Under the pieces are notes generated by a model. The model did no database searches and was not told where the DNA came from. It saw only the letters and a program-made list of their open reading frames with translations. The position numbers were made by a program, and so were the translations under genes. DNA of 51,959 nucleotides from Candidatus Kuenenia stuttgartensis (GTDB taxonomy: Bacteria > Planctomycetota > Planctomycetia > Planctomycetales > Planctomycetaceae), in assembly GCA_945861465.1 (NCBI GenBank), contig CAMAVB010000019.1:1-51959 (forward strand), read 5' to 3'. This document shows, piece after piece, positions 1 through 51,959 of the stretch (the stretch's first letter is position 1; every line of letters starts with the position of its first letter).

Positions 1-149
1 CGAAGGTTTCAACAGCCGCATCCAGTCTCTCAAGTCCGCCGCTCGCGGTTTCCGTATCTTCGAAAACTACCGAACTCGAATCCTCTTCTTCTGCGGAAAA
101 CTAAACCTCAAACCCAACATTACTAGCCACTAAATTCCGAGAAGAACCC
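1..149 (+). mobile_element. Right end of an ISL3-type insertion sequence (cut by window start)
   Basis: This segment holds the last codons of an ISL3-like transposase and about 16 bases after its stop codon. The sequence at 135-149 (TTCCGAGAAGAACCC) reads on the other strand as GGGTTCTTCTCGGAA, which resembles the G-rich, TTCT-containing terminal repeats of ISL3-family elements. I infer the element ends near 149. The other end lies outside the window, so neither the repeat pairing nor a target duplication can be checked. Confidence 0.55.
2..133 (+). CDS. ISL3-family transposase, C-terminal end only
   Basis: The frame starting at base 2 is open from the window edge to the TAA at 131-133 and gives 43 residues. 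They include N-S-R-I-Q-S-L-K, A-R-G-F-R and F-E-N-Y-R-T-R-I-L, matching the conserved end of ISL3-family DDE transposases, where a helix carrying a catalytic Glu is followed by an N-x-K/R-I-Q...A-R-G-F-R-(N/I)-F-x-N-(F/Y)-R-x-x-I block. The catalytic aspartates would lie upstream of the window. Whether the full gene is intact cannot be seen. Confidence 0.75.
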   Translation, partial: EGFNSRIQSLKSAARGFRIFENYRTRILFFCGKLNLKPNITSH

Positions 150-241
150 TTTCAGGATGCAAGCACTGGGCTCGTTTATGTCAGGGCGAGGATGTATCAG
201 CCGATAGTGGCGAGGTGGGTAAGTATCGATCCGATGTATCG

Positions 242-256
242 GTAACCGTTCACGGG
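242..256 (+). repeat. IS66 terminal inverted repeat, left
   Basis: GTAACCGTTCACGGG, the perfect inverted partner of 1731-1745. Part of it overlaps the 3' end of the transposase gene, including its stop codon. Confidence 0.92.
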
Positions 257-1683
257 CCGGACAGGATGCAGGGAGCGGATTCGCCTTTGAGGCTGGCATC
301 GACGGCATCGCAGAGCCACCGGTAGATGGGACGTTTCTGGAGGCGGCAGGTTTCTGAGATGGTCAGCATCCGTTCGATGAATCGACTACCTGCTTCACTC
401 TGAGTCCCGAATGAGAGCTTGCGATAGATCACGGCAGGCCGCAGAGCGCGTTCCGCAGTATTGTTGGTCGGTTCGATGCCTTGAATGTCAACAAACGTCC
501 ATAACCAGTCGCGGTGCTCGTACAATTCTTTGCACATTCCCTTCAGGCGTGTGTTTCCACTGCACCTTCCGCGCAGCAACAAGTGATTCACCGTGTCGCG
601 AACGGGCTGCATCTGTGCCTGAAACGTTTCCCATGGGATTTCGCCCGACTTATACCGATGCCAAATGCTGAACATGATTCCGACTTGTCGTTTCAAATCG
701 AAACCCAGCCGTTTCACCCGATTATCATGATGTTCGACCAAAGCCTGAATGTCGCGTGACAAATGTGACCAGCACCACTGCAGGCGTTTGGCTCGCCAGT
801 ACATTTTTGCCCGATCACAGTTGATGATTCCCTTGAAGTCATCGCCAAGTAGTTTTGGAAGAGCCGTTGCGGCTCGACTCGAAAACACGGCGAATACGGC
901 AAACGTGGAAGTCACTGCGGTCCACAACCATGCCTTCTCATTCGCCTGCTTTGTTGGTGTTTCGTCCATGAACACCTGAGGTTCGCTCTCCAGTCGGCTT
1001 CTCAGATCTTCGTACGGTTGTTCCAATGCCGCAGCCACGCGATTCTGCATGTTGACCGTGGACGCCGCACAGCACGGCATGTTCAAAAGGTCCGTCAGAA
1101 ACATGGCTGCACGGCGTTTGCTTTGGCGAAAGTGACCCATGAGTAACGCCGTGAAGGCAATTAACTTCGCTCCAAACTGGCCCGTCGGGACACCAGGAGG
1201 CAGCTCCGCGCAGGTCATGGTTCCGCAGCATTCGCAGGTGAGTCGGTGCCTTTGGTATTCCGTGATGAGTGGCTCAATCTTCGGCAGTTCCCAGACCTGA
1301 TGTCGAAGCGGTTCTGCGTCAGTCCCTTTGAGCCCCTCGCCACAGCGTCGGCATTCTGTTGGAAGCAATCGAATCACTTCCGTACATCTTTCGACCGGAA
1401 CAAGTTCGCGAACGGTGCGTTTGTGTCCGGTCTGCCCGCCACGTTTTTTCTTTGATTTCGAATTTGGCTTGGCCGGAGGTCGAGCATGCGGATGCTGAGT
1501 CGAAGGGGGCACGGAAGAATTCTTCGGCGTCAGCTTCCTGACCTGAGCCTTCAGTTCGTCAATCTCGGCCTGCATTCGGGCCTGCATCTCTGCCATCTGA
1601 ACCATCAGCGACTCGACAAACACCCGCACAGCGGGCGTCATTTCTGCTAATAGTTCCGGTGGTATGTCAGACATCCGTGTCAT
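250..1683 (-). CDS. IS66-family transposase (TnpC-like)
   Basis: A 477-residue DDE transposase that would cut and join the ends of the surrounding IS66 element. Residues about 20-50 form a leucine-zipper-like coiled coil (repeated M-Q-A-x-M pattern). A Pro/Lys-rich linker with the R-G-G-Q-x-G-H box (81-87) follows. A Cys zinc-binding region lies at 111-114 (C-R-R-C) and 150-153 (C-E-C-C). Likely catalytic residues are D240 (F-M-D-E-T), D290 (I-N-C-D-R-A) and E411 (N-N-T-A-E-R-A-L-R-P). The C-terminal IS66 region is present (I-Y-R-K-L-S-F-G-T-Q). No frameshift is visible, so the enzyme looks functional. An internal ATG four codons in is an alternative start. Confidence 0.93.
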   Translation of the reverse strand: MTRMSDIPPELLAEMTPAVRVFVESLMVQMAEMQARMQAEIDELKAQVRKLTPKNSSVPPSTQHPHARPPAKPNSKSKKKRGGQTGHKRTVRELVPVERCTEVIRLLPTECRRCGEGLKGTDAEPLRHQVWELPKIEPLITEYQRHRLTCECCGTMTCAELPPGVPTGQFGAKLIAFTALLMGHFRQSKRRAAMFLTDLLNMPCCAASTVNMQNRVAAALEQPYEDLRSRLESEPQVFMDETPTKQANEKAWLWTAVTSTFAVFAVFSSRAATALPKLLGDDFKGIINCDRAKMYWRAKRLQWCWSHLSRDIQALVEHHDNRVKRLGFDLKRQVGIMFSIWHRYKSGEIPWETFQAQMQPVRDTVNHLLLRGRCSGNTRLKGMCKELYEHRDWLWTFVDIQGIEPTNNTAERALRPAVIYRKLSFGTQSEAGSRFIERMLTISETCRLQKRPIYRWLCDAVDASLKGESAPCILSGP

Positions 1684-1730
1684 GCACGTGATGTCTCAGA
1701 TTCTCAATTTCTTGTACAGACCAATCCCGA

Positions 1731-1745
1731 CCCGTGAACGGTTAC
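1731..1745 (-). repeat. IS66 terminal inverted repeat, right
   Basis: CCCGTGAACGGTTAC, the perfect inverted partner of 242-256. Read on the minus strand, its outermost bases create the TAA that ends the interrupted epimerase frame. Confidence 0.92.
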
Positions 1746-1849
1746 TTCCGCAGATTGTCCACGCCGAGTGGATCGTGTCCCCGCGACAGCAGTTCGGTTG
1801 TAAGTTGCGAGCCGATAAAGCCTGCAGCACCTGTGACCAGTATTCTCAT
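1742..1849 (-). pseudogene. NAD-dependent epimerase/dehydratase, 5' fragment truncated by IS66
   Basis: From the ATG at 1849 the minus strand reads [16 protein letters not shown] and then reaches V-D-N-L-R-K. This is the start of an extended short-chain dehydrogenase (NDP-sugar epimerase/dehydratase) with the G-x-x-G-x-x-G nucleotide-binding loop and the Asp-containing second strand. The frame stops after 35 residues at a TAA made by the first bases of the IS66 terminal repeat; a full gene would be about 300-330 codons. It begins 37 bp after the aminotransferase stop on the same strand, so the two probably formed one nucleotide-sugar operon. The remainder is not found beyond the IS in this window. 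Confidence 0.88.
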
Positions 1850-1886
1850 GAGTTCGCCATTGCCCTTCGAGCATTGCCCGTTGAAA

Positions 1887-2999
1887 TCATCTCTTGTTGA
1901 TGACATCACGGATTATCGCAACAACATACTCCTGTTGTGCTTCTGTCAATTCCGGGAACATAGGCAGCGAGACACAGCGAGACATAACGTCTTCAGTCAC
2001 CGGGAATTGTCCTCGTTTATATCCGAGGTGCTTGAATGCAGGTTGGGACGGGATTGGCGTTGGATAGTGCACACCGGTCGCAACCCCTCGTTTCTCCAGA
2101 TCCGCTCGGAACTGGTCACGATCATTCACCAGAACGACGAACAAATGCCAAACATGCGACAACGGATCATCGACAGCAGGCAGCGTCAGGCCTGGAATAC
2201 CCTTAAGTTGTCCGAGATAGTAATTTGCGTGATCTCGACGCCGCTGAGTCCACTCGGCCAAATGTTTCAACTTCGCATCAAGAACGGCCCCCTGCAAGCC
2301 TTCCATCCGAGTATTGTAGCCAATTTCCACATGATTGTGTCGCCCATCCTGAGCATGGTCTCGCAGAGAACGGATTCTCGCGGCAATCGGATCTGAATTC
2401 GTAGTAACTGCACCCGCTTCTCCAAACGCACCAAGGTTCTTTCCGGGATAGAAGCTGAAACAACCAGCATCTCCGATTGAGCCTACCGTGTGGCCGGCAT
2501 GCTGGGCACCATGAGCCTGAGCGGCATCCTCGATCAGTCGCAAATTGTGTCGCTCACAGATATCACGCAGAGCTGTCATTTCAGCGGCTTGACCGTAGAG
2601 ATGAACAGGCAAAACAGCCTTCGTTCGAGGCGTAATGGCTGCTTCGACCAGATTCGGGTCGAGGTTGTACGATCGCCGATCGATATCTACAAAGACCGGT
2701 TTGGCTCCCGTATAGGCAATCCCCCAGCATGTACTAATCCAGCTATGCGGTGTCGTAATGACCTCATCGCCAGGATCAACATCAAACGCCAGCAGTGCCA
2801 TATGGAGTGCTGTAGTGCCGTTGTTCAGGCCAATACAGTGCTTTGCTCCGCAGAATTCGGCGAAGCGCTGTTCGAAGGCCTGAACGTGCGGCCCCAAAAT
2901 GAACTGCGCCTCCGCTACGATATTTTCAACCGTGTCTTTCAACTCCGCCCACATCGCACGATTTTGTGACTTCAGGTCCAGAAAAGGTACAGATGTCAT
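1887..2999 (-). CDS. DegT/DnrJ/EryC1/StrS-family sugar aminotransferase
   Basis: A 370-residue PLP-dependent aminotransferase of fold type I, of the family that transfers an amino group from an amino acid to a keto sugar-nucleotide in surface polysaccharide synthesis. Visible signatures are the substrate loop L-N-N-G-T-T-A-L (58-65), D158 in I-E-D-A-A-Q-A-H, which contacts the PLP ring nitrogen, and the Schiff-base lysine K187 in F-Y-P-G-K-N-L-G. The C-terminal V-H-Y-P-T-P-I-P and L-P-M-F-P-E-L motifs are also typical. Length matches the family. The next gene on this strand is the IS-truncated epimerase, so the supply of its keto-sugar substrate may now depend on another locus. The exact sugar substrate cannot be read from sequence. 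Confidence 0.92.
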
Positions 3000-3752
3000 T
3001 TACATGCTTTTTTAACAAGAAGTTGACAGTTGACAGTGCCCCGTTTTCCGTTGCCGGTTTGATACTGCGCGGACTTCGCTCCCATCGATGACGATTCCTC
3101 GTTGCGAGGTTTCAGTCTGCAGCAGGATTGACACACGGCAGTCTAATTGAAAATGCTCGTTCAGCAAACAGCTTCCTCGAATCAAAAGTACTAGTTTGGG
3201 ACTACTGACGATTCCGCCAGGCTAAACACCGCGACTGCGATTCGATTGGGTTGTGGGCGCAGCCCGCGTCATCACTTCGCGGCCTCATTTCGTTCCTGGC
3301 CGAAGCCCTGCGTAACTCGAACCTCCGCGTGCGGGACACCCCTCATTACTTAGTGCGGGCGGGAATCAGGGAACAAAAGCACCATCGATCGATGATCGGC
3401 GTGGTTGTCTCAAAAGACGGGAAACATTTCAACATCTCTGCAAACTGGCTTCAACGACCGCAATTCCTGCGGTGATTGGCTCTTCGCGAGGATTGCCGGT
3501 AGCGCAGATTGCTCGTACACTGCGTGAGCGGCCTGGCACTGGTGGTCTATTGATTGAGTCAACTGTAGGCTGCGTGAAGCGGAGCGCGACGCACCAGTTG
3601 CGAATGCGTAAGAAAATGGCGAGTTCCGCTGGCGCGGCACACACCCTATCTGACTGCGCTGAGTCAATTCACCACAAGTGCCATTCCGTTCACGTTTTCG
3701 GCTGTTTCAAGCCCAGCCTTTCGCTTTGATTGAGAGTCATACGAGCAAACGC
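3000..3752. other. Gene-free stretch
   Basis: About 750 bp between the divergent aminotransferase and MBL-hydrolase starts. Several short open frames exist on both strands, but none resembles a family I know and none has a clear ribosome binding site. The stretch should contain the promoters of both flanking genes. No clear palindromic repeat of the families seen elsewhere was found. Confidence 0.5.
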
Positions 3753-4547
3753 ATGCTGGAACGCCGCGAACTTTTTCCCAACGTGATCGAACTCAATTTT
3801 CAGGCCCGTCGACGGCTCGGATGCTGCGTCTATCTGATTTACTCCGGATCGGACTGGATGCTGCTGGATATCGGTTACGAAGACACGGTTGATGAACTGA
3901 TCAATCTGATTCGGCAACTGGACTTTCCGTTGGCCAACTGCAAGTATCTTGTGGCAACCCACGCGGATGCTGATCACGTTCAGGGCTTTCAGAAAGCGAA
4001 AGAGATGCTGGCCGGATCGCAACTGGTAGCGCATTCTGAAGCGAAGCAGATTCTGGAATCCGGCGACCGAATTGCGTCCTTTGCCGAAATTCCGATGCAG
4101 GGGATATCGATTGAGATGCCGAAGTTTGTGATCGACAAGGAAGTTTCCGAAGGCGAAATGCTTCAATTGGGTGATCTGAAATTGCAGGTCTGGGATACGC
4201 CCGGTCATGCGGTCGGGCAGATCTCTTTCCGGCTGGGCAATTTACTGTTTTCCGGCGACAATATTTTCCGCGATGGCTGCGTCGGCAGTATTGACTGTCA
4301 TCACGGGTCAGACATTCCGGCGTTCATATTATCGCTCAAACGGATCCAGGCCAGCAGCGTGGAATGGCTACTGCCAAGTCACGGCCCCGCATTTCGCAAT
4401 GACCGCAGGTTGTTACAGTCAGCCATCGATCGACTCGACCGTTACCAGCACATGGCGGACTTCGGAACCTGTGCGGTCGATTGGCCGCTACTTGATGAAT
4501 GGGAAGTTGAACTTGGTAAGGGAACTCATCCGGCAATGAACAAATGA
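3753..4547 (+). CDS. MBL-fold metallo-hydrolase with a variant metal motif
   Basis: A 264-residue metallo-beta-lactamase-fold protein, probably a cytosolic hydrolase of the glyoxalase II-like branch. The usual H-x-H-x-D-H metal motif reads H70-A-D72-A-D74-H75, so the second His is an Asp. Further metal residues are expected at D-T-P-G-H-A (H about 145), S-G-D-N-I (Asp about 165) and P-S-H-G-P near the C terminus. The frame is open from 3678, but I prefer the ATG at 3753 because the fold begins soon after it (L-F-P-N-V-I-E-L-N) and the 25 extra residues look like read-through of non-coding sequence. No operon partner is evident; the substrate is unknown. Confidence 0.85.
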
Positions 4548-4614
4548 AACGGATTTGCGATACCATGTACAATTCTCTTCTCTGTTTCATACTTCTCGCT
4601 TGTGCAGCGGATAG

Positions 4615-4660
4615 TAACCCGAGGCATCAGCGAGGGATTCGGAGTTGACGCTTCGGGTTA
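4615..4660. repeat. Hairpin repeat with an ACCCG-AGGCATCAGCGAG core
   Basis: TAACCCGAGGC at the left pairs with GCTTCGGGTTA at 4650-4660 (one G-T wobble). The core resembles the sequence at 19318-19338 (reverse: TTAACCCGCAGCGTCAGCGAG). I take it as a dispersed structured repeat. It sits between the MBL gene and aroDE and could also serve as a weak terminator, although no T-run follows. Confidence 0.5.
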
Positions 4661-4764
4661 GTGCGGTAATGTCCTAGACTTCGCAAAAGTGAATGGTCAC
4701 GCTTGGCTGCGGCATTTCGCCGACACGCCGCAGAAGAAACGCTCCCTGGCGGATTTGAACGAAC

Positions 4765-6366
4765 ATGATTTGTGTGAGTGTAGGACGAACCCGGCATTCG
4801 TCGATGATGGAAGAACACCGGTCTCTGGCCGAAAAGAAGGCTGAACTTGTCGAGCTGCGCGTCGATTACATGCGCAAACGACCGGATATGGGACTGATGC
4901 TGAAGAACCGACCGACGCCAGTCGTCGTCACCTGCCGTCGGCGCGCAGATCGCGGTCGTTGGTTCGGTACGGAAGAACAGCGACAATTGGTGCTTCGGGA
5001 AGCGATTATCGGTGGAGCCGAATATGTTGATCTCGAAGATGATATCGCGAAGTCCATCCGTCGCTACGGGACCACGAAACGGATCGTCAGTTATCATAAT
5101 TTTGAAGAGACGCCGCTGGAATTGTACGATATCCATCGCCGCATGGCGCAGTGTGACGCGGACATCATCAAGATCGTCACAATGGCCAATTCGCCAGCAG
5201 ACAATGTTCGCATGCTCGAAATGGTGAGTGCTGCCGAAATCCCGACGGTCGGCTTCTGCATGGGCGAATTGGGCACCATCAGTCGCATACTCTGCGGACG
5301 AGCGGGGTCACCGTTTACGTATGCCAGTTTCAGCCGTGAACGCGAACTGGCTCCCGGTCAATTGTCTTACGCCGAAGTCCGTAACCTCTATCGGTACAAC
5401 AAGATCACGAAGGACACGATGGTGTTTGGGGTGATCGGCGATCCGATTGTGCAGAGCAAGAGTCCGCTGATTCATAACGCGGCGTTTCGTAAGCTGGGGA
5501 TTGATGCGGTCTACCTGCCGCTGCGGATTCCCGCCGATGTGCTGTTGCCATCGCTGAAGGAATTCGAACGTCTCAAAATCAGCGGCTACAGTGTCACGAT
5601 ACCTCACAAAGAAGGTGTACTGCAATTCTGCGATACGATCTCGGAAGAGACCGACTCGATCGGTGCGGCAAACACACTGTTCCGACAGAACGATCAATGG
5701 GTCGCAACAAACTCCGATGCTCCGGCGGCACTGGAAGCCATCCAGGAGGGACTCAGGAAATCCGGAGGTGTCACGGATCTGGTCGGCCGAAAAGTGCTGA
5801 TCCTTGGAGCGGGCGGCGTTTCACGGGCCGTCGGACACGCCCTGCTGGTTGCCGGAGCTGCGGTATCGGTGACCAATCGTTCGCGTGATCGGGGCCGCGC
5901 ACTGGCGGCGGAGCTCGGTTGTCAATATGTGTCCTGGGAAAACCGAGGCGCAGAATCGTGCGACGTGCTGATCAACTGCACGTCGGTCGGGATGCATCCA
6001 AAGCTTGATGAAACTCCATTTGAGCAGAATTGGCTGGGAGATTCGACGTTGGTGTTCGACACGGTCTATAACCCGGAACAGACGTTGTTGCTGAAGCACG
6101 CACGGGAACGCGGTTGTCCGACGGTCAGTGGCGTGGAGATGTTTGTGCGGCAGGCCGCGAAACAGTTCGAACTCTTCACCGGTCAGGTTGCGCCCATCGA
6201 ATACATGGCCGAAACGCTGCGAGTTTCCACATCAGCGGCGCACGCGATCGTCAGTCCGGTCGAAGCAGCTGCGGTTGTGAAACCGAAAGTCGTGTTGCGT
6301 CCGATCGTGGAACTGGATGATGACGACGATGAAGACGAAGTCGAGGGTGACTCGGTGAACCGATAG
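4765..6366 (+). CDS. aroDE: Bifunctional 3-dehydroquinate dehydratase (type I) / shikimate dehydrogenase
   Basis: A 533-residue fusion for steps 3 and 4 of the shikimate pathway: dehydration of 3-dehydroquinate, then NADPH reduction of 3-dehydroshikimate. Residues 1-215 are a type I dehydratase, with E-L-R-V-D-Y (30-35), catalytic H111 (S-Y-H-N-F-E-E) and Schiff-base K136 (I-I-K-I-V-T-M). Residues about 220-490 are the dehydrogenase: substrate motif S-K-S-P-L-I-H-N, catalytic K282 (T-I-P-H-K-E), D318 (N-S-D-A-P, where N-T-D is usual), the dinucleotide loop G-A-G-G-V-S-R-A (348-355) and N-R-S-R-D-R. The tail ends in a D/E-rich segment of unknown role. The M-I-C-V-S-V-G-R start is typical of AroD. 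The GT2 gene follows after 52 bp. The partner gene aroB is far away at 48410. Confidence 0.96.
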   Translation: MICVSVGRTRHSSMMEEHRSLAEKKAELVELRVDYMRKRPDMGLMLKNRPTPVVVTCRRRADRGRWFGTEEQRQLVLREAIIGGAEYVDLEDDIAKSIRRYGTTKRIVSYHNFEETPLELYDIHRRMAQCDADIIKIVTMANSPADNVRMLEMVSAAEIPTVGFCMGELGTISRILCGRAGSPFTYASFSRERELAPGQLSYAEVRNLYRYNKITKDTMVFGVIGDPIVQSKSPLIHNAAFRKLGIDAVYLPLRIPADVLLPSLKEFERLKISGYSVTIPHKEGVLQFCDTISEETDSIGAANTLFRQNDQWVATNSDAPAALEAIQEGLRKSGGVTDLVGRKVLILGAGGVSRAVGHALLVAGAAVSVTNRSRDRGRALAAELGCQYVSWENRGAESCDVLINCTSVGMHPKLDETPFEQNWLGDSTLVFDTVYNPEQTLLLKHARERGCPTVSGVEMFVRQAAKQFELFTGQVAPIEYMAETLRVSTSAAHAIVSPVEAAAVVKPKVVLRPIVELDDDDDEDEVEGDSVNR

Positions 6367-6418
6367 GAACAATTCCAGGATTCATTGTCTTCTTTCGCTT
6401 TGAAGTAAACCGTCAACT

Positions 6419-7171
6419 ATGCAGCCCACCAGCAAACCACGAATCATCGCCGTGATGCCCGCCTATAACGCGGAGTCAACTCTGGAACGCACACTGCGGG
6501 ATATTCCGCCAGGGGCCGTCGATGAAATCATTCTGGTCGATGACTGCAGCAAAGATCGCACGGTCGAGCTGGCACGTTCTCTGGGACTCACGGTGATTTC
6601 TCATGAACGAAATACCGGCTACGGGGGAAATCAGAAGACCTGCTACACCGCTGCACTGAAACGTGGGGCCGACATCGTGGTCATGATTCATCCCGACTAT
6701 CAGTACGACAGCCGCGTGATTCCGGTGGCCGCTGAGCTCATTCGTCTCGGGAACTGCGATGTTATTCTGGGCTCAAGAATTCGCACGCGCGCTGAAGCAC
6801 TGCAGGGAGGAATGCCGGCCTGGAAATACATCGCCAACCGCTGTCTGACGATTTTTGAAAACGTGGCCCTCGGTCAGAACCTCGGCGATTTTCACAGCGG
6901 CTTCCGCGCGTATCGGCGTGAAGTTCTGGAAACGGTCCCGTGGCAGGAAAATTCCGACGATTTCGTGTTTGACACACAGTTTCTGGCTCAGGCTGTCTAC
7001 TTCGATTTCAAGCTGGGCGACATACCGGTGCCGGTCCGCTACTTCTCCGAAGCCTCCAGCATCAACTTCCGCCGCAGCACGCGCTACGGCCTGCTGACTT
7101 TGTGGGTGATGTTCGAATTCTGGTGCAACCGGCTGGGAATCTGCCACTCGAAGATTTACAGCAAGAAATAG
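6419..7171 (+). CDS. Glycosyltransferase family 2 (polyprenyl-phosphate mannose synthase-like)
   Basis: A 250-residue GT-A fold glycosyltransferase, expected to move a sugar from a nucleotide donor to a lipid-phosphate or glycan acceptor at the cytoplasmic membrane face. It opens with [10 protein letters not shown], followed by L-V-D-D-C-S-K-D for donor binding. Instead of a plain D-x-D it has I-H-P-D-Y-Q-Y-D, then G-S-R-I-R-T-R. The H-S-G-F-R-A-Y-R and F-D-T-Q-F-L-A-Q blocks are typical of the DPM1-like subgroup. No transmembrane anchor is obvious, only a hydrophobic patch near the C terminus. It follows aroDE by 52 bp on the same strand and may be co-transcribed, without a clear pathway link. 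Confidence 0.9.
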
Positions 7172-7227
7172 CCAGCCTTGTGAATCCATCAAGTGCTTCG
7201 TGCAGTCGCGTTCGATTGAGAAAGTAG

Positions 7228-7314
7228 TTCCTTTCTGCCGGAAAGGACTGTGTTTGGTAGGTCCTTTCTGCCGGAAAGGACTGTGTTTGGTAGGTCCTTT
7301 CTGCCGGAAAGGAC
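7228..7314. repeat. Tandem palindrome array, 33-bp period
   Basis: Three copies of a 21-bp near-palindrome (GTCCTTTC, then TGCCG, then GAAAGGAC) at 7228-7248, 7261-7281 and 7294-7314, separated by the same 12-bp linker TGTGTTTGGTAG. The first copy begins GTTCC rather than GTCC. The same unit occurs singly at 14023-14043, and a variant at 12252-12272. Identical linkers rule out a CRISPR array. Transcripts would form short hairpins downstream of the GT2 gene. Confidence 0.88.
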
Positions 7315-7417
7315 TTTCGCCGTAAGGCGAACCGCGGTGGGACACACATCCGCCACACGTCGCCGTGTGGCCCTTCATTCCACCTCGTCTGGTCGCTGGT
7401 CGCGGCGTGGCCGCGAA

Positions 7418-7438
7418 GTCCTGCTCGGCAAGCAGGAC
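7418..7438. repeat. Single palindrome of the GTCCT...AGGAC type
   Basis: GTCCTGCT, then CGGCA, then AGCAGGAC, a 21-bp inverted repeat in the same intergenic region as the 33-bp array. It is followed by CTACC, as other copies are flanked by GGTAG or CTACC. It looks like another member of the same dispersed family with a different stem. Confidence 0.65.
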
Positions 7439-7519
7439 CTACCGAATTCCACGACTGTACGCTCCGTGAATTCCAGAGACGTAATCTGTTGGATTCAACG
7501 GCTTATTGCGGCTATACTG

Positions 7520-7633
7520 TAATGCGAGCGGTCGGAATTGATGCATTCCTTTGGCGAGCGGGATGTCAATCCTCTGATTGACCGCGTGGACACTGCAAAA
7601 AGTCGGGGGACTCACGTCCCCCCGCTCGCCGAA
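7520..7633 (+). repeat. 114-bp MITE-like palindromic repeat, copy 1
   Basis: This 114-bp unit runs from TAATGCGAGCGGTCGGAATTG to CGCTCGCCGAA and has a close copy of the same length in inverted orientation at 30156-30269. Inside, GGCGAGCGGG...CAATCCTCTGATT and its later complement (...GGGGGACT...CCCCGCTCGCC) form long stem arms around a central ACTGCAAAAA. The open frame through it gives D-V-N-P-L-I-D-R-V-D-T-A-K, also seen in copy 2, so an apparent longer start for the Uma2 gene is only repeat sequence. It encodes no transposase and would need one in trans if mobile. Confidence 0.8.
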
Positions 7634-7702
7634 TTCAGCCTCAGTCCAGGCCGCATGAAGTATAGTTTGTGTTGGCAAGAGTTCCGGCCGGGAATTGAAT
7701 GT

Positions 7703-8266
7703 ATGTCGATACCATCCGAAACAATTCGCAAGTCTCCCACGAAGCTGACGTACAACGAATACGTCCTGTTGCCGGACGACGGCAATCGTCATGAAATCAT
7801 TGATGGACGACACTATATGTATGCCGCGCCTGTTCCGCGTCAACAGGCAATCTCGCGTCATATTCAGTTCCAGCTTTATCAGCAGATTGAGTTAACAAAG
7901 CTGGGCCAGGTGATCGATTCTCCGATTGACCTTCAATTGAGCGACTTCGATGTCGTGCAGCCGGATCTTGTCGTTGTACTGGCGGGAAATCGGATCATCA
8001 CGCAAACTCGAATTCTAGGCGTACCGGATCTGTTGATTGAAATCCTGTCGCCCTCAAATCGCAAACACGACCCGGAACTTAAGAAGCAGTTGTACGAACA
8101 GTTCGCTGTCCCGGAATACTGGATCGTTGATCCGGATGAATGTGTTGTGGTCCGGTTTCGCCTGGAAGAAACGGGCAAATTCGGGCAGGCGATAGAAATC
8201 AGAGACGCCATCACATTTGATGGGGTTCCTGGTGGAGCAACCGTCGATCTGACTCGAGTCTGGTAA
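7703..8266 (+). CDS. Uma2-family putative nuclease (PD-(D/E)XK-like)
   Basis: A 187-residue protein of the Uma2 (DUF820) family, common in planctomycetes and cyanobacteria and predicted to have a restriction-endonuclease-like fold. It carries Y-N-E-Y near the N terminus and the presumed catalytic set: Asp in V-Q-P-D-L-V-V-V, Glu in L-L-I-E-I-L-S-P-S, and Lys in the following D-P-E-L-K-K-Q-L-Y helix. P-E-Y-W-I-V-D-P follows, as is standard. The frame is open from 7538, but the first 55 codons run through a dispersed repeat, so the ATG at 7703 is preferred. The ECF sigma gene begins 15 bp after its stop, possibly one transcript. The biological role of Uma2 proteins is not established. Confidence 0.88.
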   Translation: MSIPSETIRKSPTKLTYNEYVLLPDDGNRHEIIDGRHYMYAAPVPRQQAISRHIQFQLYQQIELTKLGQVIDSPIDLQLSDFDVVQPDLVVVLAGNRIITQTRILGVPDLLIEILSPSNRKHDPELKKQLYEQFAVPEYWIVDPDECVVVRFRLEETGKFGQAIEIRDAITFDGVPGGATVDLTRVW

Positions 8267-8281
8267 AGCGGGTGAATCTGA

Positions 8282-8839
8282 ATGACGAGCGTCACAGTTG
8301 TTCTCAACGCCATTGAATCCGGTGCGGCGAAAACCGAAGATCTGCTTCCCCTGGTCTATGATGAACTGCGACAACTCGCTGCCGATCAAATGCGTCAAGA
8401 ACGCGGCGGACTCACGCTGCAGGCCACAGCTCTGGTTCACGAAGCCTTTCTTCGGCTGGTAGGCGATGAACACGCGACATGGCAGAATCGTCGGCACTTC
8501 TTCGGCGCGGCGGCGCTGGCGATGCAGAGGATCCTGGTGGAACAGGCTCGGCGCAAAGGACGACTGAAACACGGCGGCGATCGGCAGGAAGTTGCGATGG
8601 CTGAAATCGACATCATCGCCGACGCAAATCAATCGGATGAGGTTCTCCTTGCCCTTGACGAAGCTCTGATTCAGTTTCAGGCGGAAGATCCGGAGAAGGC
8701 CGAACTGATCCGGCTGCGATATTTCGCCGGACTGACGGAAGAAGAGGCTGCTCACACGCTGAACATCTCCCGCGCGACGGCGTCTCGCTGGTGGACCTAT
8801 TCCAAAGCGTGGCTGTTTGCGAAAGTGCGAAGCGAGTAA
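8282..8839 (+). CDS. ECF sigma factor, TIGR02999-type
   Basis: A 185-residue extracytoplasmic-function sigma factor that would direct RNA polymerase to its own promoter set. The N-terminal D-E-L-R-Q-L-A-A-D-Q-M and L-T-L-Q-A-T-A-L-V-H-E-A-F-L-R-L blocks form region 2. The R-R-H-F-F-G-A-A-A-L-A-M-Q-R-I-L-V segment is diagnostic of the TIGR02999 subgroup, expanded in planctomycetes and acidobacteria. Region 4 is the helix-turn-helix L-T-E-E-E-A-A-H-T-L-N-I-S-R-A-T-A-S-R. A membrane Ser/Thr kinase starts 237 bp downstream on the same strand. Sigma/kinase pairs of this kind recur in planctomycetes, so signalling through the kinase is plausible but inferred. Confidence 0.93.
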   Translation: MTSVTVVLNAIESGAAKTEDLLPLVYDELRQLAADQMRQERGGLTLQATALVHEAFLRLVGDEHATWQNRRHFFGAAALAMQRILVEQARRKGRLKHGGDRQEVAMAEIDIIADANQSDEVLLALDEALIQFQAEDPEKAELIRLRYFAGLTEEEAAHTLNISRATASRWWTYSKAWLFAKVRSE

Positions 8840-8883
8840 AGCTGGTTGGCGTTGCTAATACGCATTCGACAGGCACGCGGTGC

Positions 8884-8966
8884 TGCGTCAGCCCGCCGGT
8901 ACGTCGGAACCCTCTGTTCCGTAACCACAAAGCACGTAAACCACAATGTACCGGCAAGCTGACGCA
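8884..8966. repeat. Inverted repeat with a CAGCCCGCCGGTAC arm
   Basis: TGCGTCAGCCCGCCGGTAC (8884-8902) pairs with GTACCGGCAAGCTGACGCA (8948-8966), 17 of 19 positions, around a 45-bp loop. It lies between the sigma factor and the kinase and could form a large hairpin in a shared transcript. Confidence 0.65.
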
Positions 8967-9075
8967 TACCGCTCGCCGAAATTTTTCCGGTATTTTCCAG
9001 AATCTCGTGAGGCGCTGCCTGAGGTTTCGTCGCATGGAATGGTGAACTGGTTTAACTTAACACCGGAGACACACC

Positions 9076-11136
9076 ATGTCCGAATCACAAAAATACAATA
9101 CAGCTCGTAATCCTGATCAAGGTCACGACGATTCCAAACACCAGCCGACTGTCCGTGCAGTCGATTCGATAGATGCCTCGTCGATCAGCCCGAATTCGGT
9201 TGAGGGCCTGTTTGTGCTGGCTCTGCAAAAGAATAATCCGGCAGAGCGGGATGCATTCCTGAACGAAACATGCGGAGATGACTCAGACCGTCATCGGCGT
9301 GTCACCGCGTTGCTGCGGGCGTTCGATGACGCAGGGAGCTTTCTGGAGACTCCGGCAGGCGGACCACGACCGCAGCAGGAAATCTCGCTCAGCTTTCTCC
9401 GACCGATCAGCAAAGAGGGATGTCTTGGCACAATCGGCCCGTACGAAGTGCTGGACGTCATCGGGCGCGGCGGCATGGGGATCGTGCTGCGGGCCGTCGA
9501 TCCAAAGCTGAATCGCGTCGTGGCTGTGAAAGTGTTACTGCCGGAACTGGCCGCCAATCCAAATTCGCGTCGACGTTTTTTGCGTGAGGCGCAGGCCGCC
9601 GCAGCCATCAGTCATCCTCATGTGGTGACGATTCACGCGGTGGACGACACACATGAAGACGCCAACGGCAAACCTGTCCCGCCGTATCTGGTCATGGAGT
9701 GCGTAATCGGTCCGTCTCTGCAACAAAAACTGGATCGCATCGGCTCACTTCGACTGACGGAAATTCTTCGCATCAGTCGCCAGATCGGCGAAGGCCTTGC
9801 TGCTGCTCACAAGCAGGGACTCATTCACCGCGACATCAAGCCCGCCAACATCCTGCTGGAGAACGGCGTTGAACGCGTCAAAATCACCGACTTCGGCCTG
9901 GCGCGGGCGATCGACGACATTACGGTCACGCGTACCGGCGAAGTCTGCGGCACACCGCAGTACATGTCGCCGGAGCAAGCCTGCGGTGAACGCGTCGATC
10001 AGCGGAGCGATCTGTTCAGTCTGGGCTGCCTGATGTACGCGATGTGTACCGGACACAGTCCGTTTCGGGGCGACAGTATTGCCCATGTGATCAAACGCGT
10101 GACGCAGGATGTGCCTCGCCCGATCGTCGAGCAGAATCCGGAGATTCCGAACTGGCTCGCAGAAATCATCGATTGTCTGCTGCAGAAGAATCCAGATCAT
10201 CGTTTCCAGACGGCTGAAGGACTGGTGGCGATTCTGGAGCAGCACCTGGCGAGGATTCAGCATCCCACGGAATCCGGTTCGCACTCGAAGATCAATCAGA
10301 GTACGCTTCGCGTGACAGAAAACTCACGCGACAATTCTCCGCAGCATGAAGCATCTCGGGTGGCCGATGCGAAGTTGCTGCAGATTGCGGTTGGACCGGT
10401 GCCGCCGTGGCTGCTGACCCCGATCCCCAATCCGGTGGCTTGGCTTACCGGCACTTCTCGAAGCGCCTATCGTACTGGCACTTATCTTCTCGGCACCGGT
10501 GCCCTCATCGTCGTGGGACTCGTGGCATGGATGCTGCTGGTCGGCGCGGAGGTAATTGATGCTTCTCAGACTGTGCGAAATATGGCGGGCGTGATTCTCG
10601 GCGTATCCATGAGCATTGCTGCCGTGTGCATCATCGCTGGGATGCTCCTTCGCGAAGAAATCTCAGGACATGCTACCTGGAAGAAGTTGTTTCGGCTGAT
10701 GGGCTATGCTCTCCTTGGGCCGATTGGTATCGGGTTGTGGATTTGGGAGCAGTCAAACGCAGAACCATCCCGTCCCGCGAACCCCAGGCCAATCCTGAAT
10801 CGACAGAAATGGGGAAACCGGATCTTGTGGACCGGGGGTTTGGCAATTGTGCTGGGATTCAGCGGACTGTTGTTGTATGCAAACGACGCTGCGTTCCTTC
10901 GCGACTACCCTGCAATAAGCCAAAATTCGATGACCATCATCCTTTCGTTTCTTGGGATGGGATTGGTGCTTACTTTTGTCGGTGGACTTCTCAATGGCTC
11001 AAGCGAAGATCGCAGCACTTCGGTATTGGCGTTTTATCTGCTCCTTGGTCCATTGGGCATTGTCCTCTGGCTGATAGATCGCGATCGCAGAGAACGGGCT
11101 CAACGGGTTGCCAGGAATGCGCGGGATAAGCATTGA
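9076..11136 (+). CDS. Membrane-bound Ser/Thr protein kinase with six C-terminal helices
   Basis: A 686-residue Hanks-type kinase. After a variable 120-residue N-terminal region, the kinase domain spans about 123-393. It has G-R-G-G-M-G (130-135), ATP lysine K152 (V-A-V-K-V-L), catalytic H-R-D (251-253) with D-I-K-P-A-N, D-F-G (272-274), and a G-T-P-Q-Y-M-S-P-E activation end (292-300), so it should be active. There is no PASTA, WD40 or TPR domain. Instead six hydrophobic helices follow at about 470-490, 502-524, 540-557, 583-601, 619-640 and 649-667, anchoring a cytosolic kinase to the membrane. A GGAG Shine-Dalgarno sequence sits 7 bp before the ATG. It follows the ECF sigma gene, its likely regulatory partner. 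Confidence 0.94.
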   Translation: MSESQKYNTARNPDQGHDDSKHQPTVRAVDSIDASSISPNSVEGLFVLALQKNNPAERDAFLNETCGDDSDRHRRVTALLRAFDDAGSFLETPAGGPRPQQEISLSFLRPISKEGCLGTIGPYEVLDVIGRGGMGIVLRAVDPKLNRVVAVKVLLPELAANPNSRRRFLREAQAAAAISHPHVVTIHAVDDTHEDANGKPVPPYLVMECVIGPSLQQKLDRIGSLRLTEILRISRQIGEGLAAAHKQGLIHRDIKPANILLENGVERVKITDFGLARAIDDITVTRTGEVCGTPQYMSPEQACGERVDQRSDLFSLGCLMYAMCTGHSPFRGDSIAHVIKRVTQDVPRPIVEQNPEIPNWLAEIIDCLLQKNPDHRFQTAEGLVAILEQHLARIQHPTESGSHSKINQSTLRVTENSRDNSPQHEASRVADAKLLQIAVGPVPPWLLTPIPNPVAWLTGTSRSAYRTGTYLLGTGALIVVGLVAWMLLVGAEVIDASQTVRNMAGVILGVSMSIAAVCIIAGMLLREEISGHATWKKLFRLMGYALLGPIGIGLWIWEQSNAEPSRPANPRPILNRQKWGNRILWTGGLAIVLGFSGLLLYANDAAFLRDYPAISQNSMTIILSFLGMGLVLTFVGGLLNGSSEDRSTSVLAFYLLLGPLGIVLWLIDRDRRERAQRVARNARDKH

Positions 11137-11257
11137 AAGCAGTGAATCGTATGTTCTCACATGAACGGTTTCAGAGTACGTATTACCTGAACCGGACGAT
11201 TGTTTGTGCCGTTCCAACTGGACAATTTCAGCACCATTCCTGTGAAAACCCCTCCAT

Positions 11258-12095
11258 TCAAATCTCCAGTGTTTCATCAACGAACTTGTTTCGAAAAACA
11301 CCGTTCGGATCGAATTGGCGGCAAATTTCACGAAACGTCGGGAGTTCCGGGTATTGCTGTTCAATCTGATCCGCAGTGACAGGGCACCATTTGCCCCAGT
11401 GAAGGCGCGCATCGAAGAGTAGGATCATAGTTTCCGCGAGAAAGCGGGCGACTCGAAAAAACTCGTCTCGCGATTTGGCGTACGTGAGCAGGCTGATTGA
11501 ATACCAGTCTTCGCCTGACCCGGACGCCATCGAAATCAAAGTGTCATCCGGCAGGATTCTGCGAAAGACGACTGGATAGTGATGCGTGAGGCATCCACTC
11601 AATGATTGAGCGGTCTGCTGGGCGTCGATGGATTTGAGCTGACTCAGCGTTGTTGACGAGAATGCATGCGTTGAATCATCTGCGAGTTTGAGAATGTCTG
11701 TCACAAAATGCGACGCTGCGATGACCATCGACCGGCGAACAAAAATCTCCTGTTCAAGATGCCGGAACAGTTCATGCTCCATCACCAGCTGTCGATCGCT
11801 GCGATCTGATGTGACCCAGCGAGGGAAAATGCTCCATGGCAAGATGATGCGAAACAGAAAATGCACCAAGCGACGGCTGCGGAGCCAGACGCCAAACAGC
11901 AAAATGAGCAGATGCAAACCCAGATCGAGCGAGAGAAACCAATAGATCCGATAGAATGCTGCGCCACCGCTGCGGCATGGTTTACGGGCGACTTTGCGCT
12001 GCTGTGCGAAAAAAGTCCATCCATGAGGCAACAGAAAGAACTGCTCCAGGAGGGCTCTCTGATCCAAGGGCCAGGATTTCTTCGCGACTTTCTTT
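11258..12095 (-). pseudogene. D-arabinono-1,4-lactone oxidase-like protein, C-terminal remnant
   Basis: The minus-strand frame gives about 278 residues matching the C-terminal half of FAD-linked aldonolactone oxidases (ALO/GULO family). The H-W-G-K motif lies in R-L-H-W-G-K-W and the family-like end is F-R-E-I-C-R-Q-F-D-P-N-G-V-F-R-N-K-F. An apparent hydrophobic segment (Y-W-F-L-S-L-D-L-G-L-H-L-L-I-L-L-F-G) lies in the first third. The N-terminal FAD-binding domain, with the site for covalent FAD attachment in many members, is missing. Coding-like sequence continues upstream of a TTG at 12067 to the edge of the inverted repeat at 12096, where similarity stops; no good start codon is present. 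I read this as a gene truncated at that repeat. Alternatively, it is a short divergent protein started at the TTG. Confidence 0.65.
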
Positions 12096-12224
12096 GGACT
12101 GCGGCAGCCCTGCTGCCGCTTTCCCCCTCCACAGCCTGCTGTGGAGACTTTTCCTCAAGTTCCAACGATCAATTCTCAGCAGCAGGCTGCTGAGATCAAA
12201 GCGGCAGCAGGGCTGCCGCAGTCC
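12096..12224. repeat. Nested inverted repeat with perfect 27-bp arms
   Basis: The arms at 12096-12122 (GGACTGCGGCAGCCC...) and 12198-12224 (...GGGCTGCCGCAGTCC) are perfect complements over 27 bp. Between them lie two further palindromes, 12127-12146 (CTCCACAGCC/TGCTGTGGAG) and 12175-12194 (CTCAGCAGCA/GGCTGCTGAG). The whole could fold as a three-way structure. It separates the ilvD-like gene from the truncated oxidase. Confidence 0.88.
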
Positions 12225-12251
12225 TGGGAACTCGGGGCTGCACGGGCGAAA

Positions 12252-12272
12252 GTCCTTTCCGGCTGAAAGGAC
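12252..12272. repeat. Palindrome of the GTCCTTTC...GAAAGGAC family (variant loop)
   Basis: GTCCTTTC, CGGCT, GAAAGGAC followed by CTAC. It has the same stem as the units at 7228-7314 and 14023-14043, with a changed loop. It lies 14 bp beyond the 3' end of the ilvD-like gene, where it could help end or protect that transcript. Confidence 0.8.
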
Positions 12273-12286
12273 CTACAAAGAAGACA

Positions 12287-13972
12287 CTACTGACATTCCG
12301 GATACATCGCTTTGCTCACGCAGCCGTGGCTGGCTTGAGCTACGGTGGCAGACCAGTCGGTCAGATAACCTCGACGAGGTTCGAGTGATGCACGAGCTGC
12401 CAGTTTGGTTCGACGAGCGACCATGTCTGCATCGCTGATGTTAACGGAGATCGTGCCCTTCAGCAGATCGAAGCCAATCACGTCGCCGTCCTGAACACAA
12501 CCAATCGGTCCACCTACAATCGCTTCGGGCGAACAGTGAACTCCGATCGCTCCGTGCGACACTCCGGAAACTCGAGCGTCGGAGATGAACGCAATCTTCC
12601 CGTCAAGTTCGGGAACGGCAAGTGCCGCTGTGGCAATGAGTACTTCCGGCATTCCGCAGGCAACCGGGCCCATGTTGCGCAGCACGATTACACTGCCCGG
12701 CGTAATGCGGCGCTGTTCAACGGCGCGAACGATGTCGCGAGGATCATCAAAGCACACGGCTTTGCCTTCGAAGGCCGGATTCTTCATGCTCGATACTTTG
12801 AACACGATGCCGTCCGGAGCCAGATTGCCGAAACAGATCTGCATGTCGGCAAACGGCTTGTAGCAATTCTCTTTCGTAACGATGAGATCCTGACCCGCAG
12901 GTGGTTTTGGTACGTTCTCCAGATTTACAGCCATGGTCTTGCCGGTGACGGTGATGCACGAACCGTCGAGCAATCCGCTGTCGAGCAGATGCTTCAACAG
13001 AATTGGCGTTCCACCAATCTTATGCAGATCGACCATTGTGCGCGGTCCGCGGGGAGCGAAGCTGCAGAGTACCGGGGTTTCCCGGAAGACTTTTTGCAGA
13101 TCCCGCAACGTGAAATCGACACCTGCTTCGCGAGCCAGTGCAAGAATATGCAAGACACCGTTTGTGGATCCGCCTGCTGCCGCAATTGTTACTGCACAGT
13201 TTTTGAAGGCCGCCCTGGTGAGGATGTCACGCGGTCGGAGATTCATCGCCAATAGATTGGAAACGGCCTGACCCACTTGCCGACATTCTGCTTTCTTTGC
13301 CGGATCCACTGCGGGAATGGAACTGCTGGCGGGAAGCATCAGGCCGATCGCTTCCATCGCAAGGCCCCATGTATTGAACGACGCCGCAATGCCGCAGCCG
13401 CCGGGCCCGGGGCATGCGTTGCGAATGATGGCATCAGATTCTTCCGGACTCATCGCGCCAACGGACACGGCGGCCTGGGAATCGTAAACATCCAGAATCG
13501 TAATATCTTTCCCATTGTGACAGCCGGGAAGAATACTGCCTCCACTGACGATGAGCCCGGGATAATTCGTGCGAGCCAGCGCCATTGCGAACCCTGGGCC
13601 GTTCTTGTCGCAGTTGTGCAGCCCGACCATCGCGTCGTAACAATGTGACGTGATCACACATTCTGCGCTATTGGCGATCAGGTTGCGGGACGGCAGGCTG
13701 GCATTGCCGCCTTCGTGGCCCTGAGTAATGTTGTCGCTGACGCCGGGCGTTCCGAACGCGAATCCCAGCATCCCGGCTTCACGACATCCAGCCGCAATTT
13801 CCTGCCCCAGCGCGTACGCATGGATGTTGCATGTGTTGCCCTCAAGCAACGGCACGCCGATCCCGACTTGCGGCTTGTTGAAGTCCTCCGCCGTCATGCC
13901 CACTGCATAGTAAAACGCGGTGATGCCTTTTTGCCAGCCGTGGGTGAGTTTGTTGCTGTTCCAGTTGAGCAT
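12287..13972 (-). CDS. ilvD: IlvD/Edd-family dehydratase, probably dihydroxy-acid dehydratase
   Basis: A 561-residue iron-sulfur dehydratase. Dihydroxy-acid dehydratase makes the 2-keto acids leading to valine, leucine and isoleucine; related members act on sugar acids. Diagnostic blocks are the N-terminal G-V-P-L-L-E-G-N-T-C-N-I-H, S-L-P-S-R-N-L-I-A-N-S-A-E, and the cluster-binding cysteines in H-N-C-D-K-N-G-P-G and C-P-G-P-G-G-C-G-I. The C-terminal S-D-A-R-V-S-G-V-S-H-G-A-I-G-V-H catalytic-loop region is also present. Length matches the family. The frame is open up to 14092, but those codons translate a dispersed palindrome at 14023-14043, so the ATG at 13972 is the likely start. No other branched-chain biosynthesis gene is in the window, so a sugar-acid substrate cannot be excluded. 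Confidence 0.88.
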   Translation of the reverse strand: MLNWNSNKLTHGWQKGITAFYYAVGMTAEDFNKPQVGIGVPLLEGNTCNIHAYALGQEIAAGCREAGMLGFAFGTPGVSDNITQGHEGGNASLPSRNLIANSAECVITSHCYDAMVGLHNCDKNGPGFAMALARTNYPGLIVSGGSILPGCHNGKDITILDVYDSQAAVSVGAMSPEESDAIIRNACPGPGGCGIAASFNTWGLAMEAIGLMLPASSSIPAVDPAKKAECRQVGQAVSNLLAMNLRPRDILTRAAFKNCAVTIAAAGGSTNGVLHILALAREAGVDFTLRDLQKVFRETPVLCSFAPRGPRTMVDLHKIGGTPILLKHLLDSGLLDGSCITVTGKTMAVNLENVPKPPAGQDLIVTKENCYKPFADMQICFGNLAPDGIVFKVSSMKNPAFEGKAVCFDDPRDIVRAVEQRRITPGSVIVLRNMGPVACGMPEVLIATAALAVPELDGKIAFISDARVSGVSHGAIGVHCSPEAIVGGPIGCVQDGDVIGFDLLKGTISVNISDADMVARRTKLAARASLEPRRGYLTDWSATVAQASHGCVSKAMYPECQ

Positions 13973-14022
13973 AGCAAAAGTTTTCAGCGTTCGGATTTCG
14001 GATTTCGGATTTCGAGTGGTAG

Positions 14023-14043
14023 GTCCTTTCTGCCGGAAAGGAC
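14023..14043. repeat. Palindrome of the GTCCTTTC...GAAAGGAC family
   Basis: A 21-bp unit identical to those at 7261-7281 and 7294-7314, flanked by GGTAG as there. Just before it, 13990-14014 is a short tandem run of TCGGATT units. It lies between the DUF1080 gene and the ilvD-like gene (both minus), so it would be in the leader of the latter. A related stem, GGTCC AGCCCGG AGGACC-like, occurs near 14143-14164. Confidence 0.85.
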
Positions 14044-14163
14044 TTCGCAGCTTGCTGCGACCTCGACCAGACACAGGCAGATTGAACGGCAACGTGGCGA
14101 CGTTGAGCGGATGTCCGTCCCGGGGCGGTTCGAGCTTCGCTCGAAGGTCCAGCCCGGCAGGAC

Positions 14164-14838
14164 CTACTTGATTTTTCGAATGCGAATATTTCGATAATGC
14201 GCTTCGCCCGGCGGGCCTCCGTGGATCTGCAACGCAATGAGGCCTGTCTGTTCAATCGTCTCGTCGGCTTCTGTATAGTCAACCGTCTGAAAATCGTTGA
14301 TCCAGAGTTGAATGTGTCGGCCTTCGCACAGGATGCGGTACTTGTTCCATTCTCCGAGCTTCAGGATTTTCGCCAGTTCAACTTTATCCGGCGACGCCAT
14401 AACCTTGTTGCGCCGTGATTCATCGTACAGCGCGCCCCAGTAATCCTGGCCAAGATCTGCTTGGTATCCGATCATCTCGTGATGATCGGGAATGCGCTTG
14501 CTGCGAAGCTGGACACCGGCGTTTGTAGCTTCACCGATGAGGCGAAATTCCAGTCGCAATTCAAAGTCCGCGTACTCGTCCTTTGACGACAGGAAAAAAT
14601 TGTGTGGAATCTTCTCTTTCAGCTGTCCGCCAATGATTGTCTTTTCTTCGACTCGAAATACGTTTGGGTCCCCGTCCCAGCCCTCCAGGGTCGTTCCGTC
14701 AAACAGCGTCTGAAAGCCGTCCTCGGATTTCTTGTCTTCGAGCGGCGCGGCGGCGGCGAAGCAGATGCTCGTCAACAAAATGATCGGCAAAGCGCCGCAC
14801 ACCATCAACGCCGGGACACGTAAGAATCGAAAGTTCAT
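14164..14838 (-). CDS. DUF1080 / 3-keto-disaccharide hydrolase-domain secreted protein
   Basis: A 224-residue exported protein. Residues 1-30 are a signal peptide: basic start, hydrophobic core V-C-G-A-L-P-I-I-L-L-T-S-I-C-F-A, then A-A-A-P. The rest is one DUF1080 (PF06439) jelly-roll domain beginning at G-F-Q-T-L-F-D-G-T-T-L-E-G-W. It carries L-E-F-R-L-I-G-E-A-T-N-A-G-V-Q-L-R and ends E-A-H-Y-R-N-I-R-I-R-K-I. Some family members hydrolyse 3-keto-disaccharides, and planctomycetes carry many copies linked to glycan use, so a periplasmic carbohydrate role is likely. A GGAG ribosome binding site sits 6 bp before the ATG. No sugar-utilisation cluster surrounds it here. Confidence 0.93.
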   Translation of the reverse strand: MNFRFLRVPALMVCGALPIILLTSICFAAAAPLEDKKSEDGFQTLFDGTTLEGWDGDPNVFRVEEKTIIGGQLKEKIPHNFFLSSKDEYADFELRLEFRLIGEATNAGVQLRSKRIPDHHEMIGYQADLGQDYWGALYDESRRNKVMASPDKVELAKILKLGEWNKYRILCEGRHIQLWINDFQTVDYTEADETIEQTGLIALQIHGGPPGEAHYRNIRIRKIK

Positions 14839-15282
14839 CGAAGGCTCCTCGGTTCGGGAGAAAATTCACAGCAGGAGTTTATCGAAGAATTCCACGAAGC
14901 GAAACCCATCAGGCAGCTGCCTGGCGGCGAAGCCGCAAATCCGAAAGCCGAAAGTACTACGGTCGAAGAGATGCGAGCAAAATGCGCAGTTGTTGAAAGC
15001 AAATCATCTAAACCGACAGCGCACGGGAAATCAACCGCATCGCCACGAAGCCTTGGTCCGGATAGCAAAAACCCATGTCCGGAACGCGGAATCAGAATGA
15101 GAAGTGCCGCAAATCGGCAGCATTTCTCACCGGATCCGTCGCCTTCGCGATTCAGACCACGTTGAAAAACGTTGAAGTCGAGTTGCGTAATGCACCCGAC
15201 ACACCGCAGATTAGCAATCTGAGTTGAGAGTCTGTGGCAACGCTGAAAAAGGCAGCTCGACTCAGAGAGTCAAGTTACTGTG
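14839..15282. other. Gene-free stretch
   Basis: About 440 bp upstream of the DUF1080 gene with no convincing coding sequence on either strand. It should hold the promoter of that gene. Near its left end in minus-strand terms, 15254-15273 contains GCTCGACTCAGAGAGTCAAG, related to the tandem unit at 37132-37237. Confidence 0.5.
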
Positions 15283-15468
15283 CTACGCGAACGCAGGTTC
15301 GGCAAGTTCGCTGTCTGAATAGTCTACCGGATTGATCCATGATCCATTACCGTCAGGATCCTCAATATGCAGTTGAGCGACACTGCCTTCAACCGCGACC
15401 AGCGTCACGATCAGATTTCCAACTCGAATCGACTCTCCCGGAACAAGGTCAATCTGGTGGAGATGCAT
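15283..15468 (-). CDS. Small protein with CsrA-like residue spacing
   Basis: From the ATG at 15468 the frame gives 61 residues. The central part reads V-P-G-E-S-I-R-V-G-N-L-I-V-T-L-V-A-V-E-G and then L-H-I-E-D-P-D-G. This matches the order of features in CsrA (G-E-x-I-x-I-G, then alternating hydrophobics, G, then x-I-x-A-P). The canonical M-L-V-L-S-R-K start is not present, and the acidic tail differs. The frame is open for 50 codons upstream to 15618, but that part looks non-coding. An AAGG-containing sequence precedes the ATG. A role as a degenerate CsrA-like or other small beta-barrel protein is a guess; that it is expressed is likely but unproven. Confidence 0.5.
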   Translation of the reverse strand: MHLHQIDLVPGESIRVGNLIVTLVAVEGSVAQLHIEDPDGNGSWINPVDYSDSELAEPAFA

Positions 15469-15808
15469 GATAAAAGGGCTACCTTTATAGAAGACAACAT
15501 CAAGACAGATTGGCGAGTGATGAATCGCCAGACGTGTGATGAAACCGGACGAATGGATATTTGCAATGAAGTAGCAGCAGAACGCTGCCAGGAATCTTCG
15601 GTGGTTAGACTGTCGCAAACATCACGCGAAGTGAAGACGGCTTTATACCGACGCATTCACGATCCATCAATCTCGATTCAAAACTCATTTCGATGTTCGT
15701 GACAGCTTTTTTTTTGCGAGAGAATTCCCGTGTCTGACCCTTTTGTTTTTTTGAAAAATGGTTCTCCCCCAATCTTGACAAGGAGAATGCCGTTGACCCC
15801 TTCTTGAC
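15469..15808. other. Gap between the sigma factor and the small protein
   Basis: About 340 bp. It contains T-rich runs (around 15708-15716 and 15742-15751) but no clear GC-rich hairpin next to them, so no terminator is called. Open frames overlapping 15469-15618 look like leader sequence. Nothing else is recognised. Confidence 0.45.
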
Positions 15809-16384
15809 CTAATCCTGCTGCTTCAAATGCCTTTGCAATTTCGCGATCAGTTCCTGTCGTGCGCGAAAGATTCGGCTCCGGACAGTACCGAGTGGGATGT
15901 CGATGATCCGAGCGATCTCTTCGTAAGAAAAGCCATCGATTTCTTTCAACACGAACGGTTGCCGGAACTCTTCCGCAATTTCCTGCAACGCTGTCTGGAC
16001 CATTTGAATCTGCTCCGCCTGCAGCATGGAATATTCCGGGGCGGATTCTGAGTGTCCGTCGGCGGGCTCAAAGCCAGCGGCCTCCTGCAGATGATCGAGC
16101 GACGCGGAACTGATCTTCGGGCACCGAATCCGACTGATCGCAACGTTACGTGCGATCCGGTACAGCCAGGCATAAAAACCTGCCTCGCGCCGAAACGAAT
16201 TCAGCTTCTTCCAGGCCAATACAAAGGCCTGCTGCGCGACATCCAGCGCATCCTCGCGGGAGCCCAGCGCATGTTCCAGACTGTGTACAAGCCGATCCTG
16301 ATATCTGCGAACCAACTCATCAAACGCGCGCGTATCGCCTGTGAGCGTCGCATCGATCAGTTGCAGGTCGGAAGAACTATTCAC
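15809..16384 (-). CDS. ECF sigma factor, RpoE/SigW-like
   Basis: A 191-residue sigma-70 family ECF factor. Region 2 spans about 20-90: F-D-E-L-V-R-R-Y-Q-D-R-L, the D-A-L-D-V-A-Q-Q-A-F core-binding helix, and F-Y-A-W-L-Y-R-I-A-R-N-V-A for -10 recognition. A linker leads to region 4 with Y-E-E-I-A-R-I-I-D-I-P-L-G-T-V-R-S-R-I-F-R-A-R, the -35 helix-turn-helix. It lies 85 bp after lgt on the same strand. No zinc-finger anti-sigma gene follows; the next gene is the small CsrA-like protein 340 bp on, so how this sigma factor is held inactive is not visible. Confidence 0.94.
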   Translation of the reverse strand: MNSSSDLQLIDATLTGDTRAFDELVRRYQDRLVHSLEHALGSREDALDVAQQAFVLAWKKLNSFRREAGFYAWLYRIARNVAISRIRCPKISSASLDHLQEAAGFEPADGHSESAPEYSMLQAEQIQMVQTALQEIAEEFRQPFVLKEIDGFSYEEIARIIDIPLGTVRSRIFRARQELIAKLQRHLKQQD

Positions 16385-16469
16385 CGTGTGTTACTCGGCC
16401 CGGCCAGGAAACAGTATGTTGAAGAACTTCGCAGCCTCTGGAGATCTGTCTGTAATTCTTCTGCGAGGT

Positions 16470-17555
16470 CTATGATGGAGTTTTCGTCAGTCTGCCGCGT
16501 TTCGAAAAATAGTACATGGCACAGATTCCGGTGATCAGCAGTCCCATGCTGATCAGTTGAGAATATGTGAAGTCAGTGCCCCACCGTTTGGGCTCGTCGT
16601 CGCGGAGCGCCTCCAGCACGAAGCGATTGATCGGATACAGGATCCCTCCCATTGCCAGGACCGCTCCGTCAAACGGACGGCGGCGGAAATACCATGCCAG
16701 AATTCCGGCGAGCACAAAGGCGGCAAATGAACTGTAGAGCTGCGTGGGATGCAGTGATATGGTTGACAATGGGTTCTCAAGGACTCTGCCTGCCGGTGCC
16801 AGCTTTTCGTAAGTCAGGCTGTCCGGCGGAAATCGCACGGCCCACGGCAGGTTGCAGGCTTTTCCGTAACAGCATCCATACAGAAAGCAGCCGATGCGTC
16901 CGAATCCTTCGCCAATGAACATCGATGGGCTGATCACGTCAAGCATCGCGAGAGAGTTAATCCCACGACGTTGACAATAACAGACAACTCCGACGATGCC
17001 GCCGATTACGCTGCCATAAAATACAATGCCACCGTCCCACAGCGCAAACGGTGCCACCAGCAATTCGATCCCATGTTTGCCTGCAAAGACCTGATTTCCA
17101 TACTGCATCAGGTAGTTCAGCCTTGCGCCGATCAGACCGGGAATCAAGGCCCACATCATCATATCCCAGATCACTTCCGGTGGCTGCCCGATCAGACGGA
17201 CGCGACGCGACGCCAGCCATGTGGCCGACGAGAATCCGACAAACATCATCATGCCGTATCCGAAAACGGGGATGCCTGTTTTCATGATCGGCAGTTCAAG
17301 AAGCCACACGGCTGCCAGAGCTGAGGGAACTATGAGCCAGAATCCCGCAGACATCGCGGACTCAGCCGCCTTCTTTGATTGCGCGTACATCACGACGAAT
17401 GTCACGGCCACGATCGTGACCCACAGCAGCATCAACCAGGCTGCACCGACATGCAATTCATTCCCAACCGCCTGCCATTGCCAAAGATTGTCGAATACAA
17501 AACGCAGCAACACTTTCCGCATAGCGGCAGGATCTCCTGTGAGCTCAATCGTCAA
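16470..17555 (-). CDS. lgt: Prolipoprotein diacylglyceryl transferase
   Basis: A 361-residue integral membrane enzyme that transfers diacylglycerol from phosphatidylglycerol to the lipobox cysteine of prolipoproteins, the first step of lipoprotein maturation. About seven or eight hydrophobic helices are visible. Signature parts are F-G-Y-G-M-M-M-F-V-G-F, the arginine in L-I-G-A-R-L-N-Y, the Lgt signature G-E-G-F-G-R-I-G-C-F-L-Y-G-C-C-Y-G, and H-P-T-Q-L-Y-S-S. It is somewhat longer than proteobacterial Lgt because of an N-terminal extension. An internal ATG at 17522 would remove 11 residues, and the start is uncertain. It lies 33 bp after panC on the same strand and may share its transcript. 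Confidence 0.95.
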   Translation of the reverse strand: MTIELTGDPAAMRKVLLRFVFDNLWQWQAVGNELHVGAAWLMLLWVTIVAVTFVVMYAQSKKAAESAMSAGFWLIVPSALAAVWLLELPIMKTGIPVFGYGMMMFVGFSSATWLASRRVRLIGQPPEVIWDMMMWALIPGLIGARLNYLMQYGNQVFAGKHGIELLVAPFALWDGGIVFYGSVIGGIVGVVCYCQRRGINSLAMLDVISPSMFIGEGFGRIGCFLYGCCYGKACNLPWAVRFPPDSLTYEKLAPAGRVLENPLSTISLHPTQLYSSFAAFVLAGILAWYFRRRPFDGAVLAMGGILYPINRFVLEALRDDEPKRWGTDFTYSQLISMGLLITGICAMYYFSKRGRLTKTPS

Positions 17556-17588
17556 GCATGTTGACGAATCATAGCGGAGTTGCCGACT

Positions 17589-18437
17589 TTAGCGGAACCG
17601 CAGGATCTGGTTGTCGATCAGACGTGTCGAACCAACCTTGACAGCAAGCAGCGCCACTGCTGAATTTGATCGATCTGTGAGCAATTCCAGGGTCAAAGCA
17701 TCAGCGATCACCGCATACTGGACATCAATTCCGTCCACGGATTTCAAGTAATCGAGCATTTGCCTGGCAATCTCAGGCGGTGGCAGCGCAGAATTCTCAG
17801 CAAGGTTTTCTGCAAGTTTCAGAGTTTGAAACAGTTGCGACGCCTGTTTGCGTTCAACGACCGACAGGTAGCGATTTCGGCTGCTCATCGCCAGACCGTC
17901 TGCTTCACGGATAATCGGGCAGGTGATGATTTCCACCGGCAGGTCCAGGTCCACGCACATCTGTCGCACGATCAGCTGCTGCTGAAAATCCTTCTGGCCA
18001 AAGTACGCACGTCCGGGTTCCGTGACGTTCAACAGTTTTGCAACGACGGTGGATACGCCGTCGAAGTGTCCCGGTCGATGTGCTCCTTCCAGGACCTGAG
18101 CCAGTTTCGTGACCCGTACGATGGTCTGTGCCGATCCTGCGTACATGGTGGTCACAGGCGGCGTGAAGATCAGATCCGCACCGGCAGCGTGACACATTTC
18201 CAGATCCGCCGCCAGTGTGCGCGGATACTGCGTGAAGTCTTCGTTGGGACCGAATTGAGTCGGATTCACGAAGATCGTGACGACGACGAAATCGCATTGC
18301 TGTCTTGCAATTTCAATCAGACTGACGTGCCCCTGATGCAACGCACCCATGGTGGGAATGCAGCCGACCGACCGCCCATGTTGGCGCGCGGCGCGCACGA
18401 TGCTTCGAGTTTCCGTCAGCGATGATTCGACAATCAT
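17589..18437 (-). CDS. panC: Pantothenate synthetase
   Basis: A 282-residue cytosolic ligase that joins pantoate and beta-alanine using ATP, the last step of pantothenate synthesis and thus on the route to coenzyme A. All signatures are present: P-T-M-G-A-L-H-Q-G-H (ATP-binding H-x-G-H type motif), F-V-N-P-T-Q-F-G-P-N-E-D-F, G-H-F-D-G-V-S-T-V-V, F-G-Q-K-D-F-Q-Q, and the K-M-S-K-S-like M-S-S-R-N. Length is typical. It starts 3 bp after the stop of the DUF1571 gene, so translational coupling is likely. panB and panD are not in the window. Confidence 0.97.
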   Translation of the reverse strand: MIVESSLTETRSIVRAARQHGRSVGCIPTMGALHQGHVSLIEIARQQCDFVVVTIFVNPTQFGPNEDFTQYPRTLAADLEMCHAAGADLIFTPPVTTMYAGSAQTIVRVTKLAQVLEGAHRPGHFDGVSTVVAKLLNVTEPGRAYFGQKDFQQQLIVRQMCVDLDLPVEIITCPIIREADGLAMSSRNRYLSVVERKQASQLFQTLKLAENLAENSALPPPEIARQMLDYLKSVDGIDVQYAVIADALTLELLTDRSNSAVALLAVKVGSTRLIDNQILRFR

Positions 18438-18440
18438 GCG

Positions 18441-19253
18441 TTAGTAATTGTAGCTGGGGTTCTTTGCATCAAAGTCGCGGTCCGTCAGTCGCACTTCCGC
18501 TTTGATATCTGTGAATGTGTAGTCTTCAAAGACCGGCGGCTTCGCGCCTTCCTTTGCAGGAAAACCGAACTGCTGCACGCGCACTGGCAGTCCGGATTTC
18601 TCATCGATCCAGATTCGTGTTATATGAAACTTGAATTGCTTGCGAGGCTCCGGGTGAGAACTCTCGATGACGCGGCACTTCATCTCGCCGATCTTCGCGT
18701 CTTCGAAGTATTTGACTTCAGTTTCGCCGTATTTGGTTTCGGCTTCCCACTGTTCGATCACAGCCTCCAGCATTTTCTGGATACCAGCCTTTGTGATCGG
18801 ATAACGATTTTCGGACATCGCCTGACTGCCGGTCGGTGCCAGTTCCAGCGTTCCGATCAGGGACGCGAAGCCCGCTTCATGCACCAGCAGATTGTTATTG
18901 TTTCTGCCTTCGACAAATATCACTTCGCGACCAGCATGAGGCTCGGCAAAATACATGTAGACGCTGAACGGCTCGTGCCGCACTTTGATCTTGATCGTCT
19001 GGGAAACTGTTTGTTTGCCCACGACCTCTGTCTTGGTAAACTTGCTCTCGTAGCCACTCAGCTTCTTCACAGTTTCCATGCAGGTCCTGGCGTGAGCCAG
19101 CGCAGGTATCAGTGGATGTTCGGTCGCTTTCGAAGTTGTCTCGTCAGCGCAAACCGATTGACCGGCAATTCCCAGCATACCGACTGCCGCAAGACTGGTG
19201 GCAAAGGCACGCCGTGAAAACAGTGAATGTGTTGAAGATGAAGTCCGTGCCAT
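18441..19253 (-). CDS. DUF1571-domain exported protein
   Basis: A protein of about 270 residues with an N-terminal export signal of Tat-like look: S-R-R-A-F-A-T-S-L-A-A-V-G-M-L-G-I-A-G-Q-S-V-C-A. The mature part is a DUF1571 (PF07608) domain. It includes Y-E-S-K-F-T-K-T-E, K-V-R-H-E-P-F-S-V-Y-M-Y-F, G-R-E-V-I-F-V-E-G-R-N, and R-Y-P-I-T-K-A-G-I-Q. The family is found widely in planctomycetes and is outer-membrane-lipoprotein-like in fold (LolA/LolB resemblance is an inference); function is unknown. The frame is open to 19298, but the ATG at 19253 places the signal peptide properly. It leads a compact block with panC and lgt. Adjacency to lgt would fit a cell-envelope role. Confidence 0.9.
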   Translation of the reverse strand: MARTSSSTHSLFSRRAFATSLAAVGMLGIAGQSVCADETTSKATEHPLIPALAHARTCMETVKKLSGYESKFTKTEVVGKQTVSQTIKIKVRHEPFSVYMYFAEPHAGREVIFVEGRNNNNLLVHEAGFASLIGTLELAPTGSQAMSENRYPITKAGIQKMLEAVIEQWEAETKYGETEVKYFEDAKIGEMKCRVIESSHPEPRKQFKFHITRIWIDEKSGLPVRVQQFGFPAKEGAKPPVFEDYTFTDIKAEVRLTDRDFDAKNPSYNY

Positions 19254-19650
19254 GTGTATCCTCCTGAATCGTAATTCTGGTCTGCGTCGGCTCGGCAAGG
19301 GGTTGAGAATTGCAGCTCTCGCTGACGCTGCGGGTTAATGCCACTTTCGACCGCGTCTGGTTTATCAATCGCTGTTTGGATCCTCGTGTCATCAGTCAAA
19401 GTCAAAGTGATCCATCAGACGCGAGGCAGTTTTCATCATGAGCCTGCAAAGTGTAAATGTCCCACTCACATCCCGAGAGTGTAGACGTGAGGCAGCGGCA
19501 GCGACTAGTCGAAGAATCTTTGGAACTGTTTTTTTTTGGGATTTTTTATTGCTGAAATTGCAATTGTGGCAAATGGACGTCTGTCCTAAACTCCGGCAGA
19601 ATCTGCTCGTTGGAGTAGAAAAAAAACTCGTGATGATCGGAAGAGCGGGA
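19254..19650. other. Divergent intergenic region with a dispersed repeat fragment
   Basis: About 400 bp between the divergent DUF1571 gene and the membrane-anchored hypothetical gene, presumably holding both promoters. 19318-19338 (CTCGCTGACGCTGCGGGTTAA) is the complement of the AACCCG-CAGCGTCAGCGAG repeat related to 4615-4660. Poly-T tracts lie at about 19530-19547. No gene is convincing here, although an open frame runs through from 19438. Confidence 0.5.
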
Positions 19651-20337
19651 ATGGATTCCTCTCGCAGCGGTCTGCTGTCAACATTACTCATGACGCTTCC
19701 ACTGATTGTGGTTCCGGCAGTTGCTCTCCTCCGCCCGCCGGGGCAGGGCGGTGTCTCTTCGGTGGAACTCGGTGCCTCCGAACGCGAGGCTGATGATTCG
19801 CTTTTTGATGGTTTCCCCGAATTTGAATCGGATTCTGCCGGAGCAATCACTGAGGAGCAGCGCGGACATTCTGATCCGCCTCTGAATGGGACTGACGATC
19901 ACGGATCGAATCCAGAAGACGACATTTTTCAGGAATCGAATTCTCCCGATGCTGAATCTCCAGGAGACGTCTCGCCCCGTGCTCGACCGCCGGGGCGTGC
20001 GAGTAATGATCCATTCCTGTCCGACGTCGAGCTGCCGTCAACACCGCCGATGAAGCAACCAGCACCAAAGGCAGAAGTACCGCTGATCGAGTCAGATCCG
20101 GATCCCGAGAAGCCAGACGCCGCACAGGTCGTCGAACAGTTGAATGCGATGGGTGCATTGAAGACGATGTGGTTTGAGGCTGGCGACAAAACGCCGGTCG
20201 GATTAGCCGTATTTTTTCGCGGCCCGGAGGAACAGACGCGATTCCGTTTCGAAGCCGTTGGAGACAGCCGCGAAGCCTGTGCCCGCGACGTGCTGGAGCA
20301 GGTCACCCGCTGGCAACAGCAAAATCCTGTAGAATAG
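19651..20337 (+). CDS. Membrane-anchored hypothetical protein with acidic, proline-rich linker
   Basis: A 228-residue protein I do not recognise. Residues about 8-26 (L-L-S-T-L-L-M-T-L-P-L-I-V-V-P-A-V-A-L-L) form one membrane segment or uncleaved signal. A 120-residue low-complexity stretch rich in Asp, Glu, Ser and Pro follows. The C-terminal ~65 residues look folded (V-V-E-Q-L-N-A-M-G-A-L-K-T-M-W-F-E and G-L-A-V-F-F-R-G-P). The start at 19651 is chosen because a purine-rich GGAAGAGCGGGA precedes it; the frame is open from 19438. scpB begins 16 bp after its stop, so the two may be co-transcribed. Topology suggests an extracytoplasmic C-terminal domain. Confidence 0.7.
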   Translation: MDSSRSGLLSTLLMTLPLIVVPAVALLRPPGQGGVSSVELGASEREADDSLFDGFPEFESDSAGAITEEQRGHSDPPLNGTDDHGSNPEDDIFQESNSPDAESPGDVSPRARPPGRASNDPFLSDVELPSTPPMKQPAPKAEVPLIESDPDPEKPDAAQVVEQLNAMGALKTMWFEAGDKTPVGLAVFFRGPEEQTRFRFEAVGDSREACARDVLEQVTRWQQQNPVE

Positions 20338-20353
20338 AGTCATCCTCAACCGC

Positions 20354-21136
20354 ATGCCGCATATGTGGAACACAACACGACTAAACTCCGCAATCATGCC
20401 TCGTGGCAATGGACAGATTGCAAATCCTGATCTCTTCGGAACTCAACAGCCTCAGCGCGAAAAAATGCTGTGGCTTGAACGATTGTTCCGCTCGCAAAAG
20501 TCTGCACTCGCGGCACTGCAGATTCTCCCTGACGGTGGCCTCATTCGCTCCATACGCATCGCGCGTCTGGAAGCCGCACTCCTGATCGCGGATGGAGCAG
20601 TCCCGGCCCGCAAGCTGGCCCAGGTGGCCCGCTTGATCGACGCAAGAGAGGTGCAGCAATTTGTGCAGGTTCTGAATGACAGCTACGATCGAACGCGGTC
20701 GGCGTTCCGCATCGAACAGACAGCCGCTGGCTATATTTTGATGACGCGCGCTGCACTTTCACCGTGGCTCGATCGGTTGCACAATCGTCAGGCGGAAATG
20801 AAACTGTCATCCCCGATGATGGAGACACTCACAATCATCGCCTATCAGCAGCCTGTCACACGAGCTGATGTGGAGGCGATTCGCGGGGTGCAGGCGGCAG
20901 AAATGATCCGTCAACTCATGGATCGCAGTCTGGTCCGCATCGGCGGAGAAGACGATTCGCTCGGTCGCCCGTTTCTGTACGTGACGACTCGGCAGTTCCT
21001 CACCTTGTTCGGCCTGCACTGCCTGGAAGACCTGCCAAACTACGCCACACTCCGCCGCCAGCGCACCCTGCCCGCGATTGCAGATGCGGGTCATGATGAG
21101 GACCACGAGGACGAGGTGCAGGAGCCTGCAGCCTGA
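20354..21136 (+). CDS. scpB: Segregation and condensation protein B
   Basis: A 260-residue ScpB-like protein. In the SMC-ScpAB complex, ScpB dimers bind the ScpA kleisin and help compact and segregate the chromosome. Two winged-helix domains are visible. The first runs from L-E-A-A-L-L-I-A-D-G-A-V to R-I-E-Q-T-A-A-G-Y-I-L-M-T-R. The second has the strongly conserved M-E-T-L-T-I-I-A-Y-Q-Q-P-V-T-R-A-D-V-E-A-I-R-G-V block, then L-G-R-P-F-L-Y-V-T-T and F-G-L. The first ~60 residues are extra to the family and include several possible Met starts, so the start is uncertain. The tail is acidic (D-E-D-H-E-D-E). scpA is not in the window. Confidence 0.92.
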   Translation: MPHMWNTTRLNSAIMPRGNGQIANPDLFGTQQPQREKMLWLERLFRSQKSALAALQILPDGGLIRSIRIARLEAALLIADGAVPARKLAQVARLIDAREVQQFVQVLNDSYDRTRSAFRIEQTAAGYILMTRAALSPWLDRLHNRQAEMKLSSPMMETLTIIAYQQPVTRADVEAIRGVQAAEMIRQLMDRSLVRIGGEDDSLGRPFLYVTTRQFLTLFGLHCLEDLPNYATLRRQRTLPAIADAGHDEDHEDEVQEPAA

Positions 21137-21190
21137 ACAGAAATTGTGGCGCTGAATTCCTCAAGCAGCTTTCGACAGAGTCCGTGTCAC

Positions 21191-21604
21191 TCACAATCCG
21201 GCGAGCGCTGCATAGCCGTAGACGAGCGTCTGCCAGGCAAAAACTGCCGTGAGCGCATGATAACCGATCGTCAGAAACCAGTTTCGAAGATAAGGCTGAG
21301 CGTCAAAGAAAAACAACTGAATGACCAGGCGGATTCCCCAGAAGACGCAGATGAAACCGCAAACGCCCCGGGCGAGTGGTTCTCCGGATGCCAGTTGACC
21401 GGCAAACAGCAGAGACAACAATCCGAATGCGACAATGTCGAGTACGACGTATCCGCCAGCAACTAGAATCCAGTGCTGCAATAATGGATTCAGTTTCGGC
21501 AACTCGTCGCGAAACTTCAATTCCTTTGGCACCTGTGCGCTGCCCAGCAACGTGCCGAGGTGAAGTACTCCCGAGATCATGATCAGATTCTGCAGCGTTG
21601 GCAT
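21191..21604 (-). CDS. Small multi-helix membrane protein
   Basis: A 137-residue integral membrane protein of unknown function with about four hydrophobic helices (residues about 4-22, 45-68, 78-100 and 108-133). It starts 16 bp after the stop of the MBOAT-like gene on the same strand, so the two are probably translated from one message and may act together. I know no family name for it. A short soluble loop K-E-L-K-F-R-D-E-L-P-K-L lies between the first and second helices. Confidence 0.75.
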   Translation of the reverse strand: MPTLQNLIMISGVLHLGTLLGSAQVPKELKFRDELPKLNPLLQHWILVAGGYVVLDIVAFGLLSLLFAGQLASGEPLARGVCGFICVFWGIRLVIQLFFFDAQPYLRNWFLTIGYHALTAVFAWQTLVYGYAALAGL

Positions 21605-21620
21605 GTGATGTCTTCCTTTG

Positions 21621-22523
21621 TCATTTCTTCACGAAGCACTGAGGAATCAGCGGAACAATCACATCGCAGACAAATCCCTTATGAAACAGGAGTCCTGCCG
21701 GGACCACGAGGAACAAAGCCGCGAACAACCATCCTGGAAAGCCGGATCGCAGGGGCCATCCACGCCAGGATGCGCTCCGTTCCGAAGTGATTCCGAACCA
21801 TTGAACGACGAAATACGCGAACGGCAGTCCATATCCACTGTCGGCAGGAACCGAGATTGCCAGTTCGTGGATCGCCCCGGAAAAAAGGAATGATGCCAGT
21901 GTGGCGACCCGCGCATTCGAGTGTCGGCACAATGGCCGAAAGATGTGCTGATGCGTAAAGTCGCGGAATCCCGTATTCCACCGTTGCCCCCAGAAATCAC
22001 TGAGTGATGACGCCTGCAACGGCTGCTGCATCAAAGGCCGAATGTCTCGTCCGCGAAATCGCCACCACAGGACGATCAGTTCCAGCAACCCAAAATGCAG
22101 CATCATGACAATGCCGACCATCGCAACCCATCCTGCGACGATGACATGGCTGTGAACAAACTGTCCAGCGACGATGAAAAACAGAGCCGCTCCGACAACG
22201 GCCTTAAAAGCGGCGAAGACCCATTGCACTGCTCCGGGTCGATTAGTAATTGAGCGCGTTGCGAAGAAGAATCGATCTGCGTCCAACGTGGGAGTAAGAA
22301 AGAACCATTGGAGCAGTTCCGCAGTATTCAATCCATTCGCATGTTCTTTGTTGATTCGCCGCAGCGATTGGGATTTGACCACCAGGAAGATCCAGAAAGC
22401 AATCACCACCATTTTTACGGGCGGTGAACTATTCCAGGTCAGTCCCCAGACGGCTGCAGCAAAAAGGGCCAGGAGCCAAGTGCTGTGCCGCATGATCTCG
22501 AAGAGCCTTGAATTGGATTGCAA
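21621..22523 (-). CDS. Wax-synthase-like membrane O-acyltransferase (MBOAT_2-like)
   Basis: A 300-residue protein with about seven hydrophobic helices. The central block D-F-W-G-Q-R-W-N-T-G-F-R-D followed by S-G-A-I-H-E-L-A-I matches the wax synthase/MBOAT-type acyltransferase family (PF13813), in which D-F-W-x-R-R-W-N and the later His are conserved and the His is the presumed catalytic residue. Members transfer acyl chains to alcohols or lipids in the membrane. The acceptor here is unknown. It precedes the four-helix protein by 16 bp and is divergent from the OYE-family gene. Confidence 0.82.
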   Translation of the reverse strand: MQSNSRLFEIMRHSTWLLALFAAAVWGLTWNSSPPVKMVVIAFWIFLVVKSQSLRRINKEHANGLNTAELLQWFFLTPTLDADRFFFATRSITNRPGAVQWVFAAFKAVVGAALFFIVAGQFVHSHVIVAGWVAMVGIVMMLHFGLLELIVLWWRFRGRDIRPLMQQPLQASSLSDFWGQRWNTGFRDFTHQHIFRPLCRHSNARVATLASFLFSGAIHELAISVPADSGYGLPFAYFVVQWFGITSERSASWRGWPLRSGFPGWLFAALFLVVPAGLLFHKGFVCDVIVPLIPQCFVKK

Positions 22524-22744
22524 AGAACCAGCACTGATTCTCCCAACCGCAAAGTCCTGCTCAACTTAACTTGTCTGGAATCTTTTGCTGCTTTTTTGCT
22601 GCTCGTAGTTCTGACATTTGCCGGAACTTCAGCCTGAAAGAGGGACTGCAACTCCATCGATTGCAGACGATAGAGATCACGCTGGACAACTCATTTCGGA
22701 ATGTCAAGATTTGTTGGCAGCATCACCTGTTTCGAAAGGCTCCC

Positions 22745-24202
22745 ATGATATTCCCTCGCGTTTCCACGTTGAAAACGCCACTGCAATTTCAACATCGTCT
22801 TGATGATCTGAAACTGGATCTGCCATTCGATGAGACCGTGGATATCGGCGCTCACGCACCGCTCGAACAGTCGCTGAGTTCGGTTTGCGGAAAAATCGGC
22901 AATCGCTGGTGCATCCTGCCGATGGAAGGCTGGGATGGAACAACCGACGGTCGTCCGACAGACCTGACCCGTCGTCGCTGGAAAAACTTCGGACGCAGCG
23001 GAGCGAAACTTATCTGGGGCGGCGAAGCAGTCGCCGTTCGTCCGGACGGTCGCGCGAATCCCAACCAGCTCCTGATCAACTCGGATACCGTGGGCGATCT
23101 GGAAGCGTTACGAAACATCCTTGAACGGGCTCACCAGGAACATATCGGCAGCACTGACGACCTGTTGGTTGGCTTGCAACTGACACATTCCGGGCGTTTC
23201 GCCAGACCGAACGACAAGCAGCGACTTGAGCCGCAGATTGCTTACCACCATCCCATTCTCGACGCAAAACATGGAATCACGAACAGCGACGCTGTGTTGT
23301 CAGACGATGACATCAAGCGGCTGATCGATGATTTTGTTGTTGCCTGTCGCCAGGTTCAGAAGGCTGGTTTTCGGTGGGTCGATATCAAGCATTGTCACGG
23401 TTATCTGGGCCATGAGTTTCTGTCGGGATTCGATCGAATCGGTGAGTTTGGTGGCAGTTTTGAAAATCGAACGCGGTTTCTGCGGGAGATTGTCGCTGGT
23501 ATTCGAACTGAAGTGCCGGGTCTGGGTATAGGAGTGCGGCTGAGCATCTTTGATTTTGTGCCGTTTCATCCGGGTACAATCGACGACAGGACCGGTGTGC
23601 CGTTGCAGGCACGCGACTATCGATTTGCGTTTGGCGGTGATGGTACCGGACTGGGAATCAATCTGGACGAGCCGCAGCAATTTCTGGAATTGCTGCGTTC
23701 GCTGGGCATCGATCTTCTGTGTTCAACTTGCGGCAGCCCGTACTACAATCCGCATATTCAGAGGCCGGCATTGTTTCCTCCCTCGGACGGTTATCAGCCG
23801 CCGGAAGATCCGCTCGTGGGAGTTCATCGGCAGATTTCAGCGACTGCAGAGCTCAAACGCCGCGTGCCGGAAATGATCGTTGTCGGAACCGGCTACTCGT
23901 ACCTGCAGGAATGGTTACCACATGTCGGTCAGGCAGTTCTGCGACTCAAAATGGCCGACAGTATTGGACTTGGCCGGATGGTACTGTCGTATCCTGACCT
24001 GCCTGCGGATGTGGCAGCCGGTCGCATGCTGACTCGCAAAAAAATCTGCCGCACGTTCAGCGATTGCACGACCGCCCCCAGAAACGGCATGGTCTCCGGC
24101 TGTTTTCCGCTCGATCCCTTCTACAAGGCTCGACCGGAACGGGCCGAGCTGAAGAAGTTGACTGAGGCATCTCGGGAAGCAGAATCATCACCCATTCCCT
24201 GA
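22745..24202 (+). CDS. Old yellow enzyme-family NADH:flavin oxidoreductase
   Basis: A 485-residue FMN-dependent TIM-barrel oxidoreductase. The family-like parts are [14 protein letters not shown] at the first barrel strand, [22 protein letters not shown], the [16 protein letters not shown] active-site block, and [10 protein letters not shown] long insert follows (F-V-P-F-H-P-G-T to F-G-G-D-G-T-G). It is longer than classical OYE (about 370) and lacks the FeS/FAD module of dienoyl-CoA reductases. The frame is open from 22571, but the first 58 codons look non-coding and the ATG at 22745 is preferred. The substrate is unknown. It is divergent from the MBOAT gene. Confidence 0.88.
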
Positions 24203-24329
24203 AGTAAAGAGAAAATGGAATCGATGTGACTCCGGCGAGATATTTCGTCATCATGTTCGCACAATTCAGGTGCCCTGATCATTCGTCCACAGTAGTACTG
24301 TCATTTCCCAAAAATCGGTGAATAAGAGC

Positions 24330-26804
24330 ATGTCAAAACCTGCACGTCTGGATCCTGCCCATTGCCTTGCTGATATTGAACTGGAAATTCATCGCCATTT
24401 GAATTTCACGCTGGGGCACCATGATCAGCATGTGGATCCCCACTATCTGTATCGAGCGCTTGCAATCGCCGTGCGGGATCGGCTGGTCGCGCACTGGAAA
24501 AATACGCATGAAAAGATCAGTCACAGTGGCAGGAAGCGTGTCTTTTACCTGTCGCTCGAATTTCTGGTGGGACGATCACTGACCAATGCTGTCCTGAACC
24601 TGGATCTCGAAGAGACCGTGCGCGACAGTCTGAAGAGTTACGGCATCACGCTGGAAGAAACCGCCGAACTGGAACATGACGCTGGTCTTGGAAACGGTGG
24701 TCTTGGGAGACTTGCTGCTTGTTTTCTCGACAGTTGTGCCAATCTGCAACTCCCGGTCACTGGTTACGGAATCCGCTACGAATACGGAATGTTCAATCAA
24801 CACATTGAAAACGGACGACAGGTTGAAGATCCGGATCACTGGCTGCGAGACGGCAATCCATGGGAACTGGAGCGTCCCGAAGATACACGACGCATAAGTT
24901 TCTACGGTTATTCGGATTACTTCGTAGACAGCAACGGAAAACCTTCTGCGCGCTGGGCCAACACGCAGGACATTCTGGCCGTGCCATACGACATGCCGAT
25001 TCCGGGACACAAGAACGGAACAGTCAATACGCTGCGACTGTGGCGTGCATCTGCAACCGACGAATTCAACCTCGCAGAATTCAATTCCGGCGGATACTCA
25101 GAAGCAGTCGCAGAGAAAAATCTCGCCGAACAGATTTCAATGGTGCTGTATCCCAACGACGCGAGCGAAAACGGGAAGGAGCTGCGTCTGAAGCAACAGT
25201 ACTTTCTTGTCTCTGCCAGTCTGCAGGATGTGTTGTGTGAATGGATTGCCATTCACGGTGAGGATTTCAGTGAGTTCGGCAAATACAACTGTTTTCAACT
25301 GAATGACACTCATCCGGCATGTGCCGTACCGGAACTGATGCGTCTGTTGATGGATGAACAGGGATTCGAATGGACCGACGCATGGAAAATCACGACGCAA
25401 TGTATGGCGTACACCAACCACACGTTGCTGCCGGAAGCGCTGGAACGCTGGTCTGTTTCGCTGTTTGGTCGACTCCTGCCCCGCCTGATGGACATCATCC
25501 GCGAAATTGACAAACAATTCAAAGTGCAACTCGCAAAACTCTGGCCGGACGATGTGGCGATCAGAGATCGCATGTCGCTGATTGAAGGTGGTGATCATCC
25601 ACATGTTCGCATGGCATTCCTTGCAATCGTCGGCAGCTTTTCTGTCAATGGAGTTGCCGGGCTGCACACAAAGTTACTGAAGTCCGGTCTGTTTGCAGAC
25701 TTCTATAAACTGTGGCCGGAGAAATTCAACAACAAAACGAACGGCGTCACGCAACGACGCTGGTTGAGTCATTGTAATCCGGGTCTGCGGGATCTGGTGA
25801 ACGAAACAATCGGTACGGACTGGCAGATGAATTTTGAGAAGATCTCTCTTCTCGTTCCGTATGCCGACGATGCTGCATTCCGCGACCGCTGGCAGGCCGT
25901 CAAGCAGACCAACAAGCTGGCCTTGATCAAATATGTCAATGAACGCACGGGCGTTCGTTTCGATCCTGATGCACTCTTTGATGTGCAGGTGAAACGAATC
26001 CACGAATACAAACGACAATTACTGAACATCCTGCATGTGATCCACCTGTACGACAGAATTCTCCGTGGAGACACGGTCGGGATGGTTCCTCGCTGCGTTT
26101 TGATCGGCGGTAAGTCGGCACCCGGTTATCATGTTGCAAAACTGATCGTCAAACTCATCAACGATGTGGCTGCTGTCGTGAATGCCGAAACGAAGACTCA
26201 CCATCTGTTGAAAGTTGTGTTCCTGCCGAATTATCGTGTGTCGGCGATGGAGATCATTTGTCCGGCAACGGAACTCTCTGAACAGATTTCGACAGCCGGT
26301 AAAGAAGCCTCCGGAACCGGCAACATGAAGTTCATGATGAACGGGGCATTGACGATCGGAACACTCGACGGCGCTAACATTGAAATTCGGGAACAGGTCG
26401 GCGCGGAGAATTTTTTCCTGTTCGGACTGACGGCAGATGGGGTCACGGAGATTCGCCCAGGCTACGATCCGAATGCGATCATCGCGCACGATGCAGACAT
26501 TCAGCGTGTGATGAGCCTGCTGGAGAGTGGACACTTCAACGGGTCGGAACCAGGCATCTTCAATCTACTGACCTCCGGATTGCGAAACGGGCACGATCCG
26601 TGGCTCACGATCGGCGACTTTCGGAGCTACATTGATGCCCAGAAAATGGTGAACGAAGCCTATCAGGCCAGGGCAGACTGGAATCGCATGAGTATCCTGA
26701 ATACCGCAGCCAGCGGCTGGTTCTCCAGTGATCGCACGATTCAGCAATACGCGGATGAAATCTGGCACGTCAAACCTGTGAAATCGCGACCAACGAAGCG
26801 CTGA
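24330..26804 (+). CDS. glgP: Glycogen phosphorylase
   Basis: An 824-residue PLP enzyme of family GT35 that releases glucose-1-phosphate from glycogen or maltodextrin. Family blocks are F-Y-L-S-L-E-F-L-V-G-R, D-A-G-L-G-N-G-G-L-G-R-L-A-A-C-F-L-D-S, Q-L-N-D-T-H-P-A, F-N-N-K-T-N-G-V-T-Q-R-R-W, Q-V-K-R-I-H-E-Y-K-R-Q-L-L-N, and E-A-S-G-T-G-N-M-K-F, whose lysine (K667 from this start) carries PLP. Length matches the family and all parts are intact. A GTG at 24318 in the same frame is an alternative start. It is monocistronic here, followed by the repeat array at 26884. It implies glycogen storage. Confidence 0.97.
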   Translation: MSKPARLDPAHCLADIELEIHRHLNFTLGHHDQHVDPHYLYRALAIAVRDRLVAHWKNTHEKISHSGRKRVFYLSLEFLVGRSLTNAVLNLDLEETVRDSLKSYGITLEETAELEHDAGLGNGGLGRLAACFLDSCANLQLPVTGYGIRYEYGMFNQHIENGRQVEDPDHWLRDGNPWELERPEDTRRISFYGYSDYFVDSNGKPSARWANTQDILAVPYDMPIPGHKNGTVNTLRLWRASATDEFNLAEFNSGGYSEAVAEKNLAEQISMVLYPNDASENGKELRLKQQYFLVSASLQDVLCEWIAIHGEDFSEFGKYNCFQLNDTHPACAVPELMRLLMDEQGFEWTDAWKITTQCMAYTNHTLLPEALERWSVSLFGRLLPRLMDIIREIDKQFKVQLAKLWPDDVAIRDRMSLIEGGDHPHVRMAFLAIVGSFSVNGVAGLHTKLLKSGLFADFYKLWPEKFNNKTNGVTQRRWLSHCNPGLRDLVNETIGTDWQMNFEKISLLVPYADDAAFRDRWQAVKQTNKLALIKYVNERTGVRFDPDALFDVQVKRIHEYKRQLLNILHVIHLYDRILRGDTVGMVPRCVLIGGKSAPGYHVAKLIVKLINDVAAVVNAETKTHHLLKVVFLPNYRVSAMEIICPATELSEQISTAGKEASGTGNMKFMMNGALTIGTLDGANIEIREQVGAENFFLFGLTADGVTEIRPGYDPNAIIAHDADIQRVMSLLESGHFNGSEPGIFNLLTSGLRNGHDPWLTIGDFRSYIDAQKMVNEAYQARADWNRMSILNTAASGWFSSDRTIQQYADEIWHVKPVKSRPTKR

Positions 26805-26883
26805 CCTGTGGCACGCAATGTGCCCCGTGTCTGCTGCACGGGTTAGAGTCTTGCGCTGTTTTATGCGCGCATCATTGTAGGTT

Positions 26884-27345
26884 GGGTGGCCCAGCTTCGG
26901 AGAAGCTGGGTGCCGAAGGCACAAGAAACTCAGAGTTGACCTTCCAACAGGAACGACGTCATTCTTTGATTCGATGTATCCACTGAGTTTCTTGTGCTGC
27001 GCACCCAGCTTGAAACAAGCTGGGCCACCCAGAAGGGAACTGGGGGTTCGTCGGGTGGCCCAACTTCGGAGAAGTTGGGTGCCGACGGCACAAGAAACTC
27101 AGAGTTAACCTTCCAACAGGAACGACGTCATTCTTTGATTCGAAGTATGCCCTGAATTTCTTGTGCTGCGCACCCAGCTTGAAACAAGCTGGGCCACGCC
27201 GCGACCCAGCTTCGGAGAAGCTGGGTGCCGAAGGCACAAGAAACTCAGAGTTGACGTTCAAACGGGAACAACGTCATTCCTTGATTCGATGTGCGCACTG
27301 AGTTTCTTGTGCTGCGCACCCAGCTTGAATCAAGCTGGGCCACCC
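26884..27345. repeat. Three tandem ~145-bp hairpin repeats
   Basis: Units at 26884-27030, 27053-27197 and 27203-27345. Each starts GGGTGGCCCAGCTTCGGAGA or a close form, runs through GGCACAAGAAACTCAGAGTT and ends in the near complement (TGAGTTTCTTGTGCTGCGCA... to AGCTTGAAACAAGCTGGGCC). Each unit therefore forms a stem with arms of about 45 bp around a middle containing AACGACGTCATT. Units differ by a few bases. They fill most of the gap between the convergent glgP and feoB genes. No coding sequence is credible. Confidence 0.9.
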
Positions 27346-27367
27346 TGTGAGTTCCGGGAACCGCTTC

Positions 27368-29620
27368 TTAAAAACGCATTCCGATCTGATACGTCAGGAA
27401 TGCGCCGACATAGGCAAGCACCGTCATGTACACGAAGGAAAATACTGGCCAGCGCCAGCTGTTTGTTTCGCGACGGATGACCATCAAGGTGGAGACACAT
27501 TGCGCACAGAGTGCAAAGAAGACCATAATGGAGACGGCGACCGGGATCGAAAAAACGGGCGTTCCATCGGGCCATGTGGCACCCTTCAGAGTGTCCCGAA
27601 GTCCGTTGTTCTCTTCGTCCACATCGCCGCCGAGACTGTAAATTGTTCCCAGCGTGGCGATGACGACTTCGCGAGCCGGAAACGATGCAATCACTCCCAC
27701 TCCGATTCGCCAGTCCCAGCCGAGCGGTTTCACAAGGGGTTCGATGGCGATTCCCGTCCGGCCCAACAGGCTTTTTTCCAGAAGCTGTGAGTTTTGCAGA
27801 TTCAGCTGTGCCGACAGGGTTTCGATCTCCGCCGCGTTGATCTCGGCGTCCTCTTTCTGCAGCTCTTCGATCCTGGCGGTCAACGCATACTGCTGAGCAT
27901 GATCGCCGGGAAACGAACCGGCGGCCCACACGAGCACGCTTGTGGCGAAGATCAGCGTGCCGGCGCGGACGACGAATGACATGCCGCTCTCCCAAACTCG
28001 CAGCAGCACCACACGCATCGACGGCATGCGATAATCCGGCAACTCCAGCAGGAACGGGGACGGTTCGCCGCGCAGCAACGTCTTGCGCAAAATCAGTGCC
28101 ACGGGAACGGCGACGACCAGTCCCAATGTGCTCATTGCGAAAAGCACAACTGCCCGCAACGGAAGCCAGCCGCCAAGCAGATGCGTATCCGGAATGAACG
28201 CACCAATCATCAAAACATACACCGGCAGTCGAGCCGAACAACTCATCAGCGGCGCAATCAGGATCGTGACGAATCGGTCTCGCCGATCATCGATCACGCG
28301 CGTCGCCATCACTCCCGGAACAGCACAGGCAAACGATGACATCAGCGGCAGGAACGAGCGACCGCTCAGTCCCAGCAGTCCCATCAGCCGATCCATCATG
28401 AACGCAGCCCGGGACATGTAGCCGCAGTCTTCGAGGAGGCCGATAAACAGGAACAGCAGACAGATCTGCGGCAGGAAGACCAGCACTGAACCGACGCCAG
28501 CCACGATTCCTTCTGTCAGTAAGCTCCGCAGCGGTCCCGGTGCCATCGAGCCATAGATCTGCGAGCTGATCCACCCCAATACCCCTTCTACGCCTTCGCT
28601 CACTGGCTGTGAAAACCAGTAGATCGTCGAAAACACAAACATCAGAACTGCGAGGCAGATCAGAAATCCAAAGTAGCGATGCGTCAGGACGGCGTCAATG
28701 CGGTCTGTGAGTGTCGCCGAAGGTGCCCTGGATCGAGTCTGCACGCGCGACAACAACTCGTTGATAAATCGGTACCGTTGTCTGGCTTCGATGCCGGGGA
28801 TCTCATCACCTGCTGCGGCAAGGACTTTTCGCGATTCTTCAAGCGCTTCACGGTACGCGGATCCGGCGTCGTTTGTCAGGAGACATTCCACCGAGCCGCC
28901 AGGATCAAGCAGACTTCGAGTCACGAGGAATGGCGAACGCCTGGCCGCCGGGATGCCGAGCGTCGCCAGCATTTCTTCGAGCCGGTCAATTTCCACTGAA
29001 ACTGGCCCAGCGAGAATGCGGGCGGCATTGGCACAAGTCTGCTGTGACGTGCCCTCTGAAACAGCCTCCGACGCAGTCAGCGATTCAACCACAGCCGTCT
29101 TGAGATCGGTCAACCCTTCTCGAAGCGTGGCCGACGTCGGCACGACACGCACACCCAGTTCACGACCCAGAGATTCTGTATCAATCTGAATTCCTGCATG
29201 AACAGCCGCATCCCACATGTTCAGGCAGAGAATCACCGGACAATCGACTTCCAGAACCTGAGTCACAAGATACAGATTCCGTCCCAGGGCCGATGCATTA
29301 CAGATGCAGATGATCAGATCAGGCTTCGGCTCATCGCAACAACCGGTCAACACCTGAACGGCGACCATTTCATCAGGGGACTTTGGCGATAAGCTGTACG
29401 TGCCCGGCAGATCAATCAGTTCGATGTTACGCCCCGACCACTGCGCGTGCCCAACACGTTTTTCGACGGTCACGCCTGGGTAATTTCCAGTCCGGACGCG
29501 CATGCCGGACAACGCATTGAAGAGCGTACTCTTACCAGTGTTCGGATTGCCAATCAAAGCGACTCGCGCCGGGCGGGTCCTGGCGGAGCGAATTGAGGGC
29601 GGGGGCGAAGGGAAAGTCAC
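27368..29620 (-). CDS. feoB: Ferrous iron transport protein B
   Basis: A 750-residue inner-membrane Fe(II) transporter. The N-terminal G domain shows G1 G-N-P-N-T-G-K-S (24-31), G3 D-L-P-G-T-Y-S-L (70-77) and G4 N-M-W-D (134-137). A helical region follows, then the membrane domain with paired Gate motifs, including V-L-V-F-L-P-Q-I-C-L-L-F-L-F-I, S-S-F-A-C-A-V-P-G-V-M-A-T-R and S-F-P-A-R-E-V-V-I-A. A coiled, charged insert (A-R-I-E-E-L-Q-K-E-D-A-E-I-N-A-A-E-I) lies in the C-terminal third. Length is typical. feoA lies 18 bp upstream on the same strand and a Fur-box candidate precedes feoA, so the pair should be iron-repressed. Confidence 0.97.
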   Translation of the reverse strand: MTFPSPPPSIRSARTRPARVALIGNPNTGKSTLFNALSGMRVRTGNYPGVTVEKRVGHAQWSGRNIELIDLPGTYSLSPKSPDEMVAVQVLTGCCDEPKPDLIICICNASALGRNLYLVTQVLEVDCPVILCLNMWDAAVHAGIQIDTESLGRELGVRVVPTSATLREGLTDLKTAVVESLTASEAVSEGTSQQTCANAARILAGPVSVEIDRLEEMLATLGIPAARRSPFLVTRSLLDPGGSVECLLTNDAGSAYREALEESRKVLAAAGDEIPGIEARQRYRFINELLSRVQTRSRAPSATLTDRIDAVLTHRYFGFLICLAVLMFVFSTIYWFSQPVSEGVEGVLGWISSQIYGSMAPGPLRSLLTEGIVAGVGSVLVFLPQICLLFLFIGLLEDCGYMSRAAFMMDRLMGLLGLSGRSFLPLMSSFACAVPGVMATRVIDDRRDRFVTILIAPLMSCSARLPVYVLMIGAFIPDTHLLGGWLPLRAVVLFAMSTLGLVVAVPVALILRKTLLRGEPSPFLLELPDYRMPSMRVVLLRVWESGMSFVVRAGTLIFATSVLVWAAGSFPGDHAQQYALTARIEELQKEDAEINAAEIETLSAQLNLQNSQLLEKSLLGRTGIAIEPLVKPLGWDWRIGVGVIASFPAREVVIATLGTIYSLGGDVDEENNGLRDTLKGATWPDGTPVFSIPVAVSIMVFFALCAQCVSTLMVIRRETNSWRWPVFSFVYMTVLAYVGAFLTYQIGMRF

Positions 29621-29638
29621 GTCGCTCGACTCCGTCCA

Positions 29639-29932
29639 TCAAGTCGAGGCAACCTGCAACTCGGCGACGGAAGCAGTGGCGAGAGGCTCAGACCATGCCA
29701 CATCGTTCGTGACAGAAATGCACGCTGCTTCGGCAACTCGCATGGAGATCGAGACACTGTGGACGCGGTATTGAATCGGACCACCAAACGGCGCTCTCCG
29801 CAACATCTGAACGGCTGCGCCAGGCACGAATCCCATTTCCATGAGCCGCGAGGCAATCCGACTTGCCCCTGAAATTGCCGTTACAGTCGCAGATGCTCCG
29901 GGAGTCAAATCAGCCAATCGCATTGTATTCAC
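29639..29932 (-). CDS. feoA: Ferrous iron transport protein A
   Basis: A 97-residue SH3-like cytosolic partner of FeoB. It contains L-A-D-L-T-P-G-A-S-A, R-L-M-E-M-G-F-V-P-G-A-A-V and the following strands with A-P-F-G-G-P-I-Q-Y, the classical FeoA pattern. The last ~20 residues (S-E-P-L-A-T-A-S-V-A-E-L-Q-V-A-S-T) extend beyond the usual domain. A second ATG three codons in is an alternative start. It ends 18 bp before feoB, typical of a feoAB operon. Confidence 0.94.
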   Translation of the reverse strand: MNTMRLADLTPGASATVTAISGASRIASRLMEMGFVPGAAVQMLRRAPFGGPIQYRVHSVSISMRVAEAACISVTNDVAWSEPLATASVAELQVAST

Positions 29933-30034
29933 AAGACCACCGCCAGCTCAAAAACGGGAAAAACAAGGACCGCGAACGATCCCATGCACTTAAACCCAGA
30001 TGATTGATGGCACGCCATAGGCATGTCGCAAATG

Positions 30035-30049
30035 AGACTCAGTCTCACC
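30035..30049 (-). promoter_or_regulatory. Candidate Fur box upstream of feoAB
   Basis: TGAGACTCAGTCTCA, a palindrome with 6-bp arms and a 3-bp centre. It matches the 7-1-7 Fur pattern TGAGAATCATTCTCA at 13 of 15 positions. It lies about 100 bp before the feoA start, on a plausible promoter. Since feoAB are standard Fur targets, iron-dependent repression is the natural reading, but binding is inferred from sequence only. Confidence 0.6.
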
Positions 30050-30155
30050 TTGCTGCCGAAGGATATCGCAGTAATGCCTCCCAAGGCCACAGTCTTTGCC
30101 CTGAATTTCTTCAGATTTCCATGAATTGTCGTTGATGAAAAACGGCGGAGCTGCG

Positions 30156-30269
30156 TTCGGCGAGCGGGGGAGGTAAGTCCCCTGATTTTTGCAGTGTTCA
30201 CGCGGTCAATCAGGGGATTGACATCCCCCGCTCGCCAAAGAAATATTTCAATTCCGACCGCTCGCATTA
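30156..30269 (-). repeat. 114-bp MITE-like palindromic repeat, copy 2
   Basis: The inverted counterpart of 7520-7633, also 114 bp, starting (minus strand) with TAATGCGAGCGGTCGGAATTG and ending with CGCTCGCCGAA. Stem arms GGCGAGCGGGGGA...AATCCCCTGAT and ATCAGGGGACT...TCCCCCGCTCGCC are better preserved here than in copy 1. Its first three bases are the TAA stop of asd, so it sits directly at the 3' end of that gene, upstream of feoA on the same strand. Confidence 0.82.
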
Positions 30270-31271
30270 TAGTTGTTTCGCCAGCAATTCAGCGATCTGA
30301 ACGGCGTTAGTGGCCGCGCCTTTCCGCAGGTTGTCAGATACGCACCAGAACGTAATACAGTTCGGATGCGACATGTCTTTTCGGATCCGACCAATAAACA
30401 CCTGATCACTTCCGTCGCAGTTGGATGGCATCGGGTAATGTCCCAACTCAATGTTGTCCATCACCGTGATTCCCGGTGTTGCTGCGAACAGTGACCGAGC
30501 TTCCTCGGCGGAAAGAGGTCGTTCTGTCTCCACATTCACTGTTTCGCTGTGACAATTGGAAACCGGAATCCGGATACACGTCGCACAGACCTGAATCGAT
30601 TCGTCGCCGAGAATCTTACGAGTCTCATAGACCATTTTCAGTTCTTCGCTGGTGTAGCCATTTTCCTTAAAGCCGCCGATCTGAGGAATTGCATTGAAGG
30701 CAATCGGATGCTTGAAGATTTTGTACTGATAGTCAGCGTTTTCCAGTGATGCGCGGCTGCCGGCCAACAGATCGGCTGTGCCCTGCAAACCTGCTCCACT
30801 TGTGGCCTGGTAGGTACTTACGACAACACGGCGAACTCTTGCGGCATCGTGAAGAGGCTTCAGAGCCAGCACCATCTGTGTGGTTGAACAGTTCGGGCTG
30901 GAGATGATTCCCTTTGCATCGAGCGCCGCCTGGGGATTGATTTCCGGTACAACGAGAGCGACTTCCGGATTCATCCTCCAATAGCCGGATTCGTCAATCA
31001 CCTTGCAGCCGGCCTTGATGGCGGACGGGAAGAATTCGGCCGCGATCTCATCCGGAGTGCTGCCGATCAGGAGATCGATTCCTTCAAAGCAGTCGTGGGT
31101 TAACTCTTCGACGGTGACCTGCTTGCCAGCGAAATCGATGATCTGCCCGGCGCTGCGCGCCGAAGCGAGGAAGCGAAAGTTGTTTGCCGGGAACTTACGT
31201 TCTGCCAGCAATTGCAGGATAATTCGCCCTACGGCACCAGTCGCGCCAGCCACGGCCACGGTGTTGAACAC
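30267..31271 (-). CDS. asd: Aspartate-semialdehyde dehydrogenase
   Basis: A 334-residue NADPH enzyme that reduces aspartyl phosphate to aspartate semialdehyde, the branch point to lysine/diaminopimelate, threonine and methionine. It shows the N-terminal G-A-T-G-A-V-G nucleotide loop, the nucleophile C128 in S-S-P-N-C-S-T-T-Q, E/Q-type substrate residues around Y-Q-A-T-S-G-A-G, and R234/H241 in R-I-P-V-S-N-C-H-S-E. Length is normal. Its stop codon overlaps the start of a 114-bp dispersed repeat. feoA is the next gene on the strand but is separated by that repeat and its own regulatory region. Confidence 0.97.
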   Translation of the reverse strand: MFNTVAVAGATGAVGRIILQLLAERKFPANNFRFLASARSAGQIIDFAGKQVTVEELTHDCFEGIDLLIGSTPDEIAAEFFPSAIKAGCKVIDESGYWRMNPEVALVVPEINPQAALDAKGIISSPNCSTTQMVLALKPLHDAARVRRVVVSTYQATSGAGLQGTADLLAGSRASLENADYQYKIFKHPIAFNAIPQIGGFKENGYTSEELKMVYETRKILGDESIQVCATCIRIPVSNCHSETVNVETERPLSAEEARSLFAATPGITVMDNIELGHYPMPSNCDGSDQVFIGRIRKDMSHPNCITFWCVSDNLRKGAATNAVQIAELLAKQL

Positions 31272-31539
31272 AGAAAATCCTTTTCAATTGGAGGAGTAGT
31301 ATCTCACGCGGTCAGGAATGAAGGTTTCGTCGGAATTCGCGCCAAAAAACGGGTGCTAACGCACTCCGGCGGATACCTGATTGTCAGCCGCGTGAAGTAT
31401 AGTAAGATGTGCAAGTCGCCTGCATGACAAAGTTTTGATGCCTGCATTGGCCATTTCCAGCTCGGGAAAGTATCGTTCTTACTGAGAATTTCCAAATCTG
31501 GCAGACAAACTTGCCGGTAGAACGACTTTTGGTAATGCC

Positions 31540-32097
31540 GTGAGCCCACACGAATCCTCTGACTTTCAGGCAAATTTTCGCTCCTGCTTCGATCGGCTGA
31601 CCGAGCAACCCGAACGTGCGCTGACCGAGATGTTTGACCTGGTAGCTCAGCGATTGGTTCGGTTTGCCATCACGATTACTGGAAATCAGCCGGATGCCGA
31701 GGATGCATTGCAGGGGGCTTTCGCGCGGATCGCATTCAAGCCACGGCTGTTGGCCAAAGCCAACGCGCCATGGCCGTATCTGATTCGATCCGTTCGCAAT
31801 GAAGCCTTGCGGATCATTCAGAAGCGTAAAGGGACAGGTTTGCAAGTTGCCGAACGCGGTTCGGGCCAAGAAAGTGTTGAGTCAAAAATTGTTCACGAGG
31901 AAACCGCCGACACCGTGCGGCGAATGCTGAAGTCTCTTCCCAGGAATCAATACGAGGTTGTCATTCTTAAGCATTGGGAAGAGTTGACGTTTGCTGAAAT
32001 CGCCGAAGCACTTGGACTGTCCCAGAATACTGTGGCCAGCCGATATCGATATGCCATGGAAAAACTCCAACGAAGTCTTGAAACACTTGTCCGATAA
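31540..32097 (+). CDS. ECF sigma factor
   Basis: A 185-residue ECF sigma factor started by GTG; an ATG six bases earlier is followed at once by a stop. Region 2 includes the Q-P-D-A-E-D-A-L-Q-G-A-F core-binding helix and A-P-W-P-Y-L-I-R-S-V-R-N-E-A. Region 4 includes L-P-R-N-Q-Y-E-V-V-I-L-K-H-W-E-E-L-T and the helix-turn-helix F-A-E-I-A-E-A-L-G-L-S-Q-N-T-V-A-S-R-Y. It is distinct from the other two ECF factors in the window. A small one-helix protein gene follows after 63 bp and is its likely membrane regulator. Confidence 0.92.
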   Translation: MSPHESSDFQANFRSCFDRLTEQPERALTEMFDLVAQRLVRFAITITGNQPDAEDALQGAFARIAFKPRLLAKANAPWPYLIRSVRNEALRIIQKRKGTGLQVAERGSGQESVESKIVHEETADTVRRMLKSLPRNQYEVVILKHWEELTFAEIAEALGLSQNTVASRYRYAMEKLQRSLETLVR

Positions 32098-32160
32098 CCC
32101 CCCGAATTTTCCCGCCTGCTGTTCGTCTGGCCTTTTTTCTGGACTGGAAGTGTGAATACT

Positions 32161-32538
32161 ATGAGTGATCCCTTTCTGAAGATTCCAGAACCATCGCTGC
32201 CGGAGCACAATCTCCTTCAAGCCGCCGGTACGTTGCCTCAATTGACTTTGGGTCTCCGTGATCGTGTCGTGCTGGACATGCATCGGCAGGTGCGCTATGG
32301 GCGCTGGGCCGGTCGTGCGCGGGTCGCCGGAAGCGTCGTCGCCGCTTGCCTGCTGGTGTTGTTGGTCTGGAATTTCCGCTGGACCAATCGCCAGAATTCG
32401 CAGACGACGGAACAATTGCAGGACACGGTGCAGGGTGATGCCCCGATCATTTATCCTGACTACATCAGTCCCGGCATGAATTCTGAAGACGGAGATTTCA
32501 GGCCAAAGACGGATGCCAATGGAAATCCCCTCCCTTAA
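32161..32538 (+). CDS. Single-pass membrane protein, putative anti-sigma factor
   Basis: A 125-residue protein with a cytosolic N-terminal half, one membrane helix at about 56-72 (A-G-S-V-V-A-A-C-L-L-V-L-L-V-W) and a short acidic outer part ending P-K-T-D-A-N-G-N-P-L-P. It starts 63 bp after an ECF sigma gene; the ATG at 32161 follows GGAAG at a suitable distance. The position and topology fit a membrane anti-sigma factor. It has no zinc-finger anti-sigma motif (H-x-x-x-C-x-x-C), so the assignment is by context only. Confidence 0.65.
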   Translation: MSDPFLKIPEPSLPEHNLLQAAGTLPQLTLGLRDRVVLDMHRQVRYGRWAGRARVAGSVVAACLLVLLVWNFRWTNRQNSQTTEQLQDTVQGDAPIIYPDYISPGMNSEDGDFRPKTDANGNPLP

Positions 32539-32662
32539 GGCGACCCGTCCATTCGCCGTGAATCCATACCACAGATGCGGGAACTCAATCAAATGATCGA
32601 AAAACTGCAGAGCCGCCAAAATGTGCTGTGCGGATTTCTGCCTTAGTTCTGTGTGCTGACGA

Positions 32663-32681
32663 CCTGCGGTTTCACCGCAGG
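32663..32681. repeat. Short hairpin CCTGCGGT-TTC-ACCGCAGG
   Basis: A perfect 8-bp stem with a 3-base loop in the gap between the one-helix protein and the convergent FtsK-type gene, followed by GCTACCGCACGCCGCTGC. It has no T-run after it, so a repeat is a better reading than a terminator, although it may slow transcription. Confidence 0.5.
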
Positions 32682-32801
32682 CTACCGCACGCCGCTGCTC
32701 CGCAGCGAATCGCAAGTCGATACGTCAAAGATATGGGTCAGAACAAGACTGTAAGCAATTGTTGCTGAAAGCAAGCGGTCACGAGTCACCGCACTCTGGA
32801 T

Positions 32802-35800
32802 TCACTCGATCGTGATTTCGTCAATATCGAATTCCAGCTGATCCTGCGGGACCTCGTTGACGCCACTGATGGATTGCAGCCATTCATTGGAAGGCCAGTT
32901 GAACGGTCGGAAACGGTCGGCTGTTCCAGTTTGATCGCGATACAGGATTGCACGGCCCGGGCTGAGCGCCGCAGCCACCGGGGTGTCGATCAGGCTGGCC
33001 GAATCCGTCTGATTCAGACGGAATGCAATGCGGTTGTCGAATTCACGCAGCAGCGACGTCGATAACCAGCGCATGGCGTTGCTGAAGGTGTCGGACCAGA
33101 TTATCACATGAATTCCCACCAACGGCCCCTTGCGAATCAGGTCACCCAGCATCGTCGCTGATGTCGCTGCCTTTGCCGCACCGAAGCCCGCCAATCCATA
33201 ATCGTCTTCATCGCGCCGCAGCGAACGAAACTGCCCGATGTTGCGGATTGCCAGAATCAACTCCGGGCTATCAGGCGGAGCATCTCCGCTTTCCCGCGCT
33301 GTCATTTGCAGCCAGAGATCGCTCACGACGGAATCCGCTTCTATGGCTTCGGCAAGGCGAAACCGTCGCGCAATTTCCGGCGTAAATGTTTCGGCAAATC
33401 GTGCCTGGGACGCTCGATCTCGTCCATCGTGCAGCAATGTGAGCTGCGATGTTCTGTCGTCCGGTGGTTTGGGAGAACCGACTGACCAGCTCACGATCAT
33501 GGATGCCAGAATTGTGTCGGCCAGATCTCCTTCCTGGCCAACAATCAACACGTTCTGGCCACCGGACCGCCGAAACTCCACGCACATTGGTGCGGCGATT
33601 GCCACAGGTTCGCCGATCCATACAGGCAGAGTATCAACAAAGTGTCGCGTGGCATCCGGCGTACTGGAAAGCCATGCGTTGAGTGGACTGCAAAGTTCCA
33701 GGCTGGGGGCGACATTGCCTTCAAAGACGATCATGCGGCTGTCGGAATTTTGACGATAGTCGGGCCGCTGAATCATGGCGAGGATCATTGATTCTCGCTT
33801 CGCTTCATCCAGCCATGCGATCTGAAACGGATGATTGCCTTCGACCATCCCATTGGCGTCGTTGTAGATCGCTTCGCCAGGGCGCGTCAGCAGGCGGGCA
33901 GCAGAATTCTCTTCGCTCAGGATTAAATGTGCGTCGCTTTCACTGCACTGCAGTGCAATTCTCACTCCCACTTGTCCCATTGTGCTGCGGGCGAGTGAGT
34001 ACGCTCCTCCCAACGTCTGCGAACCAAGAATTACATGAATTCCAAACGCTCGGCCCTGTCGCACGAGGCGGTCAAGCAGTAGCGATGCACGGGACGAAAC
34101 ACGGTCCTCGGTTGTGAAGAATTCCTGAAACTCATCGATCAGCAACAGCAGCCGCGGCGTCCGTTCGCCAGGAAACTGTCGGCGGAACGAAGGAACATCC
34201 TGCACGCCCCGGATACGAAACAACTCACCTCGTTCCTGGAGGACTTCGTCGAGGCGTTCCAGAACGCTCAAACCAAATTCGCGATCACTCTCAATCGCCA
34301 CGACGCGGGCATGAGGCAGCTTATTGGCAGCGTAGGTGCGAAATTCAACGCCCTTCTTAAAGTCGATGAGATAAAACTGAATTTCATCAGGACTGTAGTA
34401 CAGCGCCAGATTTGTGATCAAAATATGCAACAGCGTAGATTTCCCGGAACCAGTCTTTCCAGCCACAAGGACGTGCTGACTGGTGCCGCGCCCCAGTCTC
34501 ATGAACTGCAGACGCGCCGCACCTGCCCGCCCGATCGGAATATCCAGTCCGTCGGCGGAGCATTGGCTCCAGATGGCCTCAGGTTTCGGAGCGATGCGAC
34601 TAAACGAAACTTCCACTCGTCTCGCGTCACGCGACTGTTCACCCACAGCGCGGACCAGCCTGACGTAGTCTGCAGAATCCGGTGGTGCGAATGATTCGAA
34701 TTCGATTGAACTCGGCGACGCAAGACTCGGAATGACATGGCCATCTGTGACCGTAAACTCTGTACAGCATTCGTGCAGATCGTTGATGTCGAACGAGCGT
34801 GGAATCGGCTGATTCGGGGACCATGTCACGATCGCATGCACGCCACACCGCGGGCCGCTGGTGATGATGCTGGTCAAATGGCGAGCCGCCTCTTCGGTAA
34901 ACGCAGCGGGAAATCCGGCGACGACCACAAAATGATATGGTTCCGCGACCTCGCCCGCAGCGGCGTTGTAGTCTTCGATCGATTCAAATTCACTGCGAAG
35001 ATATGTCTGAAAGACACTCTCCATGTGTTCGGTCACTTTTTGAAGACGGTCGCGAATTTGTGTCGCATCGGTCCAGATACGGTTACTGATCAGGAGTTCG
35101 TCGAAGTCTGCAAGGTGCATCAGAGCGGAAAAGCTCTGTCCCAGTCCCACTGGATCGATGAGCGTAAACTGAACTCGCCCCGGCATGATGCTGGTCAGCA
35201 GCCGCAACAGAATCGAACGCACAAATTCCAGAGCTGGTTCGCGACCCGCCGCATCGTGTTCAATCGCAATCGATGTGTCGCGGGGAAAATTCAGAATGGC
35301 TGGCAATTCAAGGCAGAGGTTCGCAGCTGGTTCTCGACCATCGCCCTGCGGCGGTGCGGGAAGCGTCGCCAGCAGATCACCGATCGGCAACGCTTCAGGG
35401 AGCGACGTCGGTACATTCCAGTTGGCACCTCGCATCTGCGACCACCGGGGAAATGTGGCGACCCGTTCGCGACTGCTGCGGGCCAGTGCCCGCGCAATGG
35501 CAATATCCGCCTTCCACTGTGTCATTGTGTCCGATTCTTCGGCGAGCAGTGATTTGCGTTTTGCCGACGTGCGTGTGACCATCGCAGCAAGTGACTGATC
35601 GTGTTCGGACTCCAATGTCGCCTGAATTCGTGCGATCTCCTGTCCTCGCCAGATCTCGACAGCGGATTGCTGCCGCGCCGATTCGGCCTCATGTGCCGCA
35701 ATTTGTTCCTGAGTCAGCTTTTCAACGCGTGAAATTTGATCGTTGTAAGCATTCGTGCGACCGCAGATCAGTTCGTCTGCTGCTTTCTGCAGCTTTGCCG

Positions 35801-36857
35801 AGTGCTGTTCGCGATGTTGCACCATGGCGGTCTTCCAGGTATCCGCAGCCGCATCCACACGCTTCAATTCCTGTTGACTTTTCTGCGACCAGTATTCAAT
35901 GGCGGCTTTGGCGTTGGCCACATGCTGCAACATTTCCTCATAGCCCGCTCGGAGCCGTGACTGCACCAAAACCAGCAAAACCGTTCCGCACAACACGGCA
36001 GTCGCGGCACCGATCAGGCAGGATACGCCAAACCAGTGCCAGTCCGGCTTCTGCAGTTCAGGATTCAGGAACAATCGCAGGTCGGCCCGGACTCCGGTCG
36101 CTACGATGGCAACGACGAAGAAAATCAACAGCGTCAGTCCCCAGATTCGAAGACCGCATATCCATTGAGGCAGACTCTGGCGATCAATCAAACCGGCGGA
36201 CGCCATGGCCCGATCGCACTGCTCCATCGCGAGAGCATGACTGGCTTCGCGGCCTTTGATCTGCACATTGACTGGGGGTATGGTTGAATCCGTACCGGCA
36301 TGACAATGATCAAGATACTTGCAGGTGAATTGAACTCTGGCATCCAGATCGCTCAATTGTTGTGCCGCGAACGTCTGCTGCGTCTGAAAGATTTCATGCG
36401 CACGTTCAGCTTCGCGCACCGGAGTGTCTTCATTCGATTCGTCACACACAGACTGCAAAACCCAGAGTTCGCTCTGAAGTCTCTGGCGAATGGTAGCCGT
36501 ATCCACTTTGACGACCGCCACCAGGTCACTCAATTTACGCTCGCGCGAATCACGGGCTGCTTCACGTACGCTGCTGATGTCATGTTCGCACTGCATCAGT
36601 CGATCTTGAACAGCCTGACCCATTCGCTCCAACTGCACCCGTAATTCTGATTCGTACCGACTTTGAATGGAGCCCGTCAACTCCGATTCCTGATCGGTCA
36701 GTTCCGCCAACTGCCGTCGCACAGAATTGACCACATCCCGCGCGGCGACACATCGGGCACGAATTCGTTCCAGTTCCAAAGTCTGCGAGTCAAGGTTGAC
36801 TGATGCCGTAGCCATGATGGCAATCTCAGAGGGTCTGTACTTCAGGATTTCGTCCAT
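32802..36857 (-). CDS. Coiled-coil FtsK/SpoIIIE-type ATPase, EccC-like
   Basis: A 1351-residue membrane ATPase. Residues about 24-225 are charged coiled coil, two membrane helices lie at about 237-255 and 278-298, and a second coiled coil runs to about 465. Three FtsK-like modules follow. The first (about 515-760) lacks a P-loop. The second is complete: Walker A G-K-T-G-S-G-K-S (800-807), I-D-F-K-K-G-V-E-F, Walker B L-L-L-L-I-D-E-F (903-910), Q-G-R-A-F-G-I-H-V-I-L-G-S-Q. The third has a decayed P-loop (L-I-V-G-Q-E-G-D, about 1104-1111). Several tandem FtsK modules behind two helices resemble EccC/YukB ATPases of type VII secretion rather than DNA-pumping FtsK, which has four helices and a gamma domain. 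No WXG100 substrate or other Ecc gene is nearby. Internal ATG at 36815 is an alternative start. Confidence 0.85.
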   Translation of the reverse strand: MDEILKYRPSEIAIMATASVNLDSQTLELERIRARCVAARDVVNSVRRQLAELTDQESELTGSIQSRYESELRVQLERMGQAVQDRLMQCEHDISSVREAARDSRERKLSDLVAVVKVDTATIRQRLQSELWVLQSVCDESNEDTPVREAERAHEIFQTQQTFAAQQLSDLDARVQFTCKYLDHCHAGTDSTIPPVNVQIKGREASHALAMEQCDRAMASAGLIDRQSLPQWICGLRIWGLTLLIFFVVAIVATGVRADLRLFLNPELQKPDWHWFGVSCLIGAATAVLCGTVLLVLVQSRLRAGYEEMLQHVANAKAAIEYWSQKSQQELKRVDAAADTWKTAMVQHREQHSAKLQKAADELICGRTNAYNDQISRVEKLTQEQIAAHEAESARQQSAVEIWRGQEIARIQATLESEHDQSLAAMVTRTSAKRKSLLAEESDTMTQWKADIAIARALARSSRERVATFPRWSQMRGANWNVPTSLPEALPIGDLLATLPAPPQGDGREPAANLCLELPAILNFPRDTSIAIEHDAAGREPALEFVRSILLRLLTSIMPGRVQFTLIDPVGLGQSFSALMHLADFDELLISNRIWTDATQIRDRLQKVTEHMESVFQTYLRSEFESIEDYNAAAGEVAEPYHFVVVAGFPAAFTEEAARHLTSIITSGPRCGVHAIVTWSPNQPIPRSFDINDLHECCTEFTVTDGHVIPSLASPSSIEFESFAPPDSADYVRLVRAVGEQSRDARRVEVSFSRIAPKPEAIWSQCSADGLDIPIGRAGAARLQFMRLGRGTSQHVLVAGKTGSGKSTLLHILITNLALYYSPDEIQFYLIDFKKGVEFRTYAANKLPHARVVAIESDREFGLSVLERLDEVLQERGELFRIRGVQDVPSFRRQFPGERTPRLLLLIDEFQEFFTTEDRVSSRASLLLDRLVRQGRAFGIHVILGSQTLGGAYSLARSTMGQVGVRIALQCSESDAHLILSEENSAARLLTRPGEAIYNDANGMVEGNHPFQIAWLDEAKRESMILAMIQRPDYRQNSDSRMIVFEGNVAPSLELCSPLNAWLSSTPDATRHFVDTLPVWIGEPVAIAAPMCVEFRRSGGQNVLIVGQEGDLADTILASMIVSWSVGSPKPPDDRTSQLTLLHDGRDRASQARFAETFTPEIARRFRLAEAIEADSVVSDLWLQMTARESGDAPPDSPELILAIRNIGQFRSLRRDEDDYGLAGFGAAKAATSATMLGDLIRKGPLVGIHVIIWSDTFSNAMRWLSTSLLREFDNRIAFRLNQTDSASLIDTPVAAALSPGRAILYRDQTGTADRFRPFNWPSNEWLQSISGVNEVPQDQLEFDIDEITIE

Positions 36858-37172
36858 GATTGTAGTCCGGCAGTGTCACACACCGTGAGCAGAACGACAA
36901 TTGAATTCTCAAGTCCCTGACCCAGCCCCGGAAACGACGCCATTCCCTGGAAAACGCGACCTCACCCGCACTGTCCGCCGCATTCTTCCGTTTTCCCGCA
37001 AACTTGACAGAATGTGTGAATGCGGCTGCAAGGTGCATGTCCAGCATGAACATCCAATCGCAGCATATTGCCCAGCGGCACTCTACGGGCGGATGACTGT
37101 TTGCGGCACAACAGTCTTCGTTTCGGCAGTTTTTTTCAGTGGCGGCTGCGTTGGCTGACTCGACTCGGAGAG
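36858..37172. other. Upstream region of the FtsK-type gene
   Basis: About 315 bp between the small minus-strand gene and the FtsK-type gene. Open frames are present but unconvincing. It contains the first of the two 47-bp direct repeats and should contain the FtsK-type promoter. Confidence 0.45.
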
Positions 37173-37237
37173 TCAAGCTACGGAAAACTCTTTTTCAGTG
37201 GCGGCTGCGTTGGCTGACTCGACTCGGAGAGTCAAGC
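37132..37237. repeat. Two 47-bp direct repeats with a GACTCGACTCGGAGAGTC core
   Basis: 37132-37178 and 37191-37237 are direct copies (59-bp period) beginning TTTTTCAGTGGCGGCTGCG and ending GAGAGTCAAGC. Each holds the small palindrome GACTC...GAGTC. Two copies of GGCGGTTTTAACGG follow at 37243-37256 and 37260-37273. A related core is at 15254-15273. The second copy encodes the C-terminal end of the small gene 37173-37505 on the minus strand. Confidence 0.88.
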
Positions 37238-37505
37238 AACGGGGCGGTTTTAACGGTGAGGCGGTTTTAACGGAGACAGGCACGAGTGTATCCTCAGCGA
37301 CTCCGACAAGTCGCAGACGTCGCGACAATGGCAAATCAGCTTGATGACATTTTTTCAGGAGATCAATCACATGCGTCAGTCGGATGACAACATCGTTGCA
37401 TCCTTCGAGCAGGTTTTGGTGCCATTCGTCCGGGTTGATACAGTCGCAGTCATGGCTATTCATTCCTGGAGCGGCTTTCGTCTTGAATAGGTAAGGGTCC
37501 GACAT
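37173..37505 (-). CDS. Small hypothetical protein ending in repeat sequence
   Basis: A 110-residue frame I do not recognise. The first ~80 residues look protein-like: C-D-C-I-N-P-D-E-W-H-Q-N-L-L-E-G and a helical V-V-I-R-L-T-H-V-I-D-L-L-K-K-C-H. The last ~20 (L-T-L-R-V-E-S-A-N-A-A-A-T-E-K) are translated from the second 47-bp repeat, so the original C terminus was probably replaced when the repeat arrived. It lies upstream of the FtsK-type gene on the same strand with a 315-bp gap. It lacks a W-x-G motif, so it is not evidently a type VII substrate. It may be non-coding. Confidence 0.4.
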   Translation of the reverse strand: MSDPYLFKTKAAPGMNSHDCDCINPDEWHQNLLEGCNDVVIRLTHVIDLLKKCHQADLPLSRRLRLVGVAEDTLVPVSVKTASPLKPPRCLTLRVESANAAATEKEFSVA

Positions 37506-37678
37506 GCACAGAATCGACGACCCAGTCGCTGAATCTTCAGCAGTTTCTCTCTATGATCTATTCAGAGAACATTACCATAAACCCGCACCTGCCGCAGGCT
37601 GTGCCGGTGAAAGAAATGGAAAAGCTGTTACTATCTGCATGATAAGTACTCAGAACCCGGCTGAAGGCTGGTGACACT

Positions 37679-38290
37679 ATGCGAATTGGAATCTTTGGAG
37701 GCACATTTGACCCGGTGCATTACGGGCATTTGTTGTTGGCGGAAACCTGTCGGGAGCAATTAAGACTCGACGAAGTTCGATTTGTCCCGGCAGCGACGCC
37801 ACCACACAAGCTGCACCATGAGATTTCCGATGGCAGAGTACGGGCTGATATGCTGGCCCTTGCGGTCTCAGGATACCGGGAATTTGTGGTTGATCACCGG
37901 GAACTCAAACGCAAGGGCCCCTCGTATACCGTCGATACGCTTCAGGAAATTGCGGTTGAGTTTCCGGGTGCCGAATTGTACTTTCTGACCGGAGCGGACT
38001 CTTTGCGGGATTTTCTCTCATGGCGCGAGCCTGAACGGATCAGCAAACTCGCCACATTGGTTTGCTGCAATCGACCGGGGTTGCCGAAACTGCAGGATGA
38101 GCAGGTTGCAAAATGGGTCGGCCCCGAGATTGCGGATCGCATCCTGACGCTGCAGATGCCGGGAACAGATATTTCCGGATCAGAATTGCGAGACCGTGTT
38201 CGCGATGGTCGAAGTCTGCGTTTTCTGACACCCAAGGCTGTGGAAGTGTTTGTGATCGAGCACGGCTTGTATCGCCGGACAGAGGAGTGA
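37679..38290 (+). CDS. nadD: Nicotinate-nucleotide adenylyltransferase
   Basis: A 203-residue cytosolic enzyme that adenylates nicotinate mononucleotide to deamido-NAD in NAD synthesis. It has G-G-T-F-D-P-V-H-Y-G-H (7-17) with the adenylyltransferase H-x-G-H-type motif, P-P-H-K (substrate loop), Y-T-V-D-T-L, F-L-T-G-A-D-S-L, and the C-terminal I-S-G-S-E-L-R-D-R-V-R-D-G (I-S-S-T-x-I-R-like) motif. Length is typical. In many bacteria nadD is next to proA, obgE or rsfS, but none of these is here. Confidence 0.96.
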   Translation: MRIGIFGGTFDPVHYGHLLLAETCREQLRLDEVRFVPAATPPHKLHHEISDGRVRADMLALAVSGYREFVVDHRELKRKGPSYTVDTLQEIAVEFPGAELYFLTGADSLRDFLSWREPERISKLATLVCCNRPGLPKLQDEQVAKWVGPEIADRILTLQMPGTDISGSELRDRVRDGRSLRFLTPKAVEVFVIEHGLYRRTEE

Positions 38291-38650
38291 TCCGTGCCTC
38301 TGCGTCGCTGGTTTTGCCTGAAACGCAACGGCAAACGTCGCGGCTCACGCAGGTTTTGTCGGGGGCTCTGAGGCAAAAGCTGCCTGAGGAGTGTGAAGCG
38401 GTTGTATCCTGCCGGAAAATTTCGAGGCGGCGGAGAATTGACGCTTGATCCACAGGCAGATCCTGCCACTGCCCCATAATTTTCAACGCTGGATGTTGAC
38501 GCTGCTGCCGGACACGGGATACCACTCGTTGCGGGAAGCGATTCTGTTTTTCCGCCGCTACCGAGCGCCGGATGATAAGTGTGTTTGCGTCCCGGTTGTA
38601 ATTGTCGAGCGCAGCTTTGATTTGCCTCGGTTCATAAAGGAAATTGTGCA
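38291..38650. other. Gene-free stretch
   Basis: About 360 bp between nadD and the BBP7 gene. Frames on both strands are short and unlike known families. It contains the BBP7 promoter and, at about 38635-38641, the AAAGGA ribosome binding site of that gene. Confidence 0.5.
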
Positions 38651-40228
38651 GTGCCAAAGGTCTTGCATTGTTCATACTGGCTGGTTGTGTTGGTGATCAT
38701 CCTCGATTGGTCTACGACAGCGACCGCTCAGTTGCCGAACTCCGGTCAGGAGTTTGGCATCGAACCGGGACCGATGTGTGGTTCCTGTGCGCCCAGCCAG
38801 GAATCATTTGGCGGGCCGGAATGGTACGGTGCCGGATCTGAATCTTACGATTCAGGTCTCTTCACGAGTCAGTGCGGCTGTGATGCAGCGATGCCAATTC
38901 CCGGGGGAGATCCGGGCGTGCAAATGCCATATCCCGGACAATTCGGCGTTCAGCCGTATGGCTATTCCGATTGTGGCATGATGCCAGGTGCCTGCGACTT
39001 CGCAGCACCGTTTGGAACCCAGCCAGGTTGCGGTGATTACAACAGTTGCGCACCGGGCGGTTACAGTTGCTCCCCCGGCGAATGTTACGACCCCGGCGAT
39101 TGTGGTGTTCAACAGTTTTGTCCCTGCGGAAACGCGCCACAGTGGTGGTTCGGTGCAGAGGCGCTGATCTGGAATACCACTTCTTCGGGAATGCCGCCCC
39201 TGGTGACAACCAGCGAGACTGGCACTCAACAGTATGATGCAGGCGTGCTGGGACGACCAACGACCCAGACGCTCTATGGGGGCGGCAACATCTTCGGTGG
39301 AACTCAAGGCGGTTATCGTCTGCGTGGCGGTCACTATATTGACCCATGCGGCATGAGTGGTGTCGATGCAGAGTTTTTCATGCTTGGCACCCGGAATGCG
39401 AACTATCATAATGATTCAACCGGTGATCCGATTCTGGCGCGACCATTCCTGAACGCTCAAACAGGGCTGAATGATGCACAATTGGTCGCTTTCCCGGACC
39501 TTGCCAGCGGCACGATTGACGTGAGTGCCCAGTCAAATCTGTACTCCGGTGCCCTTCACTATCGCGAGGTTTTCTGGAAAGACTGCGACTCTGTCAACGG
39601 GTGCTCTCAGTATTGCAGCCACGGTCAACACAGCTCGACGTTGGGATTTCAAATCGGCCCGCGTTTTGTCAATCTGCGAGAATCGTTCGGTTCGAACGAG
39701 AGACTGACGAGTCTGGAAACTTCAGCACAGTTTCAGATTCAGGACTCATTTCGAACGAAAAACCTCTTCCGTGGTTGCGAACTGGGATTGTTTGGATCTC
39801 ACCGGGGAGGACGTTGGACTCTGGACGGCGGTATGCGTTTAGCAATTGGTGCCACAGATCAGGAACTGGATGTTTCTGGACAGACGGCAGTGACTCAAGC
39901 GGGCACAACGACCACAAGCCCCGGTGGCTTCCTGGCCCAGCGCACGAATTCAGGCTCCTGGGACCGTAATCGTTTTTCTCTGATTCCGCAATTTGACGCC
40001 TCCCTCGGATTAAGGATGACCGACACATGGACCGTCTCTGTCGGCTACAGTCTCCTTTATTGGGGTCAGGTGCTGCGCGCCTCGGAGCAAATCGATCCGG
40101 TCCTGAATCCGGGGCTGCTTCCTCCCGAACAAGTTCCATTGACGGGCGAGCTGCGTCCTCAAACGTTGTTGCATGAGTCAAACTACGTGGCACATGGGAT
40201 TACGATCGGGCTGGAAAAACGCTGGTAA
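38651..40228 (+). CDS. BBP7-family outer-membrane beta-barrel protein
   Basis: A 525-residue exported protein started by GTG, with AAAGGA upstream. Residues 1-26 are a signal peptide (L-V-V-L-V-I-I-L-D-W-S-T-T-A-T-A-Q). Residues about 30-175 are rich in Cys, Gly, Pro and Tyr (for example C-G-S-C-A-P, G-E-C-Y-D-P-G-D-C-G), suggesting a disulfide-knit surface or periplasmic region. The rest is a BBP7 (PF07585)-like barrel starting at W-W-F-G-A-E-A-L-I-W, with L-R-G-G-H-Y, F-Q-I-G-P-R-F-V-N-L-R-E-S-F, and the end G-I-T-I-G-L-E-K-R-W with terminal aromatic, as in outer-membrane barrels. The family is almost confined to planctomycetes; function is unknown. The giant surface protein follows after 238 bp. 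Confidence 0.9.
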   Translation: MPKVLHCSYWLVVLVIILDWSTTATAQLPNSGQEFGIEPGPMCGSCAPSQESFGGPEWYGAGSESYDSGLFTSQCGCDAAMPIPGGDPGVQMPYPGQFGVQPYGYSDCGMMPGACDFAAPFGTQPGCGDYNSCAPGGYSCSPGECYDPGDCGVQQFCPCGNAPQWWFGAEALIWNTTSSGMPPLVTTSETGTQQYDAGVLGRPTTQTLYGGGNIFGGTQGGYRLRGGHYIDPCGMSGVDAEFFMLGTRNANYHNDSTGDPILARPFLNAQTGLNDAQLVAFPDLASGTIDVSAQSNLYSGALHYREVFWKDCDSVNGCSQYCSHGQHSSTLGFQIGPRFVNLRESFGSNERLTSLETSAQFQIQDSFRTKNLFRGCELGLFGSHRGGRWTLDGGMRLAIGATDQELDVSGQTAVTQAGTTTTSPGGFLAQRTNSGSWDRNRFSLIPQFDASLGLRMTDTWTVSVGYSLLYWGQVLRASEQIDPVLNPGLLPPEQVPLTGELRPQTLLHESNYVAHGITIGLEKRW

Positions 40229-40466
40229 GCCAGGAAGATGCGATTTCCCATGGGCCAGGGCAAGCTCCACACCGGGATGAACGAGAAATTTTCATTGACC
40301 GCGGTTGGGTTGCACCCTTGATCACTGTGCAGCCTGTTCTGCTATCACAAGACCGACGGCCAGGTCTGCGACCAGGGTTTCGATGTTGCCGTCTGTGTCA
40401 TGCCCGTTCAGTTATCTTCAGGTTGCCTGATTGAAATCAAGACGTTTTCGAGAGAGAAAGATTCAA

Positions 40467-43400
40467 ATGACACATCATCGATGGCTCGCCGGTCTCGGAC
40501 ACATTATCAACAGGCAGCACCGTCGCAGGCGGACCCAGCGTGACCTGCGTACGCCTGCGGCAGAGCTGCTGGAAACAAAAGTGCTGCTCACCGCCAATAC
40601 CCTGGGACTGATCCAGGGAACTGTCTTCAATGACGTGACGGGGAATGGACTGTCTGGCGGGGATCCGCTGCTGAATGCCGTCAATGTCCAGTTGTATCGC
40701 GACGGCGGCAACCTGACGTTTGACAATGGCGGTGCGGATGACACGCTGGCAGGCACAATGACCACTGGTCCCGCAGGCACATTTTCGTTCAGCGATCTGG
40801 CGGCAGGCCGCTATTTCGTGCGCCAGCAGCCAGTCGTCGGCTACATGCAGCGAGTCGGCGAAAATGTGGTCACCGTCAATATCTCTGCTGCAGATGCCCT
40901 GGGTTCACCAGGCATTCTGATTGACGATTTTGCGTCGCCTGTCAGCCCGGGACAGACACTGTCCGCAGATGCAGCAGGCGTTGCCACGGCGAGTTCGTTT
41001 TCGCCGGCCGTGACTGCGATCGGGGGCGAACGCGATATGGTCGTGACTGCGACGCTGGACATTATCGGATTTGAAGCCAATGGCGCGGCATTCCCGGGCA
41101 ACCTCGCCTACAACGCCAATATCGGAGCGACTGGTCGATCTCGCGTCGTATGGGACGGTGCCGACAATAACGCGACAACGCTGAGTCCCTCCGGCCTGTC
41201 GGGTGCGAACCTCACGGCGCTGGGGGAAACGGGCTTCGTGTTGAATATCGGAACCAGTCAACCGGTCACGCTTTCACTCCTGGTGCATTCTGGTTCCGGA
41301 AATTCATCAACCGCAACAGTCAGTCTGCCAACGACTGGAACCGATTCAATGTACATACCGTACTCATCGTTCGTGACGACGACCGGGAGCGGGGCAGATT
41401 TTGCAAACGTCGGGGCAATCGAATTTCTGACGGAAGCTGCGACGCCCGGCACGACGACGACGACCGACTTGATCCGAGCGCAGTCGCCTACGCGATTCAC
41501 CGCCAACTTTGCCAACTTCGTCCCGATGACGCTGGGGAATCTGGTCTTCAATGACGTGAATAACAGCGGGCTGTTTGATTCATCAACGGAAGTTGGAATC
41601 GACAGCGTCGCGATGACGCTGTTTCAGGACACAAATTCCAACAATATCTTTGACAGCGGCACTGACCTCCAGGTTGCGACAACAACGACTGCCGGTGGCG
41701 GCCTGTACTCTTTTGGAAATTTGTTTCCTGGCAACTATCTCGTCCGCATTGATGCCAGCAACTTTGGTGTCGCGGGTGTATTGCAGGGTTTCCAGTCGAG
41801 TACCGGCAACGGCGCTGCTCCGGATGCGGATGTCGTGACGACGGACGGCGATGACAATGGCGATGCACTCGGCAGCGCGATCTTGTCGTTGGGGATTACG
41901 CTCTCAAACGGACAGGAACCAGTCAACGACGGTGACGCGAATCCGAATACGAATCTGAGCCTTGATTTTGGTGTGTTTACTACGGTCGATATTGTCGTCA
42001 CCAAGACAGATAACGCAGACCCAGTCATCGCAGGCAGCGGCGCTGGCAATCTGGTCTATACAGTGACGGCGACAAATTCAGGGCCTGGTTCGGCAACCGG
42101 TGTGACAATCAGCGATACGGGTGTGCTTGCAGCGAATCTGCCGGCAGGTGTGACGTTTGTGTCAGCTGTCGGCAGCGGAGGCAGTACGTTCAACACATCG
42201 ACCGGAGTCTGGACAATCGGAGCACTGGCATTCGGCGATTCGAGGAATCTGGTTGTGACGCTGACGGTTGGTGCTTCGGCATCCGACACGCTGGTGATCA
42301 CAAACACGGCGTCACTTGCGACAGTGAACGAAATAGAAGTCGATGCCGGACAGGGTAATGATTCGGCAACGAAAACGACTAGTGTGGACCGCATCGTCGA
42401 TATCGCGGTCACGAAGGCAGGAAGCTCAGATCCGGTTATCACTGGCAGCGGTCCCGGCAATCTGGTCTACACGGTGATCGCGACGAACGCCGGACTTTCC
42501 GATGCGTCCGGCGTAACACTGAGCGACACTGGAATCATCCCGGCAAATCTTCCGGCAGGTGTCACGTTTGTCTCTGCCATCGCCAGTGGCAGCACCACGT
42601 TTAACAGTACGACTGGCGTCTGGACAATTGGAAATCTCGCGGCGGGAGCTTCGGTAACTCTGACGGCAACTCTGACCGTCGGTGTTTCTGCAGCGGACGA
42701 CGTGAATATCAACAATACGGCTTCGTTGCTGAGCGTTAATGAAACAGATTCTGTTCAATCCAACAACAGTGCAACTGTCAGTACGGACATTGTAGACAGA
42801 GTGGATATCGCGGTCACAAAGGTGGCTGTTCCCGTGACAGTGACGGCTGGGAGTGGTGTCGGCAATCTGGTCTACACTGTTTCCGCTCGCAACAACGGCC
42901 CGTCCAATGCTTCGGGAGTGTCGATCAGCGACGTCGGTATCCTTGCCGCCAATCTTCCGGCGGGCGTCACATTTGTCTCTGCTGTCGGCACTGGCAGTAC
43001 CACATTTGACACTGCGACCGGGATCTGGACCCTCGGAAATCTTTCGCCAAACGCAACGGAGGCTCTTACCGTGACACTCACGGTCGGGGCCTCAGCCACC
43101 GATAACGCGGTGATCGTCAATACTGCGTCGCTGAATAGTGTGAATGAGCTTGATATGGTCGGAGACAATAATTCGCAGAGTATCAACGTCACTGTCCGTC
43201 GGGACGTCGATATCGTTGTCACTAAAGTGGCGAATGCAAATCCGATCGTTGCTGGCAGTGGTGTCGGCAACCTTGTTTACACAATTACGGCAACCAACGC
43301 CGGACCATCCAACGCATCCAATGTGGCATTGCTGGATTCTGATGTTCTTGCGGCAGCTCTGCCTGCTGGCGTGACTCTTGTTTCCGCCGTCGGCAGTGGA

Positions 43401-46400
43401 GGTACAACATTTAACTCCACAACTGGAGTGTGGACGATTGGTAATCTGGCGACAGCCGGATCGGCGACTTTGACCGTAACGCTGACCGTCGGTGCCGCCG
43501 CAGCGAACAACCTGGTATTCAACAACACGGCATCACTGACGACCCTGAACGAAACCGATCGTAACCTGACGAACAACAGTCAGACCGTCGTGACAAATGT
43601 CGCGCGGGAAGTTGATATTCAGGTTGGGAAATCCGCCGCTCCGGCGTCAGTCATCGCGGGTAGCGGTGCAGGAAATCTTGTTTACATCGTCACCGCTCGA
43701 AACATCGGCAAATCGGATTCATCAGGGGTCACAATCACCGACACGGATATTCAGGCGGCCAATCTGCCCGCCGGAGTGACCCTCGTCTCCGCAGTCGGCA
43801 GCGGCAATTCGACTTATAGTGCAGCGACGGGAATCTGGTCCGTCGGAAATCTGGCGGCTGGAGCTACGGCCACATTGACGGTCACGCTCACTGTCGGTGC
43901 ATCCGCATCAGACACGCTCACGATCAACAACACTGCCGCCTTGGCGGCTGTCAATGAAACTGACACAGTCTCAACCAACAACAGCCAGACCGTCATGACG
44001 AACGTCGATCGAAGTATCGATCTCGCCGTTTCAAAATCGACGGTCAACAATCCCGTCATTGCCGGAAGTGGTATCGGAAATCTGATCTACACGATTACGA
44101 CACGCAACATCGGTCCGTCGGATGCGTCAGGCGTCACAGTCCGCGATAATGCGCTGCTCGCCGCTAATCTGCCTGTCGGGGTCACGCTGGTCAGCGCGAT
44201 CGGCGATGGTGGTTCAACCTACAATTCTGCGACAGGAATCTGGACGATAGGCAATCTTGCCGCGACAGTCACGCGAACTCTGACGGTCACTGTGACCGTC
44301 GGAGCGGCTGCTGTCCCGCAGACTTTCAACAACACGGCGGAAGTCACGGGTGTGAATGAAATCGATGTCAATCTGAACAACAACAGCGCTTCGGCCACGA
44401 CCATGTTCAATCGCTCGGTCGATGTTCAAGTTACGAAAACTGCCACTGCAGGGCCTGTGATTGCCGGCAGTGGAATCGGCAATCTGGTTTACATTGTCAC
44501 AGCTCGCAATAACGGGCCATCGAATGCGTCCGGAGTTGCCGTTGACGATCCCGGAATTCTCGCGGCGAATCTGCCTGCAGGCGTCACGCTGGTCTCTGCC
44601 ACCGCCAGCAACGGGTCCACGTTCGATGCGACTACTGGAATCTGGACGATCGGCAGCCTGGCGAGCAACGCCGCCGTGACGCTCACCGTCACGCTGACCG
44701 TCGGCGCTTCCACGACCGACGGTCTGACGATTTCGAATACGGCGACGCTTTCGATGGTCACGGAAACCGATTCCAACCTGCAAAACAACCAGCAGACGGT
44801 GACCACCGAAGTTGATCGTCGCGTGGATATTGTCGTCACGAAGACCGCAAACGCTCAATCTGTCTCAGCCGGAAGCGGTGCCGGAAATCTGGTTTACACG
44901 GTGACAGCGCGAAATGCCGGAAGCTCCGATGCCACGGCTGTCACGATCTCTGACCCCGGCGTTGTGGCTGCAAACCTGCCAGCCGGTGTGTCATTTGTAT
45001 CGGCTGCCGGCAGTGACGGTTCAACGTTTGACAACACATCTGGCATCTGGACCATCGGCAGTCTTGCTGCTGGTTCCTCACGAACATTGACGATCACGCT
45101 GACGGTCGGTGTCACGGTTGTAGACGGGGTAATCATCAACAACACCGCTGCTGTGGCGACTGTGAACGAGACCGAAACCAATCTGCTGAACAACACTCAG
45201 TCCACTGCGACTGCCGTCATCGGCGCTATCGATCTGGTGGTGGTCAAGACCGGAGCGCCGAATCCTGTGCTCTCGCCAGGATTGCTGACCTACACCGTTC
45301 GTGTGACAAACACCGGAACAGGTACGGCAACCGGTGTCGTGCTCACCGACAACCTCGGTCCAGGCATGACGTTTTCATCAGGCACATCGACGCAGGGAAC
45401 CGTCACGTATGCCAACGGGATCGTGACCACGACGATCGGCACTTTGAATGGCGGTGCCTCCGCCACGCTGACACTGGTTGCCAGCGTCAATGTAGCAATT
45501 GCCGGCACGCTCGTGAATACAGCGTCGGCCATGGCCGATCAGAATGACCCTGATCCGGACGACAACACGACCTCGATTCAGACTCAGGCTCTGCTCGCAC
45601 CTGCCTCCGTGAGCGGTGCAGTGTTTCAGGACCTCAATCGCAATGGAATCCGCGATTCAGGCGAACGACCGATTTCAGGCGTTCAGATTGTGCTGTTCGG
45701 AACCGATGTGAACGGTGCATCTGTGAATACCCAAATGTTTACAAACGCTAACGGTGCCTGGTCCTTCGTCGATCTTGAGCCCGGGGTCTACAACGTCTAC
45801 GAAATTCAGCCTGGCCTTTATCTTGACGGCAGTGAAGTTGCGGGCACGGGGGCAACCGCCACAGTTGTCAACGATGCTTTCCTTAACATGCGGCTGAATC
45901 CCGGGGTCAATGCGACTGGGTTTAACTTCACAGAGGGTATCGAAGATCCATCGAAACGTCCGTTCCTCGCGTCCAGCCAGAATGCCGGCCAATCACTGAT
46001 TGTGTCTCTGCCGGTCGCAGGTACCGGAAGTCTGAGCGGCATGGTGGCGACGGATTCCAACCGCAACAGTCTGCTCGACAGCGGCGACATTGGCATTCCG
46101 AGCGTCATCGTAACGCTGGCCGGAAGCGATGCGGCCGGAAATCCGGTTCTGGTTCATCAGTCCACCGATTCACTCGGAAGGTTCTCGTTTGCGGGCCTCC
46201 CATCAGGGCAGTACAGCATTCGCCAAACGCAGCCAAAGGGCAAGACAGACGGCCCTGAACAGCCAGGTACGATTCTCCCCGATCAGGTTCTGGATGATCT
46301 CTTTTCCGGCATCTCGCTGCCGAGCGGCGGAGTGGGCACGGGCTATAATTTCCTTGAACTGCCTGCGACGGCTGGCACAACCACAGCAACATCTCCGACG

Positions 46401-47744
46401 CTGCTGACGCCAACGACAAGCAACACTGGACTTCGACCGACGATTTCCTGGACGCCATTGGCTACGTCGGCCCGCTACGATGTTTCGGTCCTCCAGATTG
46501 CCGGGAACAAGGGCGAAGTCTACCGCAATCAGAACGTGTCCGGCACGTCGATTACCATTCCAGCCGATCTTGCGTTAGGTGCCCACCGCGTCTGGGTGCG
46601 CTCAGTGAATGCTGCGGGCGTCGCGGGACCGTGGAGTCAGCCGTTGTCATTTAATGTGGCAACTCAAGCGAACGCACTGGCGGTCAAGGGCGTCAGCATG
46701 AACGCTCGTCCGACACTGGACTGGGCTGATGTCCCGAACGCGACGTCATACGATATGCGGCTGATCAACGTGGAAACCGGCACGGTTCTGGCAAACGTGA
46801 GCAACCTGACATCGTCACAATACTCTGGCCTTTCAGAGCTGCCGCCTGGCAAGTATCGCTACTTTGTCCGTGGTAACACGGTTTCAGCCACAGGACTGTG
46901 GTCGGATGGCTATGACTACACGATCCTGTCAATCCCAACACTGAAGACAGTGACCGCCACAAACACGGCGACACCGACGTTGCACTGGAACCCGGTCGTT
47001 GGTGCTGTGACTTACGAGGTCTACCTGTCGGACCTGTCGGCGACCGGCGGAGCAAAACGCATCGCGAGTGTGGACAAGACAAACGCAACGTCGATGCCCG
47101 TTCCGACAAACCTTGAACTTGGAAACTATCGTTACTGGGTGCGCGGCATCGATTCACAGGGAAAGATGACATCCTGGAGCAGCCCGACAGACTTCAAGGT
47201 CGAGACTGCCGGGAAAATTACCGGCCCGGCTGGGACAACAAATTCTGCCACTCCCACCATCACCTGGAAGCAGGTTGCCGGTGCCGTGCGTTACGACGTC
47301 TGGGTGGCTGATAAATCCGGGAACGTATATCTTCGGGACCACAACGTTACCGGCACTTCGTACACGCCAACGAAGGCATTCCTCAACGGCGACTATCGCG
47401 TCTGGGTCATGCCGATCGGCAGGACAACCTCCGGCAATTGGTCATTTGCATCTGACTTCACGGTCAAGGTGACGCCACGTCCGACTCTGACTTCTCCAGG
47501 AGCCACTTCAAACAGCACGCCAACCTTCAACTGGACGCCCAGCACTGGTGCGGTGCGGTACGAGTTGTTGGTCAACAAAGTCGGTGTTTCATCCAATGTG
47601 ATTCGCCAGACCAACCTAACGACCAACTCATTTAAAGCCACGATGCCACTCACTTCCGGCTTGTACCGCGTCTGGGTCCGCGCCTTCGACAGCGCAGGTC
47701 TCGCCAGCGTCTGGAGTGCCGCCCTGGACTTCCGTGTTGTCTGA
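40467..47744 (+). CDS. Giant LEPR-XLL / SdrD-B / DUF11 / FN3-type surface protein
   Basis: A roughly 2425-residue secreted or surface protein. In order: a basic N terminus with a LEPR-XLL-like export motif (A-E-L-L-E-T-K-V-L-L-T-A-N) and no classical signal peptide; two SdrD-B-like domains with calcium-type Asp/Asn loops (V-F-N-D-V-T-G-N-G; V-F-N-D-V-N-N-S-G); eight near-identical DUF11 repeats and one diverged ninth (from about residue 508); two more SdrD-B-like domains (F-Q-D-L-N-R-N-G-I-R-D-S-G; D-S-N-R-N-S-L-L-D-S-G); and five fibronectin-III-like repeats to the end. There is no membrane anchor or LPXTG. The frame is open from a TTG at 40431, but the ATG at 40467 has an AGAGAGAAAG site before it. 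Adhesion or a structural surface role is inferred. Confidence 0.9.
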   Translation: MTHHRWLAGLGHIINRQHRRRRTQRDLRTPAAELLETKVLLTANTLGLIQGTVFNDVTGNGLSGGDPLLNAVNVQLYRDGGNLTFDNGGADDTLAGTMTTGPAGTFSFSDLAAGRYFVRQQPVVGYMQRVGENVVTVNISAADALGSPGILIDDFASPVSPGQTLSADAAGVATASSFSPAVTAIGGERDMVVTATLDIIGFEANGAAFPGNLAYNANIGATGRSRVVWDGADNNATTLSPSGLSGANLTALGETGFVLNIGTSQPVTLSLLVHSGSGNSSTATVSLPTTGTDSMYIPYSSFVTTTGSGADFANVGAIEFLTEAATPGTTTTTDLIRAQSPTRFTANFANFVPMTLGNLVFNDVNNSGLFDSSTEVGIDSVAMTLFQDTNSNNIFDSGTDLQVATTTTAGGGLYSFGNLFPGNYLVRIDASNFGVAGVLQGFQSSTGNGAAPDADVVTTDGDDNGDALGSAILSLGITLSNGQEPVNDGDANPNTNLSLDFGVFTTVDIVVTKTDNADPVIAGSGAGNLVYTVTATNSGPGSATGVTISDTGVLAANLPAGVTFVSAVGSGGSTFNTSTGVWTIGALAFGDSRNLVVTLTVGASASDTLVITNTASLATVNEIEVDAGQGNDSATKTTSVDRIVDIAVTKAGSSDPVITGSGPGNLVYTVIATNAGLSDASGVTLSDTGIIPANLPAGVTFVSAIASGSTTFNSTTGVWTIGNLAAGASVTLTATLTVGVSAADDVNINNTASLLSVNETDSVQSNNSATVSTDIVDRVDIAVTKVAVPVTVTAGSGVGNLVYTVSARNNGPSNASGVSISDVGILAANLPAGVTFVSAVGTGSTTFDTATGIWTLGNLSPNATEALTVTLTVGASATDNAVIVNTASLNSVNELDMVGDNNSQSINVTVRRDVDIVVTKVANANPIVAGSGVGNLVYTITATNAGPSNASNVALLDSDVLAAALPAGVTLVSAVGSGGTTFNSTTGVWTIGNLATAGSATLTVTLTVGAAAANNLVFNNTASLTTLNETDRNLTNNSQTVVTNVAREVDIQVGKSAAPASVIAGSGAGNLVYIVTARNIGKSDSSGVTITDTDIQAANLPAGVTLVSAVGSGNSTYSAATGIWSVGNLAAGATATLTVTLTVGASASDTLTINNTAALAAVNETDTVSTNNSQTVMTNVDRSIDLAVSKSTVNNPVIAGSGIGNLIYTITTRNIGPSDASGVTVRDNALLAANLPVGVTLVSAIGDGGSTYNSATGIWTIGNLAATVTRTLTVTVTVGAAAVPQTFNNTAEVTGVNEIDVNLNNNSASATTMFNRSVDVQVTKTATAGPVIAGSGIGNLVYIVTARNNGPSNASGVAVDDPGILAANLPAGVTLVSATASNGSTFDATTGIWTIGSLASNAAVTLTVTLTVGASTTDGLTISNTATLSMVTETDSNLQNNQQTVTTEVDRRVDIVVTKTANAQSVSAGSGAGNLVYTVTARNAGSSDATAVTISDPGVVAANLPAGVSFVSAAGSDGSTFDNTSGIWTIGSLAAGSSRTLTITLTVGVTVVDGVIINNTAAVATVNETETNLLNNTQSTATAVIGAIDLVVVKTGAPNPVLSPGLLTYTVRVTNTGTGTATGVVLTDNLGPGMTFSSGTSTQGTVTYANGIVTTTIGTLNGGASATLTLVASVNVAIAGTLVNTASAMADQNDPDPDDNTTSIQTQALLAPASVSGAVFQDLNRNGIRDSGERPISGVQIVLFGTDVNGASVNTQMFTNANGAWSFVDLEPGVYNVYEIQPGLYLDGSEVAGTGATATVVNDAFLNMRLNPGVNATGFNFTEGIEDPSKRPFLASSQNAGQSLIVSLPVAGTGSLSGMVATDSNRNSLLDSGDIGIPSVIVTLAGSDAAGNPVLVHQSTDSLGRFSFAGLPSGQYSIRQTQPKGKTDGPEQPGTILPDQVLDDLFSGISLPSGGVGTGYNFLELPATAGTTTATSPTLLTPTTSNTGLRPTISWTPLATSARYDVSVLQIAGNKGEVYRNQNVSGTSITIPADLALGAHRVWVRSVNAAGVAGPWSQPLSFNVATQANALAVKGVSMNARPTLDWADVPNATSYDMRLINVETGTVLANVSNLTSSQYSGLSELPPGKYRYFVRGNTVSATGLWSDGYDYTILSIPTLKTVTATNTATPTLHWNPVVGAVTYEVYLSDLSATGGAKRIASVDKTNATSMPVPTNLELGNYRYWVRGIDSQGKMTSWSSPTDFKVETAGKITGPAGTTNSATPTITWKQVAGAVRYDVWVADKSGNVYLRDHNVTGTSYTPTKAFLNGDYRVWVMPIGRTTSGNWSFASDFTVKVTPRPTLTSPGATSNSTPTFNWTPSTGAVRYELLVNKVGVSSNVIRQTNLTTNSFKATMPLTSGLYRVWVRAFDSAGLASVWSAALDFRVV
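41989..45225 (+). repeat. Eight in-gene tandem repeats of about 405 bp (DUF11)
   Basis: Units begin near 41989, 42395, 42801, 43206, 43611, 44014, 44418 and 44826, each encoding V-D-I-x-V-T-K ... A-G-S-G-x-G-N-L-V-Y-T-V. A ninth, shorter and diverged unit starts near 45222. Period is about 405 bp (135 residues). Protein identity is high and DNA identity lower, with many silent changes, so the expansion is not recent throughout. Confidence 0.9.
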
Positions 47745-48151
47745 ACTTGTGCGTCGTCGGGATCAAGTTTTGGGTGCGATGGCGGCACAATCGAATGTAG
47801 GATGGACATTCATGTCCGTCGCATGGCCATGAAACACGGTCGAAGCGAACCTTATTTTACATTGACAGCCGCTCGATAATGCGACCGTGCCTGGTCAAAA
47901 TCTCAGACATGAATGTCCAAGCTAAAGGAATCGCAGCGTCAGTAGGCCGGACCAAGGGCAGCGCCGTTTCGGCAATTTCCAGATACCAGCCGGAACGGCG
48001 CTGCGCTTGGTCCGGCCTACAGTCTTCCAAAGACCTCCATAAAGATTCGCCCGTCCGAGTCCACACTCGGTAGAAAATGTCAACGCAAACCGACAGACTA
48101 CGGAGCCACACGGTCGCTGCTCAGCGACCCATGTTCCCTCCGGAGACTGAC
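47745..48151. other. Intergenic region after the giant gene
   Basis: About 400 bp without a credible gene. It holds a short GGACATTCATGTCC palindrome near 47803, a related GACATGAATGTCC near 47908, and the hairpin repeat at 47942-48020. A GGAG site at about 48139 serves the truncated gene that follows. Confidence 0.55.
47942..48020. repeat. 79-bp hairpin repeat with GTAGGCCGGACCAAG ends
   Basis: GTAGGCCGGACCAAG (47942-47956) pairs exactly with CTTGGTCCGGCCTAC (48006-48020). Inside, CAGCGCCGTTT pairs with AACGGCGCTG, so nearly the whole unit folds into one long hairpin. It resembles a short MITE without coding capacity. Confidence 0.85.
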
Positions 48152-48475
48152 ATGATTCGCACAAATGTACTGTTGTCGGGCCTGCTTGCTGTTTTTTCTG
48201 CGTTGGTCACATCGCAGGCAGCCGGACAGGATGCGACGGAGATTGCACCGTCAGACACCGTACGACTCACGATCGAGGGCGACCTTGCATCACAGATGGT
48301 GGATGGCATCGACCGGTTTCTGCTGAAGCAGATTGAGGAGTCCGCCGCATCGCGAGTTGCTCGGTTCACCGTCGATACGTCTTCCGCTGAAGCCTACCGT
48401 CCGTTTGGCTCACAGGCAGCGCAGCGCGATATCTGGCAAAATGCCGCGAACGGTTTCGACGTGGCCAATGCGTGA
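48152..48475 (+). pseudogene. Secreted hydrolase-like protein, 5' fragment
   Basis: From the ATG at 48152 (GGAG 10 bp before) the frame gives a signal peptide (L-L-S-G-L-L-A-V-F-S-A-L-V-T-S-Q-A-A-G-Q) and then D-L-A-S-Q-M-V-D-G-I-D-R-F-L-L-K-Q-I-E-E-S-A. This looks like the N terminus of planctomycete secreted esterase/hydrolase-type proteins in which a D-x-M-V-x-G-I-x-R-F-L segment precedes the catalytic domain (family call is tentative). After about 48405 the frame is simply antisense to the end of aroB and stops at 48475. The catalytic part is missing, so I read this as a gene cut at a junction next to aroB. Confidence 0.6.
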
Positions 48476-49531
48476 AGGAAGGACGAAACGCAGTTCGCCG
48501 CGTTCAGTTTTCTTGTCCAGCATCATGCATCGCAAGATGTCTTCGGGACGATTCCGCAAATCGGACGGTACCTCAATGGGGAGATTCAGCGCGGACAACA
48601 GGTCGCTCTGGCGGCGTGTGTCGTCGGGTGTGATGCGACCGAGCAACTCCGCGAGGCGACTCGCACAGATCATACCGATGGAGACAGCTTCGCCATGCAG
48701 CAGAGCTCCGTAACCGGCGAGCGCTTCGAAAGCATGGCCGAAGGTGTGCCCGTAATTCAATACGGCACGCAGTCCCGTTGTTTCATATTCATCCTGACGC
48801 ACGACATCGGCCTTGAGTTCACAACTGCGGGCGATCACATGCCGCAGCACATCCGGATCGCGTGAGTCCAAACCGGCGATGTTCTGTTCCAGAAACGAAA
48901 AAAAGACCTCATCCAGAATGACGCCGTATTTCACGACCTCTGCCAGCCCTGAACGGTACTCGCGATCAGGCAGCGTTTTCAGAGTGGCCAGATCGATGAT
49001 CACACCCAGCGGCTGGTGAAATGCGCCAATCAGATTCTTCCCGCGCGGATGATTGATCCCCGTCTTGCCGCCGACCGAACTATCCACCATCGACAGCAGA
49101 GTCGTCGGTACCTGCACAAAACGCAATCCGCGTGCGTAGGTTGCCGCGACAAATCCCGCGAGATCCCCCGTCACGCCTCCACCGACCGCCACGACCAGCG
49201 TCTTGCGGTCGGCAGTCATATCGACGAGATGATCGTACAGAGTCTGAGTCTGTGCCCAGGACTTTGTCTGTTCCCCCGACGGCACAATGGCCGAGCGGAC
49301 TTCTGCTCCCGCCAGTTCCAGACTGCGCTGCACCGCAGCACCATGTACGTCAAACACGGCGACATCGGCGATCAGCAGGACGCGCTGGCTTTTCGCTGTG
49401 TCCGGCTTCAGCCAGCTAGTAAGAAGCGAACCAGCCTGCGATATGATCCCTTCTTTGATCACGATGTCATAACTTCGCGAACCGAGATTTACTGGAACGA
49501 TACGTTCCCATGCAGATATTGGTGCGGTCAT
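48410..49531 (-). CDS. aroB: 3-dehydroquinate synthase
   Basis: A 373-residue NAD- and zinc-dependent enzyme that converts DAHP to 3-dehydroquinate, the step before the fused AroDE enzyme at 4765. Family blocks are V-A-V-G-G-G-V-T-G-D-L-A-G-F-V-A-A, Q-V-P-T-T-L-L-S-M-V-D-S-S-V-G-G-K-T-G-I-N, G-A-F-H-Q-P, L-A-E-V-V-K-Y-G and N-Y-G-H-T-F-G-H-A-F-E with metal histidines. The frame is open to 49633, but the ATG at 49531 (M-T-A-P-I-S-A-W-E) gives the normal length. The gene looks complete although its 3' end abuts a truncated gene on the opposite strand. Confidence 0.96.
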   Translation of the reverse strand: MTAPISAWERIVPVNLGSRSYDIVIKEGIISQAGSLLTSWLKPDTAKSQRVLLIADVAVFDVHGAAVQRSLELAGAEVRSAIVPSGEQTKSWAQTQTLYDHLVDMTADRKTLVVAVGGGVTGDLAGFVAATYARGLRFVQVPTTLLSMVDSSVGGKTGINHPRGKNLIGAFHQPLGVIIDLATLKTLPDREYRSGLAEVVKYGVILDEVFFSFLEQNIAGLDSRDPDVLRHVIARSCELKADVVRQDEYETTGLRAVLNYGHTFGHAFEALAGYGALLHGEAVSIGMICASRLAELLGRITPDDTRRQSDLLSALNLPIEVPSDLRNRPEDILRCMMLDKKTERGELRFVLPSRIGHVETVRGILPDIALRCL

Positions 49532-49823
49532 TGAGGTTGACTGATAGTGAATGCCATTTGAACTGATTCGTCGCACAAGCTGCAAAGAGTAGTAGTCCGA
49601 TTTGTCAGAATTCGGGTCATGACATTGAATCAACCCGAAGTCTCACAATTTGGGCTACAGGAAATTTCCTCCCTCACAGCCGCGAGGAGTATAGAATCTT
49701 TACAGAATGAGCGAAACCACCAGCCGGGGCTCGCTTCACAGTTGAAAGACTTCAGAGTCGTCGGTCAGATACTCACCGAACACAGTCCATCGCAGAGGCG
49801 ACGAAATACTGGAAACCCATCTC

Positions 49824-50591
49824 ATGCTTGCAAAGCGTATCATTCCCTGTCTCGACGTACACGCCGGCCGAGTGGTCAAGGGCGTGAATTTTGTCAATCT
49901 CCAGGATGCAGGAGACCCTGTCGAGATCGCTCAGCGGTATGAACAGCAGGGTGCCGACGAACTGGTGTTTCTGGACATTACGGCCAGTCACGAACAGCGA
50001 GACACTATTTTGGACGTCGTCGCGCGCACGTCGGAAGTGGTGTTTATGCCGCTGACGGTGGGTGGTGGAATTCGCACGGTCGATGATATTCGTCGTTTGT
50101 TAAGCGCGGGATGCGACAAGGTGTCGATCAATTCAACTGCTGTCACAAGGCCCGGTTTCATTCGTGAAGCAGCTTTGAAGTTTGGCAGCCAGTGTATCGT
50201 CGTCAATATAGACCCAAAGCGAATTCAGCGGGACGGTAAGGAATTCTGGGACGTGCATATCAATGGCGGTCGAGTCCCCACGGGTCTGGAAGCCGTCGCC
50301 TGGGCACTCGAAGTGGAGAGCTTGGGTGCCGGAGAAATCGTACTCACTTGTATGGACTCCGACGGTACGAGAGACGGCTACGACCTTGAAATCACTCGTG
50401 CGGTCGCTGATGCAGTTTCCATTCCTGTTGTGGCCAGTGGCGGCGCCGGATCACCCGAACACTTATACCAGGCCGTCACCGCCGGCGGTGCCAGTGCCGC
50501 GCTGGCCGCCAGCATTTTTCACTATGGCACGTACACGATCGACGAAACCAAACGCTACCTCGCCGCCCGCGGTGTTCCCGTGCGTCTGTGA
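49824..50591 (+). CDS. hisF: Imidazole glycerol phosphate synthase, cyclase subunit
   Basis: A 255-residue TIM-barrel cyclase. With HisH it makes imidazole glycerol phosphate and AICAR in histidine synthesis. Catalytic D11 (I-I-P-C-L-D-V) and D130 (V-V-N-I-D-P-K-R) are both present, with phosphate loops G-G-G-I-R and A-S-G-G-A-G. The usual L-T-S-M-D-x-D-G-T block reads L-T-C-M-D-S-D-G-T, a small variation. hisH and hisA are not adjacent. It is divergent from aroB with a 290-bp gap that holds both promoters. Confidence 0.97.
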
Positions 50592-50607
50592 TGAGTCGAT
50601 GAAAACC

Positions 50608-51078
50608 GTACTCGTACTCGTACTCAGCATCGCAGTACTCGTACTCGATTAAGGTCTCCGCAACGCGCTCAGTCCAGTTAGCTCTCAGACCGCTGGATCA
50701 GCCGAGTGAACATCGACACGATTCATTTCAAAGTGAATTTACGAGGTGATTGGTTTCGGCGTCGATTGCGTCGAACGAGATCAGATATCGTGGATCATCA
50801 TCAGTTTGTGCGAGTACGAGTACGAGTACCGTTTCACTGAGTACGAGTACGAGAAAATGCGGGAACCAACAACCAGGATCCCAGACAGAAGACGACAACA
50901 TCGCCATCCGCCAGGATCGGGATCGCGGCACACCGAGGGCTGACGCCCAGCGGCTCGCCATTCGCTACAACAGGCGACATTCGGCGCGACACGAATCGCG
51001 GTGCAAGGCATATCGAGGTGACAAGCCCACCGTCACCTGGTAGAATCTGTCGTCCCGCTGAGTGACCTCGATTGATTC
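50608..51078. repeat. GTACTC-flanked duplicated segment, copy A
   Basis: It starts with direct GTACTC hexamers (GTACTCGTACTCGTACTC, then CAGTACTCGTACTCGATT) and about 170 bp on has the complementary GAGTAC hexamers in two blocks (near 50813-50829 and 50840-50854), so the part between can fold back. It then runs to TCGATTGATTC. Copy B (51367-51818) follows the same order. The first 330 bp of the two are diverged, while 50938-51066 is identical to 51678-51806 over 129 bp. No coding function is seen. Confidence 0.85.
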
Positions 51079-51167
51079 CGCAGACTGGCCTCCAATTCAT
51101 GAAGCGAAAAAGTTCAACGGGTGATCGGCGGCACGTCCTCCGTAGTTGCAACAATCAGGAAATTGAA

Positions 51168-51260
51168 ATGAAGCCAGACACGGCATCTCCAGATTCGATC
51201 GACGCATACATTGCTGGCTTTCCGAAAGACGGGGAATCAATAAGGGAGCCAGACACTTGA
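51168..51260 (+). pseudogene. DUF1801-protein gene, truncated duplicate
   Basis: The ATG at 51168 starts M-K-P-D-T-A-S-P-D-S-I-D-A-Y-I-A-G-F-P-K-D, which is identical but for one residue to the start of the gene at 51835. It then departs (G-E-S-I-R-E-P-D-T) and stops at 51260. It is the remnant of a duplicated first copy whose body was lost. About 90 bp of sequence absent from copy B separates it from the repeat segment. Confidence 0.8.
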
Positions 51261-51366
51261 CAGAACTTGGAGCCCTCCGCCCGAAAAGCAGGCCAAAGGG
51301 ATAAACGCAGGATGTCCCGTTTGCATCCATGAAGATTCAGTCCAACGCTTTGTTCAGGATTTCTTC

Positions 51367-51818
51367 GTACTCGTACTCGTACTCAGCTTCGCGGTACTCG
51401 TACTCGATTGGACCCTTCGCTACGTTCTCGATCCGCTGAATCAGCCGAGTGAGCATCGTTACGATTCATTTCAAAGCGAATTTACCGACCTGATTGGTTT
51501 CGGCGTCGAATGCGTCGAACGAGATTAGGACATCCTGGAACATCATCATCTTTACGAGTACGAGTACCGTTTCACTGAGTACGAGTACGAGAAAAAAGGG
51601 GGGAACCAACGGCCAGAATCTGGCACCGACGACGACATCAGCAGCAACCGCTGCGATCGGAATCGCAGCACACCGAAGGCTGACGCCCAGCGGCTCGCCA
51701 TTCGCTACAACAGGCGACATTCGGCGCGACACGAATCGCGGTGCAAGGCATATCGAGGTGACAAGCCCACCGTCACCTGGTAGAATCTGTCGTCCCGCTG
51801 AGTGACTTCGATTGATTC
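51367..51818. repeat. GTACTC-flanked duplicated segment, copy B
   Basis: Second copy of the segment at 50608-51078, with the same GTACTC arrays at its left end, complementary GAGTAC arrays at about 51555-51593, and a final 129-bp block (51678-51806) identical to copy A. It ends 17 bp before the DUF1801 start, so its conserved part is effectively the leader and promoter of that gene; it contains TGGTAGAATCTG as a possible -10 region. Confidence 0.85.
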
Positions 51819-51834
51819 TGACAGGATATCTGAA

Positions 51835-51959
51835 ATGAAGGCAGACACGGCATCTCCAGATTCGATCGACGCATACATTGCTGGCTTTCCGAAAGACGTG
51901 CAAGGCATCCTCGAAAAGATACGTGGCATCGTTCGAGACGCAGCGCCGGAAGCTGAAGA
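51835..51959 (+). CDS. DUF1801-domain protein (YdhG-like), 5' part
   Basis: The first 41 residues of a gene cut by the window end. They include I-D-A-Y-I-A-G-F-P-K-D-V-Q-G-I-L-E-K-I-R, then D-A-A-P-E-A-E, the characteristic start of DUF1801 (YdhG/YobT/YlqC-type) proteins, small cytosolic proteins of about 115-150 residues with a frataxin-like fold sometimes called iron chaperones. AGGA lies 10 bp before the ATG. The start was copied to 51168 in the truncated duplicate. Confidence 0.85.
   Translation, partial: MKADTASPDSIDAYIAGFPKDVQGILEKIRGIVRDAAPEAE

Follow-up and report, generated by a model that had tools for sequence, protein, structure and literature searches.

ATPase gene and its surroundings

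The window (the whole 51,959-nucleotide stretch of Candidatus Kuenenia stuttgartensis DNA that was analyzed) contains a real gene that starts with ATG and codes for an FtsK-family ATPase of the EccC/EssC type (Table 1). Hydropathy analysis supported the two membrane helices that a sequence-only reading of this DNA had assigned to the protein. Two such segments were present within the first 500 residues in 61/81 aligned ATPase rows, at least three in 13, one in 6 and none in 1. Counts over the 81 rows rest on the best 80 of 389 relatives, and distant ATPase relatives are therefore under-sampled. The long coiled coils proposed in the same reading could not be confirmed: the helical regions before and after the membrane segments have a charged composition with little Pro/Gly (3.9% and 2.4%, respectively), but their heptad-like period is weak, as it was matched by 23/500 and 163/500 shuffles. 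A motif of the DIDEITIE type forms the C-terminal end in 34/81 rows, including that of the window.

Table 1. Features of the ATPase gene (positions in the window)
Feature	Residues	Positions	Strand	Basis
EccC/EssC-like FtsK-family ATPase	1351 aa	32802..36857	-	profile and sequence searches
N-terminal charged helical region, coiled coil presumed	25-228	36174..36785	-	low Pro/Gly, weak heptad signal
TM helix 1	231-264	36066..36167	-	hydropathy
TM helix 2	275-302	35952..36035	-	hydropathy
Second charged helical region	305-470	35448..35945	-	composition
Module 1, without catalytic motifs, highly conserved	525-712	34722..35285	-	alignments
Module 2, intact ATPase	785-1000	33858..34505	-	Pfam and alignments
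Walker A GKTGSGKS, in module 2	800-807	34437..34460	-	alignments
Walker B LLLLIDE, in module 2	903-909	34131..34151	-	alignments
Module 3, degenerate	1078-1334	32856..33626	-	alignments
Short acidic C-terminal motif DIDEITIE		32805..32828	-	motif count

Nine neighboring ORFs were compared with Pfam (E<=0.01). Seven had matches (phosphorylase, FeoB, semialdehyde dehydrogenase, sigma-70, cytidylyltransferase-like, BBP7 and DUF11/SdrD) and two had none; neither EccB, EccE and MycP nor EssA, EssB and EsaA were among the matches of these nine ORFs.

Three modules with a single catalytic site

The Pfam FtsK_SpoIIIE model matched the ATPase with 135 bits, the best stretch being residues 794-948. As the sequence-only reading had stated, the protein has three FtsK-like modules and only the middle one carries an intact P-loop: both Walker motifs were found in 81/81 rows of module 2, whereas module 1 had neither (0/81 for each) and module 3 had Walker A in 0/80 and Walker B in 1/80. 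Since catalytic motifs confined to the middle module recur in 81/81 rows, this pattern is a family trait and not chance decay. Module 1, which had been called decayed, does lack the motifs, but it is a highly conserved domain (mean column identity 64%, 31 rows).

An AlphaFold model of residues 470-1351 (pLDDT 81.3, pTM 0.68) resembled the tandem-ATPase structures of EccC/EssC, with EccC (4nh0) as the top Foldseek match. When module 2 alone was compared by VIA-align, FtsK motor domains ranked first (Z 30.3 on 6t8b_C, rmsd 2.6, 271 residues) versus 27.5-28.5 for EccC. In sequence, the best match of module 2 was EccC ATPase1 and that of module 3 was ATPase2; matches of module 1 itself were weak and to ATPase2-type domains. 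This pairing disagrees with the structural one, in which modules 1-2-3 align with ATPases 1-2-3 of 4nh0 (rmsd 15.9, 743 residues). ATPase3, the C-terminal domain to which the export signal binds in EccC/EssC, is thereby matched with module 3 in the structural pairing only. By the sequence pairing, module 1 would correspond to the membrane-proximal domain of EccC, which is itself inactive, although the weak ATPase2-type matches of module 1 speak against this. The earlier claim that another module is active here than in EccC is therefore unsafe.

The ATPase is closer in sequence to EccC (109.8 bits) than to FtsK (27 bits). Only a median of 13 residues follows module 3, seven tails of more than 60 residues appearing of low complexity by eye (81 rows), and Ftsk_gamma was absent from the Pfam matches of the ATPase at E<=1. 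On these three grounds we rejected membership in FtsK/SpoIIIE; a gamma DNA-binding domain and a close match to a described DNA translocase had been named beforehand as counter-evidence to a secretion motor, and neither was found.

Co-occurrence of the ATPase with three small helical proteins

A search for co-occurring small helical-hairpin proteins, as the sequence-only reading had advised, was successful, and at least one of these proteins belongs to the WXG100 family. Among the best 80 of 389 relatives, at least 2.5 kb of upstream sequence was available for 63 homologous loci, and 43 of these had the gene order A-B-C-ATPase on one strand, with the ATPase last; 17/80 loci with less than 2.5 kb upstream were left out of this count. 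A is a WXG100-family hairpin of ~90 aa with 'WRD', B a long helical hairpin of ~200 aa, and C a WXG-like 'WxD' hairpin of ~75 aa. The genomes behind the remaining 20 loci were searched for A and B, and both were detected (20/20 each). In one of these genomes (that of L105), B was the adjacent copy. Another, G207 (of L066), is not a new genome, since its contig coordinates coincide with those of G087 in the 199-genome sample described below.

In 199 Planctomycetota genomes, the ATPase and A were present in an identical set of 24, and B and C each occurred in 23, all within these 24. The HMM seeds, after a length filter, were 31 A, 36 B and 48 C sequences, and every match (24/24 for A, 23/23 for B and 23/23 for C) lay in one frame without stop codons and spanned 70% or more of the model. 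In G107, the profile search found A and the ATPase and did not detect B and C. An independent model, Pfam WXG100, scored above its cut-off in 19/199 genomes, all of them ATPase carriers (19/24). It matched three chosen A proteins with 28.5, 40.2 and 43.5 bits (cut-off 27.3). The window genome's own A had no Pfam WXG100 match at E<=0.001 and, with 18.3 bits, missed the NCBIfam TIGR03930 cut-off of 44.85.

None of the window ORFs of at least 50 aa was related to A, B or C at E<1e-3. The window's genome has one strong match to each, on contigs C22 (A), C74 (B) and C16 (C). In single-contig genomes the four genes are up to megabases apart, and in several genomes they are widely separated on megabase contigs. 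Their location on other contigs, together with the shared distribution across genomes, shows that the earlier guess of distant partners was right. The ATPase is an orphan within its neighborhood, as had been said, but not within its genome or its family, and a lone broken EccC was rejected because A, B and C are found elsewhere in the genome. The ATPase is inherited together with A, B and C, which form one operon with it in most relatives and are scattered but kept in the window's lineage. Gene-neighborhood methods would thus miss the system in this lineage, whereas a profile across genomes detects it. The window's genome also contains another FtsK-like match; it lies in an open frame of 840 aa that may be the ordinary FtsK.

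B is nearly always single copy, as are A and C, and was single in 19/20 genomes of the operon-less loci. Its structure model is one long hairpin (helices 10-76 and 87-158) without a Foldseek match at E<=0.001; weaker matches included SMC coiled coils (best E 6e-3), and the best VIA-align Z of 10.8 is within the usual range for long helices. An Imm33-like domain is present in some B proteins, two of which scored 32.7 and 42.6 bits (cut-off 27); a third scored 21.0. Nuclease domains were not found on the B proteins scanned singly, a few of the 48, namely three of ~200 aa (Pfam), the window genome's own (NCBIfam) and three of 339-357 aa (Imm33-like or nothing above cut-off). In C-terminal tails of 45 (A), 80 (B) and 45 (C) residues, the type VII signal YxxxD/E was absent or rare (A 0/45, B 4/48, C 1/59 proteins), and so was FxxxD/E (0/45, 7/48 and 5/59).

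Two candidates for a fifth component were rejected. Apart from A, B, C and frames within or antisense to the four genes, none of the 45 largest shared ORF clusters occurred in more than 13 of 81 loci. The ubiquitin-like component YukD/EsaB (PF08817), represented by EccD in other type VII systems, was found in 4/24 carriers and 15/175 other genomes (Fisher p 0.26) and not in the window's genome. With regard to the underlying data sets, alignments A1, A2 and A3 were hand-picked (16, 14 and 23 rows), A4 contained the window and 48 of 69 rows, A5 40 of 48 rows, and A6 and A7 the window and 30 of 40 rows each; the tree had 92 rows, 19 without a label, and included 11 of one group of 23 loci.

Proposed function and alternative explanations

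We propose, with a probability of about 0.6, that the gene codes for the inner-membrane motor of a putative four-protein, type VII-like protein-export machine. The ATPase would be a hexamer held in the membrane by the TM pair and the flanking helical regions, with module 2 hydrolyzing ATP and modules 1 and 3 having structural or regulatory roles. By analogy with T7SSb, A and C may pair with B in the way WXG100-like targeting factors do with LXG carriers, and the motor would then take over the complex and drive it through the inner membrane. As B lacks a fold match, gene position is the basis for comparing it with LXG carriers. An A-like gene adjoins 4/5 plasmid-borne relatives of the ATPase, and in one plasmid-borne operon the B position is taken by a helical protein with a WHH/colicin-DNase domain at its end, followed by SMI1/KNR4. 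By comparison with this operon, B is probably a carrier or cargo without a toxin domain. The proposal draws on the operon, the matching distribution across genomes, the WXG100 membership of A and the resemblance of the motor to EccC/EssC. Speaking against it are the scarcity of YxxxD/E and FxxxD/E, scores far below the curated EccC/EssC cut-offs, the missing link with YukD, the missing fold match of B, the higher rank of FtsK motor domains for module 2 alone, G107 with neither B nor C detected, and the non-secretory mechanism expected for the TM-less kin (PMC11090510).

A different division of labor deserves serious attention, although we favor it less: A, B and C could all belong to the machine itself, with a variable protein from a gene elsewhere as the cargo. 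Toxins are usually variable, whereas B is conserved and rarely has more than one copy; however, no candidate cargo came up in the present searches, and the window's genome has just one strong match for each of A, B and C. T7SSb does keep targeting factors and effectors apart (PMC9600955). It is less likely that nothing is secreted and that the helical proteins gather on the ATPase within the cell to form a membrane-tethered conflict or sensing complex. Such a role, which may also hold for CoCoNuT islands, would fit the Imm33-like domain of some B proteins and the nearest described kin, which lack TM helices and lie in defense islands with VWA, PP2C and kinase genes (PMC11090510, in its treatment of these islands; a Caballeronia plasmid locus). 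The PADLOC defense-ATPase models SspH (96 bits, E 2.8e-28, residues 795-947) and mad8 (77.8 bits, E 2.4e-22, residues 792-1001) also match, though only module 2. However, the window ATPase has two TM helices, the absence of a further widespread cluster among the 45 largest indicates that no fixed defense genes accompany the operon, and genes megabases apart do not form an island. Least probable is a motor with SMC-like helical arms that is anchored in the membrane and translocates DNA or handles the chromosome. The superposition of module 2 on the FtsK motor and the weak SMC matches of B point in this direction, but the sequence nearer to EccC, the lack of a long C-terminal domain, the tight link with WXG100 proteins and the presence of the 840-aa frame as a possible ordinary FtsK argue against it.

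With regard to the origin of the proposed export machine, we suggest only tentatively that planctomycetes domesticated a mobile cassette for toxin export. It would have become a minimal type VII-like secretion machine, stable and anchored in the membrane, of a bacterium with two membranes, with four proteins and one working ATPase module. The toxin-less carrier would itself be exported, perhaps as a structural product, and selection would keep all four genes after the operon broke up. Most work on type VII secretion has dealt with Gram-positive bacteria and mycobacteria. If our proposal is true, a four-gene version in two-membrane bacteria would be a small system for the core needs of a type VII machine and a model for how cargo gets past the outer membrane.

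Comparison with known systems

EccC of T7SSa and EssC/YukB of T7SSb are among the closest known systems: they share a membrane-bound tandem FtsK ATPase and a WXG100 partner, gave the best sequence and Foldseek matches, and have two N-terminal TM helices before the FtsK modules, as found in the window ATPase by hydropathy. However, EccC/EssC are given four NTPase domains in PMC11217815, versus three here, and the planctomycete system has no YukD partner and a type VII signal that is absent or rare. The ATPase scored 109.8, 97.3 and 95.1 bits against NCBIfam models and missed by far the curated cut-offs of TIGR03925 (346.55), TIGR03924 (509.15) and TIGR03928 (778.4). The LXG effector with its Lap1 and Lap2 targeting factors, as presented in PMC9600955, likewise combines a helical carrier with a pair of small WXG100-like helper proteins, but there is no sequence match, the analogy being purely one of architecture, and FxxxD/E is rare in A and C. 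FtsK/SpoIIIE DNA translocases share the motor fold of module 2 and differ in their gamma domain, in the single active module of three seen here and in partners.

The suggestion that the system is undescribed is only partly right and is not supported for the system as a whole, because close kin of the ATPase are described in two papers. In 2012, an ATPase that accompanies WXG100 proteins and is active in its middle module alone was listed next to solo WXG domains as a 'Distinct YueA-like ATPase' (footnote 6 to Table 1 of PMC3482391). This footnote mentions neither B/C proteins, TM helices, co-occurrence nor scattering, and its systems are called mobile, whereas the planctomycete genes lie far apart. 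PMC11090510, which cites Anantharaman 2012, describes in its section 10 Type III-A CoCoNuT islands with an EssC-like ATPase, and its authors expect a mechanism other than classic secretion for these TM-less kin. No description of the planctomycete four-gene system was found in the open-licence literature searched, and its membrane-anchored, apparently toxin-free version looks undescribed.

The CoCoNuT cassette described there shares with the planctomycete form an ATPase in which only the central of three FtsK modules is active, an N-terminal helical region (a coiled coil in the islands), two proteins of the WXG100 type, of which one lacks the WxG motif, and a coiled-coil protein in the operon. 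WXG100 proteins within the operon, a trait of CoCoNuT and 'mobile T7SS', are also seen in the planctomycete relatives and are scattered in the window's genome. The CoCoNuT kin, however, are reported to have no TM helices, a coiled-coil protein that bears a nuclease, and VWA, PP2C and kinase genes in their company, whereas the planctomycete form has two TM helices, no toxin domain recognized on the scanned B proteins and no island. It is further set apart from its described kin by genes that are scattered yet jointly kept.

Small helical partner genes of the ATPase

Genome contigs were scanned for relatives of the ATPase, and every ORF at the best 80 of the 389 relatives was then clustered. This revealed three small genes directly upstream of the ATPase gene: A, a WXG100-family hairpin (45 loci), B, a long hairpin (48 loci), and C, a 'WxD' hairpin (58 loci). 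The sequence-only reading had suggested a search for small helical-hairpin proteins near homologs, and these were indeed present: among the 63 loci whose upstream sequence reached 2.5 kb or more, 43 had A-B-C-ATPase within 2.5 kb, with order and strand identical in 43/43, and the remainder had C alone (8), B and C (1) or no partner (11).

A has a strongly conserved turn, W[R/E]D (45/45), and an EEYLQQR-like end (43/45); three examples scored 28.5, 40.2 and 43.5 bits against Pfam WXG100 (cut-off 27.3). C contains WxD in 59/59 sequences and is only weakly WXG100-like (of four scanned against Pfam, two scored 12.9 and 20.3 bits). No Pfam domain above cut-off was detected in three B proteins scanned, and the B model (pLDDT 86.6) comprises a single long hairpin and a disordered tail. 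Long B proteins (339–357 aa) at loci L076, L087 and L100 have an Imm33-like domain (PF24719) at the end, the match being over the cut-off in the first two and below it in L100. This family takes its name from immunity proteins.

Locations of the ATPase gene, its partners and other features
Feature	Location	Strand	Remarks
ATPase	window 32802-36857	-	ATG to stop, 1351 aa, uninterrupted
Acidic C-terminal motif of ATPase	window 32805-32828	-	e.g. DIDEITIE
gcttgactctccgagtcgagtcagccaacgcagccgccactgaaaaa, 47 bases, twice in near-tandem	window 37132-37237	-	upstream of ATPase gene; by eye; absent from Tandem Repeats Finder output at score 50
Two overlapping tandem arrays	window 26884-27343		periods 169 and 146, ~two copies each; between phosphorylase and FeoB genes
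BBP7 porin-like gene	window 38651-40228		adjoins next gene
Surface-type protein	window 40431-47744	+	2437 aa; nine DUF11 stretches, SdrD-like domains
A	C22:8393-8662	-	E 1.3e-40; ORF 90 aa
B	C74:15746-16306	-	E 3.2e-73; ORF 200 aa
C	C16:23894-24124	+	E 1.1e-23; ORF 82 aa
Long B	L076:7804-8856
Long B	L087:8476-9492
Long B	L100:4524-5594
Divergent locus (G107)	L194:5041-11568

Occurrence and scattering of the four genes

The window's genome contains one strong match each for A, B and C, every one a full ORF on another contig, and a single copy of the ATPase. The only other ATPase match at E<=0.001 (213 residues, 33% identity) lies within an 840-aa frame that may be the ordinary FtsK. At least 8 kb of contig flanks each partner on both sides, so the separation of the genes is not accounted for by contig breaks. 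The genome is a draft (474 contigs, estimated contamination 3.7%); scattering is also seen on single-contig relatives, which argues against a mix-up. It had been proposed from the sequence that the ATPase is the motor of a system whose partners lie elsewhere, and very probably this is the case.

In 199 Planctomycetota genomes (limits: ATPase E<=1e-30, A and B E<=1e-10, C E<=1e-5), the ATPase was found in 24 and A in the identical 24, whereas B and C occurred in 23, the ATPase set minus genome G107. Stops were reported inside several matches of B and C, yet single stop-free frames cover at least 70% of the model in 24/24 (A), 23/23 (B) and 23/23 (C). If genomes were independent, the co-occurrence would have p ~2e-31; however, kinship and linkage inflate this value, and a better test is therefore offered by genomes in which linkage is broken. 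The four genes are together in 13 carriers, A and the ATPase in one (G107), and they are scattered in seven, all belonging to the window's family; three carriers split across contigs (G076, G124 and G139) could not be judged. For example, G105, a single contig, has the four genes at 0.23, 0.71, 1.94 and 2.66 Mb, G152 has A-B-C joined at 4.23 Mb and the ATPase at 3.51 Mb, and in G024 B and C are joined, with A and the ATPase apart. None of the four genes was detected at these limits in the other three genomes of the family (G048, G069 and G181). Genomes behind non-operon loci, one of which is also among the 199, contained A and B in 20/20 each, with A adjoining B in 16/20. On a quick, unrooted ATPase tree, scattered loci required four changes (mean of 13.0 in shuffles), and the window's clade lies among operon-keeping clades.

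Pfam WXG100, which was built without these sequences, detected 24/199 genomes at E<=0.001 (23 carriers and G028, 21.5 bits) and missed the window's own genome; over the cut-off, it detected 19 genomes, 19/19 carriers. YukD was rejected as a linked component, being unrelated in its distribution (4/24 carriers vs 15/175 others).

In G107, the gene after A encodes a 1006-aa ATPase without TM segments, and the one after it a 983-aa protein that has three hydrophobic segments; B and C were not found in this genome. The membrane part of its ATPase may have split off as a separate protein.

Modules and family placement of the ATPase

Hydropathy predicts TM segments at residues 231–264 and 275–302. 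Within the first 500 residues of 81 aligned rows, two segments were predicted in 61, at least three in 13, one in six and none in one. In this alignment, module 1 is conserved, module 2 very conserved and module 3 weaker. Walker A was present in 0/81, 81/81 and 0/80 rows for modules 1, 2 and 3, respectively, and Walker B in 0/81, 81/81 and 1/80. Because module 1 lacks these motifs across rows and has a mean column identity of 64% (31 rows), it is not decaying in the window's genome, as had been supposed, but represents a conserved domain devoid of catalytic motifs. An acidic motif, such as DIDEITIE or DLSSWTVL, forms the extreme C-terminus in 34/81 rows and is preceded in L034 and L036 by ~390 residues of Pro/Ala-rich linker; it is possibly a docking peptide.

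The ATPase matched Pfam FtsK_SpoIIIE (135 bits) and, each below its own cut-off, NCBIfam EccCb (109.8 bits), EccCa (97.3), EssC (95.1) and FtsK (27). PADLOC matches (SspH, 96 bits; mad8, 77.8 bits) were restricted to module 2. EccC 4nh0 was the top match both by sequence in PDB (E 2.6e-34) and by structure (model of residues 470–1351, E 2.5e-32). In VIA-align, FtsK motor domains ranked first for module 2 alone (Z 30.3), followed by comparisons with EssC 4lya (two domains, Z 28.5, 492 residues) and 4nh0 (three domains, Z 27.5, 743 residues, rmsd 15.9). By profile, with EccC domains named by order along the chain, module 2 was closer to ATPase1 (71–82 bits) than to ATPase2 (27–52 bits), and module 3 matched ATPase2 (7np7, 27.6 bits). 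Module 1 matched weakly: its best EccC-type match was to an EssC chain, in the ATPase2 region (13.6 bits, E 0.29), and the first domain of EccCb scored 20.2 bits. Modules 1-2-3 may thus correspond to the inactive membrane-proximal domain of EccC, ATPase1 and ATPase2, with ATPase3 missing; structure alignment would instead read them as ATPases 1-2-3.

Relatives on plasmids and a search of phage records

ATPase relatives occur on five plasmids (27–32% identity, E<=1e-20). The planctomycete A model found a partner on four, with E-values that apply to a search set of a few dozen proteins (Caballeronia 2e-25, Helicobacter 5e-17, Rhodococcus sp. AH-ZY2 4e-13, Deinococcus 6e-9), and a weak match on the R. 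pseudokoreensis plasmid (E 0.005). The latter (L200) encodes Hsp70, a TPR protein and GrpE, then the ATPase relative, then genes of 203, 86 and 272 aa. The Helicobacter order is A-like, a helical protein with a terminal WHH/colicin-DNase nuclease, SMI1/KNR4, a 77-aa protein and ATPase; thus, the B position holds a toxin in at least one mobile relative. Matches of the B model to plasmid proteins were weak or absent (best E 6e-5, possibly owing to coiled-coil composition), and shared ancestry of B and the helical parts of toxins is therefore unsupported. The Caballeronia order is VWA, A-like, 436 aa, 113 aa, 76 aa, ATPase, CARF, VWA, PP2C and kinase; on the Rhodococcus and Deinococcus plasmids, small genes lie downstream of the ATPase relative. 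No place covering 80% of the ATPase was found in 50,697 phage records.

Possible mechanism and relation to known systems

The sequence reveals a motor with a single catalytic module and a TM pair, alongside which three helical partners are kept. The motor would be a hexamer at the inner membrane, and A, B and C might assemble as a helical bundle that it recognizes and translocates, with B as a putative carrier or cargo. As YxxxD/E is lacking, recognition would differ from that in classical T7SS.

We came across no description, in the literature searched, of the A-B-C-ATPase operon of planctomycetes, of its proteins B and C, of the ATPase in TM-anchored form or of the four genes being scattered. 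ATPases of CoCoNuT loci, as described in PMC11090510, have central D2 as the sole active domain and an N-terminal coiled coil and lack TM helices; their loci contain two WXG100 proteins, one without WxG, and a coiled-coil nuclease. The same paper attributes a stand-alone mobile version to Anantharaman 2012. The system described here is a variation on a kind already known and not a separate category.
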